Shown in pieces: positions 1-64,000 of a DNA stretch of 64,000 bases. Each line of letters opens with the position of its first letter. Position 1 is the stretch's first letter. Below the pieces are notes generated by a model. The model was not told where the DNA came from, searched no databases, and saw only the letters and a program-made list of their open reading frames with translations. The DNA is taken from NCBI RefSeq assembly GCF_014841105.1, contig NZ_JACYWE010000002.1, positions 220,434 to 284,433 of the forward strand, written 5' to 3'. The DNA comes from Lolliginicoccus lacisalsi (GTDB taxonomy: Bacteria; Actinomycetota; Actinomycetes; Mycobacteriales; Mycobacteriaceae). Position numbers and translations under genes: made by a program.

Positions 1-454
1 CGAACACGAACTGGAACGCGATGCCGATGGCAGCTCCAGAGATGACGAACGGGGCGAAGATCGCGCCACGCACGAGGTTGCGGCCCTTGAGCTGCTGATC
101 GAGCAGCAGCGCGAGCGCGAGGCCGAGGACCATGCACCCGCCGACCGCGAGAACGGTGAACAGCACGGTGTTCTGCACGATCGTCCACGAGTCACCTCGG
201 GTGAACCACTCGCGGTAGTTGTCGAGCCCGACGAACACCAGGTCCGGCGAGGCGAGGTTCCAGTCGAACAGTGACAACCGCAGGTTGTCGGCCAGCGGGC
301 GATAGGTGAACAGGGCCAGCAGCAGCAGGTTGGGCCCGGCCAGGGCGAGGAAGAGCAGGTAGTCGCGCCACGGCCGCCCCCGGAATCCGCGCTGGCCGGT
401 CGCGGGCAGCACGCGTTCGGTCGTGGAGGTCACCCGGGTGATCGTGATCGACAC
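1..454 (-). CDS. Sugar ABC transporter permease, MalF/UgpA type (3' end outside window)
   Basis: This gene reads leftwards and runs off the window edge, so only about the first 151 residues are present. A GTG at 452-454 opens a frame with a short cytosolic stretch (residues 1-31), a hydrophobic segment at about 32-52 (YLLFLALAGPNLLLLALF), an extracytoplasmic stretch with SLFDWN and FVGLDNYREWF, and a second segment at about 97-118. The pattern 'GPNLLLLALFTYRPLADNLRLSLFDW' followed by 'FVGLDNY' is typical of the first permease of carbohydrate (CUT1) importers. In that family it forms the membrane channel with a second permease and a solute-binding lipoprotein, which would lie to the left. The start is not backed by a strong ribosome site. 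The sugar cannot be told from this fragment. Confidence 0.85.
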   Translation of the reverse strand, partial: MSITITRVTSTTERVLPATGQRGFRGRPWRDYLLFLALAGPNLLLLALFTYRPLADNLRLSLFDWNLASPDLVFVGLDNYREWFTRGDSWTIVQNTVLFTVLAVGGCMVLGLALALLLDQQLKGRNLVRGAIFAPFVISGAAIGIAFQFVF

Positions 455-590
455 GCGCCAACAGCGGATGAATGCCGGTGAACGCGTCCGTGACGGCGTC
501 GTGAAACCGATCGCGCAGTGCAATCGAGCGATGAGTTTCCGGGACCGGCGGGGTCAATAATCGTGAGTGGAAAAACCTTCGGTGTGCCCC

Positions 591-619
591 TTGCCACAGC
601 GCACCCGATGGCCTAGAGT
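591..619 (+). promoter_or_regulatory. Probable promoter of the VOC gene
   Basis: TTGCCA at 591-596 and TAGAGT at 614-619 are separated by exactly 17 bases and point toward the VOC gene. The expected transcription start (about 626) lies just before the LexA box, so a bound repressor would block early elongation. This is inference from the hexamers and spacing. Confidence 0.5.
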
Positions 620-628
620 TCCACTTGT

Positions 629-644
629 TCGAACGTGTGTTCGA
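629..644. promoter_or_regulatory. LexA (SOS) box
   Basis: TCGAACGTGTGTTCGA is a full match to the mycobacterial/actinobacterial LexA operator TCGAAC-N4-GTTCGA, with no mismatch in either half. It lies 47 bases before the VOC start codon and just after a plausible promoter. The ABC permease start is 174 bases away on the other side, so the VOC gene is the better target. Confidence 0.8.
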
Positions 645-691
645 GTTTTGCTTCACCCAGCATCAGGCAAGCAGCACCGAGAGGACCCATC

Positions 692-1144
692 ATGAGCAGC
701 ACCTCCCCCAGCGTTACCCCGTACCTGACCATCAAGGGCGCCGATGCCGCGATCGCGTTCTACAAGGAGGTCTTCGGCGCTACCGAGGGGCTCCGCCTTT
801 CCATGCCTGACGGTGGCGTGGGGCACGCGGAGCTGACGATCGGGAACGGAATGATCATGCTGGCCGACGAGAACCTGGACTGGGGCAATCGCAGCCCGGT
901 GACGCTCGGCGGCTCCCCCGTGACGATCGCCCTGAGCGTCGAGGACGTCGATGCCGTGGTGGAGAAAGCGGTCGCGAAGGGCTCCACGCTCCAGATGCCC
1001 GTCAGCAACGAGTTCTACGGCGAGCGCGTCGGCGTGATCACCGACCCATTCGGCCACGCATGGCACATCTCCACCCACATCGAGGACGTCAGCGAAGAGG
1101 AGCTGCACAAGCGCATGGCCGCCATGTTCGAGAACGCCGAATAA
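692..1144 (+). CDS. VOC-superfamily (PhnB/glyoxalase-like) protein, probably SOS-regulated
   Basis: A 150-residue protein of the vicinal oxygen chelate fold, of the PhnB type. It starts SVTPYLTIKGADAAIAFYKEVFGA, the usual first beta-alpha-beta unit. It has a second unit ending VITDPFGHAWHISTHIEDVSEEE, which is the classic C-terminal motif of this group. The longer frame from 635 was rejected because the ATG at 692 has GAGAGG at a sensible distance, and the LexA box falls inside the longer version. Family members include glyoxalases, dioxygenases and bleomycin- or fosfomycin-resistance proteins; the substrate cannot be deduced. The operator suggests induction by DNA damage. The gene stands alone and converges on the NmrA-like gene. 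Confidence 0.85.
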   Translation: MSSTSPSVTPYLTIKGADAAIAFYKEVFGATEGLRLSMPDGGVGHAELTIGNGMIMLADENLDWGNRSPVTLGGSPVTIALSVEDVDAVVEKAVAKGSTLQMPVSNEFYGERVGVITDPFGHAWHISTHIEDVSEEELHKRMAAMFENAE

Positions 1145-1430
1145 TCCGCTGAGCAGCCTGCCCCCGAACAGCCTGGGATGCCGCGCCAACCCTTGCTCCG
1201 AGCCCCAACCCGGAGCGGCGCGGCACCCCGGGCCCCTTTCCACCAGGGCGGATACCCGCGGATGCCCCCGCTGGCGGCGGGCTGCTGGTAGGCGGCGGGC
1301 TGCTGGCTCGAACCCAATCTGCTGGTTAATGTCTCGTTCTCAAGCCCGTGTCGTTGCGTGTCGCGTGACATTAGCTAGCAGATCCGAACTGCCCGATTCG
1401 GCAATGCGGGCCCGAGTCGGCCAGGTCCAG
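1145..1430. repeat. Convergent gap with nested inverted repeat and 18-bp tandem repeat
   Basis: Between two converging genes there is an inverted repeat at 1179-1225. Its outer arms are TGCCGCGCC/GGCGCGGCA and its inner arms GCTCCG/CGGAGC, likely a two-way transcription end. At 1273-1308 an 18-bp unit (GGCGGCGGGCTGCTGGTA and a near copy) is repeated twice. No gene is seen here. Confidence 0.6.
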
Positions 1431-2135
1431 CTACCGGGCCGCGGCGTGGGCGAGCGCGGATTCCGTGCGGCAGCCGACGATCGCCGGGGCCTCGCGGATC
1501 AGTTCGTCGTTCACGAGCGCCTCGACCATGAACAGGGCGAAGTCGATTCGCCGGGTGATGTTGCTCGCGAGGACGGGGTCTCCGACGTGACGGCTCCACA
1601 CGGGCAGTCCCTGGCTCTCGCCCTCCTCGAGGTCGCTTCCGCGCACCACTGTCCATAGCGTGTCGCTGGCGAAGATCCGGTCGCAGGCCCGCACTTGGTC
1701 GCGCACATCGACGAGCCGGGCGAGCCGCGCAAGGGCCGATATCGCCGCCACCGTGGCCCGGAACGTGCGGGAGTACTGATCCTTGCCGTCGCGGGTGATG
1801 TGCCAGCCGCACGAGAACACCAGCCGGGCGCCCGGCTCCGCATGGTCGAGCACGGCCTGGGCGGTGCCGCTCGCGTAGTCGTGCACGCCCCAGGGGACCA
1901 GGACGACGAGAACGCCATCGCATCCGGCGACGGCTTGCTTGATCACGTCCGGGTCATTGGTGCGGCCTGGGACGACGGTGATGCGGCCGGCGAACTCGTC
2001 GAGCTTGCCGACGCTCTGCTCGCGGCAGACCCCCACGACCTCGTAGCCGCGCTCGAGGGCGTGGCGGATCATGTACGTCCCCAGCTTCCCTGATGCACCG
2101 ACAATGCATACCTTGCGCATTTCGCGTGACGACAT
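1431..2135 (-). CDS. NmrA-like NAD(P)-binding protein (atypical SDR)
   Basis: A 234-residue protein beginning with a Rossmann motif (KVCIVGASGKLGTYMIRHAL, GxxGxxG type) and a second strand ending VVGVCRE. This is the arrangement of NmrA/TMR-like atypical short-chain dehydrogenases that bind NAD(P) as reductases or redox sensors. No YxxxK catalytic pair is evident. The start was set at the ATG at 2135 because AAGGAG lies six bases before it; a GTG at 2150 opens a longer frame but overlaps that site. The gene is divergent from a TetR regulator, with palindromes between them, so it is probably the TetR target. Substrate unknown. Confidence 0.8.
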   Translation of the reverse strand: MSSREMRKVCIVGASGKLGTYMIRHALERGYEVVGVCREQSVGKLDEFAGRITVVPGRTNDPDVIKQAVAGCDGVLVVLVPWGVHDYASGTAQAVLDHAEPGARLVFSCGWHITRDGKDQYSRTFRATVAAISALARLARLVDVRDQVRACDRIFASDTLWTVVRGSDLEEGESQGLPVWSRHVGDPVLASNITRRIDFALFMVEALVNDELIREAPAIVGCRTESALAHAAAR

Positions 2136-2169
2136 CCCTGGCTCCTTCACTGAGCTCCAGCAACCTTTG

Positions 2170-2203
2170 CCTTACGTCGTAAGATACGCCTTATGGCGTA
2201 AGG
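2170..2203. promoter_or_regulatory. Palindromic operators in the NmrA/TetR divergent region
   Basis: Two palindromes lie side by side: CTTACGTCGTAAG (2171-2183, 5-bp arms) and TACGCCTTATGGCGTA (2185-2200, 6-bp arms). The outer ends also pair, CCTTACG at 2170-2176 with CGTAAGG at 2197-2203. Such a cluster between a TetR gene and its divergent neighbour is the usual repressor site. Confidence 0.7.
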
Positions 2204-2242
2204 TAGTCAATGGTTGATCACCGTCATCCCGAGAGGAGCGCC

Positions 2243-2980
2243 ATGCCAGGCACCGTTGGGGCACCCCGCCGCCGCGCGCGGCCCGGGCTCACTCGCGACC
2301 AGATCCTCGCCGCCGCCATCCGGCTCGCAGACCACACCGGCACCGCCGGGCTCACCATGCGGGCACTGGCCAAGGACCTCGGCGTCGAGGCCATGTCGCT
2401 CTATCACCACATCGCCAGCAAGGACGCACTGCTCGATGCCATGGTCGACCACGTCTTCAGCGAGATCAGCCTCCCCGAGACCGGAACCGGCTGGCGCGAC
2501 GGGATGCTCCAGCGCGCCCACTCCGCCCGCGCCACGCTCCGCGACCATCCGTGGGCGCTCGGCCTCATGGCCTCCCGCTCCACCCCAGGCCCCGCCACGC
2601 TCCGCCACCACGACGCCGTGCTTGGCTGCCTGAGGCACAACGGCTTCAGCCTCCCCCTCGCCGCGCGCGCGGTCGCCCTCCTCGACAGCTACATCTACGG
2701 GTTCGTCCTGCAAGAGAACGGACTCCCGTTCGCCAGCGCCGAGGAGCTCGCCACCATCGCCGACGGCATCCTCGCCACGCCCGCCATCGCCGAGGAATAC
2801 CCGCACCTGACCGAGCTGATCACCGAGCACGCGCTCAAGCCCGGCTACGCCTACAGCGACGAGTTCGACCACGGGCTCGACCTCATCCTCGACGGCCTCG
2901 AGCGCCAGCGCCTCGCTAGCGAAGACCGCCCAGCATCCTCGCCAGCTCCGCGCGGTACGCCGCGACCGTCCGCATCTTGA
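2243..2980 (+). CDS. TetR-family transcriptional repressor (Tet repressor-like C-terminus)
   Basis: A 245-residue regulator. The N-terminal helix-turn-helix is clear: LTRDQILAAAIRLADHTGTA, then TMRALAKDLGVEAMSLYHHI. The rest resembles the TetR_C_1 ligand-binding domain, with FDHGLDLILDGLE near the end. The ATG at 2243 was preferred over the one at 2210 because GAGGAG lies just before it. It is divergent from the NmrA-like gene and probably represses that gene and itself. The last 21 or so residues (rich in Pro, Ser, Ala) are encoded in DNA that also encodes the C-terminus of the converging oxidoreductase, a 65-bp tail-to-tail overlap. Confidence 0.9.
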   Translation: MPGTVGAPRRRARPGLTRDQILAAAIRLADHTGTAGLTMRALAKDLGVEAMSLYHHIASKDALLDAMVDHVFSEISLPETGTGWRDGMLQRAHSARATLRDHPWALGLMASRSTPGPATLRHHDAVLGCLRHNGFSLPLAARAVALLDSYIYGFVLQENGLPFASAEELATIADGILATPAIAEEYPHLTELITEHALKPGYAYSDEFDHGLDLILDGLERQRLASEDRPASSPAPRGTPRPSAS

Positions 2981-5900
2981 TGTCCTCGTATCCGCGCACC
3001 ATGTCCGGCAGGTCAGCGATCGCCACGGCCTCGCCCAGGTTGCCAGCGTCAAGGACGGCACGGACCTCCCGGATCGCGGCGATGTACTCGTCGATAAGCG
3101 CCCGCTCGGTGCGCCGCACCTCGGTGTGGCCGAACGGATCGAGCCGGGTGCCACGCACGCGCTTCATCGTCGCCAGTCCGCGGAACGCAGGCGTGAACCA
3201 CCCGCCCACGCCGATCTTGCGGTCCATGCCCAGCGCCCGCAGCACCGGCGGATGCAACTGGTTGACCACCGTCGCACCCTCACCAAACTCGGCCTCGATC
3301 TCCGCGCGCACGCTCGGATCCAGCGCCAGCCGGGCCACCTCGTACTCATCCTTGTAGGCCATCAGCTTGTGCAGCCCGCGCCCTACCGCCTCGGTCAGCG
3401 CGGTCGAGCCGGCATCCACGCGCGCCTCGGCCCGCCGGGCCTCGGCAAGGAGGCCGACGAAGCGTCGCGCGTACTTGTCGTCCTGGAAATCGATCAGCTC
3501 TTCGATGCGCAGATCGATCGCGTCGGATGGCGCGGGCAAGCCGATCAGCGCGCCCAGCTGCCGCGCCCGCTCAGAGATCCGCGGCGCGGCCTGCTCGGGC
3601 TGCATCATCCGCGACAGCGCTTCCGGGTCGGCCACAGCCTGCCGGCCACGCCGCAGTGCCTGGAGGTTGCGGTCCACCGCCACGCCGTTGAGCATGATCG
3701 CCTGCTCGATCGCGGACTCGCTCACCGGCAGCACCCCGGTCTGCAAGGCAGCGCCGACGAGGATCATGTTCGCGTACTGCTCGTCGCCGAACAGCCGGTG
3801 CGCGAGATCCGCCGCATCGAGGTAGTGCACCTCGCGGGCCACCTCATCGATCGCGCCGTGGATGGCGTCATCGCGGGGGTAGTCCTCGCTCGTGGTCGTC
3901 ACCATCTTGCCGGTGGGCACATGGTGGGTGGAGATCACCGCGACGGTACGGGCGGGATCGGCGACGCGCAGGTTGGCGGGATCGGTGGCCACGAGGGCAT
4001 CGCAGCCGAGATAGAGGTCCGCGCGGCCCTCGCCGACCTTCGCGGAGACCTCCTCGGGCGCGTCGGTCATCGTGATGTCGGAGACCACCGCGCCGCCCTT
4101 CTGCGCGAGGCCAGTCTGGTCGAGGGTGCGCACGGCATGACCGTCGATGACAGCAGCGATAGCGAGGACCTGGCTGATGGTGACCACGCCCGTGCCGCCG
4201 ATGCCCATGATGCGCATGTCGAACTCGTCGCGGCCGGTCGCATACCGCGGAGTCGGCAGCTCATCGAGAGCCAGCGGCTGCAGGTCCTGGTGCTTCGAGC
4301 GGCCGGGAGTGATCGTCATGAACGACGGGCAATCGCCCTTCAGGCACGAGTAATCGAGGTTGCAGGAGGACTGGTTGATGCGGGTCTTGCGCCCGAACTC
4401 GGTGTCCACCGGTTGCACGGACAGGCAGTTGGACTTCTCGCCGCAATCGCCGCAGCCCTCGCAGATGCGCTCGTTGATCATCACCTTCGTGGTCGGTGTG
4501 GGCAGCGTGCCCCTCTTGCGCTTGCGGCGCTTCTGCGCGGCGCACTCCTGATCATGGATGAGCACCGTCACTCCAGGCACGGCGGCGAGCTCGCGCTCCA
4601 CGTCGAGCAGCTCCTCGCGCGGACGCACTTGCACGCCGCGCGGGAGGCGACGCCGCTGGATGCGCGACGGATCCTCGCTGGTGATGACGATGCGAGCGAC
4701 GCCCTCGTCATGGAGCAGGCGGGCCATCTGCTCCACCGGCATCTCCCCCACGGGCCGCTGCCCGCCGGTCATGGCGACAGCACTGTTCGCGAGGAGCTTG
4801 TAGGTGATGTTGACGTTGGCGGCGATGGCAGCCCGGATCGCGAGCGATCCCGAATGCAGGAACGTGCCGTCGCCGATGTTCTGCACCAGGTGGCGCTCGG
4901 TGACGTAGGGGGCCATGCCGATCCACTGCGCGCCCTCGCCGCCCATCTGCGTGGTGCCCAGGACGTTGCCTGTCTGCTTCGGATCCATCAGCAGCACCAT
5001 CGCGTGGCACCCGATGCCACCGCCCACGAGCGTGCCCTCGTTGACGCGGGTGGAGGAGTTGTGCGGGCAGCCCGAGCAGTAGTACGGGCTGCGCACCGCG
5101 AGCGGAACAGAGATGCGATGCGGGCGCGACCGGTGCTGCCAGGCCCGCACGCCCTCGACGTCCCGCCCCGCCAATGCCCGCGCCAGGCCACGGGTGACGG
5201 TGTCGATATCGAGCTCGCCGATAGCAGGGAACAGGACACTGCCGTCGGCGGTGCGGCGGCCCACGATCCGCGGCGCCGATCGGCGTCCGTACAGCACGGA
5301 GCGGATGGCGGACTCGAGGAAGTCATGCTTCTCCTCGATCACGATGATCTCGTCAAGGCCGTCAGCGAACTGCTCGACGATGCGGGGCTCGAGCGGCCAC
5401 AGCATGCCGATCTTCAGCAACCGGATGCCATGGCGGGCGAGCTCATCCTCGCCGAGACCCAGGGTCCGCAGCGCGCTGCGAAGATCGAGATAGGTCTTGC
5501 CCGCGGCGACGATGCCCACCTGATCGCCGGTGCCGCTGCGCGTGATGCGGTTCAGGCCGTTGTTGCGCGCGTACTCGAGCGCGCGGGGCAAGCGGGTCTC
5601 GTGGAGGCTGCGCTCGAGCGCGGCGAGGCTGGCGCCGAGAACCCGTCCCGACGGCTCATGCGTGCTGGGGCCGGAACCACCGAGGATCGGCAAGGACTGG
5701 TGCGGATGGACCCGCACCGTGCTGGCTCCATCAGCGACCGCGGTGACGATCTTCAACCCTGCCCAGGTGCCGGTGAAGCGAGAGAGGTACTGGGCGTGCA
5801 GGCCCATCTCCAGCACTTCCTGGCTATCCGCCGGATACAGCACGGGAATGCGCAAGTCCGCGAAGAGCCGCTCGGTGGCGGACGGAAGGGTCGAGGACTT

Positions 5901-6425
5901 GGCACCCGGATCGTCGCCCACGATAGCCACCGCCCCGCCCCGCGGGTCCGTGCCCATCATGTTGGCGTGGCGCAACGCATCGGCTGCGCGATCGAGCCCC
6001 GGCGCCTTGCCGTACCAGATGCTGGTGATGCCATCGACGCCGTCAACGGTGGCGGCCGAGCGAGCAAGCTGCGCGCCCATGCACGCGGTGGCGCCATGCT
6101 CCTCGTTCAGGCCCGGTTGCAGGCGCACGTCGAGAGGCTCGAGCAAGGCGCGCTGCCGCATCAGCTCGAGGTCATAGCCCGCGAGCGGCGAGCCCTCGTA
6201 GCCCGAGACGAACGTGGCCGTGCGCAGACCAGCGCGGCGATCCTGGCGGGCCCGATCGAGCAGCATCCGCACGAGGCCCTGGATGCCGGTGAGGAAGACG
6301 ACTCCGTCCTCCCGCTCGTAGCGCTCATCGAGGTAGAACCCGTCCGGGCTTGCCTTGCGGCTCGCGCCGGGAGCGCCGTAGCGGGATTGCTCGTGGCGTG
6401 GTCGGTCGTGCTGCGGGATCGTCAT
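2916..6425 (-). CDS. Indolepyruvate ferredoxin oxidoreductase, fused alpha-beta form
   Basis: A 1169-residue fusion of the two subunits of 2-oxoacid:ferredoxin oxidoreductase, the form many aerobic actinobacteria use to decarboxylate aryl or branched 2-oxoacids to acyl-CoA. Domains in order: pyrimidine-binding domain near residues 30-300; thiamine diphosphate domain near 450-620 with GDGTFLHSGS at about 519; a Cys-rich iron-sulfur region at about 655-720 (CEGCGDCGEKSNC, then CNLDYSCLKGDC); a gamma-type domain starting MGIGGTGVVTISQ near 742; and a C-terminal DUF6537-like region from about 955. The ATG at 6425 has GGAGGT seven bases upstream, so the upstream start at 6482 was rejected. An Lrp regulator is divergent, which fits amino acid breakdown. 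The 3' end overlaps the TetR gene by 65 bp. Confidence 0.92.
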   Translation of the reverse strand: MTIPQHDRPRHEQSRYGAPGASRKASPDGFYLDERYEREDGVVFLTGIQGLVRMLLDRARQDRRAGLRTATFVSGYEGSPLAGYDLELMRQRALLEPLDVRLQPGLNEEHGATACMGAQLARSAATVDGVDGITSIWYGKAPGLDRAADALRHANMMGTDPRGGAVAIVGDDPGAKSSTLPSATERLFADLRIPVLYPADSQEVLEMGLHAQYLSRFTGTWAGLKIVTAVADGASTVRVHPHQSLPILGGSGPSTHEPSGRVLGASLAALERSLHETRLPRALEYARNNGLNRITRSGTGDQVGIVAAGKTYLDLRSALRTLGLGEDELARHGIRLLKIGMLWPLEPRIVEQFADGLDEIIVIEEKHDFLESAIRSVLYGRRSAPRIVGRRTADGSVLFPAIGELDIDTVTRGLARALAGRDVEGVRAWQHRSRPHRISVPLAVRSPYYCSGCPHNSSTRVNEGTLVGGGIGCHAMVLLMDPKQTGNVLGTTQMGGEGAQWIGMAPYVTERHLVQNIGDGTFLHSGSLAIRAAIAANVNITYKLLANSAVAMTGGQRPVGEMPVEQMARLLHDEGVARIVITSEDPSRIQRRRLPRGVQVRPREELLDVERELAAVPGVTVLIHDQECAAQKRRKRKRGTLPTPTTKVMINERICEGCGDCGEKSNCLSVQPVDTEFGRKTRINQSSCNLDYSCLKGDCPSFMTITPGRSKHQDLQPLALDELPTPRYATGRDEFDMRIMGIGGTGVVTISQVLAIAAVIDGHAVRTLDQTGLAQKGGAVVSDITMTDAPEEVSAKVGEGRADLYLGCDALVATDPANLRVADPARTVAVISTHHVPTGKMVTTTSEDYPRDDAIHGAIDEVAREVHYLDAADLAHRLFGDEQYANMILVGAALQTGVLPVSESAIEQAIMLNGVAVDRNLQALRRGRQAVADPEALSRMMQPEQAAPRISERARQLGALIGLPAPSDAIDLRIEELIDFQDDKYARRFVGLLAEARRAEARVDAGSTALTEAVGRGLHKLMAYKDEYEVARLALDPSVRAEIEAEFGEGATVVNQLHPPVLRALGMDRKIGVGGWFTPAFRGLATMKRVRGTRLDPFGHTEVRRTERALIDEYIAAIREVRAVLDAGNLGEAVAIADLPDMVRGYEDIKMRTVAAYRAELARMLGGLR

Positions 6426-6650
6426 GGCGGGCACCTCCTGTGGTCGCCCCACCGGGGTGTGGTGGCGGCGGCGAGCACGCATCGGGTGTGATGCAGCTCA
6501 TAGTTGTCCATGTGACTACCATTCAGCGCCCAAACCGCGCCACCGCGCAACCGTGCGGCGATACATTGAGCCAATGGCCCATTCGCGCCCTTCCAGACGA
6601 CGCACCAGCCGGCCAGGTGACCAATCCGCCCGTACGCCCGGAAGGCACTC

Positions 6651-7130
6651 ATGAGCGCCACGTTCGACAAGCTCGACCTCACCATCCTGAGGCTGCTGCT
6701 CGAGCAACCACGCGCCGGGGTCCGCGAGTACGCCCGGCAGCTCGGCATCGCCCGCGGCACCGCCCAGGCCCGCATCGACAAGCTGCAACGCTCCGGCGTC
6801 ATCGCCAGCTACGCGCCCCGCATCTCCCCCACCGCCCTCGGCTTCGGCGGGCTCGCCTACATCCACATCCACCTCGCCCAGGGCCAGCTCGACACCACCA
6901 GCCGCTTGCTCGCCGCGATCCCCGAGATCATCGCCGCGGACTCCATCGCCGGCGAGGGCGACCTCATCTGCCACGTCGTCGCCAAGGACAACCATGAGCT
7001 CGAGCGCGTCATCCAGCGCATCATCGCCACGCCCGGCGTCGTGCGCACCCGCACCGAGATCGTGCTCAGCCGCCGCATCGAGAACCGCGTGATCCCGCTG
7101 ATCGAATCGCTCGCCGCCGAGCTCGGGTGA
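6651..7130 (+). CDS. Lrp/AsnC-family regulator
   Basis: A 159-residue protein with the AsnC-type winged helix at the N-terminus (LDLTILRLLLEQPRAGVREYARQLGIARGTAQARIDKLQRSGVI) and a RAM ligand-binding domain after residue 65. Lrp proteins sense amino acids and usually control a neighbouring operon. Here the divergent neighbour is the indolepyruvate oxidoreductase, the likely target. GGAAGG lies upstream of the ATG. The 225-bp divergent gap shows no clear palindrome. Downstream it converges on the copper genes across a repeat-rich gap. Confidence 0.9.
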   Translation: MSATFDKLDLTILRLLLEQPRAGVREYARQLGIARGTAQARIDKLQRSGVIASYAPRISPTALGFGGLAYIHIHLAQGQLDTTSRLLAAIPEIIAADSIAGEGDLICHVVAKDNHELERVIQRIIATPGVVRTRTEIVLSRRIENRVIPLIESLAAELG

Positions 7131-7194
7131 GGCTGGGCGGTTGGATTGGTCGACTGGTTGGTGGGTTGGCCGGCTGGTTGCTCAGTTGCGGCCG

Positions 7195-7233
7195 GTGGAA
7201 ACTTTTCCCGCTCTGAGCGGGAAAAGTTTCCAC
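7195..7233. repeat. Family A palindromic element, copy 1
   Basis: A 39-bp near-perfect hairpin: 18-bp arms beginning GTGGAAACTTTTCCCGCT, a 3-base loop, and the exact complement. It is followed by a degenerate GC-rich tandem array (units like GGCGGGAACCAGGC, to about 7350). Four other 39-bp copies are in the window. Confidence 0.85.
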
Positions 7234-7411
7234 TGGCGGGGGGGGACACTGGCGGCGGCGGCGGGAACCAAGCGGCGGGAACACTGGCGGCACCGGCGGG
7301 GACACTGGCGGCGGGAACCAGGCGGCGGGAACCAGGCGGCACCGGGCGCAACCAGTGGGGACAACCGACCCCAGCTGCCACCCCAAGCTCCCAGGCGCCA
7401 CGAATCGCCAG

Positions 7412-7439
7412 AGCTGCCACCGAAATTTCGGTGGCAGCT
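7412..7439. repeat. Family D element: 28-bp perfect palindrome
   Basis: A perfect palindrome without loop, with half AGCTGCCACCGAAA. A related, expanded version occurs at 30681-30731. It lies in the convergent gap between the Lrp and YcnI genes. Confidence 0.85.
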
Positions 7440-7534
7440 GTCCACTGAGGGTGGGATCATCAGCGGAAGGGTGGCTGCAACCGGCATCGGCCGCAGGCCC
7501 GGTGAAGGACGCTCCGCCCAGCACCTCCCGGCCA

Positions 7535-7573
7535 GTGGAAACTTTTCCTCCCCTGAGCGGGAAAAGCTTCCAC
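7535..7573. repeat. Family A palindromic element, copy 2, with tandem array
   Basis: Second 39-bp copy (GTGGAAACTTTTCCTC... to GAAAAGCTTCCAC), with a few arm mismatches. It runs straight into a tandem array of a 15-bp unit like CAACCACCAGCCCAG up to about 7665. The gap 7131-7691 holds no gene that I can support; its whole content is these repeats. Confidence 0.8.
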
Positions 7574-7691
7574 CACCAGCCCAGGCAACCACCAGCCCAG
7601 CAACCAGGAACAACCACCAGCCCAGCAACCACCAGCCCAAGAACCACCACCAGCCCCGGAACCACCCGCGGACCCAGCCGCGCCAGGAGTC

Positions 7692-8357
7692 CTACCGCCG
7701 CCCGCTACGCACCAGGGCGAAACCGGCGGCTCCGAGCGCGAGGACCGCGACGAAGAGGGCACTGACCGGCAGCACATTGCTGTCGTCGCCGCCATCGGCA
7801 GCGGTAGTGTCGACGTCCGCGTCGCTGCCACTGGAGTCCATCGCTACGGTGACATACGGCGCTGGAGCGTCGAGCTCGCCCCACTGGTCGATGCTGTCGG
7901 GGATCTCGATCCAGCGGTTGGCGCCTTCCTCGCATTCCTGGATGACGGGCAGCCACAAGACTTCGGGGGCGTCGTCGGCGAGGGTGAGGCTGAGGCCGAA
8001 CTCCTGGAACTGGTCATCAGGAAGGCTGTTGCCGCTGAACACGACTTCGGAGACGCGATCGGTGATGGGACCGTGCGCGCCTTCGATGGGCTCAGGGAGG
8101 TCCTCGCGAATGACCTCGGCGTCCCATCCGGCGATCTGCTCGGCGCCAGCGTTCTCGACGCCTTCGGGGATCTGGACGCGCACGGCGGTGGTGGGCGAGC
8201 CGTCGCAGCCATGGCCCACGCGCAGCGCGGTGCGGAAGTAGCGCGAGCTGGCCTCGTCCGGGTTGGCGGTGACATGCGCGAGCGCGGGCGTGGCGAGCGC
8301 GGGAGCGAGGAGCAGCCCGGCGAGCGCGGCGGCGGCCTTGCGGTTGGTGCTGGTCAT
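7692..8357 (-). CDS. YcnI-like (DUF1775) secreted copper-binding protein
   Basis: A 221-residue exported protein. The N-terminus is a signal peptide ending PALA, so the mature protein starts with His (HVTANPDEA), as in YcnI, where this residue helps bind copper. Conserved features include YFRTALRVGHGCDG and the long beta-sandwich domain. A C-terminal hydrophobic segment (VLPVSALFVAVLALGAAGF) followed by RSGRR anchors it to the membrane. The start overlaps the CopC-CopD stop by four bases (ATGA), so the two are co-translated. Expected role: copper handling outside the membrane. Confidence 0.92.
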   Translation of the reverse strand: MTSTNRKAAAALAGLLLAPALATPALAHVTANPDEASSRYFRTALRVGHGCDGSPTTAVRVQIPEGVENAGAEQIAGWDAEVIREDLPEPIEGAHGPITDRVSEVVFSGNSLPDDQFQEFGLSLTLADDAPEVLWLPVIQECEEGANRWIEIPDSIDQWGELDAPAPYVTVAMDSSGSDADVDTTAADGGDDSNVLPVSALFVAVLALGAAGFALVRSGRR

Positions 8358-9988
8358 GGTGTCCTTTCCTGGATGCGGGCGGTGGTGGCGGCGGTCAGCA
8401 GCTCGAATTCGCTGACGAGGACGCGCACCTCGATCTCCCAGTCGCCCGGGATCGCGAGGTCGCTGCCCTCGTAGTGGAAATCCGCAGTGCCTGCAGAGTG
8501 CTGGGCGGCGGGCCGCTCGATGTTCTCGATGCCCGATGCGGGATGGCTGAAGCGCAGGGTCACCGCGTCCAGCCCGGTCACCGGCTCGCCCTGGTCGTCG
8601 CGTATCTGCAGCTCGATGCTGTTGCTGCCTACGACGGCAGGGGTGACGGAAATGGTGGTTTCGAGGCTGTCGCTGAGCTCGAGCGTCTCGGTGTGGGGTC
8701 CGACCGTAGGCCTCGGCGGTGGCGTGGCAACCAGGGCAGCGGTGAGGGCGAGCACGATCAGCAGGCCGAGTGCTTCGATCCGCAGGGTGCGAGCGAGTTG
8801 TCGCGGTGCTGAGCTGGAGCGCCGTTGAATGCGTGGGAGCAGGCGCCACCGGTTGTAGCCGGCCACCGCGATCACGAGGACGACAACCGCAACCTTGGCG
8901 AGGAGGATCCACCCGTACCGGGTATCGAGGCTGCTCCAGTCGCGGATCTCGGCCCAGGCCATCGCGGTGCCGGACAGCGCGAGCAGCGCCACCAGGATCG
9001 CGGCGATCGTGGAGAACCGGGCCACCGTGCGCGCCTTTGACTCCACCGGCATACCGCTGCGAAGGAGGATGAGCAGTCCTATCAGGCCCCCGAGCCATAT
9101 CGCGGCGGCGACAACGTGCAGCAGGTCGGAGGCTAGGACAAGGCTTCGCGGCTGGGCTGTCACGGAGTGCCCGGCTAGCACGAAGGCACTGGTGGCGAGC
9201 GCGGCTCCAAGGAGGGGGAGCACTCCCCGGGCCGGGGCGAGGATGAGCACGAGCCCGACGATGCCGAGCAGGGCAGATGCGCCGAACGACGATCCGAGCA
9301 CCGTGGACAGGGCGTTCCAGCTGAGGCCAGGGCCGGCGACGATGATCGTGTTGACCGGCAGCGACACGAGGCTGGCGAGCAGCGCGGCCACCGCCGTGAT
9401 CCGGGTCGCGCCCACAAGCTCCCGCGCCAAGTGCTGCTGGCCAGCGGGCAGGATGAATCGTCCCAGCACAACGAGGCCCGCCGCGGCGAGGGCGCCAACG
9501 TAGATGATCCAGCGGAGCCCCAGCGCGACACCGTCCCACACGCTGCTGGCGTCGTCCGCGAGATCGGAATGGAGCACCGTGGAGGTGTCGGCCGGGTCGC
9601 CGAGCGTGAAGGTGAACGATCCGCGGATGGGGTGGGAGTCCGCGGAGACGACTCGCCAGGCCACTGTGTAGACGCCATCGGGCAGGCTGGGGCGCAGGGC
9701 CACGCGCGCATGGTCGGGGCCGGGTTCCTGGCGGATCTCACCGGTCTCGACACGCTCGGCATTGCGGTCGAGCACCCGGATCGAATCCTCGACCAGCGTG
9801 ATGGGCTCGCTGAAGCGCAGGACCACTGCGTCCGGCTGATGATCGACCCGGCTGCCGTCGCTAGGCGTGGTCTCGACGAGCGATGCGTGCGCGGATGCCG
9901 GGGGCGGGGCAACGAGGAACGCGGGAGCGACGAACGCAGCGACAAGCGCGAGCGCAAGCAGCCACGAACGTGCCCGGGCGCTGCTCAT
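8354..9988 (-). CDS. CopC-CopD fusion protein with C-terminal YtkA-like domain
   Basis: A 544-residue membrane protein. After a signal peptide ending PASA comes a CopC domain that starts with His (HASLVETTPSDGS) and holds AVVLRFSEPI and SADSHPIRGSFTFTLG. Next is a CopD domain of about eight membrane segments (roughly residues 155-430, with the LLHVVAAAIWLGGL motif). It ends with an extracytoplasmic beta domain that looks YtkA-like (residues about 440-535). Proteins of this kind bind and move copper across the membrane. The ATG at 9988 was chosen; in-frame GTG codons lie at 10000 and 10003. An ECF-type promoter (10041-10069) precedes it, identical in design to that of the neighbouring anti-sigma gene. 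Confidence 0.92.
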   Translation of the reverse strand: MSSARARSWLLALALVAAFVAPAFLVAPPPASAHASLVETTPSDGSRVDHQPDAVVLRFSEPITLVEDSIRVLDRNAERVETGEIRQEPGPDHARVALRPSLPDGVYTVAWRVVSADSHPIRGSFTFTLGDPADTSTVLHSDLADDASSVWDGVALGLRWIIYVGALAAAGLVVLGRFILPAGQQHLARELVGATRITAVAALLASLVSLPVNTIIVAGPGLSWNALSTVLGSSFGASALLGIVGLVLILAPARGVLPLLGAALATSAFVLAGHSVTAQPRSLVLASDLLHVVAAAIWLGGLIGLLILLRSGMPVESKARTVARFSTIAAILVALLALSGTAMAWAEIRDWSSLDTRYGWILLAKVAVVVLVIAVAGYNRWRLLPRIQRRSSSAPRQLARTLRIEALGLLIVLALTAALVATPPPRPTVGPHTETLELSDSLETTISVTPAVVGSNSIELQIRDDQGEPVTGLDAVTLRFSHPASGIENIERPAAQHSAGTADFHYEGSDLAIPGDWEIEVRVLVSEFELLTAATTARIQERTP

Positions 9989-10040
9989 GACAGTCCCCAC
10001 CACGCCCCCTCGTCCTGATGCGACCGAACCGTTTCCCCGT

Positions 10041-10069
10041 TAGTCGCAGCAGAGGCGCCAGTAGTTCCC
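10041..10069 (-). promoter_or_regulatory. sigC: SigC-type ECF promoter of the copC-copD/ycnI operon
   Basis: On the minus strand GGGAAC (10069-10064) and CGACTA (10046-10041) are 17 bases apart. The same GGGAAC-N17-CGACTA array precedes the anti-sigma gene at 10678-10706. From memory of published work, corynebacterial SigC promoters have a very similar form. Confidence 0.75.
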
Positions 10070-10089
10070 GGGGATCGCAGCGCACCGGA

Positions 10090-10638
10090 TCAGGCGTTCT
10101 TGCGCGCGGATCCCGCCGATCGCTGCCCGGGCTCGTTGCTCATCGCGATGAGGTCGCTGCGGGCGCGCGCCACGCGGGACCGGATGGTGCCCACGGCGCA
10201 TTCGCACACGGTGGCCGCCTCGTCATAGCTCATGCCGAACACCTGGGTGAGCACGAACGCCTCACGGCGATCCCTATCGAGCGCGGCGATGAGCACCGTC
10301 ATCGCGATATGCCCGGACAGGTCGCTGGCCGCGCGCGGGGTGCTTTCGGTGCCCGTCTCGTGCCCGCGGCGGCGGATGCGTCGGCGCAACTCGTCGTGGC
10401 ACGCGTGCCGGGCGATCGACAGCAACCAGGTGAGCACGGTCGAGGCAGCCCGGAACCGGGGCAGCGCGCCCATCATCCGCAGGTAGGTGTCCTGCACGAG
10501 GTCATCGGCGGAGGCAGTGTCGACGAGGTGCGCGCAGAACCGCCACACATCGGCCTGGGTGGCGCGGACCAGGTCATCGAGCGCGCCGCGGTCGCCATCG
10601 CGGGCAGCGAGCGCAAGCGGCAGCAGCGGATCGTGCAC
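10090..10638 (-). CDS. sigC: ECF RNA polymerase sigma factor, SigC type
   Basis: A 182-residue ECF sigma factor. Region 2 includes ALDDLVRATQADVWRFCAHLVD and the DDLVQDTYLRMMGALPRFR core; region 4 includes REAFVLTQVFGMSYDEAATVCECAVGTIRSRVARAR. Placed between the copC-copD/ycnI operon and a divergent zinc anti-sigma factor, it fits SigC, which in corynebacteria is linked to copper and respiratory oxidase genes. The GTG start has no clear ribosome site. TAGCGT lies six bases before it, so transcription may begin at the start codon itself (leaderless). Confidence 0.88.
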   Translation of the reverse strand: MHDPLLPLALAARDGDRGALDDLVRATQADVWRFCAHLVDTASADDLVQDTYLRMMGALPRFRAASTVLTWLLSIARHACHDELRRRIRRRGHETGTESTPRAASDLSGHIAMTVLIAALDRDRREAFVLTQVFGMSYDEAATVCECAVGTIRSRVARARSDLIAMSNEPGQRSAGSARKNA

Positions 10639-10677
10639 GCCGTCACGCTACCGGACGGCGCTCGCGACCGATCCCGC

Positions 10678-10706
10678 GGGAACTCAGCACCACGCCCATG
10701 CGACTA
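10678..10706 (+). promoter_or_regulatory. SigC-type ECF promoter of the anti-sigma gene
   Basis: GGGAAC (10678-10683) and CGACTA (10701-10706) with 17 bases between. The start codon at 10714 lies seven bases beyond the -10 element, so the transcript should begin at or next to the ATG (leaderless). It matches the copper operon promoter in both hexamers and spacing. Confidence 0.75.
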
Positions 10707-10713
10707 CTAGTGC

Positions 10714-11403
10714 ATGGTGGAGAAAGACTGCTCGGCAGTGCGGGAATCCCTGTCCGCGCGGCTCGACGGCGAGCCCGCGCCGCTAGCATCCGATGCGGTG
10801 GAAACGCACCTCGCTGGGTGCGCGGGATGCCAGGCATGGCAGAACGCTGCGGTGGACCTGCGCCGGCGCAGTCGGCTCATGCCCCTGCCGGTCGTGCCCG
10901 ACAGGTCCGCGAGACTCGTAGCAGGCCTCCAAGCCCCGCCACGGCCCCGCCTGCTGCGGACATGGTGGCCACGCATCGCCCTGGTCACGCTCGCCCTGGT
11001 CCAGGTCGCCGTTGTCATTTCCGCGATGTCGCACCATCACGGCCACGCATCCCATGAGGTCACCGTGCTCAAGGTCGCGCTCGCCGCGGGCTTCCTCGCC
11101 GCCGCGATCCAGCCGTCCCGCGCTCGCGGCATGCTCGCCCTCATGGGCGTGGCATCGCTCGGTCTGCTGGTTTCCGCCGCGATCGGAGTGGCCGGCGCGA
11201 CCACGACCGTCACCGGGGAGCTCGGCCACCTCACAGTGATCGCGGGGTGGGTAGTGCTGATGGTGCTCGCGCGTCGCGACACCCACGATGGCCCGCTCCG
11301 TCCGCGCACCGCTCGCTCCGCGCGGTCCTTGGCTGTCACCACCACCCAGAGCTTCGACGAACCGGCTTCCGGCGCATCGCGCGAGTCCGCGCGCGCCGCA
11401 TAG
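10714..11403 (+). CDS. Zinc-binding membrane anti-sigma factor
   Basis: A 229-residue protein. The N-terminal zinc anti-sigma domain carries the H-x3-C-x2-C signature (HLAGCAGCQAW, near residues 33-43). Four hydrophobic stretches follow (about 88-110, 124-135, 143-165 and 173-190). Between the first two is a His-rich loop, SHHHGHASHEVT, that could bind a metal. The design fits an anti-sigma factor that holds the divergent ECF sigma factor and releases it on a metal or redox signal. The shared promoter type indicates feedback control. Start chosen by its position just after the ECF promoter; a GTG follows directly. Confidence 0.85.
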   Translation: MVEKDCSAVRESLSARLDGEPAPLASDAVETHLAGCAGCQAWQNAAVDLRRRSRLMPLPVVPDRSARLVAGLQAPPRPRLLRTWWPRIALVTLALVQVAVVISAMSHHHGHASHEVTVLKVALAAGFLAAAIQPSRARGMLALMGVASLGLLVSAAIGVAGATTTVTGELGHLTVIAGWVVLMVLARRDTHDGPLRPRTARSARSLAVTTTQSFDEPASGASRESARAA

Positions 11404-11427
11404 ATCACGCGCCGTAGGGTGACACGC

Positions 11428-12534
11428 ATGAAGATCCGCGGTGCCGTCCTCGAGACCATCGGCGCGCCACTGCCCTATGCGGACAGTGCACCGATCACCG
11501 TCAGCGAGCTCGACCTCGACCCGCCAGGCGACGGAGAGATCCTCGTCGAGATCGAGGCCGCAAGCCTGTGCCACTCCGACCTATCGGTCGTCAACGGCAG
11601 CCGCGTGCGCCCCGTGCCGATGCTGCTCGGCCACGAATCTGCTGGACGGATCCGCGAGATCGGCCCCGGCGTCGACGATCTCGCACTGGGCCAGCGGGTC
11701 ATCATGACGTTCCTCCCCCGCTGCGGCTCCTGCCCCGGCTGCGCCACCAACGGCAAGCTGCCCTGCCAGCCCGGAACCGTCGCCAACCACGCGGGCTCCC
11801 TCCTCGGCAACGCGATGCGGCTCCACCGCGGCGGAGCCGCGGTCCACCACCATCTCGGAGTGTCCGGGTTCGCGACCCACGCCGTCGTCAACCATCGCTC
11901 CGTGGTGCCTGTCGACGACGATGTACCGCCCGAGATCGCAGCGCTGCTCGGCTGTGCCGTCCTCACCGGCGGCGGTGCCGTCATCAACGCGGGGCGGCCC
12001 GGGCCAGGCGACACCGTCCTCGTCGTCGGGCTCGGAGGGGTCGGCCTCGCCGCCGTGCTCACCGCCGTCGCGCTCGGCCACCACGTCATCGGGGTCGATG
12101 CGCTGCCCGCCAAGCTCGACATCGCCCGCCAGCTCGGCGCCCGATCCGCCTACACCCCGGACGACGCGATCGAGAAAGGGGTGCGCGCGCCCGTGGTCAT
12201 CGAGGCTGCGGGGCACCCGCGCGCGTTCGAGACTGCCATCGCCCTCACCGCCGCGGGTGGAACCACCGTCACCGTCGGATTGCCCTCCCCCGATGCACGA
12301 TCACAGATCGCTCCCCTCCAGCTCACCGCCGAAGCCCGCACCATCATCGGCTCCTACCTCGGCTCCGCCGTCCCCGCGCGCGACATCCCGCGCTACGTCG
12401 ACATGTGGCGCAACGGGCAGCTACCGCTCGAGAAGCTCATCTCCGGCACCCTCCCCCTCGACCGCATCAACGACGCCATGGACCAGCTCCACACCGGCCA
12501 GGCGCTCCGACAGATCATCAAGGTTGCCCCGTGA
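11428..12534 (+). CDS. Zinc-dependent alcohol dehydrogenase
   Basis: A 368-residue medium-chain dehydrogenase. The catalytic zinc site (ASLCHSDLS, then GHESAG), the structural zinc lobe with four Cys (CGSCPGCATNGKLPC with another nearby) and the NAD motif VLVVGLGGVGLAAV are all present. The ATG at 11428 follows TAGGG at a good distance and was preferred to the GTG at 11419. It overlaps the next gene by four bases (GTGA), so an alcohol or aldehyde oxidation is probably coupled to thioester hydrolysis. Relatives include class III-type and aryl alcohol dehydrogenases; the substrate is not evident. Confidence 0.9.
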   Translation: MKIRGAVLETIGAPLPYADSAPITVSELDLDPPGDGEILVEIEAASLCHSDLSVVNGSRVRPVPMLLGHESAGRIREIGPGVDDLALGQRVIMTFLPRCGSCPGCATNGKLPCQPGTVANHAGSLLGNAMRLHRGGAAVHHHLGVSGFATHAVVNHRSVVPVDDDVPPEIAALLGCAVLTGGGAVINAGRPGPGDTVLVVGLGGVGLAAVLTAVALGHHVIGVDALPAKLDIARQLGARSAYTPDDAIEKGVRAPVVIEAAGHPRAFETAIALTAAGGTTVTVGLPSPDARSQIAPLQLTAEARTIIGSYLGSAVPARDIPRYVDMWRNGQLPLEKLISGTLPLDRINDAMDQLHTGQALRQIIKVAP

Positions 12535-12959
12535 ACACCGACACCTACCCCGTGCTGTGGCCGATCGAGACCCGCTGGGCCGACAACGACCACTACGGCC
12601 ATGTCAACAACGTCACCTACTACGCCTACTTCGACACCGCCGTCAACGCCTGGCTCATGCGTGAGACCGGCTGCGATATCCGCACGATCGGCGCCATCGG
12701 CATCGTCGCCGAGACATCCTGCACGTACGTGCGCGAACTGTCATTCCCGGACTCGCTGCGCGTCGGGCTGTCGGTGAGCAGGCTCGGCAATCGCAGCATC
12801 ACCTATGGGCTCGCGATCTTCCGCGCCGACGGGGACACCCTCGAGCTCGCCGCCACCGGGCGATTCGTCCACGTCTACATCGACGCCATCGCCCGCGCCC
12901 CCGTCCCCATCCCGGATGTGGTGCGCGCAGCCGCCGAGAAGCTGGTGGTGGAGGCTTGA
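12531..12959 (+). CDS. Acyl-CoA thioesterase (4HBT hotdog fold)
   Basis: A 142-residue hotdog-fold protein. The motif TRWADNDHYGHVNNVTYYAYFDTAVNAWL contains the Asp-x3-His-x-N/D pattern of the 4-hydroxybenzoyl-CoA thioesterase/YbgC group. The GTG start overlaps the stop of the alcohol dehydrogenase gene, showing translational coupling. It probably splits an acyl-CoA made or used in the same pathway. After the stop lies a palindromic element and then a converging small gene. Confidence 0.88.
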   Translation: MNTDTYPVLWPIETRWADNDHYGHVNNVTYYAYFDTAVNAWLMRETGCDIRTIGAIGIVAETSCTYVRELSFPDSLRVGLSVSRLGNRSITYGLAIFRADGDTLELAATGRFVHVYIDAIARAPVPIPDVVRAAAEKLVVEA

Positions 12960-13017
12960 CGGGGCTTGACGGGGCTGGACCCGCTGGCCTGGCCCCGCTG
13001 GCCTGGCCTGGACCGCC

Positions 13018-13064
13018 GATCGTGAAGATCCAGCCACGCGGGAGGTGGCGAGACCTTCACGATC
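13018..13064. repeat. Family C palindromic element, copy 1
   Basis: An imperfect palindrome with 10-bp ends GATCGTGAAG/CTTCACGATC and an inner GCCAC/GTGGC pair. A further right half (CTTCACGATC) stands at 13101-13110 and runs into the stop codon of the next gene. Copies 2 and 3 are at 17546 and 16744. Confidence 0.75.
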
Positions 13065-13108
13065 GCGCACGTTTGCGGGACCCGGATCGGCCACGCCCAC
13101 CTTCACGA

Positions 13109-13438
13109 TCAGTCGAAGTCCAGGCTGACGGCAGCATCCAGGGCAACCGTGTTGAGCAAGGTAAGGCCCGCGGCGCTCGCCCGCACCCCGAGCACGAACT
13201 GGCCGGTGACCCCGGTCAGCGTCGCATCACGCGGAAAGACCTGCGTCACCCGCTGCCGAGCCGGGTCCGCGCTTCCTGAAGTCGTGCATTCGGCGAGGCT
13301 GATTGCCTGCACACCGCCTGTCGTGTCAATTGCTTCCGTCACCTGGCCTGATGCGAAAGGGTCGGCAGCCCCCAAGAAGGCGTTCCCCGCGACCACGGAG
13401 GCCTCGACCAGCAGCAAGGCCCGGTTCAAGCAGTTCAT
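13109..13438 (-). CDS. Hypothetical protein, 109 residues
   Basis: Function not recognised. The frame begins at an ATG with GGAG six bases upstream and an in-frame stop shortly before it, so this start is well defined. The product is rich in Ala, Val, Leu and Thr, with a hydrophobic N-terminal part (ALLLVEASVVAGNAFLGAA) but no standard signal peptide, and ends VSLDFD. The stop codon lies inside a half copy of the family C repeat. It may be a real small gene or the rest of a decayed one; there is no domain evidence. Confidence 0.4.
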   Translation of the reverse strand: MNCLNRALLLVEASVVAGNAFLGAADPFASGQVTEAIDTTGGVQAISLAECTTSGSADPARQRVTQVFPRDATLTGVTGQFVLGVRASAAGLTLLNTVALDAAVSLDFD

Positions 13439-13699
13439 GTGTTGCTCCGGTCTTCGGCATCAGGAACGGCATCGGGAACGGCATCACGAAAGGTGGAGCA
13501 AGCTGAATGCAAGTGAGCCTTCAATGCTCGGACTCCATCGCAGGACTGGAACAATCACCGCGACTGGCCTACGCAATCGAATCCAGCCGCACCACAGCGT
13601 CGGCCTAGTCCCGATGCCCAGCGCCCCCAACAAACGGTGTTCGGCGCCGCCTACCGGGTACGCTGCGCCCACAAGCGCGTCAACGAAAGGGAGTGCACG

Positions 13700-14536
13700 A
13701 TGAGCGGACCCAACCATGACGCAGGCGGCCGGATGCATTTCGTCCGCACCGGGGCGGGACGGCCGCTGCTGCTTGTGCACGGCCTCGGGTCGAGCCTGGG
13801 CAACTGGGACCCGGTGCTGTCCACGCTGGTCGGCGAGCGGGAGGTCTTCGCGGTGGACCTGCCCGGGTTCGGGGACAGCCCAGCCTTGCCTGGCGAGGTC
13901 ACTATCGCGGCGCTCACCGATGCGGTCGAGGGGTTCATCGCCGAGCACGGACTGGGCGATGTGGATATCGTGGGCAGCTCGATGGGCGCCCGCATGGTGC
14001 TGGAGATGGCACGGCGTGGATACGCGGGCAGGGTTGTGGCCCTTGCCCCTGGCGGCTTCTGGACCGATCGGGAGGTCACGGTGTTCGGCGCGTCCATCAA
14101 GGCGTCGGTCGCACTGGTTCGCCGCATCCAACCGATGCTTCCCACGTTGACTCGCAGCAAGGCCGGGCGCACTGCCCTGCTGCTGCAGTTCTCCGCCAAG
14201 CCGTGGCGCCTTGACCCGCGGCTGGTGCTCAACGAGCTGCGCGGCTTCGCGGCCTCCCCCAGTCTCGACGAGGCGCTGCATTCCCTGGTGCACGGCCCCA
14301 AGCAGGACGGGCCGGCAGCGGGGATGCGGCATGGCGCGGTGACCATCGGCTGGGGGCGCAACGACCGGGTCACCCTTCCGCGGCAGGCGAAGCGGGCGCA
14401 GGACCTGTTCCCCGGTGCGGAGCTGCACTGGTTCGACGATTGCGGTCACTTCCCGCACTGGGACCAGCCCGAGGAGGCGGCGCGACTGATCCTCGACGCC
14501 ACCGGGGCTGACCCGTCGGCAGGACCCGAGAGCTAG
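13700..14536 (+). CDS. Alpha/beta hydrolase
   Basis: A 278-residue hydrolase. It has the oxyanion loop LLLVHGLGSSLGNWDPV, VFAVDLPGFGDS, the nucleophile elbow VGSSMGARM (Ser near residue 96), an acid region around GRNDRVTLP and a final catalytic His in DCGHFPHWDQPEE. The fold covers esterases, lipases and C-C bond hydrolases; no specific substrate can be assigned. The ATG at 13700 follows AAAGGGAG. It converges on the aconitase gene with only five bases between the stop codons. Confidence 0.88.
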   Translation: MSGPNHDAGGRMHFVRTGAGRPLLLVHGLGSSLGNWDPVLSTLVGEREVFAVDLPGFGDSPALPGEVTIAALTDAVEGFIAEHGLGDVDIVGSSMGARMVLEMARRGYAGRVVALAPGGFWTDREVTVFGASIKASVALVRRIQPMLPTLTRSKAGRTALLLQFSAKPWRLDPRLVLNELRGFAASPSLDEALHSLVHGPKQDGPAAGMRHGAVTIGWGRNDRVTLPRQAKRAQDLFPGAELHWFDDCGHFPHWDQPEEAARLILDATGADPSAGPES

Positions 14537-14541
14537 GTCCG

Positions 14542-16464
14542 TCAGGAAGCGAGCTGCGGGATGATGCCGCCGGCAAGGACGGTGTCCACCTGGCGCTTCG
14601 ACATCCGATGCCGCACCTCGATCTCCGTGCCCTTGGTCGTGTTGCGGATCGTGAAGCTCGGCCTGGTTGCTATTGCCTCCCTGAGCCCGTCGATGTCGAG
14701 CTCATCGCCCTCGTCGATGAGGTCATAGTCGGCCGGGTCGCCGAACTCGAGGGGAACAACACCAAAGTTGGCGAGGTTCTGCCAATGAATGCGGGCAAAC
14801 GATTTCGCGATCACGAGGCGCAGGCCCAGATATCGGGGAGCGATGGCAGCGTGCTCCCGCGAGGATCCCTGGCCGTAGTTCTCGCCGCCGACGATGATGT
14901 GCGGATCGGTGGCCCGGTCCGGGTAGGTCGCGTCGACGCGGGTGAAGCTGAACTCCGCGAGCTTGGGAATGTTCGACCGGTAGGGCAGCGCCCGCGCGCC
15001 CGCCGGGGAGATGTCATCGGTCGAGATGTCGTCTCCGACCTTGAGCAGCACCGGCGCCTCGAGCCGGTCCGGGAGCGGCTCGAACTCCGGCAAGGAACTG
15101 ATGTTCGGCCCTCGGACCAGCTCGGTCCTCTCGTCGCGGTCGGGCGGTGGGGTGAGCATGGCCCGGTTGACCGCGGATCGCTGCGGCAACCGGAGGGCGG
15201 GATAGTCGACGTTGTTCTCGCTCGCCCACGCGCGCGGATCGGTGATCCTGCCGGTCAGCGCTGACGCCGCCGCGGTCTCCGGGCTGCACAGCCATACGGA
15301 ATCCTCCTTGGTGCCCGATCGGCCAGGGAAGTTCCGCGGGAAGGTGCGCAGCGAGTTGTGGCCTGTCGCGGGCGCCTGGCCGATCCCGATGCAGCCCATG
15401 CAGCCGGACTGGTGGATCCGGGCGCCGGCCTTGATGAGGTCCGTCGTGGCGCCCATGTCAGTGAGGTCGGCGAGGATCTGGCGGGAGGAGGGGTTCACAT
15501 CGAAGCTGACCGCCGCATCGGTCTGCCGTCCCGCGACCATCGCCGCGACGATGGCGAAGTCGCGCAGTCCCGGGTTCGCCGATGATCCGACCACTACTTG
15601 GCTGACCGGTTCCCCGGCGACCTCGCTCACCGGCACCACCTTGTCGGGCGCGGAGGGCATCGCGATCAAGGGTTCGATCGTCGACAGATCGATGTGCTCA
15701 GTGACGTCGTAGGTCGCTCCGGGGTCGGCGCGCAGCTCCTCGAAGTCATCCTCCCGATCCTCGGCACGGAGGAACTCGCGCACCGCATCGTCGGCCGGGA
15801 ACACCGAGGTGGTGGCGCCCAGCTCGGCGCCCATGTTGGCGATCACGTGCCGGTCCATCGCGGCAAGGTTCTCGAGGCCCGGTCCGTAGTACTCGATGAT
15901 CCGCCCGACACCGCCCTTGACGCTGTGCCTGCGCAGCATCTCAAGGATCACATCCTTCGCCGAGCACCACGGGGGCAGCTCCCCCGTCAGCTCGACGCCC
16001 CAGATCTCGGGCATCCTCAGGTAGACGGGCCGCCCGGCGATGGCGAGGGCCACCTCGAGCCCACCCACGCCGATGGCGAGCATGCCGAGCGAGCCCGCCG
16101 CGGGCGTGTGCGAGTCCGAGCCCACCATCGTCTTCCCGGGCTTGCCGAACCGCTGCATGTGCGTTGGGTGGGAAACGCCGTTGCCTGCCTTGGAATACCA
16201 GATCCCGAAGCGCTCGCAGGCGCTGCGCAGGAAATCGTGGTCCTCGGCGTTGCGCTCGTCGGCCTGCAGCAGGTTGTGGTCCACGTACTGCACGCTCACC
16301 TCGGCGTGGGTGCGGTCGAGGCCGAGCGCCTCGAGCTCCTGCATGACCAGTGTCCCGGTCGCGTCCTGGGTCAGCGTCTGGTCCACGCGCAGCGCGATCT
16401 CGGCGCCGGGCGTCAGATCACCTGATTCGAGATGGGACGCGATGAGCTTCGTCGCGAGATTCAT
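14542..16464 (-). CDS. Aconitase-superfamily hydratase with an altered Fe-S cysteine motif
   Basis: A 640-residue aconitase-type protein with the large domains and the swivel domain (DDISTDDISPAGARALPYRSNIPKL; GGENYGQGSSREHAA) in one chain. Substrate-side motifs such as YVDHNLLQ, VGSDSHTPAAGSLGMLAIGVGGLEVA and SPETAAASALTG are intact, and the pair GCMGCIG is present. The usual first cluster ligand, in GSCTNS, is replaced: the matching stretch reads VVVGSSANPGLRDF. It is therefore either a variant hydratase or an inactive relative, of the YbhJ-like group. AAGGAG precedes the ATG at 16464. A palindrome TGTGGCG-TG-CGCCACA lies 47 bases upstream. Confidence 0.82.
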   Translation of the reverse strand: MNLATKLIASHLESGDLTPGAEIALRVDQTLTQDATGTLVMQELEALGLDRTHAEVSVQYVDHNLLQADERNAEDHDFLRSACERFGIWYSKAGNGVSHPTHMQRFGKPGKTMVGSDSHTPAAGSLGMLAIGVGGLEVALAIAGRPVYLRMPEIWGVELTGELPPWCSAKDVILEMLRRHSVKGGVGRIIEYYGPGLENLAAMDRHVIANMGAELGATTSVFPADDAVREFLRAEDREDDFEELRADPGATYDVTEHIDLSTIEPLIAMPSAPDKVVPVSEVAGEPVSQVVVGSSANPGLRDFAIVAAMVAGRQTDAAVSFDVNPSSRQILADLTDMGATTDLIKAGARIHQSGCMGCIGIGQAPATGHNSLRTFPRNFPGRSGTKEDSVWLCSPETAAASALTGRITDPRAWASENNVDYPALRLPQRSAVNRAMLTPPPDRDERTELVRGPNISSLPEFEPLPDRLEAPVLLKVGDDISTDDISPAGARALPYRSNIPKLAEFSFTRVDATYPDRATDPHIIVGGENYGQGSSREHAAIAPRYLGLRLVIAKSFARIHWQNLANFGVVPLEFGDPADYDLIDEGDELDIDGLREAIATRPSFTIRNTTKGTEIEVRHRMSKRQVDTVLAGGIIPQLAS

Positions 16465-16510
16465 CAACACTCCTTGGTCGGATTCGATCGTCTGCCCGGC
16501 CGGGGCCACA

Positions 16511-16526
16511 TGTGGCGTGCGCCACA
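16511..16526. promoter_or_regulatory. Palindrome upstream of the aconitase-like gene (possible CRP-type site)
   Basis: TGTGGCGTGCGCCACA has 7-bp arms and a 2-base centre. It has the outline of a CRP/GlxR site (TGTGA-N6-TCACA) but with G/C at the fifth position of both halves. It lies 47 bases before the aconitase start. Confidence 0.4.
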
Positions 16527-16743
16527 CTCATCCCTCCAGTGTGGTGCAAGGACCCAGTCACTTCCACCCTTGCCGTGCGAACGCCGCGATCGAGGATGAT
16601 GCTCGCCGTGCGGGCAGCGGACGCGAATCGGGCATTCCACCGGGGGTATGCCTGGGCCGCCACCCCGGCCCGCACGAGGCAGCGATCCGGTCCGGCCCGG
16701 GCAGGCGGGAATCCCGCCGCCCTTGGACGCGCCGCTCAAGCAT

Positions 16744-16785
16744 GGAAATCTAGCCACACGTGGCGTGGCTGAAACTTCACGATCG
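16744..16785. repeat. Family C palindromic element, copy 3 (left end degraded)
   Basis: The inner pair AGCCACACG/CGTGGCT and the right end CTTCACGATCG match copies 1 and 2; the left end reads GGAAATC instead of GATCGTGAAGATC. Confidence 0.6.
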
Positions 16786-16917
16786 CGGTTCGCGGAATTA
16801 ACTTGCGAGACCTTTTGGAGAACTGCTCGCACAAGCTAGACCGAAGCAGCGGAAGCAGAATCCTCGCTGTCCCTCAATGCTGCATTGAAAATGCTGCCAA
16901 TTGCTGCACCAAGAAGC

Positions 16918-16961
16918 CCTGGATCCGCGACCTTTGCATTGTGCGCAGCCGCGGATCCAGG
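16918..16961. terminator. Inverted repeat, probable terminator of the small secreted protein gene
   Basis: Perfect 12-bp arms (CCTGGATCCGCG/CGCGGATCCAGG) with a 20-base loop, 16 bases beyond the stop of the 16977-17252 gene. No T-run is present. Confidence 0.5.
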
Positions 16962-16976
16962 TTCGTCGGTCCTGGC

Positions 16977-17252
16977 TCAGAAGAGCCCTCCCAGGAAGCC
17001 GAAACCCTGGCCTATCACGTCGACTGTGCCCGTGATCGCGGTCTCACCGAGGTCGAAGGCCGGGCCCGCCCAGCCGTATCCATAGTAGGGATAGTAATAG
17101 TTGGGCGTGTAGACGCTGAGCAGAGGAAGCAATTCCATGCTGCCGATCGACAATGTCGACGAGAGGTCCTGAGCATTGGCCACGGACGGGGCGCCAGCAA
17201 TAACTATTGCGCTCGCAACAGCAGCGACAGCCGCTCGAGTCGGGTTCTTCAT
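16977..17252 (-). CDS. Small secreted protein (91 residues), Tyr/Gly-rich
   Basis: Function not recognised. Residues 1-27 form a signal peptide (MKNPTRAAVAAVASAIVIAG, then APSVANA). The mature part of about 64 residues has a Tyr-rich stretch (YTPNYYYPYYGYGW) and a Gly/Phe end (GFGFLGGLF). AAAGGAG lies five bases before the ATG. A CRP/GlxR-like site is centred about 48 bases upstream and a strong inverted repeat follows the gene, so it is a complete, regulated unit. It could be a cell-wall or surface protein. Confidence 0.8.
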   Translation of the reverse strand: MKNPTRAAVAAVASAIVIAGAPSVANAQDLSSTLSIGSMELLPLLSVYTPNYYYPYYGYGWAGPAFDLGETAITGTVDVIGQGFGFLGGLF

Positions 17253-17292
17253 GCCATCTCCTTTGAGCTTGCCCCACCCTGAATTAAAGGGT

Positions 17293-17308
17293 AGTGATGC
17301 ACATCACA
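17293..17308. promoter_or_regulatory. CRP/GlxR-like operator
   Basis: AGTGATGCACATCACA reads TGTGA-TGTGCA-TCACT on the gene strand, one base short of the symmetric TGTGA-N6-TCACA consensus of actinobacterial CRP proteins (GlxR in corynebacteria). It lies 41 bases upstream of the small secreted protein start. Confidence 0.65.
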
Positions 17309-17420
17309 TTTGTATGTCCTGTTTTCGCCTTACATAGGAATTGGGGGCTTACCGGATACTGTCCCCGCGTGCGCCGCTGCCTCGCCCCACCTCGATCGCG
17401 CGGCCAGGTTCGCGCGGCCA

Positions 17421-17459
17421 GTGGAAACTAATCCCCCGTGGAGCGGGAAAAGTTTCCAC
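17421..17459. repeat. Family A palindromic element, copy 3, with 17-bp tandem array
   Basis: 39-bp copy with some mismatches in the left arm (GTGGAAACTAATCCCCC) and a perfect right arm. A 17-bp unit CGAAGGACGCCGCCACC follows at 17474-17490 and 17491-17507, with a third diverged copy after it. It lies between two divergent genes, so it is not simply a terminator. Confidence 0.8.
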
Positions 17460-17545
17460 TGGAAGCGACGGGCCGAAGGACGCCGCCACCCGAAGGACGC
17501 CGCCACCCGAAGGAGCTCCGCCCACCGCCGCTGCCCCGCCTACCC

Positions 17546-17592
17546 GATCGTGAAAACCTGGCCACGCCCCGCGTGGCTGGATCTTCACGATC
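17546..17592. repeat. Family C palindromic element, copy 2
   Basis: Ends GATCGTGAA/TTCACGATC with inner GGCCACG/CGTGGCT, 47 bp long like copy 1. Together with copy 3 of family A it fills most of the 409-bp gap 17253-17661, which otherwise holds only the CRP-like site. Confidence 0.75.
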
Positions 17593-17661
17593 GCGCGCGA
17601 CACCGCCGCTACTGCGCGTGGCGAGGACCCACGCGGCCCCAGGATGCGGTTTAGTGGTGGT

Positions 17662-19332
17662 ATGGCGTCGCTGCGGTCTCCGGAAGTTGTCATTGTTGGT
17701 GCTGGGCTGGCTGGCCTGGTCGCGGCCCATGAGCTTGCGCGCGCGGGCAAGCGGGTGGTGATCGTTGACCAGGAGAACCGGGGCAACCTGGGTGGCCAGG
17801 CGTTCTGGTCGCTGGGCGGCTTGTTCCTGGTGAATTCCCCGGAGCAGCGGCGCATGGGCATCAAGGACTCGGTCGAGCTGGCGTGGCAGGACTGGCAGGG
17901 GTCGGCGGGATTCGATCGGCCGGATGAGGATTCGTGGGGCGAGCGGTGGGCGCGGGCGTACGTGGAGTTCGCAGCGACGGTGAAGCGCCAGTACCTGCAT
18001 GATCTGGGCTTGCGATTCACGCCTCTGGTGGGGTGGGCGGAGCGCGGCGGAGGACTTGCTGGCGGGCATGGCAATTCGGTGCCGCGTTTTCACCTGGCGT
18101 GGGGCACGGGCCCTGCCGTGATGGGCATCTTCGCGGATCGTGTGCTGGACGCCGAGAAGCGGGGGCTGGTGGAGCTGCGGTTCCGGCATCGGGTCGATGA
18201 GCTGATCGTCGAGGACGGCGCCGTGGTGGGGATTCGCGGCGCGGTGCTGGAACCGTCGGACGCGGAGCGCGGGGTGGCGTCGTCGCGGACGGTGGTCGAT
18301 GACTTCGAGGTGCGCGCGCCGGCGGTGATCGTCGCCGCGGGCGGGATCGGCCACAATCATGAGCTGATCCGACGCAATTGGCCGACGGAGCGACTGGGCC
18401 CGTGCCCGAAGTCGATGATCTCGGGCGTGCCGGCCCATGTGGACGGGCGCATGCTGGGCATCGCGGAGGACGCGGGCGGGCGGATCGTCAACCGGGACCG
18501 CATGTGGCACTACACCGAGGGCATCAACAATTGGGATCCGATCTGGCCGGATCATGCGATCCGCATCATCCCGGGGCCGTCGTCGATGTGGTTCGACGCG
18601 GCAGGCAATCGGCTGGCTGCTCCGAACTTCCCGGGCTTCGATACGAACGCAACGATGAAGGCGATCCTGGCCACGGGTCATGACTACTCGTGGTTCGTGC
18701 TGACGCAGACGATCATCGAGAAGGAGTTCGCGCTCTCGGGCTCGGAGCAGAACCCGGACATCACCGGCAAGGACTTGAAGCTGACGCTCGCGACACGCAT
18801 CCGCAAAGGCGCGCCGGGCCCGGTGGAGGCGTTCAAGCAGCATGGGTCGGACTTCGTGGTCGCGGACTCGCTGCCCGAGCTGGTGGCTGGGATGAATCGC
18901 ATCGCGCGCGGCCCGGAGATCGAGCTCGCCCGCCTCGAGGAGCAGATCGTGGCGCGGGACCGGGAGGTTGCCAACAAGTTCTCGAAGGACGCGCAGGTCA
19001 TGGCCATCCACAACGCGCGCCGCTACCTGGGCGACAAGCTGGCGCGCGCGGTGCCGCCGCATCGCATTCTCGATCCGGAGCATGGCCCGTTGATCGCGGT
19101 GCGGTTGAACATCCTGACTCGCAAGACGCTCGGTGGCTTGCAGACCAATCTTGATTCGCAGGTGCTGCGCGCGGATGGCACGCCCATGCCGGGCCTGTAC
19201 GCGGCGGGCGAGGTCGCCGGATTCGGCGGTGGTGGCGTCCATGGCTACAACGCGCTGGAGGGCACGTTCCTCGGTGGCTGCATCTTCTCGGGCCGCGCGG
19301 CTGGGCTCGCTCTCGGAAAAGAGCAGGCATGA
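17662..19332 (+). CDS. FAD-binding dehydrogenase (fumarate reductase/KsdD-like flavoprotein)
   Basis: A 556-residue flavoprotein. The N-terminus carries the dinucleotide fold VVIVGAGLAGLVAAHELARAGKRVVIVDQE. The C-terminus carries the GLYAAGEVAGFGGGGVHGYNALEGTFLGGCIFSGRAAG signature of the FAD_binding_2 group (COG3573 type). Members of that group include predicted dehydrogenases related to 3-ketosteroid dehydrogenases. No signal peptide or haem-binding region. The ATG at 17662 fits the family start; an in-frame ATG lies at 17644. The gene overlaps the SDR gene by four bases, so they act together, perhaps in steroid or other alicyclic oxidation. Confidence 0.88.
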   Translation: MASLRSPEVVIVGAGLAGLVAAHELARAGKRVVIVDQENRGNLGGQAFWSLGGLFLVNSPEQRRMGIKDSVELAWQDWQGSAGFDRPDEDSWGERWARAYVEFAATVKRQYLHDLGLRFTPLVGWAERGGGLAGGHGNSVPRFHLAWGTGPAVMGIFADRVLDAEKRGLVELRFRHRVDELIVEDGAVVGIRGAVLEPSDAERGVASSRTVVDDFEVRAPAVIVAAGGIGHNHELIRRNWPTERLGPCPKSMISGVPAHVDGRMLGIAEDAGGRIVNRDRMWHYTEGINNWDPIWPDHAIRIIPGPSSMWFDAAGNRLAAPNFPGFDTNATMKAILATGHDYSWFVLTQTIIEKEFALSGSEQNPDITGKDLKLTLATRIRKGAPGPVEAFKQHGSDFVVADSLPELVAGMNRIARGPEIELARLEEQIVARDREVANKFSKDAQVMAIHNARRYLGDKLARAVPPHRILDPEHGPLIAVRLNILTRKTLGGLQTNLDSQVLRADGTPMPGLYAAGEVAGFGGGGVHGYNALEGTFLGGCIFSGRAAGLALGKEQA

Positions 19333-20135
19333 GCACGACTAAGACAGCGCTTGTCACGGGCGCATCCTCGGGGATCGGCCTGGCCACGGCCGCGGCGCTG
19401 GTGCAGCGTGGCTACCGGGTGATCGGCACGAGCCGAGATCCGGCGTCGATCCCGGAACGGCTGCGGGTGCCGGGCGTGGAGTACTTGCCGCTCGATCTGG
19501 CGGACGAGGCGTCGCTCACGGCGCTCGCCGCGCAGGCTGGCGCGGTGGATGTGCTGGTCAACAATGCCGGGGAGAGCCAGTCCGGCCCGCTCGAGGAGCT
19601 TCCTCGCGAGGCCCTGGAGCGACTGTTCCAGGTCAACGTGCTGGGCGCGGTGCGGCTGACCCAGTTGTTGCTGCCGGGGATGCGCGAGCGCCGCTACGGC
19701 CGGGTGGTGATGGTCGGCTCGATGCTGGCGAGCTTCCCGCTGGCGTACCGCTCGTCGTACGTAGCGTCGAAGGCCGCGATCAAGGGGTTCGCGGAAGCGG
19801 CCCGGCTCGAGCTCGCCCCGTTCGGCGTGGGCATCACCACTGTCGAGCCTGGTTCGATCAACACCGGGATCAGTGAGCGGCGCACCAAGTACCTGCGCGA
19901 CAATTCGCCCTACCGCGAGGGCTTCGAGACGGCGATCTCCGCGCTCGACGCGAAGGAAGCGACCGGCATCACCGCCGATGAGGTGGCTGCCACTATCCTC
20001 GAGGCGATCGAGGCCGCGTCGCCCGCGCCGTTCTACGCGGTGGGCTCGAATGCACCGGTCGTGTTCGCGCTCAAGCGCCTAGCGCCGCGCGGGATGGTGG
20101 AGAAGATCGTGGCCCGGAAATTCGGGCTGGCCTGA
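19329..20135 (+). CDS. Short-chain dehydrogenase/reductase
   Basis: A 268-residue classical SDR. TGASSGIG (residues 9-16) is the cofactor site, NNAG is present, and the catalytic Ser (VGSML) and YVASK lie near residues 137-155. The order of motifs and length are standard. Its ATG lies within the stop of the flavoprotein gene. The pairing suggests an alcohol/ketone step next to a desaturation step; the substrate is unknown. Confidence 0.92.
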   Translation: MSTTKTALVTGASSGIGLATAAALVQRGYRVIGTSRDPASIPERLRVPGVEYLPLDLADEASLTALAAQAGAVDVLVNNAGESQSGPLEELPREALERLFQVNVLGAVRLTQLLLPGMRERRYGRVVMVGSMLASFPLAYRSSYVASKAAIKGFAEAARLELAPFGVGITTVEPGSINTGISERRTKYLRDNSPYREGFETAISALDAKEATGITADEVAATILEAIEAASPAPFYAVGSNAPVVFALKRLAPRGMVEKIVARKFGLA

Positions 20136-20315
20136 GCCCCTCCATCTTCCGCCCGGGACAAGGGCACGGAAACGGTTCCCCGCGGCTGCTATGAGCCTCG
20201 CCACAGTGGCAGCTCGAGGAGTCCGGTCATCACGCGAGCGAGCACGCGCCCCACTATTGTCGGATGCGTACGACTCCAATGCACGTCGTGGTCGATCGAG
20301 GGAAAGGTTGGTGCA

Positions 20316-20855
20316 GTGCCACCGAGCTGGGATGACTCGCCCTATCCGGAGCCCGAGACGTTTCTCGCACCCCTGGCCGACCCCCAGCACGATGGTCGCT
20401 CCTTGCGGCGCGCCCCTGTGATCGCCGTCAGCCTGCTCGCCGTGCTCGCTGCCGGAATAGGGGTGCTCGCGCTGTGGCAGCCCGCCCCGCCCGCCGAGGA
20501 TCCCGCGCAGCCGTCCGGGACGGAGCTCGCGGTGAGCGTGCCGATGACCCGCCCCTCATGCGGAAGCTCCGAGGCCATCGGGATCGTGGTGCTGGGCAAT
20601 GCCGTCACGCCAGGCCACTACGAGGAGGAGGTGCAGCGCCTGCTCGATCAGAATCCGGGCGCGCACTACCTGCGGACGGACCGGGCCTGTCCATCCCTGC
20701 GGCAGTCCGTGGACGGGCATCCGATTTATGCGGTCTTCCAGTTCGCGGGCACGACCAAGGAAGCGATGTGCCAGGCGGTGCGCGAGGCCGGGGATGGCGC
20801 CTACGGCCGCTGGCTGAGCACGTTTCATGATCCGAACGAGCTCGTTACCTGCTGA
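20316..20855 (+). CDS. Membrane-anchored protein of unknown function
   Basis: Not recognised. 179 residues: a cytosolic acidic/Pro-rich start (PPSWDDSPYPEPET), one membrane segment at about 33-53 (VIAVSLLAVLAAGIGVLALW), a Pro/Ala linker and an external domain from about 75. The external domain contains Cys residues (RPSCGSS, RACPSL, EAMCQAV, LVTC) that may form two disulfides. The C-terminal part resembles the extra domains seen behind membrane segments in mycolata proteins. GTG start with AAAGG upstream. It converges on the lipoprotein gene. Confidence 0.7.
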   Translation: MPPSWDDSPYPEPETFLAPLADPQHDGRSLRRAPVIAVSLLAVLAAGIGVLALWQPAPPAEDPAQPSGTELAVSVPMTRPSCGSSEAIGIVVLGNAVTPGHYEEEVQRLLDQNPGAHYLRTDRACPSLRQSVDGHPIYAVFQFAGTTKEAMCQAVREAGDGAYGRWLSTFHDPNELVTC

Positions 20856-20887
20856 TCCGGCCTGCGCGCGATAGTCCCGATAGTGGT

Positions 20888-22519
20888 CTACTGCCCGGCA
20901 GGTGCGGCATCGTCATAGAACGTGAAGCGCACTGATTGCTGCTGGCCGGCGTGAGTGATCTCGCCACCGTGCAGGCCGGAGGGCTCGGGCACCTGGTCGT
21001 CGGGAACCACGTCGAGGCTGAACCCGTAGCAGCCCTGCGGCACCTCCACGGACGCGGTGCCATCAGCACCAGTAGTGACCGTGGCGACGACGCGGGCGTT
21101 GAGGACCTTGTCGGGACCCTCGGAGTAGCAGTGGTCGAGCCTGGCCACGCCGATGGTCACGCCCGGCACGGGCCCGCCCGACGCAGTAGCCGCGGTGAAC
21201 GTGAACATGCCCGGCCTCGAGTTCTCCTCGTCCTCCTCGACCACGTCGAGCCATGCATCCGAGACAGTGAGGGTGACATTCCGCTGCTCGCCGGGCTCGT
21301 CAAGGTCGGTGAGGGCGAACGTGATGGGGCCGAGCAAGGTGCCGAAGCCGTAGCAGCCGAGCGGCAGCGTCGTGGTGGCGGTGCCGTCCTCACCCGTGAC
21401 GATGGTCTCGACCCGGCGGCCAAGGTTGTCGTCGCTAGCGGTGGTGCAGCGGTCGAACTCGGCGATGTTGACGGTGATGCCCCGCACGGGCGTACCAGCC
21501 TCGGTGGCGGTGGTGACGGTGAACGTGCCGGTGGCGGGCGGGTTGCCACAATTGCCGGGCTGCTCGCAGGGCTGGTGCAGCGTGAGCGGCACGTCAACGA
21601 ATCCGGTGGCGACGTCGAAGCTTACGGCGTTGCTGGCGAGCTCCCAATCGGTGGTACCTGCTACCCCGGTCGCGGCATAGCAGTCCGGATCGAGAGCCAG
21701 CGGGATGCGCCCGTCCTCGCGGGAGGGGGGCGTGACGTAGCCGGTACCGTCGGTTCCACATCGCAGGAGCCGCACCTGCATGCCTGCGAGTGGCTCGCCC
21801 GTTTCGGCGTGGAGGGCGCGCAGGCTGCCGAAGCGCCAGTCATCGCCGAGGCCGCGCGGGCCATCGAGGAATTGCAGCTCGCCGTTCGCTGTGGCATCCG
21901 CGTCGGGGAGCTCGGCCCAGTGCATGCCCGTCGGCGCGGGATAGGCATGCGCCGGCACGTCGTCGATGCTGTAGTGGAAGCAGCCGGGGGTGACTTCGAG
22001 CGCGGCGTATCCAGCGGCATCGGTGACGCCCTGGTAGGTGTCCACGATGGTCGAGCCGGGAGCTGACACGCACGGCTCCATCCGGGTTGCCTGCACCCCG
22101 ACCCCGGGAATGGGTCTCCCGGCGAGGGTGCGGGCGGCGATGACCAGGGTGGACGTGGGGCCGGAGATGTCTGTCACGCCTGGCTTAGCCCCATCCGGCT
22201 TTGCCCCGCCTGGCTTGGCTCGATCTGGCTTAGCCCGATCTGGCTTGGCTTCCCCGGTGCTGCCGCGGGCACCGTCGGAGTTGGCGCGGGCGGACGCTGT
22301 CGCGCGAGCGGCCGCGAAGTCCGATGTCGCGCGCGGGCTGCTGCCCTCCGGCGCGGCATCTGGCGCTGGGCTAACCTCGCTGCTCGCTGAGCCGTTGCCA
22401 GGCATGGTGCGGGTGTCGTACCGGTAGGACAGCGTATCGGTATCGTTCGCGCACGCTGTCGCGGAGAGAGCGAGGACGAGCAAGCCCGCTGCTACGGCTC
22501 GGTGCTGGCGTCGCGCCAC
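20888..22519 (-). CDS. Large lipoprotein with four Cna-B/prealbumin-like repeats
   Basis: A 543-residue exported protein. The N-terminus has a signal with lipobox ATAC (Cys23). A low-complexity linker includes RAKPDRAKPGGAKPDGAKP. Four domains follow, from about 122, 233, 335 and 435. Each has the form G-x-P-V/I-x-G-V-x-V, a Cys after an acidic segment, TGxDGTAxxxLPxGCYGF and a second Cys. This is the pattern of Cna-B/SpaA-like or carboxypeptidase-regulatory beta-sandwich repeats, here with a probable disulfide in each. Domains 3 and 4 are the most alike. It may be a cell-wall stalk or adhesin; no ligand is evident. Start GTG with GAGGAG at good distance. Confidence 0.75.
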   Translation of the reverse strand: MARRQHRAVAAGLLVLALSATACANDTDTLSYRYDTRTMPGNGSASSEVSPAPDAAPEGSSPRATSDFAAARATASARANSDGARGSTGEAKPDRAKPDRAKPGGAKPDGAKPGVTDISGPTSTLVIAARTLAGRPIPGVGVQATRMEPCVSAPGSTIVDTYQGVTDAAGYAALEVTPGCFHYSIDDVPAHAYPAPTGMHWAELPDADATANGELQFLDGPRGLGDDWRFGSLRALHAETGEPLAGMQVRLLRCGTDGTGYVTPPSREDGRIPLALDPDCYAATGVAGTTDWELASNAVSFDVATGFVDVPLTLHQPCEQPGNCGNPPATGTFTVTTATEAGTPVRGITVNIAEFDRCTTASDDNLGRRVETIVTGEDGTATTTLPLGCYGFGTLLGPITFALTDLDEPGEQRNVTLTVSDAWLDVVEEDEENSRPGMFTFTAATASGGPVPGVTIGVARLDHCYSEGPDKVLNARVVATVTTGADGTASVEVPQGCYGFSLDVVPDDQVPEPSGLHGGEITHAGQQQSVRFTFYDDAAPAGQ

Positions 22520-22882
22520 TGGAACTCCTCTGTGCTGGGGATCACGGGTATACCCGTTACATCGCCCGGGCTACAGCGGGGCGTTTCCTTGTTTGCGCTG
22601 CTCACCGGGGATCGTTACCAGCCCGTTGCCGGGTGCCCACCATCGGGAGGGCACTTTCTTCGCCCGCCCGCAGGGGGCATTCACGAAGGCGCACGGGGCG
22701 GTGCGGGCGCGGTGCGGTTTGGCGGCAAAAGCACCAGAAACGGCCAAACGCGATAGAAACTATCCTGGGATTCGGGCAGCTTCTATCGCGTTTGCATCGC
22801 GCGCACCCCAGCCAGCCATCGCGCGCACCCCAGCCAGCCACCGCGCACCCCAGCCAGCAGGCAGCCAGCGACCCGACCGCGC
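22520..22882. other. 363-bp gap with inverted repeat and 21-bp tandem array
   Basis: Upstream region of the lipoprotein gene and downstream region of the SRPBCC gene. Apart from the inverted repeat at 22746-22793 and the tandem units after it, nothing coding is supported. Confidence 0.5.
22746..22860. repeat. Perfect inverted repeat plus tandem array
   Basis: Arms AAACGCGATAGAA/TTCTATCGCGTTT (22746-22758 and 22781-22793) with a 22-base loop. Directly after comes a tandem array with a unit like CATCGCGCGCACCCCAGCCAG, about three copies to 22860. It may end transcription of the SRPBCC gene. Confidence 0.75.
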
Positions 22883-23311
22883 TCAATCCATGGCGTCGAA
22901 CTTCTCCAGCGACTTGCGCAGGTCGCCCTTGAGCGCCTTCGATACGCCGAACCCGACCGGCCCGGCGACCAGGGGCCCGGAGAACTGGACGTCGAGCTCG
23001 ACGCGCGAGCCAGCCCCGGCGGGCGCGACCTCGAGCGCGAGGACGACCTTGGTGCCGCCCACGCCATGGCCGGACAGCGCGACGCGGCGCGGCGCGTCAT
23101 ACTCCTCGACCGTCCACTCGATGCGGTTGCGCATGCCCTTCACCGAGATCACGGACGTCGCGGTGGTGCCGGTGCCGGGTTGCTCGGGGAGCTCGCCGCG
23201 CCAGCCGTCGTGCAGCAGCAGCCAGTCGCCGTACCGCGAGAGGTCGGAGGCCCGCTCCCAGGCCTCCTGCGGGGTGAAGTGCGTGTCGAGTGAGTCGTTG
23301 GTGCGAGCCAT
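22883..23311 (-). CDS. SRPBCC-family protein (polyketide cyclase/CoxG-like)
   Basis: A 142-residue START/SRPBCC fold protein. It begins LDTHFTPQEAWERASDLSRYGDWLLLHDGW and ends with the long helix VAGPVGFGVSKALKGDLRKSLEKFDAM. In this superfamily a deep pocket binds lipids or other hydrophobic ligands. The Rv0910 toxin of mycobacteria is also of this fold, and an MT0933/Rv0909-like antitoxin-family gene occurs 20 kb away, but the two are not linked. AAAGG precedes the ATG. It could belong to the same transcript as the carboxylesterase gene, 50 bases upstream. Confidence 0.8.
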   Translation of the reverse strand: MARTNDSLDTHFTPQEAWERASDLSRYGDWLLLHDGWRGELPEQPGTGTTATSVISVKGMRNRIEWTVEEYDAPRRVALSGHGVGGTKVVLALEVAPAGAGSRVELDVQFSGPLVAGPVGFGVSKALKGDLRKSLEKFDAMD

Positions 23312-23360
23312 GCGGGGCTGCCTTTCGGAGGTGGATGCGGGTGCCGTGGCACGGCACGGT

Positions 23361-24893
23361 TCACCGGTAGGTCCGGTACCCGTTCCAGGCTAGGCGGCGG
23401 GCGGCCCGCGGGTCGCGATCGACGCGATCCTGCACATCGAAGATCATCGTGCGGCGCGCGGTGGTGTCGTAGCGCGGCCAGTCCGGCCGGGGCTCGCCGT
23501 CGCGCGCGAAGGATGTCCAGTGCTGGCGCATGCGCTGGCTCACCGCTGCGAGGTCGCGGCGTCCCCCGACGGAGGTGAGGACCTTGGCGGCACGGCTGTC
23601 GAGCGTGCCGAACACGGCGGGCAGATCGGTGGCGTGGGTGGCACCCATGCGCAGCAGGCGCAGCATTCGGGGGGCGTAGTCGTAGCGGTACATGAAGGTC
23701 GGTGCCACGGCGCTGTGGCCGGAGGCAGCCTCGAGAGTGGGGTGCCAGAACATGGCGTCGCCGCCGAGCTCGATCGCGGCCGGGCGCCCCGGGTAGCCCC
23801 GGTAGGCGGCGGCGACCGCGTCCCGGCGGTCCGGATCGGTGCGGGCGAACATGCGCTCGATCGACGGAATGGTCGTAGGGATCACCTCCGGCCCTCGCGC
23901 GAACAGCGCGCCCTCCCGATCGGTGGTACCGATCAGCAGCGGCACCGTCGGCCCGCGCCCGCTGGACAGCACGTCGAGGGGTCGCTCCGGCAGGAGGTCA
24001 TCGAGCACATGGCCGAACGCCATCGCTCCTGGCGCGGTGCGCATCACGCGCTGCTTGAGCTCGTCGGCGGCCGCGACGAACTCGGCGGCGGGGATGCCCC
24101 GCAGCACCTCGGCAGCGTGGTGCTCGCACACGTCGAGGATATCGAGGAACTCGGCCGCGACGGCGCGTGCCCGCTGCGGCTCGTAGGTGGTGGCGATGGC
24201 GGGGCTCTGCGCGATGGCCCGGTGGAACAATCCCTGGGCGCGGGGAGAACAGAGAAGGGCGGTAACGGCGATGCCGCCCGCTGATTCGCCGAAGATGGTG
24301 ACGTTGCTGGGGTCTCCACCGAACGCGGCGATATTGTCCCGCACCCATTCGAGCGCGGCGATCTGGTCGCGCAGTCCGAGGTTGGTGTCGAAGGCCTGCC
24401 GGGAGGTGGCGTAGCCGGAGAAGTCGAGGAACCCGAGCGCGCCGAGCCGGTAGTTGAACGAGACGACCACGACGTTGCCGTCGCGAGCAAGGGCGCTCCC
24501 CTCGTAGAGGTCGAGAGCGGCCGAGCCGCTGGTGTTGGAACCGCCGTAGATGTAGACCATCACGGGTAGTGGCTCGCTGCGGGCACCGGCGGGCGCGGTG
24601 ACATTGATGCTGAGGCAGTCCTCGCTGGCCTCGACGTCGGCGCCCGGGTCCGCGAGCTTGCGGGAGATCTCCTGGGGAGGGATGGGCCCGAACCGCGAGG
24701 CGTCGAGGGTGCCGGTCCACGGTTGCGGGGGCTCGGGGGCTCGGAAGCGCAGCTCCCCGACCGGCGCGGCCGCGTAGGGGATGCCCCGCCACAGCGTCAC
24801 CCCGCCGACCCTGGTGCCACGCACGCGGCCACCGTCGATGCTGGTCTCGACGGCGGCCCTGGGGATGTCGAGCTGCCCGGTCACGCCTTCCAC
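23361..24893 (-). CDS. Type B carboxylesterase
   Basis: About 510 residues of the carboxylesterase/cholinesterase family. Seen are IPYAAAPVGELRF, EDCLSINV, the oxyanion YIYGGSNTSG and the nucleophile FGESAGGIAV (Ser near residue 190). A late catalytic His is probably in THATDLPAVFG. No signal peptide, so likely cytosolic, as in PnbA. The start is uncertain: GTG codons at 24893 and 24884 both fit the family, and the open frame reaches 25016. It probably hydrolyses carboxylic esters; the natural substrate is not known. Confidence 0.85.
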   Translation of the reverse strand: MEGVTGQLDIPRAAVETSIDGGRVRGTRVGGVTLWRGIPYAAAPVGELRFRAPEPPQPWTGTLDASRFGPIPPQEISRKLADPGADVEASEDCLSINVTAPAGARSEPLPVMVYIYGGSNTSGSAALDLYEGSALARDGNVVVVSFNYRLGALGFLDFSGYATSRQAFDTNLGLRDQIAALEWVRDNIAAFGGDPSNVTIFGESAGGIAVTALLCSPRAQGLFHRAIAQSPAIATTYEPQRARAVAAEFLDILDVCEHHAAEVLRGIPAAEFVAAADELKQRVMRTAPGAMAFGHVLDDLLPERPLDVLSSGRGPTVPLLIGTTDREGALFARGPEVIPTTIPSIERMFARTDPDRRDAVAAAYRGYPGRPAAIELGGDAMFWHPTLEAASGHSAVAPTFMYRYDYAPRMLRLLRMGATHATDLPAVFGTLDSRAAKVLTSVGGRRDLAAVSQRMRQHWTSFARDGEPRPDWPRYDTTARRTMIFDVQDRVDRDPRAARRLAWNGYRTYR

Positions 24894-25088
24894 TGTGGCG
24901 ATGCCGGGGGTGGGGTGTCCACGCCGGAGCAAGGTTCGAGACCAGAGCGAGATCTGGCAGTGACCCGATCGTCGCCCTGTCTTGTTATGGCTCACACCGC
25001 GGTCCCATGGGGGCATGAGTCACAGCATGCCGCAACGGGCGCCGGAGCGTGGTGCAGCTCCGGCGCCCTTCGCGGGGGTGGGCGGGAT

Positions 25089-26714
25089 TCAGTGCGAGAT
25101 GGCCTTCTCGGCACCGACCCCGGTCAGGGATCGGACCTCCATCTCGGCGTTCTTCGCGAGGTTGCCCTGGTCCGAGGAAAGAACGGAACCGAGGTAGCCG
25201 AGGAGGAATGCCAGCGGGATGGAGACGATGCCCGGGTTGGACAGCGGGAACCAGGCGAAATCCATCGATGGGATCATCGAGGTGGGCGAGCCCGACACCG
25301 CCGGGGAGAAGACGATCAGCACCAGCACGGAGACGAGGCCGCCGTAGATGCTCCACAGGGAGCCGGTGGTGTTGAGCCGCTTCCAGAACAGCGAGTACAG
25401 GATCGTCGGCAGGTTCGCCGAGGCGGCGACCGCGAAGGCGAGCGCCACGAGGAAGGCGATGTTCTGCCCGTTTGCGAGGATGCCGAGCACGATGGCCAGC
25501 GCGCCGATCACCACTGCGGTGATGCGGGATACCCGCACCTGCTGCTTCTCGTCCACGTCGCCGTTCTTGATGACGTTGGCGTAGATGTCGTGGGCGAACG
25601 AGGCCGAGGCGGTGATGGTGAGCCCCGCGACGACGGCAAGGATCGTCGCGAACGCGACGGCGGCGATGATGCCTAGCAGGATCGTGCCACCGAGCTCGTA
25701 GGCGAGCAGCGGCGCGGCGGAGTTCTGCCCGCCAGCAGCGCCGAGGATGCGCTCCGGGCCGACGATCGCGGCGGCGCCATAGCCGAGGATGAGGGTGAAC
25801 AGGTAGAACGCGCCGATGAGGGCGATGGCCCACACCACCGAGCGGCGGGCTTCCTTCGCAGTGGGCACGGTGTAGAAGCGCATCAGCACGTGCGGCAGGC
25901 CTGCGGTGCCGAGGACGAGGGCAAGGGCGAGGGACAGCATGTTCAGCTTCGAGATCTCGGTGCCGCCGAACTGCGCCCCGGGCGCGAGCACGTCCCGGCC
26001 TCCCTCGACCGAGCTGTTAACGGTTTCCTGGGCGGAGCCGAGCAGCCCGGAGATGTTGAAGCCGAACTTCCACAGCACCAGGGCCGACATGATGCCCGCG
26101 CCGGTGATGAGCAGGATGGCCTTGATGATCTGCACCCAGGTGGTGCCCTTCATGCCGCCGACGAGCACGTAGACGATCATCAGGGCGCCGACGACCGCGA
26201 TGATCAGCGACTGGGTGGCGCGGTCGTTGATGTCGAGCAGCAGCGCGACGAGGCCACCGGCACCGGCCATCTGGGCGAGCAGGTAGAACAGCGAAACGGT
26301 GAGAGTGGATGCCGCGGCGGCGGTGCGCACGGGCTTCTGCCTGAGCCGGAAGCTCAGCACGTCCGCCATGGTGAACTTGCCGGTGTTGCGCAGCAGCTCG
26401 GCGACGAGCAGGAGCGCTACGAGCCAGGCGACGAGGAAGCCGACCGAGTAGAGGAAGCCGTCGTAGCCGAAGACCGCGATGGCGCCAGCGATGCCGAGGA
26501 ACGATGCAGCGGAGAGGTAGTCACCGGCGATGGCGACACCGTTCTGGGGGCCGGTGAATCCGCGGCCGCCGGTGTAGAAGTCGGAGGCGGTCTTGTTCGT
26601 GCGGCCGGCGCGGATGACGAAAGCCATCGTGGCGGCGACGAACAGCGCGAAGATCGAGATATTGATCAGGGGGTTGCCGACCATCGCCGTGCTTTCCTGC
26701 GCGAGGAGGCTCAT
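25089..26714 (-). CDS. Monocarboxylate/acetate:cation symporter (ActP/MctC type)
   Basis: A 541-residue transporter of the sodium:solute symporter family with about 13 membrane segments. FYTGGRGFTGPQNGVAIAGDYLSAASFLGIAG, near residues 47-78, is the ActP/MctC signature. GTAGLPHVLMRFYTV, near 268, is another family motif. It should bring in acetate, pyruvate or propionate with a cation. Its start overlaps the DUF485 gene stop by four bases, the standard partner. Two CRP-like sites lie upstream of the pair. A second, different symporter of this family is at 31342-33108. Confidence 0.92.
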   Translation of the reverse strand: MSLLAQESTAMVGNPLINISIFALFVAATMAFVIRAGRTNKTASDFYTGGRGFTGPQNGVAIAGDYLSAASFLGIAGAIAVFGYDGFLYSVGFLVAWLVALLLVAELLRNTGKFTMADVLSFRLRQKPVRTAAAASTLTVSLFYLLAQMAGAGGLVALLLDINDRATQSLIIAVVGALMIVYVLVGGMKGTTWVQIIKAILLITGAGIMSALVLWKFGFNISGLLGSAQETVNSSVEGGRDVLAPGAQFGGTEISKLNMLSLALALVLGTAGLPHVLMRFYTVPTAKEARRSVVWAIALIGAFYLFTLILGYGAAAIVGPERILGAAGGQNSAAPLLAYELGGTILLGIIAAVAFATILAVVAGLTITASASFAHDIYANVIKNGDVDEKQQVRVSRITAVVIGALAIVLGILANGQNIAFLVALAFAVAASANLPTILYSLFWKRLNTTGSLWSIYGGLVSVLVLIVFSPAVSGSPTSMIPSMDFAWFPLSNPGIVSIPLAFLLGYLGSVLSSDQGNLAKNAEMEVRSLTGVGAEKAISH

Positions 26715-27130
26715 GCTCCTGCTCCTTCCATCTCGTCACGGATGGCTGCAGCGCGTGGATCGAGCTCGCGGTTGGCGAACACGATGTACCAGGCGGTGAT
26801 GCCGAACGTGGTGACGAACTGCCCGAGGCCGAGCAGTATTCCGATATTGATGTTGCCGAGCACCGGGGTGCCCATGAAGCCGGTGGCGTAGATGCCAAGC
26901 AGCACGTAGAGCAGGTACCAGCCGATGAAGAACGCCGTCATGGGGAACACGAAGCGGCGCAGCCTGCGGCGCAGTTCCTGGAACTCCGGGCTGGCCTGCA
27001 TGCGCTCGAAGTCCTCGGGCGACGGGGTCCGGGGCTGCCCGGCGTGCGGGGACGGGGATGCGGGTGCGGCGGGCGGTGCGGGGGGCACTGCGTCCACCGT
27101 CCCGGTACGGGTTGCGGGCGGGGTGGTCAC
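26711..27130 (-). CDS. DUF485 small membrane protein, symporter partner
   Basis: A 139-residue protein with a Pro/Ala-rich N-terminus, then the DUF485 core: FQELRRRLRRFVFPMTAFFIGWYLLYVLLGIYATGFM and a second membrane segment, followed by FANRELDPRAAAIR. DUF485 genes commonly sit directly before actP-type symporters and may help their assembly. The GTG at 27130 has GAGGAG seven bases upstream; the longer frame to 27187 has no such site and would run over the CRP-like site. Confidence 0.9.
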   Translation of the reverse strand: MTTPPATRTGTVDAVPPAPPAAPASPSPHAGQPRTPSPEDFERMQASPEFQELRRRLRRFVFPMTAFFIGWYLLYVLLGIYATGFMGTPVLGNINIGILLGLGQFVTTFGITAWYIVFANRELDPRAAAIRDEMEGAGA

Positions 27131-27142
27131 TGCGACTCTCCT

Positions 27143-27170
27143 CGACGTTGGGATGCGATATCCCGACGTT
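27143..27170. promoter_or_regulatory. Direct repeat enclosing a small palindrome, upstream of the DUF485 gene
   Basis: CGACGTT occurs at 27143-27149 and again at 27164-27170, with GGGAT/ATCCC pairing between. It sits 13 bases before the start codon and may be a regulator site. Confidence 0.35.
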
Positions 27171-27172
27171 AA

Positions 27173-27188
27173 TGAGATGCAGGTCACA
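27173..27188. promoter_or_regulatory. CRP/GlxR-like site 1 upstream of the acetate symporter pair
   Basis: Reads TGTGA-CCTGCA-TCTCA on the gene strand, one mismatch from TGTGA-N6-TCACA. Confidence 0.5.
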
Positions 27189-27197
27189 AGGGTCGGC

Positions 27198-27213
27198 TGT
27201 GGCTTGTATCACA
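27198..27213. promoter_or_regulatory. CRP/GlxR-like site 2 upstream of the acetate symporter pair
   Basis: TGTGG-CTTGTA-TCACA, one mismatch from TGTGA-N6-TCACA, centred 25 bases from site 1. Two close sites before a symporter gene fit carbon-source control. Confidence 0.5.
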
Positions 27214-27291
27214 GGCCGAGGGGTTGATCCGTGCGACGAGCGGCATTGCAGCCACGACGAGCGGCAGGGCCATCACACCAATTCCCGATGG

Positions 27292-29838
27292 CTAGCCGAT
27301 CAGCTCGAGGCGTGCTGGAACGTGCTTGTGCCATGGCGTCCCGGCGAAGCTGTCCTTCCAGTGGCTCGAGGTCAGCTCATTGGGCGCCGTGCCCGTCGCC
27401 ATGGCAGCGTCCAGATTTGCACCGTCCGTGCCGTCGTCGCCACCGGGGAAATCAACGCCAAGACCGTTGGGCAAGGCGATGTTTCCCGGTTGCATCATGT
27501 CGCTGATCTCGACCTGAACGGCGGCGGCACCGCTGGCGGTGACGAGCCGTGCACGATCGCCCGTGGAGAGGCCGAGCCCGGTGGCATCGTGCTCGCTGAT
27601 GCGCAGCGCCCCGGAGCGGTCGCGGCGGCGCCAATCGGGATTCCGGATGATGGTGTTTGCCGTGAACGAGCGCCGCTCTCCTGCTGCCAGGACGAGGGGA
27701 AACTCCGCGGTTGTCCAGGAGTTCCGGGCCGAGCCAAGGTTCCGCGCCTGCTCCAGCAGCTCATCGATCGCGATGGTGAAGCGACGGTCGGGGCGACGCA
27801 CGTAATCCCAGACGGAGTCCCAGGTGTCCTCGGTGAACACAACGCCGCTGCCCGCCGCCATGATCGCATCGAAGAGCGCGTTGCCGGGAGCGAGGCCTGG
27901 TCCGTCGAATCCCGCCCGTGCGACGGCCTTCCGGTTGCCCATCGCGCACATCTGCGCGGCGCCCCAGAGCACCGCGGCCCCGCGCTCGTTGGCGGGCAGA
28001 TCCTGGCCCAGCGACTCATGGAGCAGGTAGGGGGCAAGCTTCGCGACCTCGGGCCGCGCGGCCGAGAGAGCCATGAAGACCGCGCCGAACGTTTCCCGTC
28101 CAGCCTTCGCGGCGTCGCGCAATCGGTCAACCACGTCGGTCTCGACAACCCCGAGGCGCCTGATCAGCCCGGCATAGATCTCAGGCTCGGGCAGCGTTCC
28201 CGGCAGGGGTTCGAGAAGAGGCTTGCGCAGGTGGAACACATTGCGGGGGAACTCGAAGTTGAAGAATGTCGCCTCGGCCTTCTCGAACTGGCTCGCGGCG
28301 GGAAGGACATAGTCGGCCATGCGAGCGGTCTCGGTGAACGCCACATCAACGACCACGGTGAGGTCGAGCTCGCGCATGGCCTCGCGGAATCGCGCCGAGC
28401 CCGGCAACGAGTGCGCGGGATTCACGCTATCCATCCACATCGCGCGAAAGCGACCCGGATGATCCGTGAGGATCTCATCAGCGATCGAGTTGCAGGGCAC
28501 GAGCCCCGCGATGATGCGTGCCCCGGTGACGGGCGTGCGGCGCTCACCACCTGCTGCCGGCCCCATGTCACCGGCCAGCATGCCACCGGCAAGGGGGACG
28601 AGCGCCTCGAGCATCGCGCGGGATCCCCGCTCGACCACCGGTCGGAGCATCTCCTGCCGGGCGAGCGCGGGCAATGCCGTGGCCGCTCCCGATGCCGCGA
28701 TCGCCATCGCGCGGGACAGCGCGCGCGCCCGGGCTTTCCGGAACCGAGCACCCGGACCGCTCCGGCGCTGCTTGCTCTTGCCGCCGCTGGAGCTTCCCGC
28801 GATCGCGACGAAGCTGGAGTGGAGGAACATCGTGCCTGGCTTGGCGAAGTTGCCGGTCAGGATCCACAGGAGCTTGTTGAGGTAGGAGACGAGCGTGCTG
28901 TGCGGGGCTTGCTGAGTACCGAGATCCTCGTAGACAGTGACGCTGCTCGCTGTCCCGATCCGTCGCGCCGCAGTCCGGACCTGGTCCTCCGGCACTCCAC
29001 TGATCGCCGCGAACGCGGGGATGTCGAGCTTGGCGAACACTTGGTGCACTTGCTCGTACCCCGTGGTGTGCTCGGCCAGGAATTCCTGGTCGATCAGGTC
29101 CTCCTGCACGAGCGTCGCGACGAGGGCGGCGATGAGCCAGGCATCGCGGCCCGGAAGCACTTGCAGGTGATGGTCGGCTAGCGCGGCCGTCTCGCTGCGC
29201 CGCGGGTCGACCACGATGATCGAGCGTTGCGGATCGCTCGCGGCGGCTTTCAGGACCGGCCTGGCCCGCGGGAAGCTATGCGACTGCCAGGGATTCTTCC
29301 CGATGAAGACCATCACTTCGGCATGCTCGAAGTCGCCCTTGGTGTGGCCTCCGTAGAGCTTGCCATCGACCCACATCTCGCCCGTCTTCTCCTGGGCAAG
29401 CGCGTTGGAGTAGTACTTGGACCCCAGCGCCCCCCGCAGCGCGATCGAGTTCGCCGAGCCCAGATGGTTCCCCTGCCCGCCACCTCCGTAGAAGAAGATC
29501 GACTCGCCACCGTGCTGGTGCTTGATGTCCACGAGCTTGGCGGCGATCTCGTCGAGGGCCACGTCCCAGTCGATCTCGGCATAGGTGCCATCAGCCTGGC
29601 GCTTGAGCGGCTTGGTCAACCGATGGTGACCGTTCTGGTAGAGGTCCAGCCGCATCGCCTTCTCGCAGGTGTACCCCTCGGACGCGGGGTGGTCCTTGTC
29701 GCCGCGGATCTTGGCGAGCCGCCGTCCATCGAGCTCGACGGTGATTCCACAGTTGCACTCGCACAGGATGCACGCGGTGCTGCGGGCGGCTTCCGTGCTC
29801 GCGGGCTTGGCCGTGCTCGGGCCAGTTCGAGCCGTCAT
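27292..29838 (-). CDS. Molybdopterin-dependent oxidoreductase (formate dehydrogenase/nitrate reductase superfamily)
   Basis: An 848-residue enzyme of the DMSO-reductase superfamily. An N-terminal [4Fe-4S] motif with close Cys residues (ACILCECNCGI, then YTCEKA) precedes the molybdopterin domains. Typical stretches include VFIGKNPWQSHSFPRARP, PRRSETAALADHHLQVLPGRDAWL and MADYVLPAASQFEKAEATFFNFE. The C-terminal molydopterin-dinucleotide domain includes FTANTIIRNPDWRRR. Where many formate dehydrogenases have Cys or Sec, the matching loop here appears to read SNALAQEKTGEM, so the metal ligand is unclear. No Tat signal, so cytosolic. A TetR regulator is divergent. No electron-transfer partner gene is nearby. 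Confidence 0.87.
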   Translation of the reverse strand: MTARTGPSTAKPASTEAARSTACILCECNCGITVELDGRRLAKIRGDKDHPASEGYTCEKAMRLDLYQNGHHRLTKPLKRQADGTYAEIDWDVALDEIAAKLVDIKHQHGGESIFFYGGGGQGNHLGSANSIALRGALGSKYYSNALAQEKTGEMWVDGKLYGGHTKGDFEHAEVMVFIGKNPWQSHSFPRARPVLKAAASDPQRSIIVVDPRRSETAALADHHLQVLPGRDAWLIAALVATLVQEDLIDQEFLAEHTTGYEQVHQVFAKLDIPAFAAISGVPEDQVRTAARRIGTASSVTVYEDLGTQQAPHSTLVSYLNKLLWILTGNFAKPGTMFLHSSFVAIAGSSSGGKSKQRRSGPGARFRKARARALSRAMAIAASGAATALPALARQEMLRPVVERGSRAMLEALVPLAGGMLAGDMGPAAGGERRTPVTGARIIAGLVPCNSIADEILTDHPGRFRAMWMDSVNPAHSLPGSARFREAMRELDLTVVVDVAFTETARMADYVLPAASQFEKAEATFFNFEFPRNVFHLRKPLLEPLPGTLPEPEIYAGLIRRLGVVETDVVDRLRDAAKAGRETFGAVFMALSAARPEVAKLAPYLLHESLGQDLPANERGAAVLWGAAQMCAMGNRKAVARAGFDGPGLAPGNALFDAIMAAGSGVVFTEDTWDSVWDYVRRPDRRFTIAIDELLEQARNLGSARNSWTTAEFPLVLAAGERRSFTANTIIRNPDWRRRDRSGALRISEHDATGLGLSTGDRARLVTASGAAAVQVEISDMMQPGNIALPNGLGVDFPGGDDGTDGANLDAAMATGTAPNELTSSHWKDSFAGTPWHKHVPARLELIG

Positions 29839-29862
29839 GGTCGCACCTCCTCGATAGCAGCT

Positions 29863-29897
29863 ACGTGATATGGACTATACAATAGAAGTGATATGCC
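29863..29897. promoter_or_regulatory. Divergent promoter region of oxidoreductase and TetR gene
   Basis: An AT-rich island with TATACAAT reading right (29875-29882) and TATAGT reading left on the other strand, so the two promoters overlap. GTGATATG occurs twice as a direct repeat (29865, 29888) and may be the regulator site. No clean palindrome was found. Confidence 0.45.
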
Positions 29898-29957
29898 ATG
29901 GGCCGCGCAACGCGCACTAGTCTGGGGGAGCACGGCAGGAACCAAGGAGGACGACCA

Positions 29958-30530
29958 GTGGCACCGCAGAGCAACACACGGCAGCGAATGCTCACCAGTG
30001 CCGTCGAGCTATTGCAGGAGCGCGGCGCCGCCGGTGTCACCATCGACGCCATCCTGTCCCGCAGCAACGCCCCCCGCGGATCCGTGTACTACCACTTCCC
30101 TGGCGGGCGAAACCAGATCATGACCGAGAGCCCCGGCATCGCCGGGGACACCATCACCGCCATCATCAACGACTCCGCCCAAAAAGGGCCGCTCGCCACG
30201 CTGCACACCTTCGGCAGGTTCTGGACCCGCATCCTTCGCGACAGCGACTACGCCGCGGGCTGCCCCGTCGTCGCGGCAGCAGTCGGCGGCTCCCCCGAGG
30301 ACCAGCACCTCGCGCCCCTCGTCGCCAGCATCTTCACCAACTGGCACGAGGCCCTCGCCCAGGCGCTCGAGAACGAGGGCGTCGACCCTGCCCGCGCGGC
30401 CCGCCTCGCGCGCACGGCCGTCGCCGCCGTCGAGGGCGCGGTCATCCTCGCCCGCTCCGCCCGCTCCACCGAGCCGGTGGACGACGTCATCACCGAGCTC
30501 GAGGCCGTCCTCGCCAGCGTCATGGCGTAA
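29958..30530 (+). CDS. TetR-family regulator (YxaF/LmrA type)
   Basis: A 190-residue repressor. The helix-turn-helix is MLTSAVELLQERGAAGVTIDAILSRSNAPRGSVYYHFPGGRNQI. The C-terminal domain (YAAGCPVVAAAVGG; ALENEGVDPARAARLARTAVAAVEGAVILARS) is that of the YxaF/LmrA-like group. The GTG at 29958 has AAGGAGG seven bases upstream; an ATG at 29898 would place the promoter inside the gene. Divergent from the molybdopterin enzyme, which it probably controls. Confidence 0.9.
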   Translation: MAPQSNTRQRMLTSAVELLQERGAAGVTIDAILSRSNAPRGSVYYHFPGGRNQIMTESPGIAGDTITAIINDSAQKGPLATLHTFGRFWTRILRDSDYAAGCPVVAAAVGGSPEDQHLAPLVASIFTNWHEALAQALENEGVDPARAARLARTAVAAVEGAVILARSARSTEPVDDVITELEAVLASVMA

Positions 30531-30563
30531 GAAGGGGCGCGGCTGCCCAGGCGTCCCCGGGTC

Positions 30564-30731
30564 GGCCGCGCGGGATCGGTGGCCGCGCGGGATCGGTGGC
30601 CGCGCGGGATCTGTGGCCGCGCGGGATCTGCGGGGGCGCGGGACCTGCCACCCATCGCTTGCCCCTGCCACCGTTGCGCGCAGCTACCACCGAAATATGG
30701 GTGGCTGTTGGCCGATTTTCGTGGCAGCTGT
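30564..30731. repeat. 17-bp tandem array and expanded family D element
   Basis: The unit GGCCGCGCGGGATCGGT is repeated four times at 30564-30631. At 30681-30731 the left half AGCTACCACCGAAA and right half TTTTCGTGGCAGCTG of family D are split by an insert that itself holds a partial copy (GGGTGGCTG). Confidence 0.7.
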
Positions 30732-30984
30732 CGAACAAGGGTGGCAGCCTTGCCGTCCGCCGTCCAGCCGTCCACCGCCCAGCCGTCCATAGTGGGCCCG
30801 GATGCTCGATCCGCGGGTGATTACCAGTGCTCGATCCCCGAATTCAGATCGATTAATCGAGCCCCCAACCACGGCGCCCCAGCAAGCATCAGCCGCCTCA
30901 ATTATTTTTCACGAAGTAATTAACAATCTGTGGAATTCATGGGCGCGCGACGCAGGCCGCCTTCAGCCGGGACAACATACAGCT

Positions 30985-31014
30985 CTGGCCCACCCCCCTG
31001 GGAGGATGGGCCAG
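30985..31014. terminator. Hairpin after the tiny peptide gene
   Basis: CTGGCCCA/TGGGCCAG arms (extended by CC/GG) with a short loop, 16 bases past the stop of the minus-strand small gene. No T-run. Confidence 0.5.
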
Positions 31015-31030
31015 GCCAGCGCTCTGGGGC

Positions 31031-31108
31031 CTACGAGCCGAAGCCACCCTCGGCACCGGCACCGCCGCCGAAGAAGGCGGAGAAGAAGTCTGTGACGAAT
31101 GAGAACAT
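31031..31108 (-). CDS. Tiny amphipathic peptide (25 residues; 38 or 48 with upstream starts), PorA/PorH-like in style
   Basis: Too short for normal gene callers. From the ATG at 31108 the product is MFSFVTDFFSAFFGGGAGAE plus GGFGS. In-frame ATGs at 31147 and 31177 would give 38 and 48 residues. GAGG lies eight bases before the 31108 ATG. The sequence alternates bulky aromatic and polar residues and ends in a Gly-rich tail, like the very small channel peptides (PorA/PorH) and surface peptides of mycolata, though no clear homology can be claimed. Upstream DNA (31160-31310) is AT-rich, as for strong promoters, and a hairpin follows the stop. It could also be chance. Confidence 0.4.
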   Translation of the reverse strand: MFSFVTDFFSAFFGGGAGAEGGFGS

Positions 31109-31224
31109 GGTTCCCGCCTCGCCGCCGAGAAGAAGTTCAATGGACATGGGCTGCCTACATGGTTGAGAATTTGTCATCGTGTTTCCAGGCCTGCAGAACC
31201 TCTATTTATTAGAGCACATCATTA

Positions 31225-31242
31225 GCCCCCAGAAAGGGGGGC
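31225..31242. terminator. GC-rich hairpin behind the symporter operon
   Basis: GCCCCC/GGGGGC with a 6-base loop, 100 bases past the stop of the SSS symporter on the minus strand, within an AT-rich stretch. It may end the histidine kinase-symporter operon or sit in the leader of the tiny peptide gene. Confidence 0.4.
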
Positions 31243-31341
31243 AACCGATAAAAACGCGTACAAATTCATTAGTCCTAATAGTTGGACTCAGGAATCACTA
31301 TTTGAGACGGCGCACCCCGGTCGAGCCGCACAGCCACCGCC

Positions 31342-33108
31342 TCACCCCCACCGCTCGGCATCGCGATCGCGCACCATGCCAAACCGCTCGGGCACGTGCA
31401 TGCGCGCGAGCACGGCCGCGACATCGTCGCGCACTGACGCGCGGGTGGCCAGACTGACCCCGACCATGACGGTGAACGCCAGTGGCACCGTCCACGCCGC
31501 GGGATGCGCGAGCAGTGCCGCTCCCCAGCCCGTGCCCGCCCCGCCGCGCGCCACCACGATGAGCACCGCCGCGAGGCTCGTGGTTCCCCCCGCGATGAGG
31601 CCGGCCGCGGCACCGGCGACGGTCAGCCCGCGCCACCAGATGCCGAGCAGCAGCAGGGGCGCGAAGGTGGAGGCGGCGACGGCGAAGACCATCCCGACGG
31701 ATTGGGAGATGTCGAGGCGCGTGCCCGCGAGCGCGAGCCCCATCACCACCGCCCCGGCAGCCAGGGCGCTGATGCGGAAGTCCCGGACGGAGCCGCGGAG
31801 CACGTCGGTGGAGATCACGCCCGCGGCGCACACGAGCAGGCCAGATGCGGTGGAAAGGAACGCGGCGATCGCGCCCGCGGCAACCAGCGCGGCGAGCAAC
31901 TGCCCGCCGAGGCCGTCGAACACGGCGTTGGGCAGGAGCAGCACCGTGGCATCAGTGGCGCCCGTGAGCAGCACCTGGAGAACGTAGGCGCGGGAGAGCA
32001 CGCCGAGCAGCACGGGGAACAGGTAGAACACCGCCAGCATCGCGATGACGATGAGGCTGGTCCAGCGGGCAAGGCTCCCGGTGCGATTGGTGTAGAAGCG
32101 CACCAGGACATGGGGAAGCCCTAGCGTGCCGAGGAAGATCGCCAGGATCACCGAGTACACCTCGTACAGCGCGAGCCCGGCACCCTGCCCGTCGGTGGCG
32201 CCCAGCCCGGAGCCGGGTCGCAGCCAGTCATCGCCGTCTCGTGGGATGCCAGCGATGGTGGGCATCGCCTCCCCGGCCCGCAGGCGCAGTTCCGTTCCCT
32301 CGCCCAGCACGCGCTCGCCCGGCTCGAACGTGACGCGACCATCGATGTCCGCGCCGTCGATCTGCCCGGTCAGGTCGAGCACGGTGGACGCATCGACCTC
32401 CACGACGATCCCGTCCGCGATGGTGACCGTCAGATCCGTGGGCGCGCGGGGCGGCATCGGCTCCCCCACTGGCTGCGGGCCGGCCAGGAAGTGCATGCCA
32501 ATCGCCAGGGCCGGGATCGCGATGGCCGTGAGCTTCAGCCAGTACTGGAACGCCTGCACGAACGTGATCGACCGCATGCCCCCCGCGATGACGTTGGCCA
32601 TCACGATGCCCGCCACCGCTACTACTCCCACCCACTCGGGCACGCCGAGCATGATGCGCAGCGCGAGCCCCGCCCCGTGGAACTGCGGCACCATGTACAG
32701 GCCCACGATCAGCACGACGAGAATCATCGCGAGCAGGCGCAGCCGCGCGGAGCCCAGCCGGAATTCCGCGAAGTCCGGCACCGTGTAGGCGCCGGAGCGT
32801 CGCAGTGGCGCGGCGACCAGCATCAGCAGGAACAGGTAGCCAGCGGTGAAGCCAACCGGGTACCAGAGGGCGTCGGCGCCATGCTTGGCGATCAGGCCCG
32901 CCACGCCCAGGAACGACGCGGCCGAGAGGTACTCGCCCGAGATCGCCGCGGCATTCGTGCGGGGCCCCACGCTGCGCGCCGCGACAAGGAAGTCAGACGT
33001 CGTGCGCGCGAGCCGCACCCCGAACGTGCCGATCACCACGGTGGCGAGGGCGGCGAGCAGCACGGCCGCGAGGACGAGCATCGTGCCGACGGAGCCGGTG
33101 GCGGGCAT
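31342..33108 (-). CDS. SSS-family symporter with a large extracytoplasmic insert
   Basis: A 588-residue sodium:solute symporter related to ActP: FLVAARSVGPRTNAAAISGEYLSAASFLGVAG near residue 40 and LGTLGLPHVLVRFYTNRTG near 330. Compared with the 541-residue paralogue at 25089, it has an extra soluble stretch of about 95 residues (roughly 215-310, DLTVTIADGIVVEVDAS... to GDDWLRPGSG) between two membrane segments, probably outside the cell. It is the last gene of a tightly packed operon with a LytS-type kinase and LytTR regulator, so its substrate (likely pyruvate or another small acid) is probably what the kinase senses. Confidence 0.88.
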   Translation of the reverse strand: MPATGSVGTMLVLAAVLLAALATVVIGTFGVRLARTTSDFLVAARSVGPRTNAAAISGEYLSAASFLGVAGLIAKHGADALWYPVGFTAGYLFLLMLVAAPLRRSGAYTVPDFAEFRLGSARLRLLAMILVVLIVGLYMVPQFHGAGLALRIMLGVPEWVGVVAVAGIVMANVIAGGMRSITFVQAFQYWLKLTAIAIPALAIGMHFLAGPQPVGEPMPPRAPTDLTVTIADGIVVEVDASTVLDLTGQIDGADIDGRVTFEPGERVLGEGTELRLRAGEAMPTIAGIPRDGDDWLRPGSGLGATDGQGAGLALYEVYSVILAIFLGTLGLPHVLVRFYTNRTGSLARWTSLIVIAMLAVFYLFPVLLGVLSRAYVLQVLLTGATDATVLLLPNAVFDGLGGQLLAALVAAGAIAAFLSTASGLLVCAAGVISTDVLRGSVRDFRISALAAGAVVMGLALAGTRLDISQSVGMVFAVAASTFAPLLLLGIWWRGLTVAGAAAGLIAGGTTSLAAVLIVVARGGAGTGWGAALLAHPAAWTVPLAFTVMVGVSLATRASVRDDVAAVLARMHVPERFGMVRDRDAERWG

Positions 33109-33110
33109 GG

Positions 33111-33476
33111 TCAGTCGTCGACCAGTTCGCTGAAGCGCTGCTCATTGCGCTCGGCCTGCCTCAAGTACAGCCAGCCCACGCCCAGCAGCAACGGATAGAC
33201 CGCCCCGGCGAGCAACAACCACGGCAGCAGCACACCGCCCACCGTCACCCCCGCGAGGCCAGGCACCAGCACGAACGCCGCGGGCAGCACCAGCACGCAC
33301 GCGAGCACGAGGGCGGCCATCCGCAGGGCGAGGCGTCGTTGCGTGGTCATCAGCCCCCGGACGAGCACATCCCCCACCGCCGTGCTCTCGGTGAGCTCCA
33401 CGCGGGTGCGCACGGGCCGGGCACCGGCGCGGGCGGAGAGCACCACGCGCTCGCGCCGGGGCCGCGGGCGCGTCAT
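33111..33476 (-). CDS. Small two-span membrane protein, symporter partner
   Basis: 121 residues: an Arg-rich cytosolic start, then two membrane segments (about 50-72 and 78-101) and the tail LRQAERNEQRFSELVDD. It takes the place that a DUF485 protein has before actP-type genes, and the charged tail after the second segment is similar, but the first segment is not a clear DUF485 match. ATGA overlap with the regulator gene; the symporter starts two bases after its stop. Confidence 0.8.
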   Translation of the reverse strand: MTRPRPRRERVVLSARAGARPVRTRVELTESTAVGDVLVRGLMTTQRRLALRMAALVLACVLVLPAAFVLVPGLAGVTVGGVLLPWLLLAGAVYPLLLGVGWLYLRQAERNEQRFSELVDD

Positions 33477-34282
33477 CGGTCCTGCCAGGACTGCTTGTGG
33501 CTGCGCACCAGGAGATCCTTGAGCGCGCGGGTGTGTCGACGGCTCACTGGCAGTTCCACGGGCCGCAGGTCACGCTCCCCGCGCAGCGTGACGACATACC
33601 CGCTGCCCACTGACCTCAACCCGGTGACCAGCCGCAGCGACACCAGGTACGAGCGGTGCACCCGCACGAACCCAGCGGACGCCCACCGTTCCTCCAGCGC
33701 ACTGATGGGGATGCGCACGAGGTGCGAGCCAGCGGTGGTGTGCAGGCGGGCGTAGTCTCCGTCGGCCTCGACCCAGCCAACCGACGAGCGGCGCACCAGG
33801 GTGGTGGTGCCGCCCAGCTCGACGGGAATGACCTCATCGGACGGCGTGGCCGCGCGCGGTGGAGCGGCGTCCTGCCGCGCGCGGCGGGCACGTTGCTCCA
33901 GGATCCGCTCGATGGCCTGCCCCAGCCGGGGCACCCGGATCGGCTTGAGCAGGTAGTCGACGGCGCCGATGTCGAACGCATCGACGGCGCGGTCCTCGTG
34001 GGCGGTCACGAAGACCACGAACGGGGGCTGCTTGAACTCGCTGATGATGCCGGCGAGCTCCACCCCGTCGAGACCGGGCATGCGGATATCGCTGAACACC
34101 GCATCCACCCGCTCGGTCCGCAGCAGCCGCAGCGCGGTGGTGGCATCGCTGGCGGCGTGCACGGTGCCGATGTGGGGCTGGGCGCTGAGCAGGTAGACGA
34201 TCTCATCGAGCGCGGGCGCCTCGTCGTCCACGGCCAGCACGGTCAGCGGCGCCGCATCGGTGGTCGTCATGCGATCCATCAT
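33473..34282 (-). CDS. LytTR-type response regulator
   Basis: A 269-residue response regulator. The receiver domain has VLAVDDEAPALDEI, the phospho-acceptor in AVFSDIRMPG and the conserved Lys in YLLKPI. After an Ala/Arg/Pro linker comes a LytTR DNA-binding domain (SSVGWVEADGDYARLHTTAG; RVHRSYLVSL). These bind direct repeats rather than palindromes. The start overlaps the kinase stop; ATGs at residues 1, 2 and 5 or 6 are possible. It works with the kinase encoded just upstream, most likely to switch on the symporter operon. Confidence 0.92.
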   Translation of the reverse strand: MMDRMTTTDAAPLTVLAVDDEAPALDEIVYLLSAQPHIGTVHAASDATTALRLLRTERVDAVFSDIRMPGLDGVELAGIISEFKQPPFVVFVTAHEDRAVDAFDIGAVDYLLKPIRVPRLGQAIERILEQRARRARQDAAPPRAATPSDEVIPVELGGTTTLVRRSSVGWVEADGDYARLHTTAGSHLVRIPISALEERWASAGFVRVHRSYLVSLRLVTGLRSVGSGYVVTLRGERDLRPVELPVSRRHTRALKDLLVRSHKQSWQDR

Positions 34283-35463
34283 GCACGCACGCCGGGACGG
34301 AATTTGGGAAGTCGCAGAATCACCTTGGTGCCCGCGCCCGGTGCCGTCTCCACCACGATGCCGTACTCGTCGCCGAACACTTGCCGCATGCGCTCATCGA
34401 CATTGTTCAGGCCCACATGGATATCGGCGGGGTCATGATCAAGCTCCCCCGAGCGCAACCGCTGCGGATCCATGCCCGCGCCATCGTCCTCGATCGTGAG
34501 CAAGCATTCCGTGCCCGCATCAGCCGCCGTGATGACAACAGTGCCCCCGCCCTCCTGCCCGGCCAGGCCATGCCGCACGGCGTTCTCCACGAGCGGCTGC
34601 AGCACCAGGAACGGGATCACGATGCCCAGCGTCTCGGGGGCGACGTGCAAGCGGGCGCGCAGGCGATCCCCGAAGCGGGCCTGCTCGAGCGCGAGGTAGC
34701 GCTCCACGTTCTGCAGCTCCTCGGCCAGAGTGGTGAACTGCCCGGCCTTGCGGAACGAGTAGCGCGTGAAATCCGCGAAATCGAGGATGAGCTCGCGCGC
34801 CCGATCGGGATTGGTGCGCACGAACGCGGCGATGGTGGTGAGCGCGTTGTAGATGAAGTGCGGGCTGATCTGGGCGCGCAGGGCCAGCATCTCGGCGTGG
34901 GCGAGGCGCTCGCGGGAGGCGTCGAGCTCGGCGAGGGCAAGCTGGCTCTCCACATAGCGACCGACCTCGGTGAGCGTGCGCAGCAGGCCCGGGGTAGGGC
35001 TGGCGCGCAGCACGGCAACGAGCACACCGATGCACGCGCGATCATCGCTGGCGCCATCGGAGAACAACGGCTGGCACACCACCGCGCGCCCGGGGCCGTC
35101 ACGATGATCAACGAGGTGCTGCCGCCCGGTACGGGCGCTCGTGGTGGCGGCGTCGAGCAGCGCGGATCGGGAAACGTCGGCGGAGTCCCCGTCGATGGCG
35201 AGCAGGGTGCCCGAGGCATCGCACAGCGCCACCGCGCTCGCGTCGATGAGCTCGCGCAGGTAGGGCGCGGCCTCGGCGGCACCCTTCTCGGTGAGCCCAC
35301 CGGTCAGCGCGCGGGCCGCGGCCCCGGCGGTGGCAAGCGTGGCATGCACGGCCCGCTCGGCCGGAGTGGTGAACCCAGCGCGGGAGCGCAGCCACGCGGC
35401 GATCGCGAGGACCGCGACAACGGCCAGCCCGACGGTGACCAGCACCGCCACGATGGAGGACAT
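34279..35463 (-). CDS. LytS/YpdA-type sensor histidine kinase
   Basis: A 394-residue kinase with one N-terminal membrane segment (about 5-25), a GAF-like sensor region (ERAVHATLATAGAAARAL to ACIGVLVAVLR), a His_kinase domain with ISPHFIYNALTTIAAFVR (phospho-His near residue 203) and an ATPase domain (PLVENAVRHGL; IEDDGAGMD; HVGLNNVDERMRQVFG). The closest known parallels are kinases that sense pyruvate and control symporters, such as BtsS. The gene leads a four-gene operon with overlapping ends. Confidence 0.92.
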   Translation of the reverse strand: MSSIVAVLVTVGLAVVAVLAIAAWLRSRAGFTTPAERAVHATLATAGAAARALTGGLTEKGAAEAAPYLRELIDASAVALCDASGTLLAIDGDSADVSRSALLDAATTSARTGRQHLVDHRDGPGRAVVCQPLFSDGASDDRACIGVLVAVLRASPTPGLLRTLTEVGRYVESQLALAELDASRERLAHAEMLALRAQISPHFIYNALTTIAAFVRTNPDRARELILDFADFTRYSFRKAGQFTTLAEELQNVERYLALEQARFGDRLRARLHVAPETLGIVIPFLVLQPLVENAVRHGLAGQEGGGTVVITAADAGTECLLTIEDDGAGMDPQRLRSGELDHDPADIHVGLNNVDERMRQVFGDEYGIVVETAPGAGTKVILRLPKFRPGVRA

Positions 35464-35524
35464 GACTGCCAGTCTGCCGATCCGGTGCCGACTTGTGACG
35501 CAAACGGTGCCCCTCGTGTTGCTG

Positions 35525-35549
35525 AGAGTCCCATCGTTGACCAGACTCT
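35525..35549. promoter_or_regulatory. Inverted repeat in the kinase/membrane-protein divergent region
   Basis: AGAGTC/GACTCT with a 13-base spacer, 39 bases before the start at 35588. It may be an operator or chance. Confidence 0.3.
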
Positions 35550-35587
35550 AGTGCAATGCCCGGATTGACCGACGCAAGGAGTACCGC

Positions 35588-36454
35588 ATGACGCAGTATC
35601 CACCGCCCCCGCCCGGGAGCAACCCCTGGGGCAATGAGCCCCAGGACAATGATCCCCAGGACAATGATCCCCAGGACAAGAACCCGCAAGGTGCTGGCCC
35701 CCAGGGCGACAACCCCTACGGCGGCTACCCACCGCCACCGCCGATGGGCGACGGTGGCACCGGGTACCCGCCACCACCGCCGATGGGCGCCCAGGGATAC
35801 GGCTACGACCCCCAGGGCGGCTACCCAGCCGGTGGAGCTGGAGGCTTCGATGTGATGGAGGCCGGCCGCTGGGCATGGAGCCGCTTCGCCGACAACGCCC
35901 CTGTATGGCTCGGCTTCGTCGCCATCCTCGCGGTACTGCAGATCGTTAGCTTCGTCTCCAGCCTGGGCCAGGATCAGGGCTCGATCAGTGCCTCGATCCT
36001 CAGCTTCCTCATCAGCATCGCGGGAACCGTGATCGGCTGGATGATGCTGCGCGGCGCACTGCTCACCGCCGATGGCCGCAAGCCCGCGTTCGGCGAGTTC
36101 GCGCAGCTCAACAACGTCCTGCACCTCGTGCTGGCCTCGATCCTGGTCGGCATCATGGTGGTCCTCGGCTTGATCCTGCTGATCATCCCCGGCCTGGTGA
36201 TCGCGTTCCTCACGATGTTCACCGTTCACTCGGTGCTCGACCACGACATGGACGTCATCAGCGCCATCAAGAACTCGTTCAAGCTGGTGTCCGCCAACGT
36301 TGGCCCGGCACTGCTGCTGGTCGTCGCGTTCATCGTGCTCGGCGTCCTCACGCTGATCACTTGTGGCCTTGGCGCCTTCGTCACGATCCCCCTCGGCACG
36401 ATGATGTCGGCGTATGCCTTCCGTACGTTCTCGGGCCGCCAGCCGGTACAGTAA
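35588..36454 (+). CDS. Integral membrane protein with Pro/Gln/Asp-rich N-terminus (paralogue 1)
   Basis: A 288-residue protein. The first 85 residues are low complexity, with three copies of a NDPQD/NEPQD unit and two YPPPPPMG units. The rest has about six membrane segments and the motif IIPGLVIAFLTMFTVHSVLDHDMDVISAIKNSFKLVSANVGPALLL. The second part matches the glycerophosphoryl-diester-associated/DUF975-like family of membrane proteins with a Pro-Gly-rich soluble head. AAGGAG precedes the ATG. The next gene encodes a paralogue, so this is a tandem duplication. Function unknown. Confidence 0.82.
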   Translation: MTQYPPPPPGSNPWGNEPQDNDPQDNDPQDKNPQGAGPQGDNPYGGYPPPPPMGDGGTGYPPPPPMGAQGYGYDPQGGYPAGGAGGFDVMEAGRWAWSRFADNAPVWLGFVAILAVLQIVSFVSSLGQDQGSISASILSFLISIAGTVIGWMMLRGALLTADGRKPAFGEFAQLNNVLHLVLASILVGIMVVLGLILLIIPGLVIAFLTMFTVHSVLDHDMDVISAIKNSFKLVSANVGPALLLVVAFIVLGVLTLITCGLGAFVTIPLGTMMSAYAFRTFSGRQPVQ

Positions 36455-36472
36455 TCGCTATCCGGGACCTCC

Positions 36473-36508
36473 ATGCTGGCGCGGGATCTTGTCATCCCGC
36501 GCCAGCAT
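36473..36508 (+). terminator. Strong rho-independent-type terminator
   Basis: Perfect 15-bp arms (ATGCTGGCGCGGGAT and its complement) with a 6-base loop, followed by TCTTT, 18 bases after the first paralogue. The second paralogue should therefore have its own promoter or depend on read-through. Confidence 0.85.
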
Positions 36509-36614
36509 TCTTTCCGCCAAGACGGTGGCGGCAAGACACCATGCGCGCCCTCCCGGCCTGCGAGGCGCCGCGCATGCCCGCCCGCCGCAGCGGACGACCG
36601 AAGGAACAGGATCG

Positions 36615-37508
36615 ATGACCAACGACTTCCCCGGTGACAGCCCGTCCTCGAGCGGGGAGGGCTTCCCAACACCCGAGGACATCCCCCAGCCGGGCGCCAC
36701 GCCCACGCCGGGTGGCTACCCGCACCAGGGCGAGTACCCCCCGCCGGGCGGCTACCGCGGCGAAGGGCTGCAGCCGCCGCCGGGCTCCTACCCGCCCGCT
36801 GACGATGCGCCCGTGCAGTACGGGGTGGCGTCGAGCCATCGGCACTTCCCGTCCCTGCGACGCAGTGATGCGGAGACGCCGTTCAGGATCCGCCAGTTGC
36901 TGAAGCTGTCGTGGCGGCGCTTCGCGGGCAATGCCGGCGCCTGGCTCGGATTCGTCGTGCTCGCGATCATCGTGACCGGCCTCGTGGCATTCCCCCTATC
37001 GCTGGTGTTCTACGCCCCGCTCGAGAGCCCCACCGCCAATCCGATCCTGGCGGTATCGCTCGCCGCGGCAGGCACGGCGCTCTTCGTGCTGCTCGGCATC
37101 CTCGTGCAGTCCGCCATGGTCAGCGCCGCGCTGGCCGAGAGCGCGGGCCAGCGGCCCTCGCTGCGCGAGTTCATGCGCGTGCCGAACGTCGCGCAAGTAG
37201 TGCTCACCGCGATCCTGGTGGCGGCCATGACATTCCTCGGCACGCTGCTGTGCATCGTGCCTGGCCTGCTCGCGGCATTCTTCAGCATGTTCGCGGTGCA
37301 CTTCGTGATCGACCGCGGCCAGTCGGCGGTGGAAGCGATCCGCTCGAGCTGGCGGACCGTCGGCGCGAACGTTGGTCCGCTCCTCATCCTCGTGCTCGTG
37401 CTCTATGTTGTCACCGTGGCGGGCGCGTTGACGATCATCGGGATGCTGGTGGTCGTGCCCTTCTCGATGATCGCGGTGGCGCAGGCCTACCGCACCGTCG
37501 CGCGCTGA
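36615..37508 (+). CDS. Integral membrane protein with Pro/Gly-rich N-terminus (paralogue 2)
   Basis: A 297-residue paralogue of the preceding gene: a disordered Pro/Gly head (about 85 residues), then LLKLSWRRFAGNAGAWLGFVVLAII and IVPGLLAAFFSMFAVHFVIDRGQSAVEAIRSSWRTVGANVGPLLIL, which line up with paralogue 1. The heads share composition but not sequence. The ATG at 36615 has AAGGAACAGG upstream. Function unknown; such heads may interact with other membrane or wall components. Confidence 0.82.
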   Translation: MTNDFPGDSPSSSGEGFPTPEDIPQPGATPTPGGYPHQGEYPPPGGYRGEGLQPPPGSYPPADDAPVQYGVASSHRHFPSLRRSDAETPFRIRQLLKLSWRRFAGNAGAWLGFVVLAIIVTGLVAFPLSLVFYAPLESPTANPILAVSLAAAGTALFVLLGILVQSAMVSAALAESAGQRPSLREFMRVPNVAQVVLTAILVAAMTFLGTLLCIVPGLLAAFFSMFAVHFVIDRGQSAVEAIRSSWRTVGANVGPLLILVLVLYVVTVAGALTIIGMLVVVPFSMIAVAQAYRTVAR

Positions 37509-37511
37509 ATC

Positions 37512-37648
37512 GGGGCTGGGCTGCTCCCAGCGAGGCCGGGTTGCCGCCGGCAGGTCCTGGCCGCTCCCCCGGGGCTGGGCTGCGGCCCGCCGAGGCCGGG
37601 TTGCCCCCGGGGCTGGGCTGCGGCCCGCCGAGGCCGGGTTGCCCCCGG
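37512..37648. repeat. 38-bp tandem repeat
   Basis: A 38-bp unit beginning GGGGCTGGGCTGCGGCCC occurs at 37571 and 37609 almost unchanged, with a diverged copy from 37512. It leads straight into the family B palindrome at 37651. The gap 37509-37875 contains only these repeats and the gluA leader. Confidence 0.8.
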
Positions 37649-37650
37649 AA

Positions 37651-37706
37651 GTGTGCGGTATTGCCCCCTCCCAGGCGCGAAACGGGGTGCAAAACTGCAC
37701 ACTTCC
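37651..37706. repeat. Family B palindromic element, copy 1
   Basis: 56 bp, ends GTGTGCGGTATTGC... and ...GGGGTGCAAAACTGCACACTTCC; the flanking GGAA at 37647 extends the left arm. This is the most symmetrical copy. Confidence 0.8.
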
Positions 37707-37875
37707 GAGCCCGCCGCGCGAGCCCGCCGCGCGCTAGCGCCACACCCGCGGCCGAGCGATCCACCCGCTCGAAGGAACGGCGCGAGTGATTGGGTTTGCC
37801 GCATTCCGGTAAACTTTCCAAACCAATTTCGATGATCATCACGCCGACGATCCATGCCGAGCCTAGAGTCGGCGC

Positions 37876-38625
37876 ATGACCGATTCTGGCGAACCGCTCG
37901 TCGTGCTCGATGGCGTCAACAAGCATTTCGGCGACCTGCACGTGCTGCAAGACATCAACCTGACCGTCCGGCGCGGCGAGGTCGTTGTGGTCATCGGGCC
38001 CTCCGGATCTGGCAAGTCCACGCTATGCCGCGCGATCAACCGGCTCGAGACGATCGACTCCGGCACCATCACCATTGATGGCAAGGTGCTCCCCGAGGAA
38101 GGCAAGGAGCTCGCGCAGCTCCGCTCGGACGTGGGCATGGTGTTCCAGTCGTTCAACCTCTTCGCCCACAAGACGGTGCTCGACAATGTCACGCTCGGCC
38201 CCATCAAGGTCCGCAAGATCAACAAGGCCAAGGCGGTGGAGCGGGCTCGCGAGCTGCTCAAGCGGGTCGGGGTGGACGCGCAGGAGCGCAAGTTCCCCGC
38301 GCAGATGTCGGGCGGGCAGCAGCAGCGCGTCGCGATCGCCCGGTCGCTGGCGATGGACCCGAAGGTGATGCTGTTCGACGAGCCCACCTCGGCGCTGGAT
38401 CCGGAGATGATCAACGAGGTCCTCGACGTCATGGCCGCCCTCGCGAAGGAGGGCATGACGATGGTGGTGGTGACGCACGAGATGGGATTCGCGCGCCGCG
38501 CCGCCGATCGCGTGGTGTTCATGGCCGACGGACAGATCGTGGAGGAGAACACCCCGGAGGAGTTCTTCACCAATCCGCGCAGCGACCGCGCCAAGGACTT
38601 CCTGTCCAAGATCCTCGCCCATTGA
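37876..38625 (+). CDS. gluA: Glutamate/polar amino acid ABC transporter ATP-binding protein
   Basis: 249 residues, complete ABC ATPase: Walker [11 protein letters not shown]-loop VFQSFNLF, signature MSGGQQQR, Walker [13 protein letters not shown] and the switch His in [14 protein letters not shown]. The polar amino acid group is shown by [15 protein letters not shown]. It heads gluABCD, the glutamate uptake operon of corynebacteria and relatives. The leader contains the family B repeat but no clear binding site for a regulator. Confidence 0.93.
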
Positions 38626-38680
38626 CCTCCGCAAAGCCCTGGCCCGAAAGCCCTGTCAACGAGAAGCTGGGACATCGCCA

Positions 38681-39568
38681 ATGAATCGTCGAATAGTCGC
38701 CGGCGCGGCGGCACTGATGATGATGCTCACCGCGTGCGGCAGCGTCAGCGGCACCGACATCGAATCCCGCGTCCCCGTCGCCGAGGATCCCACGTTCCCC
38801 GAGGACACCGCCATGGCCCGCATCGTCGAGGATGGCAAGTTCCGGGTGGGCATCAAGTTCGATCAGCCCGGGTTCGGGCTGCTGCGCCTCGAGGGTGGTT
38901 TCACCGGCTTCGATGTCGAGATCGCCCAGTTCGTTGCCGCGGGACTCGGGTTCGAGCCCGAGGACATCGAGTACTACGAGGCGCCGTCGCAGCGCCGCGA
39001 GGAACTCATCGAGTACAACAACGTCGACATGGTCGTCGCCACCTACACGATCAATGATCGACGCCGCGAGCGCATCAGCTTCGCTGGTCCCTACTACTTG
39101 GCCGGCCAGCAGCTCATGGTCGCCGCGGACGATCAACGCATCACCGGGCCCGAGGCGTTCCGCGAGAACACCGACGCGAAGGTGTGCTCGGTCACTGGCT
39201 CCACGCCTAGCCAGACGATCCAGGAATACCTCGCTAGCAGCGATCAGCTCGTGCTGTTCGATGTGTACTCCAAGTGCGCCGATGCGCTGCGCACGGGGCA
39301 GGTCGATGCGGTCACCACCGATAACGTGATCCTGCTTGGCCTGGTCGCGAAATCCGGTGGGGAGTTCAGGATGGCTGGCCAGCAGTTCACCGAGGAGCCG
39401 TATGGCATCGGCATCCCCAAGGGGGAGGTCGCGTTCTGCGAGTTCATCAACGAGCAGGTGCGCCTCGCCTACGAGTCCGGCGCGTACACCGAGGCGTGGG
39501 AAGCCACGGCCGGCTCGGTCGAGGGCGCGCAGACCCCCGAGCTCCCGGAGCCTGACCCATGCACCTGA
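38681..39568 (+). CDS. gluB: Glutamate ABC transporter substrate-binding lipoprotein
   Basis: 295 residues. Lipobox LTAC (Cys19) after a short signal. The SBP_bac_3 domain runs from about 45: FRVGIKFDQPGFGL, GFTGFDVEIAQFVA, DMVVATYTINDRRRERISFAGPYYLAGQ. The first Cys after signal cleavage should carry the lipid anchor. Two more Cys (KVCSVTGSTP; DVYSKCADAL) and a C-terminal EPDPCT may form a disulfide. Start set by family length; neighbours gluA and gluC confirm the role. Confidence 0.93.
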   Translation: MNRRIVAGAAALMMMLTACGSVSGTDIESRVPVAEDPTFPEDTAMARIVEDGKFRVGIKFDQPGFGLLRLEGGFTGFDVEIAQFVAAGLGFEPEDIEYYEAPSQRREELIEYNNVDMVVATYTINDRRRERISFAGPYYLAGQQLMVAADDQRITGPEAFRENTDAKVCSVTGSTPSQTIQEYLASSDQLVLFDVYSKCADALRTGQVDAVTTDNVILLGLVAKSGGEFRMAGQQFTEEPYGIGIPKGEVAFCEFINEQVRLAYESGAYTEAWEATAGSVEGAQTPELPEPDPCT

Positions 39569-39629
39569 CCTGCTCTCGCCCTGAATCCCGCCGCCCTGAA
39601 TCCCGCGCGATGATCGGAGGAACCATTCG

Positions 39630-40280
39630 ATGAGCGCGATCACCGACAACCTCGACCTGTATTGGTCGGGCTTCCTCACCTCGGTGGGAATCTGCTTCTT
39701 CGGCCTGGTGGGCTCGCTGCTGCTGGGCACCGTCATCGCGACGTTCCGGGTCTCCCCCATCCCGATCCTTCAATGGGTGGGCTCGGCGTACGTCACGATC
39801 GTCCGCAACACTCCCCTCACGCTGGTGCTGTTCTTCTTCGCGTTCGGCCTGCCGGAGATCGGCATCAATAGTTCCTTCTACCGGTTCGGGCTTGCCGCGC
39901 TGATCATCTACACCTCGGCGTTCGTGTGCGAGGCCATCCGCTCCGGCATCAACTCGGTCGCGTCGGGGCAGGCCGAGGCGGCCCGATCCATCGGCCTCGG
40001 CTTCGGCCAGTCCCTCACGCTGGTCGTGCTGCCGCAGGCGCTGCGAACCGTAGTCCCGCCGCTCGGCAGCGTGCTCATCGCGATGTTCAAGAACTCGGCG
40101 GTGCTCGGCGCGTTCGGTGTCGGCGGTGATCTCTGGAGCAACGGCCTGAACCTGTCGAGCGCCCAGGGCTACGCCCCGCTGCCCGTGTTCCTCGGAGTCG
40201 CGGTCGGATACCTGTGCATCACTATCCCGGCAGGCATCGCCCTGCAGGTCATCGAGCGGAAGGCGGCGATCGCGCGATGA
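39630..40280 (+). CDS. gluC: Glutamate ABC transporter permease 1
   Basis: 216 residues, HisM/GlnP-type permease with five membrane segments. SAYVTIVRNTPLTLVLFFFAFGLP and the EAA loop SGQAEAARSIGLGFGQSLTLVVLPQALRTVVPPLGS are clear. GGAGG lies upstream of the ATG. Its stop overlaps the start of gluD (ATGA). Confidence 0.93.
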   Translation: MSAITDNLDLYWSGFLTSVGICFFGLVGSLLLGTVIATFRVSPIPILQWVGSAYVTIVRNTPLTLVLFFFAFGLPEIGINSSFYRFGLAALIIYTSAFVCEAIRSGINSVASGQAEAARSIGLGFGQSLTLVVLPQALRTVVPPLGSVLIAMFKNSAVLGAFGVGGDLWSNGLNLSSAQGYAPLPVFLGVAVGYLCITIPAGIALQVIERKAAIAR

Positions 40281-41215
40281 GCACGCCCACCATCTCACCC
40301 GGCCAGCAGCGCCCCCGCGGCAAGGCACCCGAGCGGGCCGCCACCGTCCTGTTCGACGCGCCCGGGCCCCGCGCCCGTCGGCGCATCGCGATCTTCACCG
40401 TCATCGCGCTCATCGCGGTGCTCGGCGTACTCGGGCTGGCACTGTTCCGGCTCGTCGATGGCGGGCAGTTCACCTGGGAGAAGTGGGCGCCGCTGCTCGA
40501 CCCGACCAATGACAGCTTCGTGCATGTCTGGGCGCGGCTCGGCGACGGTTTCCTGCGCACCCTCATCGCTGCCGCGCTCGCCATCGTGCTGTCGCTCATC
40601 CTGGGCGTGGCGATCGGCGTGGCCCGCCTCACCGCGGGCAAGTTCGCCCGGCCCCCGATCGTCGCGGCGATCGAGCTGCTGCGCGGCCTCCCTGTCATTC
40701 TTGCCATCTACCTCGTCTCACGGATCGCTGACGAGATGCGCGTGGGCATTCCGCTGCCCGGCGGCGGCGAGTTCCGGTTCGACCTCGATGTGCTGCCCGG
40801 CGGCGGCCTGCTGTGGGTGCTCGTCATCGGCCTCACCGCCTACAACTCGGTGATCATCGCCGAGATCGTGCGCAGCGGCGTGGCCTCGCTCCCCCGCGGG
40901 CAGAACGAGGCGGGCCTCGCGCTCGGCCTCACCCGCTGGCAGAGCCTCCGCATGATCCTGCTGCCGCAGGCGTTCCGCGTCATGCTGCCCGCGCTCATCA
41001 GCCAGCTCGTGGTCGTGCTGAAGGACACTTCGCTGATCGCGGTGCTCGGTGGCTACATCGAGCTGCTCAAGATGAGCCGCCTTGTCATCGAGAACCTCTC
41101 CAACCCCATCCAGGTGTACATCGTCGTGGCGGCGATGTTCATCATCACCAACTATGCGCTGACCAAGCTCGCGCAGTACGTGGAGAAGAAGGTCGCGGCC
41201 CGCACCAGCGGATAG
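40277..41215 (+). CDS. gluD: Glutamate ABC transporter permease 2
   Basis: 312 residues; the N-terminal 40 or so form a soluble head before the first membrane segment (IAIFTVIALIAVLGVLGLALF). EAA loop: RGQNEAGLALGLTRWQSLRMILLPQAFRVMLPALISQ. The ATG inside the gluC stop was chosen; upstream codons belong to gluC. It pairs with GluC to form the channel. Confidence 0.93.
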   Translation: MSTPTISPGQQRPRGKAPERAATVLFDAPGPRARRRIAIFTVIALIAVLGVLGLALFRLVDGGQFTWEKWAPLLDPTNDSFVHVWARLGDGFLRTLIAAALAIVLSLILGVAIGVARLTAGKFARPPIVAAIELLRGLPVILAIYLVSRIADEMRVGIPLPGGGEFRFDLDVLPGGGLLWVLVIGLTAYNSVIIAEIVRSGVASLPRGQNEAGLALGLTRWQSLRMILLPQAFRVMLPALISQLVVVLKDTSLIAVLGGYIELLKMSRLVIENLSNPIQVYIVVAAMFIITNYALTKLAQYVEKKVAARTSG

Positions 41216-41260
41216 CCCCCGCGGTGCTGCGATAGCGCCGACCCCCTCCAGGCCCCCTGG

Positions 41261-41326
41261 ATCTGCGAGCGAGAGTCAACGAATCAAGGCGATCTCAGCC
41301 TGATCTGTTGACTCTCGCTCGCAGAT
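41261..41326. terminator. Perfect 20-bp inverted repeat between gluD and the lipase gene
   Basis: Arms ATCTGCGAGCGAGAGTCAAC (41261-41280) and its exact complement (41307-41326) with a 26-base loop, in a convergent gap. It may serve as a two-way terminator, though no T-run is present. Confidence 0.65.
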
Positions 41327-41353
41327 TTCGCGCTGGCGGCCGCCTAGCCCGTC

Positions 41354-42610
41354 TCAGCAGGTGGATGCAGCGGGCTGCCCGTCGAAGCGCTCGTCCAGCC
41401 AGTCGATCATCACGTCGGTCTGCCCGATGGAGAAGTGATCGGCACCGGGGATGAGCCGGGCATCAACGGTCATGCCCTCGGCGCAGGCCCGCTGCACGGC
41501 CTCCTCGGTCCAGGCCGCGGGGATGACGGTGTCGCGATCTCCATAGAGGACAAGCAGCGGCTCGTCGGTGGGATCGAGGGGCAGCGCGTTTCGCTCGAGC
41601 CAGTCGCGGATGTCGGCCGCTGCTTCCTCGGTGAAGGGCCCCACCTCATCGGGGGTGCTGCCGAGGATGGTCAGCGCCGAGGCAAAGCCCGTCGTGCTGG
41701 TGCAGCCATCGAGCGCGCCGAACCCGTCGGCGAGGGAGCCGCGCAGGTAATCGTCGAAGTCCAGGCTGGGATCGACCGCGCGATAACCGTCGAGCACGTA
41801 CGGCAGCAATCCGAGCTGGAAGGGCCCGAGGCTCCACGGGGGCGGCCCGTCGGTGATGGGCGTGAGGTCGGCCGCGGGCGCGATCGCTACCCCGCCGACG
41901 AAGCTCAGCCCGTCACCATAGTGGGGGGCGGCCTCGAGCGCGGCCCATGCGGCTTGACCACCCTGGGAGACCCCGATGCTGGCCCATTGGTCGCTGAGCT
42001 CGTCGTTGATCGCGCGGGCGGCGCGGACGGCGTCGATCATGTTGTAGGCGGTGGTGACGGGCTCGAGGTAGGGGTGATCGGGCCCGTCGGGCGCGGGGAT
42101 GCCGTCGAGGCCCTCGTAGTCGGTGGCGGCGACGGCATAGCCCGCGTCGAGGTAGGCGGCGATGCGGGTGCCCTGGCCGAGCAGATCCCGGGCCTGGGAC
42201 GGTCCGCACTGCGCGGCGACGCCAGTGGTCCCGTGGCCGTAGGCGAGGATGGGCCAGCCCCCTTCGGGCGGAGTGCCCGTCGGGGTGAGGATCGCGGCGG
42301 TGACTGACGTGGCGGTGCCGTCGATGCCCGAGGGGGAGCGATAGGTGACGCGCTGCGCGTCCGAGGCACGTTGCGCGATAAGCGGATCGAGTGAGTCGAG
42401 AGGCGTCGATTCGACTATCGAGCCGCGCTCGTCCGCATCGGTAGCGGCGATGGAGTAGGGGCCGCGGGGCGGTTCGCTCGCACTGGGCCCGACGTCCGGC
42501 CCAGTGGGATCGGAGCCACGCGCGGCGTCACGATCGGGGTCGGCGGTGCACCCGGCGAGGAGGGTTGCGGCAAGGACAGCGAGGGCTGCGCGGGACGAGA
42601 GGTGGTTCAC
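41354..42610 (-). CDS. Secreted lipase-like alpha/beta hydrolase, lipoprotein
   Basis: A 418-residue exported hydrolase with lipobox LLAGC (Cys21) and an acidic linker. The secretory lipase (LIP)-type domain includes ILAYGHGTTGVAAQCGPS, YAVAATDYEGLDG, the nucleophile GVSQGGQAAWAAL, the acid in LYGDRDTVIPAAW and a His in GADHFSIGQ. It likely acts on esters outside the cell. The GTG start comes directly after the stop of the upstream DCC gene, so both are translated together. Confidence 0.87.
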   Translation of the reverse strand: MNHLSSRAALAVLAATLLAGCTADPDRDAARGSDPTGPDVGPSASEPPRGPYSIAATDADERGSIVESTPLDSLDPLIAQRASDAQRVTYRSPSGIDGTATSVTAAILTPTGTPPEGGWPILAYGHGTTGVAAQCGPSQARDLLGQGTRIAAYLDAGYAVAATDYEGLDGIPAPDGPDHPYLEPVTTAYNMIDAVRAARAINDELSDQWASIGVSQGGQAAWAALEAAPHYGDGLSFVGGVAIAPAADLTPITDGPPPWSLGPFQLGLLPYVLDGYRAVDPSLDFDDYLRGSLADGFGALDGCTSTTGFASALTILGSTPDEVGPFTEEAAADIRDWLERNALPLDPTDEPLLVLYGDRDTVIPAAWTEEAVQRACAEGMTVDARLIPGADHFSIGQTDVMIDWLDERFDGQPAASTC

Positions 42611-42982
42611 CTAGCCCAGTGTGCAGGTTTTCGAGCCGCCTGGCATCAGGTGCCGATGGTCGGCGACCCATTGGTAGACGCGGTCCTGCACCTGCCGGAC
42701 GAGCGGGAGGTGGTAGACACGCAGCGGGAGCCGGGTGCCGAGCGCTGCGGAGAGGCCCGCGTTGATCGCTCCGGCGCCGCGGTGGCGCGTGCCGTCGGGA
42801 TCGAGCGCCCACGCGGCCGCGGCGGCATCGTCCTCGGTGACATCGAACTGCTCGACCGCGCCCGGGTGCTGGTAAGCGATCGCGGTGACGCGGTGGTGCC
42901 GGTCGAGGCGAGCGAGCAGGTTGAGGCAGGAAACGCAGAAGCCGCAATCCCGGTCATACAGCACTTTCGTGGTGTCCGGCAT
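42611..42982 (-). CDS. DCC-family thiol-disulfide oxidoreductase (DUF393)
   Basis: 123 residues. The N-terminal motif VLYDRDCGFCVSCLNLLARLDRH carries the D-C-x2-C-x2-C pattern that gives the family its name. YQHPGAVEQF and a C-terminal KTCTLG also fit. These thioredoxin-like proteins are small and cytosolic; their partners are mostly unknown. AAGGAG precedes the ATG at 42982. Next gene, the lipase, starts directly at its stop. Confidence 0.88.
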   Translation of the reverse strand: MPDTTKVLYDRDCGFCVSCLNLLARLDRHHRVTAIAYQHPGAVEQFDVTEDDAAAAAWALDPDGTRHRGAGAINAGLSAALGTRLPLRVYHLPLVRQVQDRVYQWVADHRHLMPGGSKTCTLG

Positions 42983-43039
42983 TGCGGCTCCTTGGCGTTC
43001 ATCGCTGGCGCACGGGGCGCCGGTGTTCACGCGAGTGAA

Positions 43040-43360
43040 TTACTCAGCGGGAACGATCTTCTTGGCCGTGTCCTGCACCTTGGTGACCTGGGCGTTGAAC
43101 TTGCCCTTGGTCTTGGTGTCAACGAAGGTGGCAGCCTTGTCGACGGCCGAGTCGATCTGGCCCTTGCGGCTGGCGACAGCGGCCTTGGCCTTGCTGGCGT
43201 TGGCGTCGAAAGCGGCCTTGGCCTTGGTGCTGTTCGCCTCGAAGGCGGCCTTGGCCTTGGTGCTGTTGGCCTCGAAGGCAGCCTTCGCCTTGGTGGCGTT
43301 CGCGTCGACGGTTGCCTTTGCCTTGGTGGCGATGTCCTTGACCGAATCAATCGTGTTCAT
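43040..43360 (-). CDS. MT0933/Rv0909-like antitoxin-family protein with 11-residue repeats
   Basis: 106 residues. The C-terminal half (IDSAVDKAATFVDTKTKGKF, then NAQVTKVQDTAKK) resembles the MT0933-type antitoxin family (K-x2-xAVDKAGDFVDEKTGGKYA). The N-terminal half consists of about four 11-residue units of the form TKAKAAFEANS, which form an amphipathic helix like those of LEA proteins. AGGAG six bases before the ATG fixes the start; longer frames to 43705 lack this. No toxin gene is adjacent. It may instead be a stress or DNA-binding protein. Confidence 0.75.
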   Translation of the reverse strand: MNTIDSVKDIATKAKATVDANATKAKAAFEANSTKAKAAFEANSTKAKAAFDANASKAKAAVASRKGQIDSAVDKAATFVDTKTKGKFNAQVTKVQDTAKKIVPAE

Positions 43361-43973
43361 GTTGCTCCTAAAAAACTGCGGCACCTTGAGAATCGTGCCA
43401 GCTGCGGTCGGGGGGGTTGTCCCCGCTTGGCATTTAGTGTCGCAGCAAGTTGGACAAAACTCCACCCGATGTGTCCAGTACCACCATTGGCGTGTCATGC
43501 ACCGCCCGCGCGAGCCTGCCGCGCGTTGCTTGCGGGACGGATTCCGGGATGACCTGGCAGTTAGCGATGATCGACGAAGGTTGACATGGCGAGCGCTCCG
43601 GATGATCCGGACAGCCTTCGCGGCCTTGCGGAACGGAGGGGGAATCGTGGGGAGGAAATTGTTCTTCGCTTTTTCGCCTGGCGTAACCGAGTGTTCACGA
43701 AGCAATTATTAATCAAGCGTCAGTAACTTTTTAGGCAGCCCCCGGGGCCGCTTGATTTATTGGGACAATGCGTCCCAAACACTTCGGAAAGCGCTGGCCG
43801 CCAACACTCCCTGGTTCCAGGCCGCGCCCACCTCGATCACCAGCCGACGATGTGACCAACCCGTCAACCAGGCTGATTAGGCGCCACCATCACTCGCCGC
43901 CACCAACGTGACCAATCAGGCGCCAAGGCACGCACGGCCCGGGCGGGACTGTTCAACGTTAGAATCAGCCAGC
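43361..43973. other. 613-bp gap with two inverted repeats
   Basis: No gene is supported. AATCAAGCG (43711-43719) pairs with CGCTTGATT (43749-43757), and TTGGGAC/GTCCCAA forms a tight palindrome at 43760-43778. The stretch 43690-43790 is low in GC. From 43880 on, the sequence becomes the promoter area of the next gene. Confidence 0.5.
43760..43778. promoter_or_regulatory. 19-bp palindrome, possible operator
   Basis: TTGGGACAATGCGTCCCAA has 7-bp arms and a 5-base centre. It lies about 200 bases before the start of the 43974 gene and 400 before the antitoxin-family gene. Confidence 0.4.
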
Positions 43974-44531
43974 GTGAACATCCAGCCAGAGCCGCCGGAC
44001 CGGCGCGCGCCGCGAGCTCCAGACTTCACCGTGACCACGGAGGAACTCCGGGCAGTGACGGCCTTCGCCCTGGCCTCGGCAGATCTGGTGCTTCTGATGT
44101 TCGAGACGCATCACCCCGACGACAACAGACCACGCGACGCGCTCGTCGCCGCCGCGGCGTTCGTCCACGGAGGCAAACGCTCCCGCGCCCAGCGTGTGAC
44201 GGCAACCGCTGCCCACCGGGCTGGAAGCGAAGCGACCGCGCCCGTGCCGTTCCACGCCGCGATGGCCGCAGGCGATGCCGCCGCGTCGGCGTACCTGCAT
44301 CCGCTGGCCGATGCCGTCCAGGTCAATCACATCCTGCGCGCATCCGCACACACGATCCGAGTGCTCGAGCTGTGCCCTAGCGACGAAGACATCGGCGACC
44401 CGATCGAGCGCATCGTCGGCCTCGCGACACCACGGTTGATCGACGTCCTCAGCCGCTACCCACGGATCGACGCCGGCACGAACCGGGTCAGCCAGCTCGT
44501 GCACGAGCTCGACAACCGTTTGCGGGACTAG
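43974..44531 (+). CDS. Alpha-helical protein, putative immunity-protein (Imm5-like) family
   Basis: 185 residues. Key stretches are TTEELRAVTAFALASADLVLLMFETHHPDDNRPRDALVAAAAFVHGG and AAMAAGDAAASAYLHPLADAVQVNHILRASAHTIRVLEL. Similar actinobacterial proteins carry a name of putative immunity or exonuclease-like protein; I recall a link to the Imm5 family but cannot verify it. The GTG at 43974 has TAGAAT eight bases before it, so the message is probably leaderless; an ATG at 43908 opens a longer, less likely frame. It converges on the metallo-hydrolase gene. Confidence 0.65.
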   Translation: MNIQPEPPDRRAPRAPDFTVTTEELRAVTAFALASADLVLLMFETHHPDDNRPRDALVAAAAFVHGGKRSRAQRVTATAAHRAGSEATAPVPFHAAMAAGDAAASAYLHPLADAVQVNHILRASAHTIRVLELCPSDEDIGDPIERIVGLATPRLIDVLSRYPRIDAGTNRVSQLVHELDNRLRD

Positions 44532-44560
44532 CGGCCTCACACGCCTAGCCGCAACGACCC

Positions 44561-45676
44561 CTAGCCGCAGCGCAGCCACCAGCGATCCGTCGGCAAGGGC
44601 TTGACCATATCCACCCGCTGCCCCGGCCGCGGCACCACCACCCGCGCCCCCGCGGCCTCCGACGCAGCCTGCAGACGCACCATCGGATCGACCCACGAAT
44701 GGAACGCCAGGTTGAAGGTCCCCCAATGCACGGGAAGCAGAACACCCCCGCGCGGCGCCGTCAGATCGCCGTGCGCCCGCACCGCCTCCTCCGGATTCAT
44801 GTGCACATCCGGCCACTGCTCCGCATACGCGCCCACCGGCAGCACCGTCAGATCGAACGGCCCATGCTCGGCACCAATGCGCGCGAACTCCGCCATATAG
44901 CCCGAATCACCACCGAAGAACACCCGGTGCCGCGGGCCCGCGAGCACGAACGACGACCACAACGTCGTATTGCGCGACAGGCCCCGACCCGAGAAATGCC
45001 GCGCCGGAGTGCACGTAACCTCCACCGGGCTCGACTCCCCCACCGTCGTCGACTCGTTCCAATCCAGCTCCGTGATCCGATGCGACGCCACGCCCCACGA
45101 CCGCAGATGCGCCCCAACGCCCAACGGAACAATGAACCGCACCGGCTGCGCCGCCGCGATAGCCCGCACCGACCACTCATCGAGATGGTCATAGTGATCG
45201 TGCGAGATCAGCACCGCGTCCAGCTTCGGCAACTGGCCCACCCGCACCGGCACCGGATGGAACCGCCGCGGCCCCATAGCCTGCGAGGGCGACACACGAT
45301 CGCTCCACACCGGATCCGTCAAGAACCGATGCCGATCCACCTCCACCAACGTCGACGCATGGCCCAGCCACGTCACCCCTAGATCAGCCGCCACCGCTGG
45401 AGCTAGCGGCACCAGCACCGGGATCGGCCGCGACGGCGAGCCCTCCGAGCCCCGCCGCGCCATCGCCTTCACCAGGTCAACCACCTGCTCACGCGAGAAC
45501 GCCGACACCGGCTCCAAGTTATGGAAGCGACCATCCCGGAAATGCTCAGAACCAGCGGTATAGGGCCTGATCCTCGCGCGCGAGGCACCCGTGGCCCGCG
45601 CTATCCGAGCCGAGGCAACCGCCCCGGCCGCCGCGCTAGCAGTCAACGCTCCACCGAGCGCAATGCGTCGAATCAC
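44561..45676 (-). CDS. MBL-fold metallo-hydrolase (NAPE-PLD/UlaG-like)
   Basis: 371 residues. The metal motif SHDHYDHLDEWS, LGHASTLVEVD, GGDSGYMAEF and PVHWGTFNLAFHSW match the beta-lactamase fold group with N-acyl-phosphatidylethanolamine phospholipase D and UlaG. An N-terminal hydrophobic stretch with IARRATG may be a signal or membrane anchor. It probably hydrolyses a phosphodiester or lactone; the substrate is not evident. Confidence 0.88.
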   Translation of the reverse strand: MIRRIALGGALTASAAAGAVASARIARATGASRARIRPYTAGSEHFRDGRFHNLEPVSAFSREQVVDLVKAMARRGSEGSPSRPIPVLVPLAPAVAADLGVTWLGHASTLVEVDRHRFLTDPVWSDRVSPSQAMGPRRFHPVPVRVGQLPKLDAVLISHDHYDHLDEWSVRAIAAAQPVRFIVPLGVGAHLRSWGVASHRITELDWNESTTVGESSPVEVTCTPARHFSGRGLSRNTTLWSSFVLAGPRHRVFFGGDSGYMAEFARIGAEHGPFDLTVLPVGAYAEQWPDVHMNPEEAVRAHGDLTAPRGGVLLPVHWGTFNLAFHSWVDPMVRLQAASEAAGARVVVPRPGQRVDMVKPLPTDRWWLRCG

Positions 45677-45759
45677 ACTGCCACTCTATGACGATCAGCG
45701 CCCGCGCGCCCACCGGGAGCAGGGGCGGGTCGGGGGCGGCGCGGGGCGCGGGGCGTGCC

Positions 45760-47769
45760 CTACCGCACAGCGATCCCTAGGTCCTTCGCGGTGCGACGCA
45801 CGATATCGCGGATCTCGCCGAGGAGCTCGTTGCTGTTGCGGTCCTGCGGCTCCTCCCCCGTCGAGCCACCTGCCCTGGCAGCGGTAGCACCGGGGATGGG
45901 TGCGGCATGCTCATAGATGTCGTCCTGGATCCTGCGGGCCCGCTCGAAGGTGGAGCCCTTGCCCGCGAGCCAGTAAACGTCGAGCCACTGCGCCTCGTGA
46001 TTGTCCAGGATGCGCGTGGTGACGAGGTCGAGGAGGTCGTTGCCGAGCTCCTGCATGTACTCGTCGTAGAGGTTCTGCGCGTCGGCGCTGGTGGGTTCTC
46101 CGGCTGACCACGCGGCGGGGTGCTGAATGGCTTTGCCTAGCTCGTCGAGGAGCATCCGGTGGAGGTCCGCGATGGGGCGCAGGTGCTTGTACTCGGTCTC
46201 GGAATTCTCGGCGAGGCGTCGGCTGAGCGCTTTCACTGTCCCCCAGTGCGCCCTGTCCACGCCTTCCGCAGCCTGGATGCCCAGGAGGGCTTTCCACTGG
46301 TGGTGAAATCGGGCGATCCCATCCCGCACCGCGATGATGGCATTGGCCTCGTCATAGATCGGCCGGGTATCAGCGAGGGTGGGTCGTCCGCCACTAGACG
46401 CGAGCTGCTTGATGAGATCCTGGAGCGATTCGATGGTCTCGAAGTGCTCGTCGTCGTTGAGGGTGTTCTGGAGGCCTCCGAGATAGTAGGTGTTGTTCCG
46501 GATGCGCTCGACGAGCGGCTGCACGGCCGCCTCACCAAGATCCTGCCGGATCGCCCGCACCACTCCGAGGCAAGGGTTGACGACGTGGCGCTGGCGGTCC
46601 TCGAGGGTGGGAAGGTTCTCGCCAGCAACGTGGTCGAAGTGGGTGAAGCCGAGGAACAGCTTGCGGCCGTGACCACTGCGGACGAGCGCCTGCATGAGGG
46701 CCGCTGGCGCGGCCTGCATGGGTTGCTGCGCGTTGTCCACGAGCAGCACGGCGTCGGCTTCAGCGATCTGGCGGCTGACCTTGACAGGGATGCTCGCGGA
46801 GGAGCTCTGGACGTGGCCGAGACCCTCGGTGTCGAGCAGGATAAGGGGAATCTCGTTGCCGTCGTGCCAGGTGGGGGCGAACGGGCCGCTGACCCGCACT
46901 CCGCTGACGAGCGGGGTGAGCAGTCGTCCCCATCCGGGCTTGGCGATGCTGGTGAGGCGCTTCAGCTCGGCGATGAGCTGCTCGCGGTTGTTGGTGGCGA
47001 ACGTCCAGGAGGCGGGCCAGCCAAGCTCGGTGTGGAGCTCGCCCCGGGGGATCAGGCCGGTGCGGGAGAGCATCGCGCCAACGAGTTCGTCCGCGAGGCT
47101 GGCAAGGGCTTCGTCAGCCCGGATGGCAGCCTCGAGCTCGTCGTCCACACGCTCGCTGAGCGGGCGGTCATCGTCGTCATCGGGCTCCGCGGCGAGACGG
47201 TCGCGCAGTTCCGCTCCGATGGCCCGAGCGCGTTCGGTGGTGAGGTCGAGAACGGTCGCGATGAGGGTGTTCGTCGGGTCGAGGTCGAGCTCACCGAGCT
47301 CCGCCATGCCACGCGTGGGGCGGGCGGACCGCGAGGGGGCGAGCAAGTCGGTGGCGAGGTCGTCGGCAGCGACCTCCCGCGCGGGGCCTTCGCCGAGCGT
47401 GTACTTGAACCTGAAGCGCTGCTCGGGATGCTCGAGCAGCGCACGCTGGAGATCGGTACGGTCGTCGCCCCGGTGCGCAGCGAGCGCAGCCTCGACAATG
47501 CAGTCGCGGACCTGCTCGACGATGTACCCACGCTCGAAGAAGGTCACCACAGCCTGATAGGGACCAGGCGCCAGGATGATCTCGGTGTCAGCGATGGTGG
47601 TTCGCGCAGTGGAGGTGGTGGGGAAGCTCTCGCGCGAACTGCCGCCGATGAGCTGGCGGATGAGGGTGGATTTCCCCGATCCGGTGGTCCCAAGGAGCAG
47701 CACCTTGCGGTACTCCTCGCCCTCGGGGAAGGGAAGGATGCGGTCGCGAAGCTCGCGGGAGTTAATCAT
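45760..47769 (-). CDS. Large P-loop GTPase of unknown family in the restriction island
   Basis: 669 residues, not assigned to a named family. A P-loop GTTGSGKST lies at residues 27-35. LLDTEGLG at 311-318 looks like the G3 motif and FTHFD at 375-379 takes the place of NKxD. Between the first two lies an insert of about 275 residues rich in acidic residues, far longer than in normal GTPases. The C-terminal half is helical (LADTRPIYDEANAIIAVRDG; YKHLRPIADLHRMLLDELGK), like dynamin-like stalks. AGGAG precedes the ATG at 47769. It shares orientation with hsdMSR and begins 238 bases after hsdR, with a family B repeat between. A defence or stress role is inference. Confidence 0.65.
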   Translation of the reverse strand: MINSRELRDRILPFPEGEEYRKVLLLGTTGSGKSTLIRQLIGGSSRESFPTTSTARTTIADTEIILAPGPYQAVVTFFERGYIVEQVRDCIVEAALAAHRGDDRTDLQRALLEHPEQRFRFKYTLGEGPAREVAADDLATDLLAPSRSARPTRGMAELGELDLDPTNTLIATVLDLTTERARAIGAELRDRLAAEPDDDDDRPLSERVDDELEAAIRADEALASLADELVGAMLSRTGLIPRGELHTELGWPASWTFATNNREQLIAELKRLTSIAKPGWGRLLTPLVSGVRVSGPFAPTWHDGNEIPLILLDTEGLGHVQSSSASIPVKVSRQIAEADAVLLVDNAQQPMQAAPAALMQALVRSGHGRKLFLGFTHFDHVAGENLPTLEDRQRHVVNPCLGVVRAIRQDLGEAAVQPLVERIRNNTYYLGGLQNTLNDDEHFETIESLQDLIKQLASSGGRPTLADTRPIYDEANAIIAVRDGIARFHHQWKALLGIQAAEGVDRAHWGTVKALSRRLAENSETEYKHLRPIADLHRMLLDELGKAIQHPAAWSAGEPTSADAQNLYDEYMQELGNDLLDLVTTRILDNHEAQWLDVYWLAGKGSTFERARRIQDDIYEHAAPIPGATAARAGGSTGEEPQDRNSNELLGEIRDIVRRTAKDLGIAVR

Positions 47770-47910
47770 TGGATCTCCTAAGTTGTTTACGCGGACGAAG
47801 GGCAAGGGGGACGATTCAACCACACGATGCCGACAATTCGGATACTCGCAGGTGTAAGCGGGTGTTCAGAGGCAGATATGTGGGGGCCGCTCGGCCTGCG
47901 CCCTGCGGTT

Positions 47911-47966
47911 GTGTGCGGTTTTGCACCCTCGGACGGCCGCGCAAGGGTGCATTCGGTAACACTTCC
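47911..47966. repeat. Family B palindromic element, copy 2
   Basis: 56 bp: GTGTGCGGTTTTGCACCC ... GGGTGCATTCGGTAACACTTCC. It lies between hsdR and the GTPase gene. Confidence 0.8.
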
Positions 47967-48007
47967 GGGGGCGCGGGGGCACGCAGCGGGGGCAGCGAAC
48001 CCAGCAG

Positions 48008-51000
48008 CTACCCGCCCGCCCGGGCGCTAGCGAGGCGTGGCGCCATTGTTTCCATTTGCTGCATGACAAGCTTGATAGCCTCGGGCTGCTTGTCGGGAGG
48101 GTACTTGTAGATGACGAGGAGCCGCTTGATGGAGGAGCGCAGCTTGGCGCGGACGTCCTCGCGCACGGTCCAGTCGGTGCGCACGTCTCGTTGCATGACC
48201 TTGACGAGGTCGCGGGCGATCTTGGCGAGGACGTCGGTGCCTTGGATATCGACCGCGGATTCGTTCTGGGCAACCGCGTCATAGAACGCCAGCTCGTCCT
48301 CGGTCAGCTCCGGGGTGAAGTCCTTGCCCCGATTCGCCTCGCTGGCCACTTCCTTGGCCATCTCGATCATCTCGGCGATGACCTCGGCGGCGGTGAGCTG
48401 CTGGTTGGTGTAGCGGCGCATGAGCTCGTCGATGCGGTCGGAGAAGTCGCGCTGGCGGACGATGTTGTGGCGGGTGACGTGCCGGGCTTCCTCGGCGATG
48501 CCCTTGCGCAGTGCTTCGATGGCGAGGTGGGGGTGGGAGGCGTTCTTGGTCTTGGTGATGTAGTCGGGGTTGAGGTCGTCGAGGCTCGGTCGGGGGATGC
48601 CAGCGGCGTCATAGATATCGATGACGCCGTCGGTGTCGGTGGCGGTGGCGATGAGCTCGCCGAGCTGGCGGGCGATCTCCTCGGGGATGGGCTCGCCGGC
48701 GGCGGCGCGGTCCTCGGCGTCGAACTTGGCCATCCAGACGCGCACTTCCTCGTAGAAGCGCACTTCGCGCTGCACGGCGGAGAGGTTCTGGGAGCCGCTG
48801 CAGAGTGCCCAGGCGCGGGAGAGCTGGCGGGCGAGCTGCCGGTAGCGGTCGGCCACCGTGGTCTCGTCACCTGCGGAGCTGCGCGGTTCGCGGAGCCATT
48901 CGACGGTGCCCATGACGGCGTTGGTCCAGCACTTGGGGCCTCCGTCGGCGAGGCGGGCTTTCCAGTCGTGGTCCTTGAGCAGCGCACGGAGCTGGTCGAG
49001 GAGTGTTTCGGTGAGCGCGATGGCTTCGTTGATGTCCTTGCCGACGGGCTTCTCGGCGCGGTCCTTGGCGGTGTATTCGGCGAGGGCCTTGTGCAGGTTG
49101 TCGACGAGCGGGGCGTACCCGACCATGAGGCCGTCCTGCTTGTCGCGGAAGGTGCGGTTGACGCGGGCGAGGGTCTGCATGAGCAGCGCGCCCTTGAGCG
49201 GCCGGTCGAGGTAGAGGGTGTGCAGGGGTGGGGAGTCGTAGCCGGTGAGCATCATGTCCTTGACGAGGACGATCTCGAGCTCGTCGGCGGGGTCCTTGAG
49301 GCGGGCCTTGATGGCGGCGTTCTCTCCGTCGCGGCGCACGTGGTCGGAGATGGGTGGCTCGTCGGAGGCAGTGCCGGAGTAGACGACCTTGATGCGGCCC
49401 TGGTCGAGCGCGTCGGCATGCCAGTCGGGGCGGATATCCACGATGGCGCTGTACAGGTCGGCGCAGATCTTGCGGGTGGAGCACACGATCATCGCTTTGC
49501 CATGCACTGGCCGCTCGCCAGGTTGGCTGAGGAACTTCCGCATGACGATGCGCCGGTTCTCCCAGTGCGCCACGATGTCCTCGGCGAGAGCGGCAAGCCG
49601 CTCGGGGGCACCGTAGACGGCGTTGACAACGGCGACGGACTTCTCGATGCGGTCGCGCTCGGCATCGTCGAGACCGGCGGTGGCCTCGTCGGCGGCGGTG
49701 TCGAGCTGCTCCTGGGTCACACCCTCGGCGAGGGTGACCTTGACCAGGCGGGGCTCGAAGTAGACAGGTACGGTGGCGCCGTCCTCGACAGCACGGGTGA
49801 GGTCGTAGACGTCGATGTAGTCGCCGAACACTTCGCGGGTGTCGCGCTCGGCATCGGAGATGGGGGTGCCGGTGAACGCGATGAGGGTGGCGTTGGGCAG
49901 GGCGTCCTTGAGGTGGCGGGCGTAGCCGTCGAGGTCGTCGTAGTGGCTGCGGTGGGCCTCGTCGACGATGACGATGATGTTGCGCCGATCGGAGAGCTGC
50001 GGATGCTCCTGGCCGGAATCACGCTCCTCGAGGGAACGCCCGAACTTCTGCAGGGTGGGGAAGAAGATGCCGCCGGTGGCGATGTCCTGCAACGAGGAGC
50101 GCAGCTCGGCGCGACGCTTGATCTGCTTCGGCTTCTCGGGCAGCAGCAGGCTCTGGTCGAACGCGGCGAACAACTGGCCGTCAAGCTCGTTGCGGTCGGT
50201 GATGACAACGATGGTGGGGTTAAGCAGCTGCGGATGTCTCGCCACGAGGTTCGCGTACAGCTCCATTTCCATCGACTTGCCGGATCCCTGGGTGTGCCAG
50301 ACCACACCGGCCTTGCCGTTGGAGCGGACGGCCTGCACGGTGGAACCGACAGCCTTGGTGACGGCGAAGTACTGGTGCGGCTTGGCGATTCGCTTGACCA
50401 GCCCGTCCCCACCCTGATCGAACGCGGTGAAGCTACGGAGCAGTTGCAGGAAACGTTCCTGGTTGTACAAACCATCGAGGGCCACATCGAGGCTGGTGGC
50501 GGCATCACCGGATTCGGTGAGCGCGCCCGGCTCGACGGGCTGGCCGTTGTCATCGACGTTCCACGGCGAATAGTGGTTCAGCGGCGTGAACGGGGTGCCG
50601 TACTTGGTGATGACGCCATCCGAGATGAGCGTGAACACACAGAACCGGAACACCAGCGGGAACTCACGCACATAAGTGCGGAGCTGGGCATGCGCAGACG
50701 CGACAGTGGCGTTCTCGTTGCTCGCGCGCTTCAGCTCGACAATGCTGACGGGCATGCCGTTGCAGTACAGCACCACGTCGAAACGGCGCTCATGCTCGGC
50801 GGTACGCACGGTGACCTGATTGACGACGAGCCAATCATTATCGCTCGGCTCGCTGCTGACCAGCCGGATCGTCGGATTATGCTCCTGCCCATCCGCATCG
50901 AAATACGACACCCCGCGATAGCCATCGACGAGGAACGTGTGGATGCGATGATTCTCCGCGATCGCATCCTGTGACTTCGGCGTCACCACCTCCGCCGCCG

Positions 51001-51208
51001 CCTGCTTGAGATGCTGCGCGGGCACACCCGGATTGAGTTGCTGTATCGCCGCGAGCAGGCGCGACGGGATCACCGCATCCGCCCAATCCTCCCGCTCCCC
51101 CGACCCCGGAGCTACCTCATCCGCCCCCGCCGGACGCCAATCCAATCCGCCCAGAGTATCCAGAACAGACTGCTCCCAATCAGCCTCAGACATTCCGTAG
51201 CGTGTCAT
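48008..51208 (-). CDS. hsdR: Type I restriction enzyme R subunit
   Basis: 1066 residues. The N-terminal nuclease motif is FDVVLYCNGMPVSIVELKR (PD-(D/E)xK). The motor has Walker A WHTQGSGKSMEM near 309, DEAHRSHYDDLD near 411, TGTPISDAERDTREVFGDYIDVYD, and later helicase motifs (MMLTGYDSPPLHTLYLDRPLKG; QTLARVNRTFRDK). The C-terminal part is the helical domain that binds the methylase. HsdR cuts unmethylated DNA after translocation when complexed with HsdM and HsdS. AAAGGA precedes the ATG at 51208. The gene looks intact. Confidence 0.95.
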   Translation of the reverse strand: MTRYGMSEADWEQSVLDTLGGLDWRPAGADEVAPGSGEREDWADAVIPSRLLAAIQQLNPGVPAQHLKQAAAEVVTPKSQDAIAENHRIHTFLVDGYRGVSYFDADGQEHNPTIRLVSSEPSDNDWLVVNQVTVRTAEHERRFDVVLYCNGMPVSIVELKRASNENATVASAHAQLRTYVREFPLVFRFCVFTLISDGVITKYGTPFTPLNHYSPWNVDDNGQPVEPGALTESGDAATSLDVALDGLYNQERFLQLLRSFTAFDQGGDGLVKRIAKPHQYFAVTKAVGSTVQAVRSNGKAGVVWHTQGSGKSMEMELYANLVARHPQLLNPTIVVITDRNELDGQLFAAFDQSLLLPEKPKQIKRRAELRSSLQDIATGGIFFPTLQKFGRSLEERDSGQEHPQLSDRRNIIVIVDEAHRSHYDDLDGYARHLKDALPNATLIAFTGTPISDAERDTREVFGDYIDVYDLTRAVEDGATVPVYFEPRLVKVTLAEGVTQEQLDTAADEATAGLDDAERDRIEKSVAVVNAVYGAPERLAALAEDIVAHWENRRIVMRKFLSQPGERPVHGKAMIVCSTRKICADLYSAIVDIRPDWHADALDQGRIKVVYSGTASDEPPISDHVRRDGENAAIKARLKDPADELEIVLVKDMMLTGYDSPPLHTLYLDRPLKGALLMQTLARVNRTFRDKQDGLMVGYAPLVDNLHKALAEYTAKDRAEKPVGKDINEAIALTETLLDQLRALLKDHDWKARLADGGPKCWTNAVMGTVEWLREPRSSAGDETTVADRYRQLARQLSRAWALCSGSQNLSAVQREVRFYEEVRVWMAKFDAEDRAAAGEPIPEEIARQLGELIATATDTDGVIDIYDAAGIPRPSLDDLNPDYITKTKNASHPHLAIEALRKGIAEEARHVTRHNIVRQRDFSDRIDELMRRYTNQQLTAAEVIAEMIEMAKEVASEANRGKDFTPELTEDELAFYDAVAQNESAVDIQGTDVLAKIARDLVKVMQRDVRTDWTVREDVRAKLRSSIKRLLVIYKYPPDKQPEAIKLVMQQMETMAPRLASARAGG

Positions 51209-51265
51209 CGGGATCCTTTCGGGGGGTGGGGGGCAATGAGAGCAGGAAGATCGGACGAACGGTAG

Positions 51266-52450
51266 CTAGAACAGAGTCGCAACCTCACGTTCGACATCCT
51301 TCACCCGGATACGGCCCGACATCAGGGCGGGGAGGAGGGTGTCGCGAGTGGTGGCTAGGGTTTGGTTTTCGGCACGAGCGCTTGCTGCTGCAAGACACAG
51401 TGCCGTCACTGAATCCGCCACCTCGCCTGGCAAAGCACCTGGATCGATCACGTCTGTATCCAAGAGATCCGCAGGACGGACGCGTTGGTGGCTCCCCGAC
51501 GTTCCAGCCACCTTGCCCTGGAGAGCGGTGGAAAAGTCTGGTTGCCGCAAGATCGACCACAGCACTGACGTCGTGGATGTCTCCGGCTCTAGCACCAAGA
51601 ACTCCGTAGAGGCCAGAGCGTCCGGCCCGTGACCATCGCTAATATTCCATACCCGGGGAAAACGGGGATTGAGCTTGGAAATCAGCACGCTCGGATTCTC
51701 CACCAGATACTTGGAACTCTTGATGGCGATCGGTTCCACTTCTTCAGGGGCACCATTAGCATCGAACGCGGGGAGACTGTAGTGGCGCACACGCACAACA
51801 TCGAGAGTCGTTGGATCGACCGAAAGCTTCGCATGACGAACCACAGAGCCCAAAGGAACACGTGCTCCCCCGCGACTTCCGACCAGTGCGACTGCCAACT
51901 CCTCCGCCGTCTCCGCGAGCTTCCGGTTCGCCGCGATCTTGTCGTCGAGCGCGCCAAGCACCTCAGCGATGGCTTGCTGCTCGGGGAGAGGTGGGATACT
52001 AATTAAGATTTCCTGCATCTGATCCGTGTTCAACCGCCCAGTACCATGCCCAGCCTCGTCAACCAGGCCGAGAATGTATTGAGTCTGCGACTTAATGGCA
52101 TACGCAAGATAGATTGGAGATACCACACTTTTGGCGACAAGAGCCTTGCAGTCCTGACCAAAAGCCACTTCACGCTGAGTAATTCCGACACGGAACTCCG
52201 TTTTCAGGCTCATTCCTCGGACAACAAAAATTACTGTGCCCGGGCCCACGAGCCTGGAACCATTCGCAGCGCCTAGACTTGTAAGCATCCTTTCCGAACT
52301 CTCGATTCGGAAATCTTTAAGGCTACCGGATCCAATCCAAGGTATGTTGCCGCCCCAATATTCAGGCTCACTGGTGCGCGGCGTACCCCCGGAGAGCCAG
52401 CGCGCAACGTCGCCGAGCGACATTTCTTTCCAACCTGTCAGCTCCCCCAT
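51266..52450 (-). CDS. hsdS: Type I restriction enzyme specificity subunit
   Basis: 394 residues with two target-recognition domains. The first spans about 1-150, followed by the conserved coiled region IPPLPEQQAIAEVLGALDDKIAANRKLAETAEEL. The second spans about 195-330, with the closing helix ALCLAAASARAENQTLATTRDTLLPALMSGRI. HsdS chooses the DNA target for both methylation and cutting. The ATG at 52450 is overlapped by the hsdM stop (TGATG) and has GGAGG five bases upstream. DNA of the first recognition domain is visibly lower in GC than the flanking genes, a sign of exchange. Confidence 0.93.
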   Translation of the reverse strand: MGELTGWKEMSLGDVARWLSGGTPRTSEPEYWGGNIPWIGSGSLKDFRIESSERMLTSLGAANGSRLVGPGTVIFVVRGMSLKTEFRVGITQREVAFGQDCKALVAKSVVSPIYLAYAIKSQTQYILGLVDEAGHGTGRLNTDQMQEILISIPPLPEQQAIAEVLGALDDKIAANRKLAETAEELAVALVGSRGGARVPLGSVVRHAKLSVDPTTLDVVRVRHYSLPAFDANGAPEEVEPIAIKSSKYLVENPSVLISKLNPRFPRVWNISDGHGPDALASTEFLVLEPETSTTSVLWSILRQPDFSTALQGKVAGTSGSHQRVRPADLLDTDVIDPGALPGEVADSVTALCLAAASARAENQTLATTRDTLLPALMSGRIRVKDVEREVATLF

Positions 52451-54075
52451 CAAATCCTCCCCAGCTGCTCGCGCACGACCGCCGCCAACCGCTCGGATTC
52501 CCCAAACTGCGCGAACAGTTCCTTCTTCAACCGGGCGATCTTCTCGTCGATGGGTTCGCCGTCGTCTTCGATCTCGGCGGCTCCGACGTATCGTCCGGGT
52601 GTGAGGGCGTAGTCGGCGGCTTTGATGTCGGCAATGGTGGCGGACTTACAGAAGCCAGCCACGTCTTCATACGAAAGGCCCTCGGCGACGGCGGAGTCGG
52701 ATCCGCGCCAGGCGTGGTAGGTGCTGGCGATCTTGGCGATGTCGTCGTCGGAGAGGGCGCGCTCGGCCCGGTCGATCATGTAGCCGAGGTTGCGGGCGTC
52801 GATGAACAGCACTTGGCCTGCGCGGTCGGTGGCGCCGCTGCTCTTGTTCTTGGCGAAGAACCACACGCACACGGGGATGCCGGTCGAGCGGAAGAGCTGG
52901 GTGGGCAGGGCGATCATGCAGGAGACGAGGTCGGCCTCGACGATGCGGGCACGAATGTCGCCTTCGCCGCTGCTGTTGGACGACATGGAGCCGTTGGCCA
53001 TGACGACGCCTGCGCTGCCAGCCGGCGAGAGCTTCGCGAGGATGTGCTGGATCCACGCGTAGTTGGCGTTCTTGATCGGCGGCACGCCGTAGCGCCAGCG
53101 AGGGTCGTTCTCGTTGCGCGACCAGTCCTTGATGTTGAACGGCGGGTTGGAAATCACGTAGTCGGCGACGAGGTCGGGGTGCAGGTCACGGGCGAAGGTG
53201 TCGCCCCACATCGATCCGAGGTTGCCGTTGAGCCCGTGGATGGCGAGGTTCATCTTCGCCATGCGCCAGGTGCGCTCGTTGAGCTCCTGCCCGTAGACGG
53301 AGATGTCGGAGCCCTCTTTGTTGTGCGCTTCGAGGAACTTCTCGGCCTGCACGAACATGCCACCCGATCCGCAGCAGGGGTCGTACACGCGCCCGCCGGT
53401 GGGTTCGAGGCCCTCGACGAGGACGCGCACCACGCTGGCGGGGGTGTAGAACTCGCCGCCGCGCTTGCCCTCGGCGCGAGCGAACTTCTCGAGGAAGTAT
53501 TCATACACCTCGCCGAGCAGGTCGCGGGCCTTGGAGACGCCGTGGCCGGTGAAGCGAGCGTTGTTGAACAGGTCGATGAGCTCGCCGAGGCGGCGCTGGT
53601 CGACGTTGTCGCGGTTGTAGATGCGCGGCAGTGTGCCGTCGAGCGCCTTGTTGGCGCCCATGAGTTCCGCCATGGCGGTGTCGATGATCTCGCCGATGGA
53701 CTTCGGCGGCTCCCCTGCCTCGGCGGCCTTGCCCTTGGCGTGCTTCGCGAGGTATCCCCAGCGTGCTTCGGCGGGAACCCAGAACACCCCGTGGCCGATG
53801 TATTCGTCGGCGTCGTCGATGATCGCGTCGATCTGTTCCTCATCGAGGCCGTCGGCTTCGAGCTCGGCGGTGATCTGTGCGCGCCGCTCGGTGAAGGCAT
53901 CCGAGACGTACTTGAGGAACACCAGGCCGAGGATGACGTCCTTGTACTGGGATGCGTCCATGGATCCGCGTAGCTTGTCCGCGGCCTTCCACAGGGTCTC
54001 CTTGAGCTCCTTCATCGTCGATGCCGCTGCGGGGCTGGTGGTATCGACGGTGGTGGCGCGCTTTCTCGGTGGCAC
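52450..54075 (-). CDS. hsdM: Type I restriction enzyme methylase subunit
   Basis: 541 residues. HsdM_N (LKETLWKAADKLRGSMDASQYKDVILGLVFLKYVSDAF) and the N6-adenine methylase domain with motif I VYDPCCGSGGMFVQ near 233 and catalytic NPPF (DYVISNPPFNIKDWS) near 310. Methylates adenine in the recognition site with SAM. The GTG start has GAGAGG upstream. It is the first gene of hsdMSR; the shared palindrome lies 72 bases upstream. Confidence 0.95.
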   Translation of the reverse strand: MPPRKRATTVDTTSPAAASTMKELKETLWKAADKLRGSMDASQYKDVILGLVFLKYVSDAFTERRAQITAELEADGLDEEQIDAIIDDADEYIGHGVFWVPAEARWGYLAKHAKGKAAEAGEPPKSIGEIIDTAMAELMGANKALDGTLPRIYNRDNVDQRRLGELIDLFNNARFTGHGVSKARDLLGEVYEYFLEKFARAEGKRGGEFYTPASVVRVLVEGLEPTGGRVYDPCCGSGGMFVQAEKFLEAHNKEGSDISVYGQELNERTWRMAKMNLAIHGLNGNLGSMWGDTFARDLHPDLVADYVISNPPFNIKDWSRNENDPRWRYGVPPIKNANYAWIQHILAKLSPAGSAGVVMANGSMSSNSSGEGDIRARIVEADLVSCMIALPTQLFRSTGIPVCVWFFAKNKSSGATDRAGQVLFIDARNLGYMIDRAERALSDDDIAKIASTYHAWRGSDSAVAEGLSYEDVAGFCKSATIADIKAADYALTPGRYVGAAEIEDDGEPIDEKIARLKKELFAQFGESERLAAVVREQLGRI

Positions 54076-54146
54076 AGGTGGTTCCTCTCGGTGGGGCTTA
54101 CGCCGCTACCCTAGCGCGATGCCGGTAAGCGCTCTTGAGGCGGTTC

Positions 54147-54161
54147 GATAACCCGGTTATC
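54147..54161. promoter_or_regulatory. Shared 15-bp palindrome upstream of hsdM
   Basis: GATAACCCGGTTATC: 7-bp arms GATAACC/GGTTATC around one base. The same sequence (on the other strand) is at 58596-58610 before the methylase-like gene. It lies 72 bases before hsdM. Confidence 0.7.
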
Positions 54162-54198
54162 GGCGTTAACTAACTGCGAAGCGCACCACCAGACCGGA

Positions 54199-55605
54199 TC
54201 ACAGGGTGGGCGGCTCCCACACGCCGAGCTCGCGAGCTACGCGAAGGCAGAGGTGATCGTTGCCCGGTGCCGCGACGACCTGGACCCCGATCGGTAGCCC
54301 GTCGCTATTCATCCCCAGCGGTACTTGGGTCGCAGGGAGGCCGAGGAAGTTGAAGACAGTTGTGTTGGCGACGCTCCATGGGCGGAGATAGGTGCCGAAG
54401 TGCTTCGGCGCGACCCGAGGAAATGGCGGGTACAGCACAACCCCATCTCCCAAAGTTTCCGCAATATGATCAGCTGCATGGTGCGCTGCACTGATCAGCC
54501 GGCGCACGCTCTTTGTCCGCACCCATTTGACCGGTGCAGTCTCAGTCAGGTTGATCACGGCCAAGGGCGAGCTAGCGAGGTGGTGCACGAGTCGCCGCTT
54601 CCGCAACTCCGGCAGCCCCATGATCTCGGCCAACGTCGCCGCGAAATCCATCTCGCCCGCGACAGTGGCCAACGCATATCCCATAGCCCTGCGCATGCGT
54701 GGCAACTCGAGCTCAGAAACATGCGCCCCGGCACGGTCCATCTGCGCCGCGGCACGCAGTCGCGCCTGCTCGATCTCGGGGCTCGCCTTGTGCGCCGCAG
54801 AATGCACGGCAACGTACACATTGAGGCCGGTGAGCGACACATCATCGGGATTGCCAAGCGGGACATCACTCATGCCCGAGTGCGATTCGTGGGGGCCCGA
54901 GATGGCTTTCAGCGCCGCATAAAGGTCCTCGGCATGGTGAGCGATGGGCCCGAGCTGGAGCGCATCACGGATCCCGGCAGTCATCGGAAAATGGCCAGTG
55001 TTCGGTACCAGACCAGGGGTGGGAAGGTGCGCGAAAATGCCATTGAACATGGCAGGGATGCGGAGCGAACCGCCCAGATCCGACCCCAGCCCGAATGCCG
55101 CGCCGCCAATCGACACGGCAACCCCGTCGCCGCCGGACGAGCCACCGGCAGTGCGCCGGGGATCGTAGGGATTGCGGGCGATACCGTACAAGGGATTGTG
55201 CGTCTCCACCCAGAACAGCGGCCCCGCCGAGTTGGTTCCCGCGAGGACAATGGCCCCCGCTTCCTTGATCCGCGTCACGATCGGTGCGTCAGCTTCGGCG
55301 CGCAGCGTCCTCCTGTGGTGGAACCCGCCCGCGTGAGGCATACCTTCAACCGCGATCAGTTCTTTCACCGTGACCGGCACACCGAGCAACGGCGGCAGCT
55401 CCTCCGGCGAGCCCGAACTGATTCGAGCGTCTGCGGCATCGGCCTCGGCGCGCGCGTAATCGAAGCGAGGCTTGGCCAGCGCGCCGAGGCTCCGGCCGCG
55501 CTTCAACACGGCGATGTGGGCCTCCACCGCGTCGCGGGCACTGATCTGCCCAGCCTTGATCGCGGCAGCCAGTGCTACGCCAGAAATTCGCGTGGGATCG
55601 ATCAT
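54199..55605 (-). CDS. Amidase signature family hydrolase
   Basis: 468 residues with the Ser-Ser-Lys catalytic triad: Lys in PVTVKELIAVEG, the Gly/Ser-rich signature TAGGSSGGDGVAVSIGG and the nucleophile in GLGSDLGGSLRIPA. It hydrolyses an amide, but the family (amidases, GatA, FAAH) is broad. Starts at 55605, 55623 and 55641 are all possible; 55605 fits the family. It lies between the two restriction-like units on the same strand and may be a passenger. Confidence 0.87.
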   Translation of the reverse strand: MIDPTRISGVALAAAIKAGQISARDAVEAHIAVLKRGRSLGALAKPRFDYARAEADAADARISSGSPEELPPLLGVPVTVKELIAVEGMPHAGGFHHRRTLRAEADAPIVTRIKEAGAIVLAGTNSAGPLFWVETHNPLYGIARNPYDPRRTAGGSSGGDGVAVSIGGAAFGLGSDLGGSLRIPAMFNGIFAHLPTPGLVPNTGHFPMTAGIRDALQLGPIAHHAEDLYAALKAISGPHESHSGMSDVPLGNPDDVSLTGLNVYVAVHSAAHKASPEIEQARLRAAAQMDRAGAHVSELELPRMRRAMGYALATVAGEMDFAATLAEIMGLPELRKRRLVHHLASSPLAVINLTETAPVKWVRTKSVRRLISAAHHAADHIAETLGDGVVLYPPFPRVAPKHFGTYLRPWSVANTTVFNFLGLPATQVPLGMNSDGLPIGVQVVAAPGNDHLCLRVARELGVWEPPTL

Positions 55606-55699
55606 TCTTACGAACCTACGCATGCCCTTGCCGGAAGGCACGTTTTCCCGCCAGATGGCGAGGGCCAGGCGGGCGAACCTCCGTGACCAGACCCCGGTC

Positions 55700-55755
55700 G
55701 TGTGCGATTTCGCACCCTCGCGTGGCCGGATGTGGGTGCACCAGGTAACACTTCC
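55700..55755. repeat. Family B palindromic element, copy 3
   Basis: 56 bp: GTGTGCGATTTCGCACCC ... GTGGGTGCACCAGGTAACACTTCC. It sits in the divergent gap upstream of the amidase gene. Confidence 0.75.
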
Positions 55756-55876
55756 GAGGCCACAACACGGGGCACGAGCCCAGGACCCGGGGCGAGAAGC
55801 CAGGAGGCGTCAAGCGGGACGCTCGTTGCACGGCCTAGCGTTGCACCTCGCAACCCCGCTCCCGCATACTCGGCCA

Positions 55877-56497
55877 ATGGGGGAAACATTCAACGGCACG
55901 GGGGCGTGCGCCATTCCGATTCGAGCGATCGAGCGGACGCGCCTGACACGGGAAGACCGTGAGCACCGCTACAAGCGCTATCCGGATATCGCTCCGGGCT
56001 CGTACGAGCTTGTCACCAGCCTTCCTGCGGTTTGTGTGCCGCACGGGCAATCGTCATCGCGGAGCCATGAGTTCGTGGTCGAGTCCTATCCCCGGCCAAG
56101 CTTCGGGATCTGGGAGGTCCCTTTTCGCACGGTTTTTCACCGGGCGGAGCAGCGGATGCGCGGGAAGGCCTGGCTCCATGCGGATTTCGCGATGTGTGAC
56201 CGTTGCGTCGCACGCCTGCAATTCTTCTACTGGCGTGCCATCGCGTTCGTCCTGCTGGGGATTGCGGCATTGATCGCGTTCTGGATTGGTGCTGGAATGG
56301 CCGACACACCGCGGATCTTCATGCTTCCCTTGTTCGCGGGGATCCTTTTGATCTGGGGCGGGATCGTCTCCCTCCGCTCAGCGCGGGCGAAGAACCTGTT
56401 CGGGGCCGAGCTCCTCGTGGATGGATCGGCGATGGTGCTGGAGAACCCGCACCCCGCGTTTGTCGCATCTGTGCTCCAGGCCCCGGGCACTACCTAG
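55877..56497 (+). CDS. Two-span membrane protein of unknown function
   Basis: Not recognised. 206 residues: a soluble N-terminal part with His and Cys (CVPHG; MCDRCVARL near residue 110), two membrane segments (about 118-140 and 146-168) and a C-terminal domain ending VLQAPGTT. CATACT lies six bases before the ATG, so the gene is probably leaderless. Its stop codon shares the four bases CTAG with the stop of the converging methylase-like gene. Confidence 0.65.
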   Translation: MGETFNGTGACAIPIRAIERTRLTREDREHRYKRYPDIAPGSYELVTSLPAVCVPHGQSSSRSHEFVVESYPRPSFGIWEVPFRTVFHRAEQRMRGKAWLHADFAMCDRCVARLQFFYWRAIAFVLLGIAALIAFWIGAGMADTPRIFMLPLFAGILLIWGGIVSLRSARAKNLFGAELLVDGSAMVLENPHPAFVASVLQAPGTT

Positions 56498-58512
56498 TCC
56501 CCCGCGAGCGCGATGCTGCGGCGGGTCACGCCATCGTATGCGGTGTGTGCGAGCTGCGCGAGGAGGCTGAGTTGCTGCCGGAGCGCGTGCTGCTCGTTGT
56601 CGATGCGGCGCAGGTGGCGCTCTAGCTCGTCGGCCTGGTCGGGGGGCGTGTAGCGGACGGGCCAAGCGCGCACGTTCTTGGCATGAGGCGGCTGCGTGTT
56701 GATGCCGGCGGCGACGACTCCGGGCAGCAGTACTCCCCGCTGGTCGACGGGCTGTTTCGCCGCGAGGCGCAGCACGCGGGCGGGGGCCTCGACAACGCTG
56801 GTGCCCTCATAGTCCACGATTGCGGCGATGCGCGGACTCGTGGCGAAGACGATGTCACCTGGCTCGGTGTAGCGCGCGTTGGGGTACTCAAGCGCGAACC
56901 GGGCGGCGTCGATGGTGCGTTCGCCGAGCGGGCGGCGTCCAGTGAGCTCGTCGCACCCGATGATGCGCACGCCTCCGGTGGCACCGATGTGGCCGGGGTC
57001 GAGGCGGGTTCCCGGCACCGGCCGGAGGATCTTCTCGGTGATCAGCCAGCCGATGGTGGCAGTGGGCGGCCGCTGCCCCGCCGTTGCGCGCCCTACCGGG
57101 ATGTCGATCATCACCGATCGGCTGTTCTGTTCCGTGAAGGCCCGGGTGAGCGTGTTGAGGCGCTTGGCCACCTCGTCGCCGGTGATGGGATCGCGCGGCG
57201 TCGGGGCTCCGGTGTCGGTGAGGTCGCCGCGATAGGTGAGCAGCGACGGCAAGCTGACGAGTCGGCTGAAGCGGAACGCGTGGGCGTGCGCGAGGGCTGG
57301 TGCCCGCAGCCCTGCCTCGAGATCGGTCAGCAGGTATTCGAGGTCGGCCCCGTCGAAGCGCGCGTTGGCCATGTCGGCGGTCAGCACGTAGCGCTGTTCA
57401 GGGGTTGTCCCGCGAGGCGTTGGCGCGAGGATCCACAAGGTGAGGTGTTCCTGCGGGGTGGTGCGTACCCATCCCTTGGGCAGGGCGACGATGGCGCGGA
57501 CGCTGCCTGAGCGCAGCAGTCCCGATCGGATCTCGTCGCTGGGTCCGCTCAGCGGCTTTGCGAGGACGCTGGCCGGGGCCGCCACGAGCGCGACCTGGCC
57601 TTCCGTGAGTTGCAGCGCGATCTCGTCCACGGCCCGCAGCATCGCGTCGCGGTCCATCGTCGGCGCGGACGGCGCGGGCAGGTGAGCAACGACCAGCGCA
57701 TCGCCGGGGGCCTGGAACGCGCCGTCCCCGTCAACGAGCAGCGCCTGGCAGTGGATGTCATGCGCCCGCAATCGGCGTCGGGCCAGTCGGGACGCCGGGT
57801 CCTGGCGCTGCACGGTTCGCGCGGTGACGCCCGCGCCCGCCGCGGCAGCGTTGCAGGCCACCAGGAGGTCCGACCCGCCCGGCGTGGGGTCCACGACGGT
57901 GGTCGCTCCCCCGCTCGCCGCGTGCGCGACGCGTGCCAGTACCGCGGCGGCGTGGTCGGTGAGCGCCACCGCCGGATCGCGCGGCGTGGCGAGCTCGATG
58001 TGCCGCCCGATGAATCGCTCCATCGCTGCGACGGGACTGTAAGCGGCACTCGCGGCCTGGTCGGCCCATGCGGCGAGCGCGGGGGCGAGATCGTCGACGG
58101 CCGCGATCTCGCGATACAGGTAGGCATCGTCTGGATCGGCATCGTCAGCGAGATCCAGCAGTTCTTCGGTGCCTAGATCCCCGAGCTGCTCGCCCACTGC
58201 CACTTTCAGGCACAGCAACGCCGTGAGCGCCTGGAACATCACCTGATCCTCGACGCCCCCGCTTCCCGCCAGTTCCGCGAACGCGACCGCATCCTCCGGC
58301 GCTGTGGGGTTGTTGCCCCTTCCTGTGGCGCGCAGCCACTCGCTCACCTCGCGGGCGTCGAACAGCTCGCCCTGTCCCTCGGCGCGCACGGGCTGCGGGG
58401 ACGGTGTACTGCTCCCGGTGCTTCTCGTGCGCCACACCGGGACCACCGGCCGTTGCACCTGGGCGAGTGTGGCGATGCGGGATAGCGACAGGGTCGGCCT
58501 CTCGAGCGGCAC
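56494..58512 (-). CDS. HTH-fused N6-adenine methylase-like protein, probably inactive
   Basis: 672 residues. A MerR/phage-type helix-turn-helix opens the protein (SLSRIATLAQVQRPVVPVWRTR). A methylase-like domain follows: its cofactor loop reads DPTPGGSDLL (residues 208-217), close to DPxxGxG. The catalytic (N/D)PP(Y/F) is not found; the matching position reads VAHLPAPSAP near 275-284. The C-terminal half has specificity-domain features, ending in a coiled coil (ADELERHLRRIDNEQHALRQQLSLLAQLA). Such proteins might read DNA or act as regulators rather than methylate. GAGGAG precedes the GTG. The upstream palindrome is the same as at hsdM. Confidence 0.7.
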   Translation of the reverse strand: MPLERPTLSLSRIATLAQVQRPVVPVWRTRSTGSSTPSPQPVRAEGQGELFDAREVSEWLRATGRGNNPTAPEDAVAFAELAGSGGVEDQVMFQALTALLCLKVAVGEQLGDLGTEELLDLADDADPDDAYLYREIAAVDDLAPALAAWADQAASAAYSPVAAMERFIGRHIELATPRDPAVALTDHAAAVLARVAHAASGGATTVVDPTPGGSDLLVACNAAAAGAGVTARTVQRQDPASRLARRRLRAHDIHCQALLVDGDGAFQAPGDALVVAHLPAPSAPTMDRDAMLRAVDEIALQLTEGQVALVAAPASVLAKPLSGPSDEIRSGLLRSGSVRAIVALPKGWVRTTPQEHLTLWILAPTPRGTTPEQRYVLTADMANARFDGADLEYLLTDLEAGLRAPALAHAHAFRFSRLVSLPSLLTYRGDLTDTGAPTPRDPITGDEVAKRLNTLTRAFTEQNSRSVMIDIPVGRATAGQRPPTATIGWLITEKILRPVPGTRLDPGHIGATGGVRIIGCDELTGRRPLGERTIDAARFALEYPNARYTEPGDIVFATSPRIAAIVDYEGTSVVEAPARVLRLAAKQPVDQRGVLLPGVVAAGINTQPPHAKNVRAWPVRYTPPDQADELERHLRRIDNEQHALRQQLSLLAQLAHTAYDGVTRRSIALAGD

Positions 58513-58595
58513 GGCTTGGTCTCCTCGGCGGGGTCTCGATGGCGGTTCTATGCAACCAGCCTAGCCTCCACCTGAGTAAGTTACGTCCATTTGGT

Positions 58596-58610
58596 GATAA
58601 CCGGGTTATC
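58596..58610. promoter_or_regulatory. Shared 15-bp palindrome in the methylase-like/Cys-rich divergent region
   Basis: GATAACCGGGTTATC, the exact reverse complement of the site at 54147-54161. It lies 84 bases before the methylase-like gene and 68 before the small Cys-rich gene, so it could control both directions. Confidence 0.7.
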
Positions 58611-58677
58611 AGTCAGTTGATTCAGAACTGTCAGACGTATGCGTCAGTCTAGGTCGGCACCAGAAGAAGGAGTCGCC

Positions 58678-58848
58678 ATGAACCACCCTCCACCTCGACC
58701 ACCGCCCGTCTGCGGCAGCAAGGTCCGCTACCAGACCCGCGCCGATGCCCTGCGCACCATCGAGTCGCTCACCAACGCCGACGAGTACGACGCCTACTTC
58801 TGCCACCGCTGCCGCGGCCACCACCTCTCGTCGATCCACGACACCTAG
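58678..58848 (+). CDS. Small Cys/His-rich protein, 56 residues
   Basis: Residues: a Pro-rich start, KVRYQTRADALRTIESL, then YFCHRCRGHHLSS. This CxxC...HH end is a zinc-ribbon-like motif found in many tiny actinobacterial and phage proteins. AAGAAGGAG precedes the ATG. It heads a group with the RNase H-like and VWA genes. Role unknown; it may bind nucleic acid. Confidence 0.75.
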   Translation: MNHPPPRPPPVCGSKVRYQTRADALRTIESLTNADEYDAYFCHRCRGHHLSSIHDT

Positions 58849-58874
58849 AGCCCGCCCCGTGCCCTGAGCCCCGA

Positions 58875-58898
58875 GCCCTCAGCCCTCAGCCCTCAGAA
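58875..58898. repeat. 7-bp direct repeats before the RNase H-like gene
   Basis: CCCTCAG is repeated three times, with a fourth nearby, just before the AGAAAGGA site of the next gene. It may affect spacing by slippage. Confidence 0.5.
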
Positions 58899-58909
58899 AG
58901 GAATCCGCC

Positions 58910-59902
58910 ATGCCCGTCCGCTGGTCCGTCCTCACCAACACTGTCCGCCGTGGCCTCACCGGCCGGATCGCGCCCGCCCCGCTGCCGCAGGGAGCACCGC
59001 GCTGGCGTGCCGTCATCCGCACCTTCCACGCCCCCTGCTTCACCGGCGAGTCGATCGCCCCCCCCGCGTGGGCCGTCGCCGCTGTGACCGACGGCGCGCA
59101 CCTGACCACCCATGTGACGAGCGCGCGATTGCCCGGAACGCAGGGCCGCGCCGTCGAGAACGCCACAGCGCTGGCCGGCCTGAACTGCTTCGCCGGGCTG
59201 TACGAGGCCATCCAGGCCGCGGACGGGGAGATCTCCCTGCACATCCACAACCCCGCGCTGCAATCGCTGCTGCGCGATGCCGCGGAATCGTTCCCCCTCG
59301 CGACAATGTCGGGGAGCTTCACCCGCAGCGTCGAGCGCCAGAAGCTCAGCGAGGCCACCGTTCGCGCGATGCGCTCCATCGCCGCCCACCACGAGGCCCT
59401 CCTGCGCGAGCACCACGCCAGGCAGACTGTCCTGCTGATCGGAACCGACGCCTCGATCGACAAGCTGCGACCAGGCGCGGGAATCGCCGCGATCGATGCC
59501 GAGGGCCGCACCGCCACCAGGTTCCTCCCCGCCATCGCCGACACCTTCCACGCCGAGCTCGCCGCCATCGAGCTGGCCATCGACTCCGCGCCCCGCGACC
59601 TTCCGTTGCGCATCCTCAGCGACAACCAGCACGCGGTCCGCGCCCTGGGCAAGAAGGCCAACCTGCACCGCATCAGCAACGCTTCCACTCGCAGGCTCGT
59701 CCAGCGGATCACGAGCAAGCGCAACGGCCGACGCATCGAGATCTCCTGGGTGCGCGGGCACAACGGGCACAGCCTCAACGAGGCCGCCCACCGGCTCGCC
59801 GTCGCCACCCGCCGCTGCCGCACCGCCAACGCCACCCCGGAAGCTCTGCGCGCCATCAGCCACACCATCGCCAGCGACTTGCTCGTGGCCCAGCCCGCCT
59901 GA
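58910..59902 (+). CDS. RNase H-like protein with an altered active site
   Basis: 330 residues. The N-terminal 165 have no recognised domain. The C-terminal RNase HI-like domain has the catalytic acids D180 (LIGTDASIDK), E216 (FHAELAAIELAI) and D238 (RILSDNQHAVRAL). The fourth, usually Asp in NExAD, is His294 (HSLNEAAHRLA). RNase HI proteins cut RNA in RNA:DNA hybrids; loss of the fourth acid may lower or change activity. AAAGGA precedes the ATG. Lies in one run with the Cys-rich and VWA genes. Confidence 0.8.
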   Translation: MPVRWSVLTNTVRRGLTGRIAPAPLPQGAPRWRAVIRTFHAPCFTGESIAPPAWAVAAVTDGAHLTTHVTSARLPGTQGRAVENATALAGLNCFAGLYEAIQAADGEISLHIHNPALQSLLRDAAESFPLATMSGSFTRSVERQKLSEATVRAMRSIAAHHEALLREHHARQTVLLIGTDASIDKLRPGAGIAAIDAEGRTATRFLPAIADTFHAELAAIELAIDSAPRDLPLRILSDNQHAVRALGKKANLHRISNASTRRLVQRITSKRNGRRIEISWVRGHNGHSLNEAAHRLAVATRRCRTANATPEALRAISHTIASDLLVAQPA

Positions 59903-59965
59903 CCCAGCCCGCCTGAACCCAGCCCGCCTGAACCCAGCCCGCTTGACCCGACCGAAGGAAACCCC
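59903..59965. repeat. Short tandem repeats between RNase H-like and VWA genes
   Basis: Units like CCCAGCCCGCCTGAA occur about four times to 59945. They separate two co-directional genes that may share a transcript. Confidence 0.6.
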
Positions 59966-60616
59966 ATGGCAAACCCCGGCACGCCCCTCATCGCCGTACT
60001 GCTCGACCGCTCCGGATCGATGGCCACGATCAAGAAGGACATGGAAGCTGGCTTCGCCGCGCTCATCGCCAAGCAGGCAGAGTTGCCCGGCACCGCCCTC
60101 GTCACCCTGTCGCAGTTCGACACCCACTACGAGGACGTCTTCCCGCCCATCCCCGCCAGCGAGGTCACCGGCCTGAACCTCCAGCCTCGCGGGCTCACCG
60201 CCCTCCTCGACGCCCTCGGCCGCTTCGTCACCGAGATCCGCGACGAGCTCCACCGCGCCGAGACCATGCACGCGGATACCGGGCCCGACAAGGTGATCGT
60301 GGTCGTGATCACCGACGGGCACGAGAACGCCAGCAACACCTGGACCGTCGAAGGCGTCCGGGACCTCGTTTCCGGGCAGCAGGACAACCACGGCTGGGAA
60401 TTCGTCTTCCTTGGCGCGAACCTCGATGCCGTCGAAGTGGGCCGCGACCTCGGCTTCCACGCCGATCGCTCGCTGACCTACAGCGCCGACCCCGACGGAG
60501 TGGAGGATGCGATGGAGTTGCTGTCCGACTACGTCGAACGGTCCCGCAGCACCCCTGGATCCCCCACCGGATTCAGCGCCGACGACCGGCGCCGCGCCAT
60601 CGGCGAACAGGACTGA
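59966..60616 (+). CDS. VWA-domain protein (MIDAS intact)
   Basis: 216 residues, cytosolic. The metal site is complete: DRSGS (14-18), the Thr in RGLTALLDALG, and the Asp in VVITDGHENAS. The start (TPLIAVLLDRSGSMATIKKDMEAGFAALI) and end (ADPDGVEDAMELLSDYVERSR) are typical of bacterial single-domain VWA proteins. VWA domains bind protein partners through a metal; the partner here is unknown but may be the RNase H-like or methylase-like protein. GAAGGAAA precedes the ATG. Confidence 0.85.
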   Translation: MANPGTPLIAVLLDRSGSMATIKKDMEAGFAALIAKQAELPGTALVTLSQFDTHYEDVFPPIPASEVTGLNLQPRGLTALLDALGRFVTEIRDELHRAETMHADTGPDKVIVVVITDGHENASNTWTVEGVRDLVSGQQDNHGWEFVFLGANLDAVEVGRDLGFHADRSLTYSADPDGVEDAMELLSDYVERSRSTPGSPTGFSADDRRRAIGEQD

Positions 60617-60692
60617 TCCCTACGCCCACCGCTGCGCCGCGGCCCTGCGCGACGCGAACACCGCAAGACCATCCAGAAGAAAGTAGGACACC

Positions 60693-61325
60693 ATGAAGAA
60701 CACCCTCCCCACCGCATCGGCGGCCCTCGCGCTCGCCGTGCTCCTCACCGGCTGCGCCACCACCCCGGCCGATGGCTCCGGAACCCGCGCCGTCGAGGAT
60801 GCACCCGCTGCTTCCGCCCCGGGCGCCGAGCCCGCCGCTGATGCTCCGGCCAGCGAGCCGGAAGGCAGCACCAGCACCGCGTTCGGCACGCGCGGCAACC
60901 CGATCCCGGTCGGCACCACTGTCGAGCTCGGACCTGACTGGCAGGTCAACGTCGTATCGGTCACCGCGGACGCGACACCCATCGTGCTTGCCCAGAATCC
61001 GTTCAACGATGAGCCCGTTCCCGGCCGCCAGTTCGTGATGGCCCGGCTCTCGCTCACTTACACCGGCGACGAGTCCGGCACCCCCTGGCTCGACCTCACC
61101 ACCAAGTACGTCGGAGCGGACGGCAACGCCTACGCCCATGGCTCCAACGACTACTGCGGCGTCTTCCCCGAGCCGATCAGCGACGTCAACGAGCAGTTCC
61201 CGGGCGCGACCCGCGAGGCCAACCAGTGCTGGTCCGTGCCGTCCGAAGCCGTCGCGGGCGGAGTCATCCTCATCGAGGAGAGCTTCAGCTTCGATGACAC
61301 CCGCGTGTTCTTCCAGGGCGGATAG
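60693..61325 (+). CDS. DUF4352-like lipoprotein
   Basis: 210 residues. Lipobox LLTGC (Cys21), an Ala/Pro-rich linker to about residue 70, then the DUF4352-type immunoglobulin-like fold: TRGNPIPVGTTVELGPDWQVNVVSV, RQFVMARLSLTYTGDESG. Two Cys (SNDYCGVFPEP and ANQCWSVP) probably pair. Related lipoproteins are often exported and sit near stress genes; its exact role is unknown. AAGAAAGTAGGA lies before the ATG. Confidence 0.8.
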   Translation: MKNTLPTASAALALAVLLTGCATTPADGSGTRAVEDAPAASAPGAEPAADAPASEPEGSTSTAFGTRGNPIPVGTTVELGPDWQVNVVSVTADATPIVLAQNPFNDEPVPGRQFVMARLSLTYTGDESGTPWLDLTTKYVGADGNAYAHGSNDYCGVFPEPISDVNEQFPGATREANQCWSVPSEAVAGGVILIEESFSFDDTRVFFQGG

Positions 61326-61461
61326 CCGCGCCCGCGCCCGCGGTCCCCGCGCCCGCGCCCGCGGTCCCCGCGCCCGCTTCCGGGAGCCAGCGGATGTGTG
61401 CGGTTTTGCATCCACCCCCTGAACCCACGGGCCGTCCGAGGGGGCATTCGGTAACACATGC
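61326..61461. repeat. 21-bp tandem array and family B palindromic element, copy 4
   Basis: The unit starting CCGCGCCCGCGCCCGCGG is repeated from 61326 (2.6 copies). Family B copy 4 lies at 61396-61461: GTGTGCGGTTTTGCATCC ... GGGGGCATTCGGTAACACATGCG, with a longer centre. A 9-bp array (GCGCCCGCC) follows at about 61490-61531. Confidence 0.7.
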
Positions 61462-61538
61462 GAGGTCCGGAACGGCGCGGTGCCAGACCCCGGCGCCCGC
61501 CGCGCCCGCCGCGCCCGCCGCGCCCGCCGCGCAGATGA

Positions 61539-61572
61539 AACTGGCCTGCTTCCCGGAGGAGGCAGGCCAGTT
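61539..61572 (-). terminator. Hairpin terminator of the VanW gene
   Basis: Arms AACTGGCCTGC/GCAGGCCAGTT with a 12-base loop, 11 bases beyond the VanW stop. Confidence 0.65.
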
Positions 61573-61582
61573 CACGCCGCTG

Positions 61583-62500
61583 CTAGCGGCAGTAGACGGT
61601 GGGCAGCGGGTCGTAGACGACGGTGCGGGTGTTGCGGGAGATCTCGGCACCGGTGCCGGCGTTGCGGATGATGCGGGTGTCGCTGGTGGTGAAGCCAGGC
61701 GATCCGTTGGTGGGGATGCAGTTGGGTCCGGCGGCCAGGGTGATGGTCCCGGGCTGGGTGTAGTTCCAGCGGCCACCGTTCACGGATTCGACGTTGACGG
61801 TCTTGGTGCCGATGATGCGCACGGTGACGGAGCTGGCGTTGGCGAAGGCCTCGATGCGCACGCTATTGGGCGAGGTGTTGCGGAACTTCACGTCGAGCAC
61901 TCCCTGCCAGACGGTGGCCTCGCGCCCGGCCGGGTAGCGCGAGATGTAGTAGGAGTGCTCGTGGTGCTCCACGTCCTGCATGCCCGCGAAGTACGAGGCA
62001 TTGAACAAGGTGGTGGCGAACTGGGAGATGCCGCCGCCGATGGCCTTGCCCGGGCGACCGTTGGAGATCACGCCGGCTTCGATGTAGCCCTGCGCGGTTC
62101 CGCGCGGGCCGGTGTAGCCGTTGAGCGAGAAGACCGCGCCCGGAGCCACGACAGCCCCATTGACCTGCTCGGCAACACGACGGATGTTCACGCCCGAGTC
62201 GGCCGCGAAGCCGCTCGTGGTGAACTCGCCGATCACCTGGTTGGTCTGCGGCGTGGCAACGGGCGGCTGCGGCGCTGAGGGCGCGGGCGGCGCGGGAGGA
62301 GCCTGAGGCGCTGGCGGGAGGAGGCCCTCGGAGCCATTGGGCGGCACCGGGATCTCCGGCAGCTCGATCACGGGAGCCGGACCTGGCAGGTTCAACGAGT
62401 CCCACAGATCACCCAGCGGATCGGCCGCGGCCGGGGCAGCCCCAGCAAGAACAAGTGCGACTCCGGCACCCGCTGCAGACAACTTTCCCAACAACCGCAT
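61583..62500 (-). CDS. Secreted VanW-family protein
   Basis: 305 residues with a signal peptide ending PAAA, a Pro-rich linker (residues 43-85) and a VanW domain. Typical motifs are VIGEFTTSGFAADSGVNIRRVAEQVNGAVVAPGAVFSLN, IGGGISQFATTLFNASYFAGM and HHEHSYYISRYPAGREATVWQG. VanW proteins accompany wall remodelling, but their reaction is not settled. GAGGAG precedes the ATG. The upstream region is divergent with the XRE gene and contains a family A repeat. Confidence 0.9.
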   Translation of the reverse strand: MRLLGKLSAAGAGVALVLAGAAPAAADPLGDLWDSLNLPGPAPVIELPEIPVPPNGSEGLLPPAPQAPPAPPAPSAPQPPVATPQTNQVIGEFTTSGFAADSGVNIRRVAEQVNGAVVAPGAVFSLNGYTGPRGTAQGYIEAGVISNGRPGKAIGGGISQFATTLFNASYFAGMQDVEHHEHSYYISRYPAGREATVWQGVLDVKFRNTSPNSVRIEAFANASSVTVRIIGTKTVNVESVNGGRWNYTQPGTITLAAGPNCIPTNGSPGFTTSDTRIIRNAGTGAEISRNTRTVVYDPLPTVYCR

Positions 62501-62898
62501 TTCTACTCCTCAGCCGAATCGCGTACTTGCTCAACATAGTGCATCCCCGACCAAAGCCGCACGTTGAGGGGTTGTGGCGAGACATTGGACCCGGTACGGC
62601 AACGCCCGCGCGCGACCACTGCCCTTGGCTCGCAGCCACACTCGGCCGCAGCTCCGCTCTTTGTCGCGTCGCTTCTCGTCGCGTCGCTGCCCGATCAGTC
62701 CCTGGCCGCCGGTTCGCCGCGCTCCAATCCGCCGCGCTCCGTCCGAGTGGAAACTTTTCCCCCGTGGAGCGGGAAAATCTTCCACCAACGCGGCATCCTC
62801 GCTCGTCAGCCAGCAGCTCCCGGGCCACCAGCTCACACCCCACCGCCGTGCGGGAACAGCGCGTCGCCGGGTAACCCCACCTCGCGATGACAACTTTT
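62501..62898. other. Divergent gap VanW/XRE with family A element
   Basis: Apart from the repeats at 62714-62785, nothing coding is supported here; the right end is the XRE promoter. Confidence 0.5.
62714..62785. repeat. 15-bp tandem pair and family A palindromic element, copy 4
   Basis: TCGCCGCGCTCCAA and CCGCCGCGCTCCGT form a tandem pair before the 39-bp palindrome at 62747-62785 (GTGGAAACTTTTCCCCC ... GGGAAAATCTTCCAC). Confidence 0.75.
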
Positions 62899-62928
62899 CT
62901 TGACATCCGATGTCAAGTTCTCTTTACT
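62899..62928 (+). promoter_or_regulatory. Promoter with overlapping operator for the XRE operon
   Basis: TTGACA (62900-62905) and TTTACT (62923-62928) are 17 bases apart, a strong housekeeping promoter. CTTGACATCCGATGTCAAG (62899-62917) is a palindrome with 8-bp arms that covers the -35 element. The start codon follows the -10 box by six bases, so the message is probably leaderless and the regulator represses itself. Confidence 0.75.
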
Positions 62929-62934
62929 TGAAGT

Positions 62935-63159
62935 GTGCCTCGCGAATCACACCCCACCGCCGTGCGGGAACAGCGCATCGCCGCGGGAATCACCCAGGCC
63001 GATCTTGCCCACGCGTGCGGGACGAGCCGCCAGACGATCGTGTCGATCGAGGGTGGGCAATACAGCCCGAGCGTGTGGCTGGCCCTGCGGATCGCGCGCG
63101 CCCTCCATGCCGACGTGGAATCCCTGTTCCCACTCCCCACCATCGAGGAAGCCCCATGA
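62935..63159 (+). CDS. XRE-family regulator (Cro/CI type, 74 residues)
   Basis: A small helix-turn-helix protein: VREQRIAAGITQADLAHACGTSRQTIVSIEGGQYSPSVWLALRIARAL, then DVESLFPLP. This is the common YgzD/Xre type that pairs with a membrane protein gene. GTG codons at 62933 (out of frame) and 62935 overlap; the latter is used. The stop overlaps the start of the next gene (ATGA). Confidence 0.9.
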   Translation: MPRESHPTAVREQRIAAGITQADLAHACGTSRQTIVSIEGGQYSPSVWLALRIARALHADVESLFPLPTIEEAP

Positions 63160-63635
63160 GCAACTCCGTGTTCATCCGCGCCATGCACGCCATTGGCGAC
63201 TTCGAGAGCCCGTTCTACAGCGAGGAACGCGACCGCGACGTGTGGAACGAAGCCTCTGCCGCGGGGTTCCAGCTGATGCTGTGGTCCGGCCTCGTCGCAG
63301 CCGTCGCCCTTCCCTGGATCGCGGGCAGCACCGGAACCTGGATAGCGATGGGCATCCTCGTTGTCGTCGGGGCGATCTCTTGGTGCACCATGCTGTACGC
63401 GAGCGCCCTGAACGTCGACCCCATGGCACGCACCCGCCTCGGTGCCCGTGCGATCCTCGCTTTCACGCTGGTCATCGCCGCGATCATCAGCATTGCGATC
63501 CATCTGCGCAGCACCTACTCCGGCGCGAGCGGCGTCGCAGGCAGCCTCACCGATGGCTTCCTGACGGGCGCGATCATCGGCGCTATCGGTGGTGCCATTG
63601 CCCTCGCAGTGGTGCGCAAGCGGAGCCGGGGCTAG
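63156..63635 (+). CDS. Four-span membrane protein paired with the XRE regulator
   Basis: 159 residues: a soluble start (MSNSVFIRAMHAIGDFESPF, with YSEERDRDVWNEAS) and four membrane segments (about 37-55, 63-82, 98-115 and 134-152), ending KRSRG. This arrangement (small XRE regulator plus small membrane protein) is frequent and may sense membrane or cell-wall state. Function unknown. Confidence 0.8.
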   Translation: MSNSVFIRAMHAIGDFESPFYSEERDRDVWNEASAAGFQLMLWSGLVAAVALPWIAGSTGTWIAMGILVVVGAISWCTMLYASALNVDPMARTRLGARAILAFTLVIAAIISIAIHLRSTYSGASGVAGSLTDGFLTGAIIGAIGGAIALAVVRKRSRG

Positions 63636-63664
63636 CGCTCCTCGGGAGAACGCGCCCACCGGTT

Positions 63665-63720
63665 GTGTTCACTGTTGCACCCTCGAACGTGGTGATCCGG
63701 GCGCAAAACCGCACACTTCC
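63665..63720. repeat. Family B palindromic element, copy 5
   Basis: 56 bp: GTGTTCACTGTTGCACCC ... GGGCGCAAAACCGCACACTTCC, in the convergent gap at the right end. Confidence 0.75.
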
Positions 63721-63798
63721 GGGCGCGGTGCCACGACCCGCTGGGCCTGCTGGCGCCGCCCGCGGAATCCCGCCGCTGGGCCGCCCCCCGCCGCCGGA

Positions 63799-63920
63799 GT
63801 GGAAACTTTTCCCCCGTGGAGCGGGAAAAGTTTCCACCAGAGCGGACACCACCAGAGCGGACACCACCAGCGCGGACACCACCAGAGCGGACACCACCAG
63901 AGCGGACACCACCAGAGCAC
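63799..63920. repeat. Family A palindromic element, copy 5, with 15-bp tandem array
   Basis: 39-bp palindrome at 63799-63837 (GTGGAAACTTTTCCCCC ... GGGAAAAGTTTCCAC), then five or more 15-bp units ACCACCAGAGCGGAC, one with a single change. The gap 63636-63949 holds no gene. Confidence 0.8.
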
Positions 63921-63949
63921 GGAGGCCACGCAGCCACCGCCGGAACCCC

Positions 63950-64000
63950 CTAGTCGCCGGTGAAGGTGGGGCGGCGGCCTTCCATGCGGGCCTGGCGGGC
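63950..64000 (-). CDS. C-terminus of a probable enoyl-CoA hydratase/isomerase (5' end outside window)
   Basis: Only the last 16 codons are present: ARQARMEGRRPTFTGD then stop. The ending EGRRPTFTG is typical of enoyl-CoA hydratase/crotonase-family proteins, but the fragment is too short to be certain. Confidence 0.5.
   Translation of the reverse strand, partial: ARQARMEGRRPTFTGD

What the first reader, a model, noticed from the sequence alone, without database searches (positions are those of the whole stretch)
54147..58610. The same 15-bp palindrome controls hsdMSR and a methylase-like/RNase H/VWA island
GATAACC-C-GGTTATC upstream of hsdM and its exact reverse complement in the divergent region of the methylase-like gene. 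Two identical 15-bp palindromes 4.4 kb apart, both 68-84 bases from start codons, are very unlikely by chance. It points to a single regulator, perhaps the HTH of the methylase-like protein, linking classic restriction with a second unit (inactive methylase, Cys-rich peptide, RNase H-like, VWA). This could be a two-layer defence system.
Basis: partly seen in the sequence, partly recalled or inferred. Interest (0 to 1): 0.8.

Follow-up and report, generated by a model that had tools for sequence, protein, structure and literature searches.

The report
Dead methylase switches restriction operon
In this actinobacterium and many relatives, the first gene of a classic phage-restriction operon encodes a dead DNA methylase fused to a DNA-binding domain, and a conserved palindrome in front of it, present again in front of the restriction genes where the operon has been split, is very probably the site through which it controls the system.

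Summary
The palindrome is real. GATAACCCGGTTATC occurs exactly twice in the 3.45 Mb genome, before hsdM and before the methylase-like gene ("ML"), and the sister species has both. ML is not a second defence unit. In about 45 relatives it is the first gene of a four-gene operon, ML-hsdM-hsdS-hsdR; in this genus an insertion split that operon. ML is a winged HTH (excisionase/MerR type) fused to a catalytically dead HsdM-like domain and one HsdS-like target-recognition domain. The same operator, GATAAS-N4-STTATC, lies 75-180 bp upstream of ML's HTH in nearly all relatives. It changed to GTTAAG-N4-CTTAAC at least twice, each time with the same change in ML's recognition helix (RPVV to RPAV.QW). 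In an unrelated split operon (L096), hsdM again carries its own operator. A -10-like TAGNNT starts 32-34 bp after the operator, or one helical turn further, with no -35 consensus. That is activator geometry. Four held-out plasmid loci fit. The "two-layer" guess is only partly right: an RNase H-like or Cys-rich gene is often divergent from ML, whereas the VWA gene is local. Binding, activation and any signal are untested experimentally.

The parts
54147..54161 (-). Operator copy 2 (GATAACCGGGTTATC on the hsdM strand), before hsdM
   Evidence: conserved in L005
54108..54113 (-). -10-like hexamer TAGGGT of hsdM, 33 bp after the operator
   Evidence: inferred promoter element
58596..58610 (-). Operator copy 1, in the divergent region between ML and the Cys-rich/RNase H/VWA genes
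   Evidence: homologous position filled in nearly all relatives
58558..58563 (-). -10-like hexamer TAGGCT of ML, 32 bp after the operator
   Evidence: inferred promoter element
56494..58512 (-). ML: winged HTH + degenerate HsdM-like domain + HsdS-like TRD/helix; proposed regulator
52450..54075 (-). hsdM, N6-adenine methyltransferase, intact
   Evidence: Pfam N6_Mtase 1e-111, HsdM_N
51266..52453 (-). hsdS, specificity subunit
   Evidence: Pfam Methylase_S
48008..51208 (-). hsdR, restriction/translocase subunit
   Evidence: Pfam HSDR_N, SWI2_SNF2, T1RH-like_C
54199..55641 (-). Amidase gene lying between ML and hsdM (insertion that separates the two; present in both Lolliginicoccus species)
   Evidence: Pfam Amidase; not found in the other ML-hsdM operons
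58679..58848 (+). Cys-rich small protein, divergent; similar peptides divergent from ML in L078, L079, L080, L090, L091, L096, L102
58910..59902 (+). RNase H-like protein, divergent; D-E-D of the active site conserved
   Evidence: Pfam RNase_H 4.5e-10; alignment; divergent from ML in 23 of 55 loci
59966..60616 (+). VWA-domain protein, end of the divergent cluster; beside ML only in Lolliginicoccus
   Evidence: weak Pfam VWA_2

Best explanation
ML is the dedicated transcription regulator of this type I restriction-modification system. It arose from an HTH-methylase-TRD protein that lost catalysis. It binds, probably as a dimer with one winged HTH per half-site, the palindrome GATAAC-N3/4-GTTATC centred near -53, upstream of a -10-only promoter, and recruits RNA polymerase: positive autoregulation of ML and activation of hsdMSR. 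Normally one operator serves the single ML-hsdM-hsdS-hsdR operon. In Lolliginicoccus the amidase-bearing insertion cut hsdMSR off, and a second operator-promoter before hsdM keeps it in the regulon. The same operator lies in the leader of the divergent Cys-rich/RNase H/VWA genes, which bound ML would repress or co-control. Shown by sequence comparison: operon order, operator conservation, HTH-operator covariation, second operator after splitting, fixed spacing to the -10-like hexamer. Inferred: binding, dimer, activation rather than repression, effect on the divergent genes, and the idea that the dead methylase/TRD part senses HsdM/HsdS, SAM or target methylation so that restriction starts only after establishment.
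For: Two sites only in the genome. Across 784 kb of ML loci, 37 of 45 perfect sites lie 10-200 bp before the ML HTH codon, and 3 of the other 8 lie before hsdM. With mismatches allowed, 53 of 55 loci have an operator-like site there. The operator half-site changed GATAA to GTTAA at least twice on the tree, each time with RPVV to RPAV and Q before the Trp. L096: ML and hsdM are separated by an opposite-strand gene and hsdM has its own GATAAGGCTCCTTATC and TAGTCT. In L080 a co-directional gene fills the gap and no second site is found. A TANNNT starts 32-34 bp after the operator in 40 of 50, against a shuffled maximum of 8; five of the rest have it at 44-45; no -35 consensus. Five of five plasmid loci fit, four of them not used before. 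The HTH model matches excisionase/BldC/MerR folds. The body matches HsdM structures and the C-terminus matches HsdS.
Against: No binding or expression data. Activation is read from geometry only: operator centre near -53 assumes that the TAGNNT is the -10. In L006/L008 an alternative TAAGGT with a weak -35 lies 5 bp nearer. The AlphaFold models are weak (pLDDT 56 and 63). L102 has an 857-nt ML-to-HsdM-motif gap without a second site. No operator was recognised in two distant members (L104, L105). GATAAC versus GATAAG is not fully explained by the HTH.
Confidence: 0.72

Rival explanations
1. ML binds the palindrome but represses: it blocks its own operon, hsdMSR and the divergent genes until phage infection or loss of an effector releases it, as RptR or BrxR do.
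For: Known regulators of defence operons such as RptR (PMC12255303) and BrxR (PMC9122589) act as negative regulators. The operator sits close to the divergent genes' starts.
Against: For ML-hsdMSR the operator is upstream of the inferred core promoter, at fixed distance or one helical turn more, and no -35 consensus is seen.
Confidence: 0.22
2. A different regulator, for example the XRE-type protein at 62935-63159 or a chromosomal factor, binds the palindrome.
For: An HTH_3 protein lies 4 kb away.
Against: Only ML is always adjacent to the operator, on chromosomes and plasmids of several genera, and ML's own helix changes with the operator.
Confidence: 0.05
3. ML is mainly a structural subunit of the restriction complex (an accessory specificity or methylase-like subunit), and its HTH only targets it to a site.
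For: HsdM-like and HsdS-like domains and operon position.
Against: Motif IV NPPF is absent in all ML members and motif I is eroded; the operator-promoter spacing is constrained.
Confidence: 0.12
4. Two-layer defence: ML/Cys-rich/RNase H/VWA is a second effector unit coupled to restriction by one regulator.
For: The shared operator lies between the two arms; RNase H-like or Cys-rich genes recur divergently.
Against: ML belongs to the hsd operon; the divergent gene varies (RNase H-like, Cys-rich, a ~470-aa family, others) and RNase H-like genes occur alone.
Confidence: 0.12
5. Chance, a terminator hairpin or a duplication scar.
For: Two of the background exact matches lie just 3' of an unrelated gene.
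Against: Genome-wide uniqueness, conservation in many genera, no long shared flanks.
Confidence: 0.01

Closest known systems
Dual-function methylase regulators of type II systems (M.Ecl18kI, M.SsoII, M.EcoRII; reviewed in PMC12707154)
   Same: HTH fused to a DNA methylase that acts at a site in its own promoter region
   Different: Those are active methylases of type II systems and repress; ML is a dead N6-type HsdM/HsdS-like fusion serving a type I operon, with activator-like geometry
Controller (C) proteins of type II systems, and the C-like gene of Mycoplasma gallisepticum hsd (PMC12707154)
   Same: Autogenous regulator gene in the R-M operon; operator upstream of the promoter
   Different: C proteins are small XRE-type proteins (own knowledge); ML is ~670 aa with a MerR/excisionase-type wHTH
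RptR, repressor of type I systems in gammaproteobacteria (PMC12255303)
   Same: First gene of a type I defence operon with a conserved palindromic site
   Different: RptR is a 9-kDa all-helical single-domain repressor of TAGCTA repeats overlapping the -10
BrxR/CapW WYL regulators (PMC9122589, PMC9122601)
   Same: Regulator genes at the head of defence loci
   Different: Different fold; no WYL match was found in ML
MAD1 of MADS; PADLOC MTase_I model PDLC03037
   Same: ML's HTH weakly matches the 60-aa mad1 model; the N-terminus of L101/L077 ML aligns with the start of PDLC03037, a methylase model with a similar N-terminal HTH
   Different: No MADS gene set here; ML is catalytically dead

Membership tests
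Type I R-M operon (hsdMSR) | Intact HsdM, HsdS, HsdR genes together | tested here: met
   same set beside ML in relatives
Active HsdM / N6 methylase (for ML) | Motif IV (N/D)PPY/F | tested here: not met
   absent in all 53 aligned members, including the window
Active HsdM / N6 methylase (for ML) | Relation to the HsdM fold | tested here: met
   only PDB profile hits are HsdM (E 0.005-0.045); Foldseek top hits are N6 methylases, from a low-confidence model
HsdS (for ML C-terminus) | TRD followed by conserved helix | tested here: met
   hhalign P 89.5%, E 2e-6 over 158 columns
HsdS (for ML C-terminus) | Two TRDs | tested here: not met
   one TRD-helix unit aligned
MerR/excisionase winged HTH | wHTH fold (helix-turn-helix plus two-strand wing) | tested here: met
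   (best Z 5.4, weak); excisionase 8c3t, named AlpA family, is also the sole sequence hit, E 0.89
MerR-type activator | Operator between -35 and -10 | tested here: not met
   operator ends 32-34 bp before the -10-like hexamer
Type II dual-function methylase regulators | HTH fused to methylase domain | tested here: met
Type II dual-function methylase regulators | Catalytically active methylase | tested here: not met
C proteins | Small XRE-type HTH protein | tested here: not met
   no HTH_3 match in ML and 672 aa long; other fold
RptR | TAGCTA repeats over the -10; 9-kDa protein | tested here: not met
   operator is GATAAS-N3/4-STTATC; ML is 672 aa
MADS | Set of mad genes (mad1-mad8) | tested here: not met
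   window neighbours match type I R-M models best
Dedicated operator-binding regulator | Direct binding to the palindrome | not testable with these tools
   needs EMSA/footprint; covariation is indirect support

The most novel reading that the evidence does not exclude
ML is a restriction enzyme turned sensor-switch: its dead HsdM/HsdS-like body still pairs with HsdM/HsdS, or reads SAM or the methylation of its own target, and passes that state to the winged HTH. The operon, carried on chromosomes and conjugative plasmids, would then fire fully only once the new host is protected. This would be a methylation-gated positive feedback controller for type I restriction.
Probability: 0.3. Interest if true: 0.85.

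Novelty: new variant of a known kind. Interest (0 to 1): 0.7.

Why it matters
A 2025 review notes surprisingly little information on transcriptional control of type I restriction (PMC12707154). Here is a candidate dedicated regulator, found in 53 of 401 sampled genomes of the family and on plasmids. Its operator, promoter spacing and recognition-helix code can be read off the sequence and tested at once. It has no named Pfam, NCBIfam or PADLOC model of its own. How type I systems enter unmethylated hosts safely is an old question that this makes testable in actinobacteria.

Tried and rejected
Chance: rejected by genome-wide counts. Segmental duplication of a promoter: flanks of the two sites are not alike. 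Exact 15-mer as a family-wide regulon: only Lolliginicoccus has the N3 form; the three other exact matches are not near hsd. Pfam and NCBIfam gave no model for the window ML. N4 sites in this genome: none. Divergent promoter: no fixed -10-like spacing found on that side. Full-length AlphaFold with five sequences was too weak to quote as a structure. The MADS paper is not in the library. A family scan of the divergent ~470-aa protein failed on my coordinates and was not repeated. Searches of the held library found no paper on this regulator; subscription papers and preprints were not searchable.
Full report
OBSERVATION. The palindrome GATAACCCGGTTATC is at 54147-54161 and, inverted, at 58596-58610. 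These are the only two sites in the 3.45 Mb genome, and one mismatch in GATAACNNNGTTATC adds none. The family background is three unrelated exact matches in 400 genomes, which predicts 0.005 per genome of this size. The sister species Lolliginicoccus suaedae has both sites in the same places, one with a single changed base.

GENES. hsdR, hsdS and hsdM (48008-54075) are an ordinary intact type I system. The methylase-like gene ML (56494-58512) has no Pfam, NCBIfam or PADLOC match. It was found in 53 of 401 family genomes with a five-sequence profile, in 4 of 396 across the phylum including this genome, and on five plasmids. One weak partial hit among phages was not followed.

ML IS PART OF THE HSD OPERON. 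Of 55 ML loci, 51 have hsdM downstream on the same strand; two of the other four run into contig ends and two are weak, distant hits. In 45 of 48 measured loci the HsdM N-terminal motif begins 20-219 nt after the ML stop. hsdS, and where the sequence reaches it usually hsdR, follow. Annotated plasmids show the same order, with ML called a hypothetical protein. In this window an amidase and other sequence separate ML from hsdM; this is the derived state, shared by the sister species. The 'two units' of the finding are therefore one operon that was split.

WHAT ML IS. N-terminal about 65 residues: a winged HTH of the excisionase/BldC/MerR type. The sole PDB sequence hit (E 0.89) and the best structural match (Z 5.4) are the same excisionase, 8c3t, followed by BldC; these are weak but agree. 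It also resembles the 60-aa mad1 model. Centre: HsdM-like. The only PDB profile hits are HsdM proteins, the Foldseek list is headed by N6 methylases although the model is poor, and the profile alignment with HsdM is colinear but weak. Motif IV NPPF is absent in all members and motif I is eroded. C-terminus: one HsdS-like TRD and helix. So ML is a dead HTH-M-S fusion. L100, from another Lolliginicoccus, carries DPACG and CEPPF, and L105 carries DPACG and CEPPL; these may show the active ancestor type.

OPERATOR. Upstream of ML, GATAAS-N4-STTATC is present in most loci with an intact core. With mismatches 53 of 55 loci have an operator-like site, usually 75-180 bp before the conserved HTH; the two exceptions are the distant L104 and L105. 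Of 45 perfect sites in 784 kb, 37 are in the 10-200 bp window and three more precede hsdM. The scoring matrix was trained on these same windows, so the regex counts and the held-out plasmids are the cleaner test: all five plasmid loci have the site (two with a single G for A in one half) and the -10-like hexamer at 32-33 bp. One of them, L119, is the plasmid already seen as L101, so four are new. Only Lolliginicoccus uses a 3-bp spacer, at both of its sites.

COVARIATION. On a maximum-likelihood tree the GTTAAG operator needs at least two origins: a five-member clade and L098. Both times the helix reads RPAV(S/T)QW instead of RPVV(S/T)xW. L099 (RPAVNEW) has an nTTAAG half-site. L098 and L099 are long branches, so their exact place is less sure, but L098 lies outside the five-member clade by well-supported branches. 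Members with RAVV keep GATAA. This ties the operator to ML's own HTH.

SPLIT OPERONS. In L096, ML and hsdM are separated by an opposite-strand gene and hsdM has its own GATAAGGCTCCTTATC and TAGTCT, as in Lolliginicoccus: an independent parallel. In L080 a co-directional gene fills the gap and no second site occurs. L102 is similar but leaves about 400 nt unexplained.

PROMOTER. A TANNNT, mostly TAGNNT, starts 32-34 bp after the operator in 40 of 50 loci; shuffles never exceed 8. Five of the others have TAGATT at 44-45 bp, one helical turn further. Both window sites, both L005 sites and the L096 hsdM site obey the rule. No -35 consensus stands out. If the hexamer is the -10, the operator is centred near -53 (or -64). 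That is activator geometry. On the divergent side no such spacing exists, and the operator lies in the leader of the divergent genes.

DIVERGENT GENES. RNase H-like genes are divergent in 23 of 55 loci, with the D-E-D residues conserved; the fourth acidic position is His in the window. Cys-rich zinc-ribbon-like peptides are divergent in at least seven others; a ~470-aa family of unknown function in seven. RNase H-like genes also occur alone: four family genomes with strong matches but no ML, and paralogues in this genome, have no operator nearby. So the divergent genes are exchangeable accessories, not a fixed second unit.

COMPARISON. Type II dual methylase regulators, C proteins and RptR share parts of the design. 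None is a dead HsdM/HsdS-like fusion with a MerR/excisionase-type HTH in a type I operon. The held library shows no description of it, which does not exclude one elsewhere.

LIMITS. All evidence is comparative. Binding, direction of control, effector and phage phenotype are untested. Genome samples were drawn by the tool, and several clades contain close relatives.

Noticed in passing
51266-52453 versus L005:16694-17911: hsdS is only about 30% identical to that of the sister species while hsdM is 96% identical: the specificity gene has been exchanged.
   Followed up: partly
45760-47823 (-): A 687-aa GTPase/dynamin-like P-loop protein lies next to hsdR; possible accessory defence gene.
   Followed up: no
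58632-58647: A second, short and imperfect inverted repeat (CTGACGCATACGTCTG on the - strand) sits in the leader of the Cys-rich/RNase H/VWA genes and is conserved in L005; possible site of another regulator.
   Followed up: no
G000 C14:203023-203937 and C24:72728-73615 (L114, L115): Paralogues of the RNase H-like protein elsewhere in the genome; strong matches also in the other Lolliginicoccus species.
   Followed up: partly
L100:6399-8423 with 8720-9457: Another Lolliginicoccus has an HTH-N6 methylase-TRD gene with near-intact motifs (DPACG, CEPPF), divergent from a VWA gene related to the one in the window.
   Followed up: partly
L082, L085, L087, L092, L094, L095, L097, upstream of ML: A ~470-aa protein family (REAQRWTTGERG motif) is divergent from ML in these loci; function unknown.
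   Followed up: no
63834-63918: 15-bp tandem repeat, 5.7 copies.
   Followed up: no
61326-61377 and 61493-61532: Perfect GC-rich tandem repeats of 21 and 9 bp.
   Followed up: no
L118:8054-9660: On plasmid pHiyo8-1 hsdM is annotated in three pieces, so this ML locus may be decayed or mis-sequenced.
   Followed up: no
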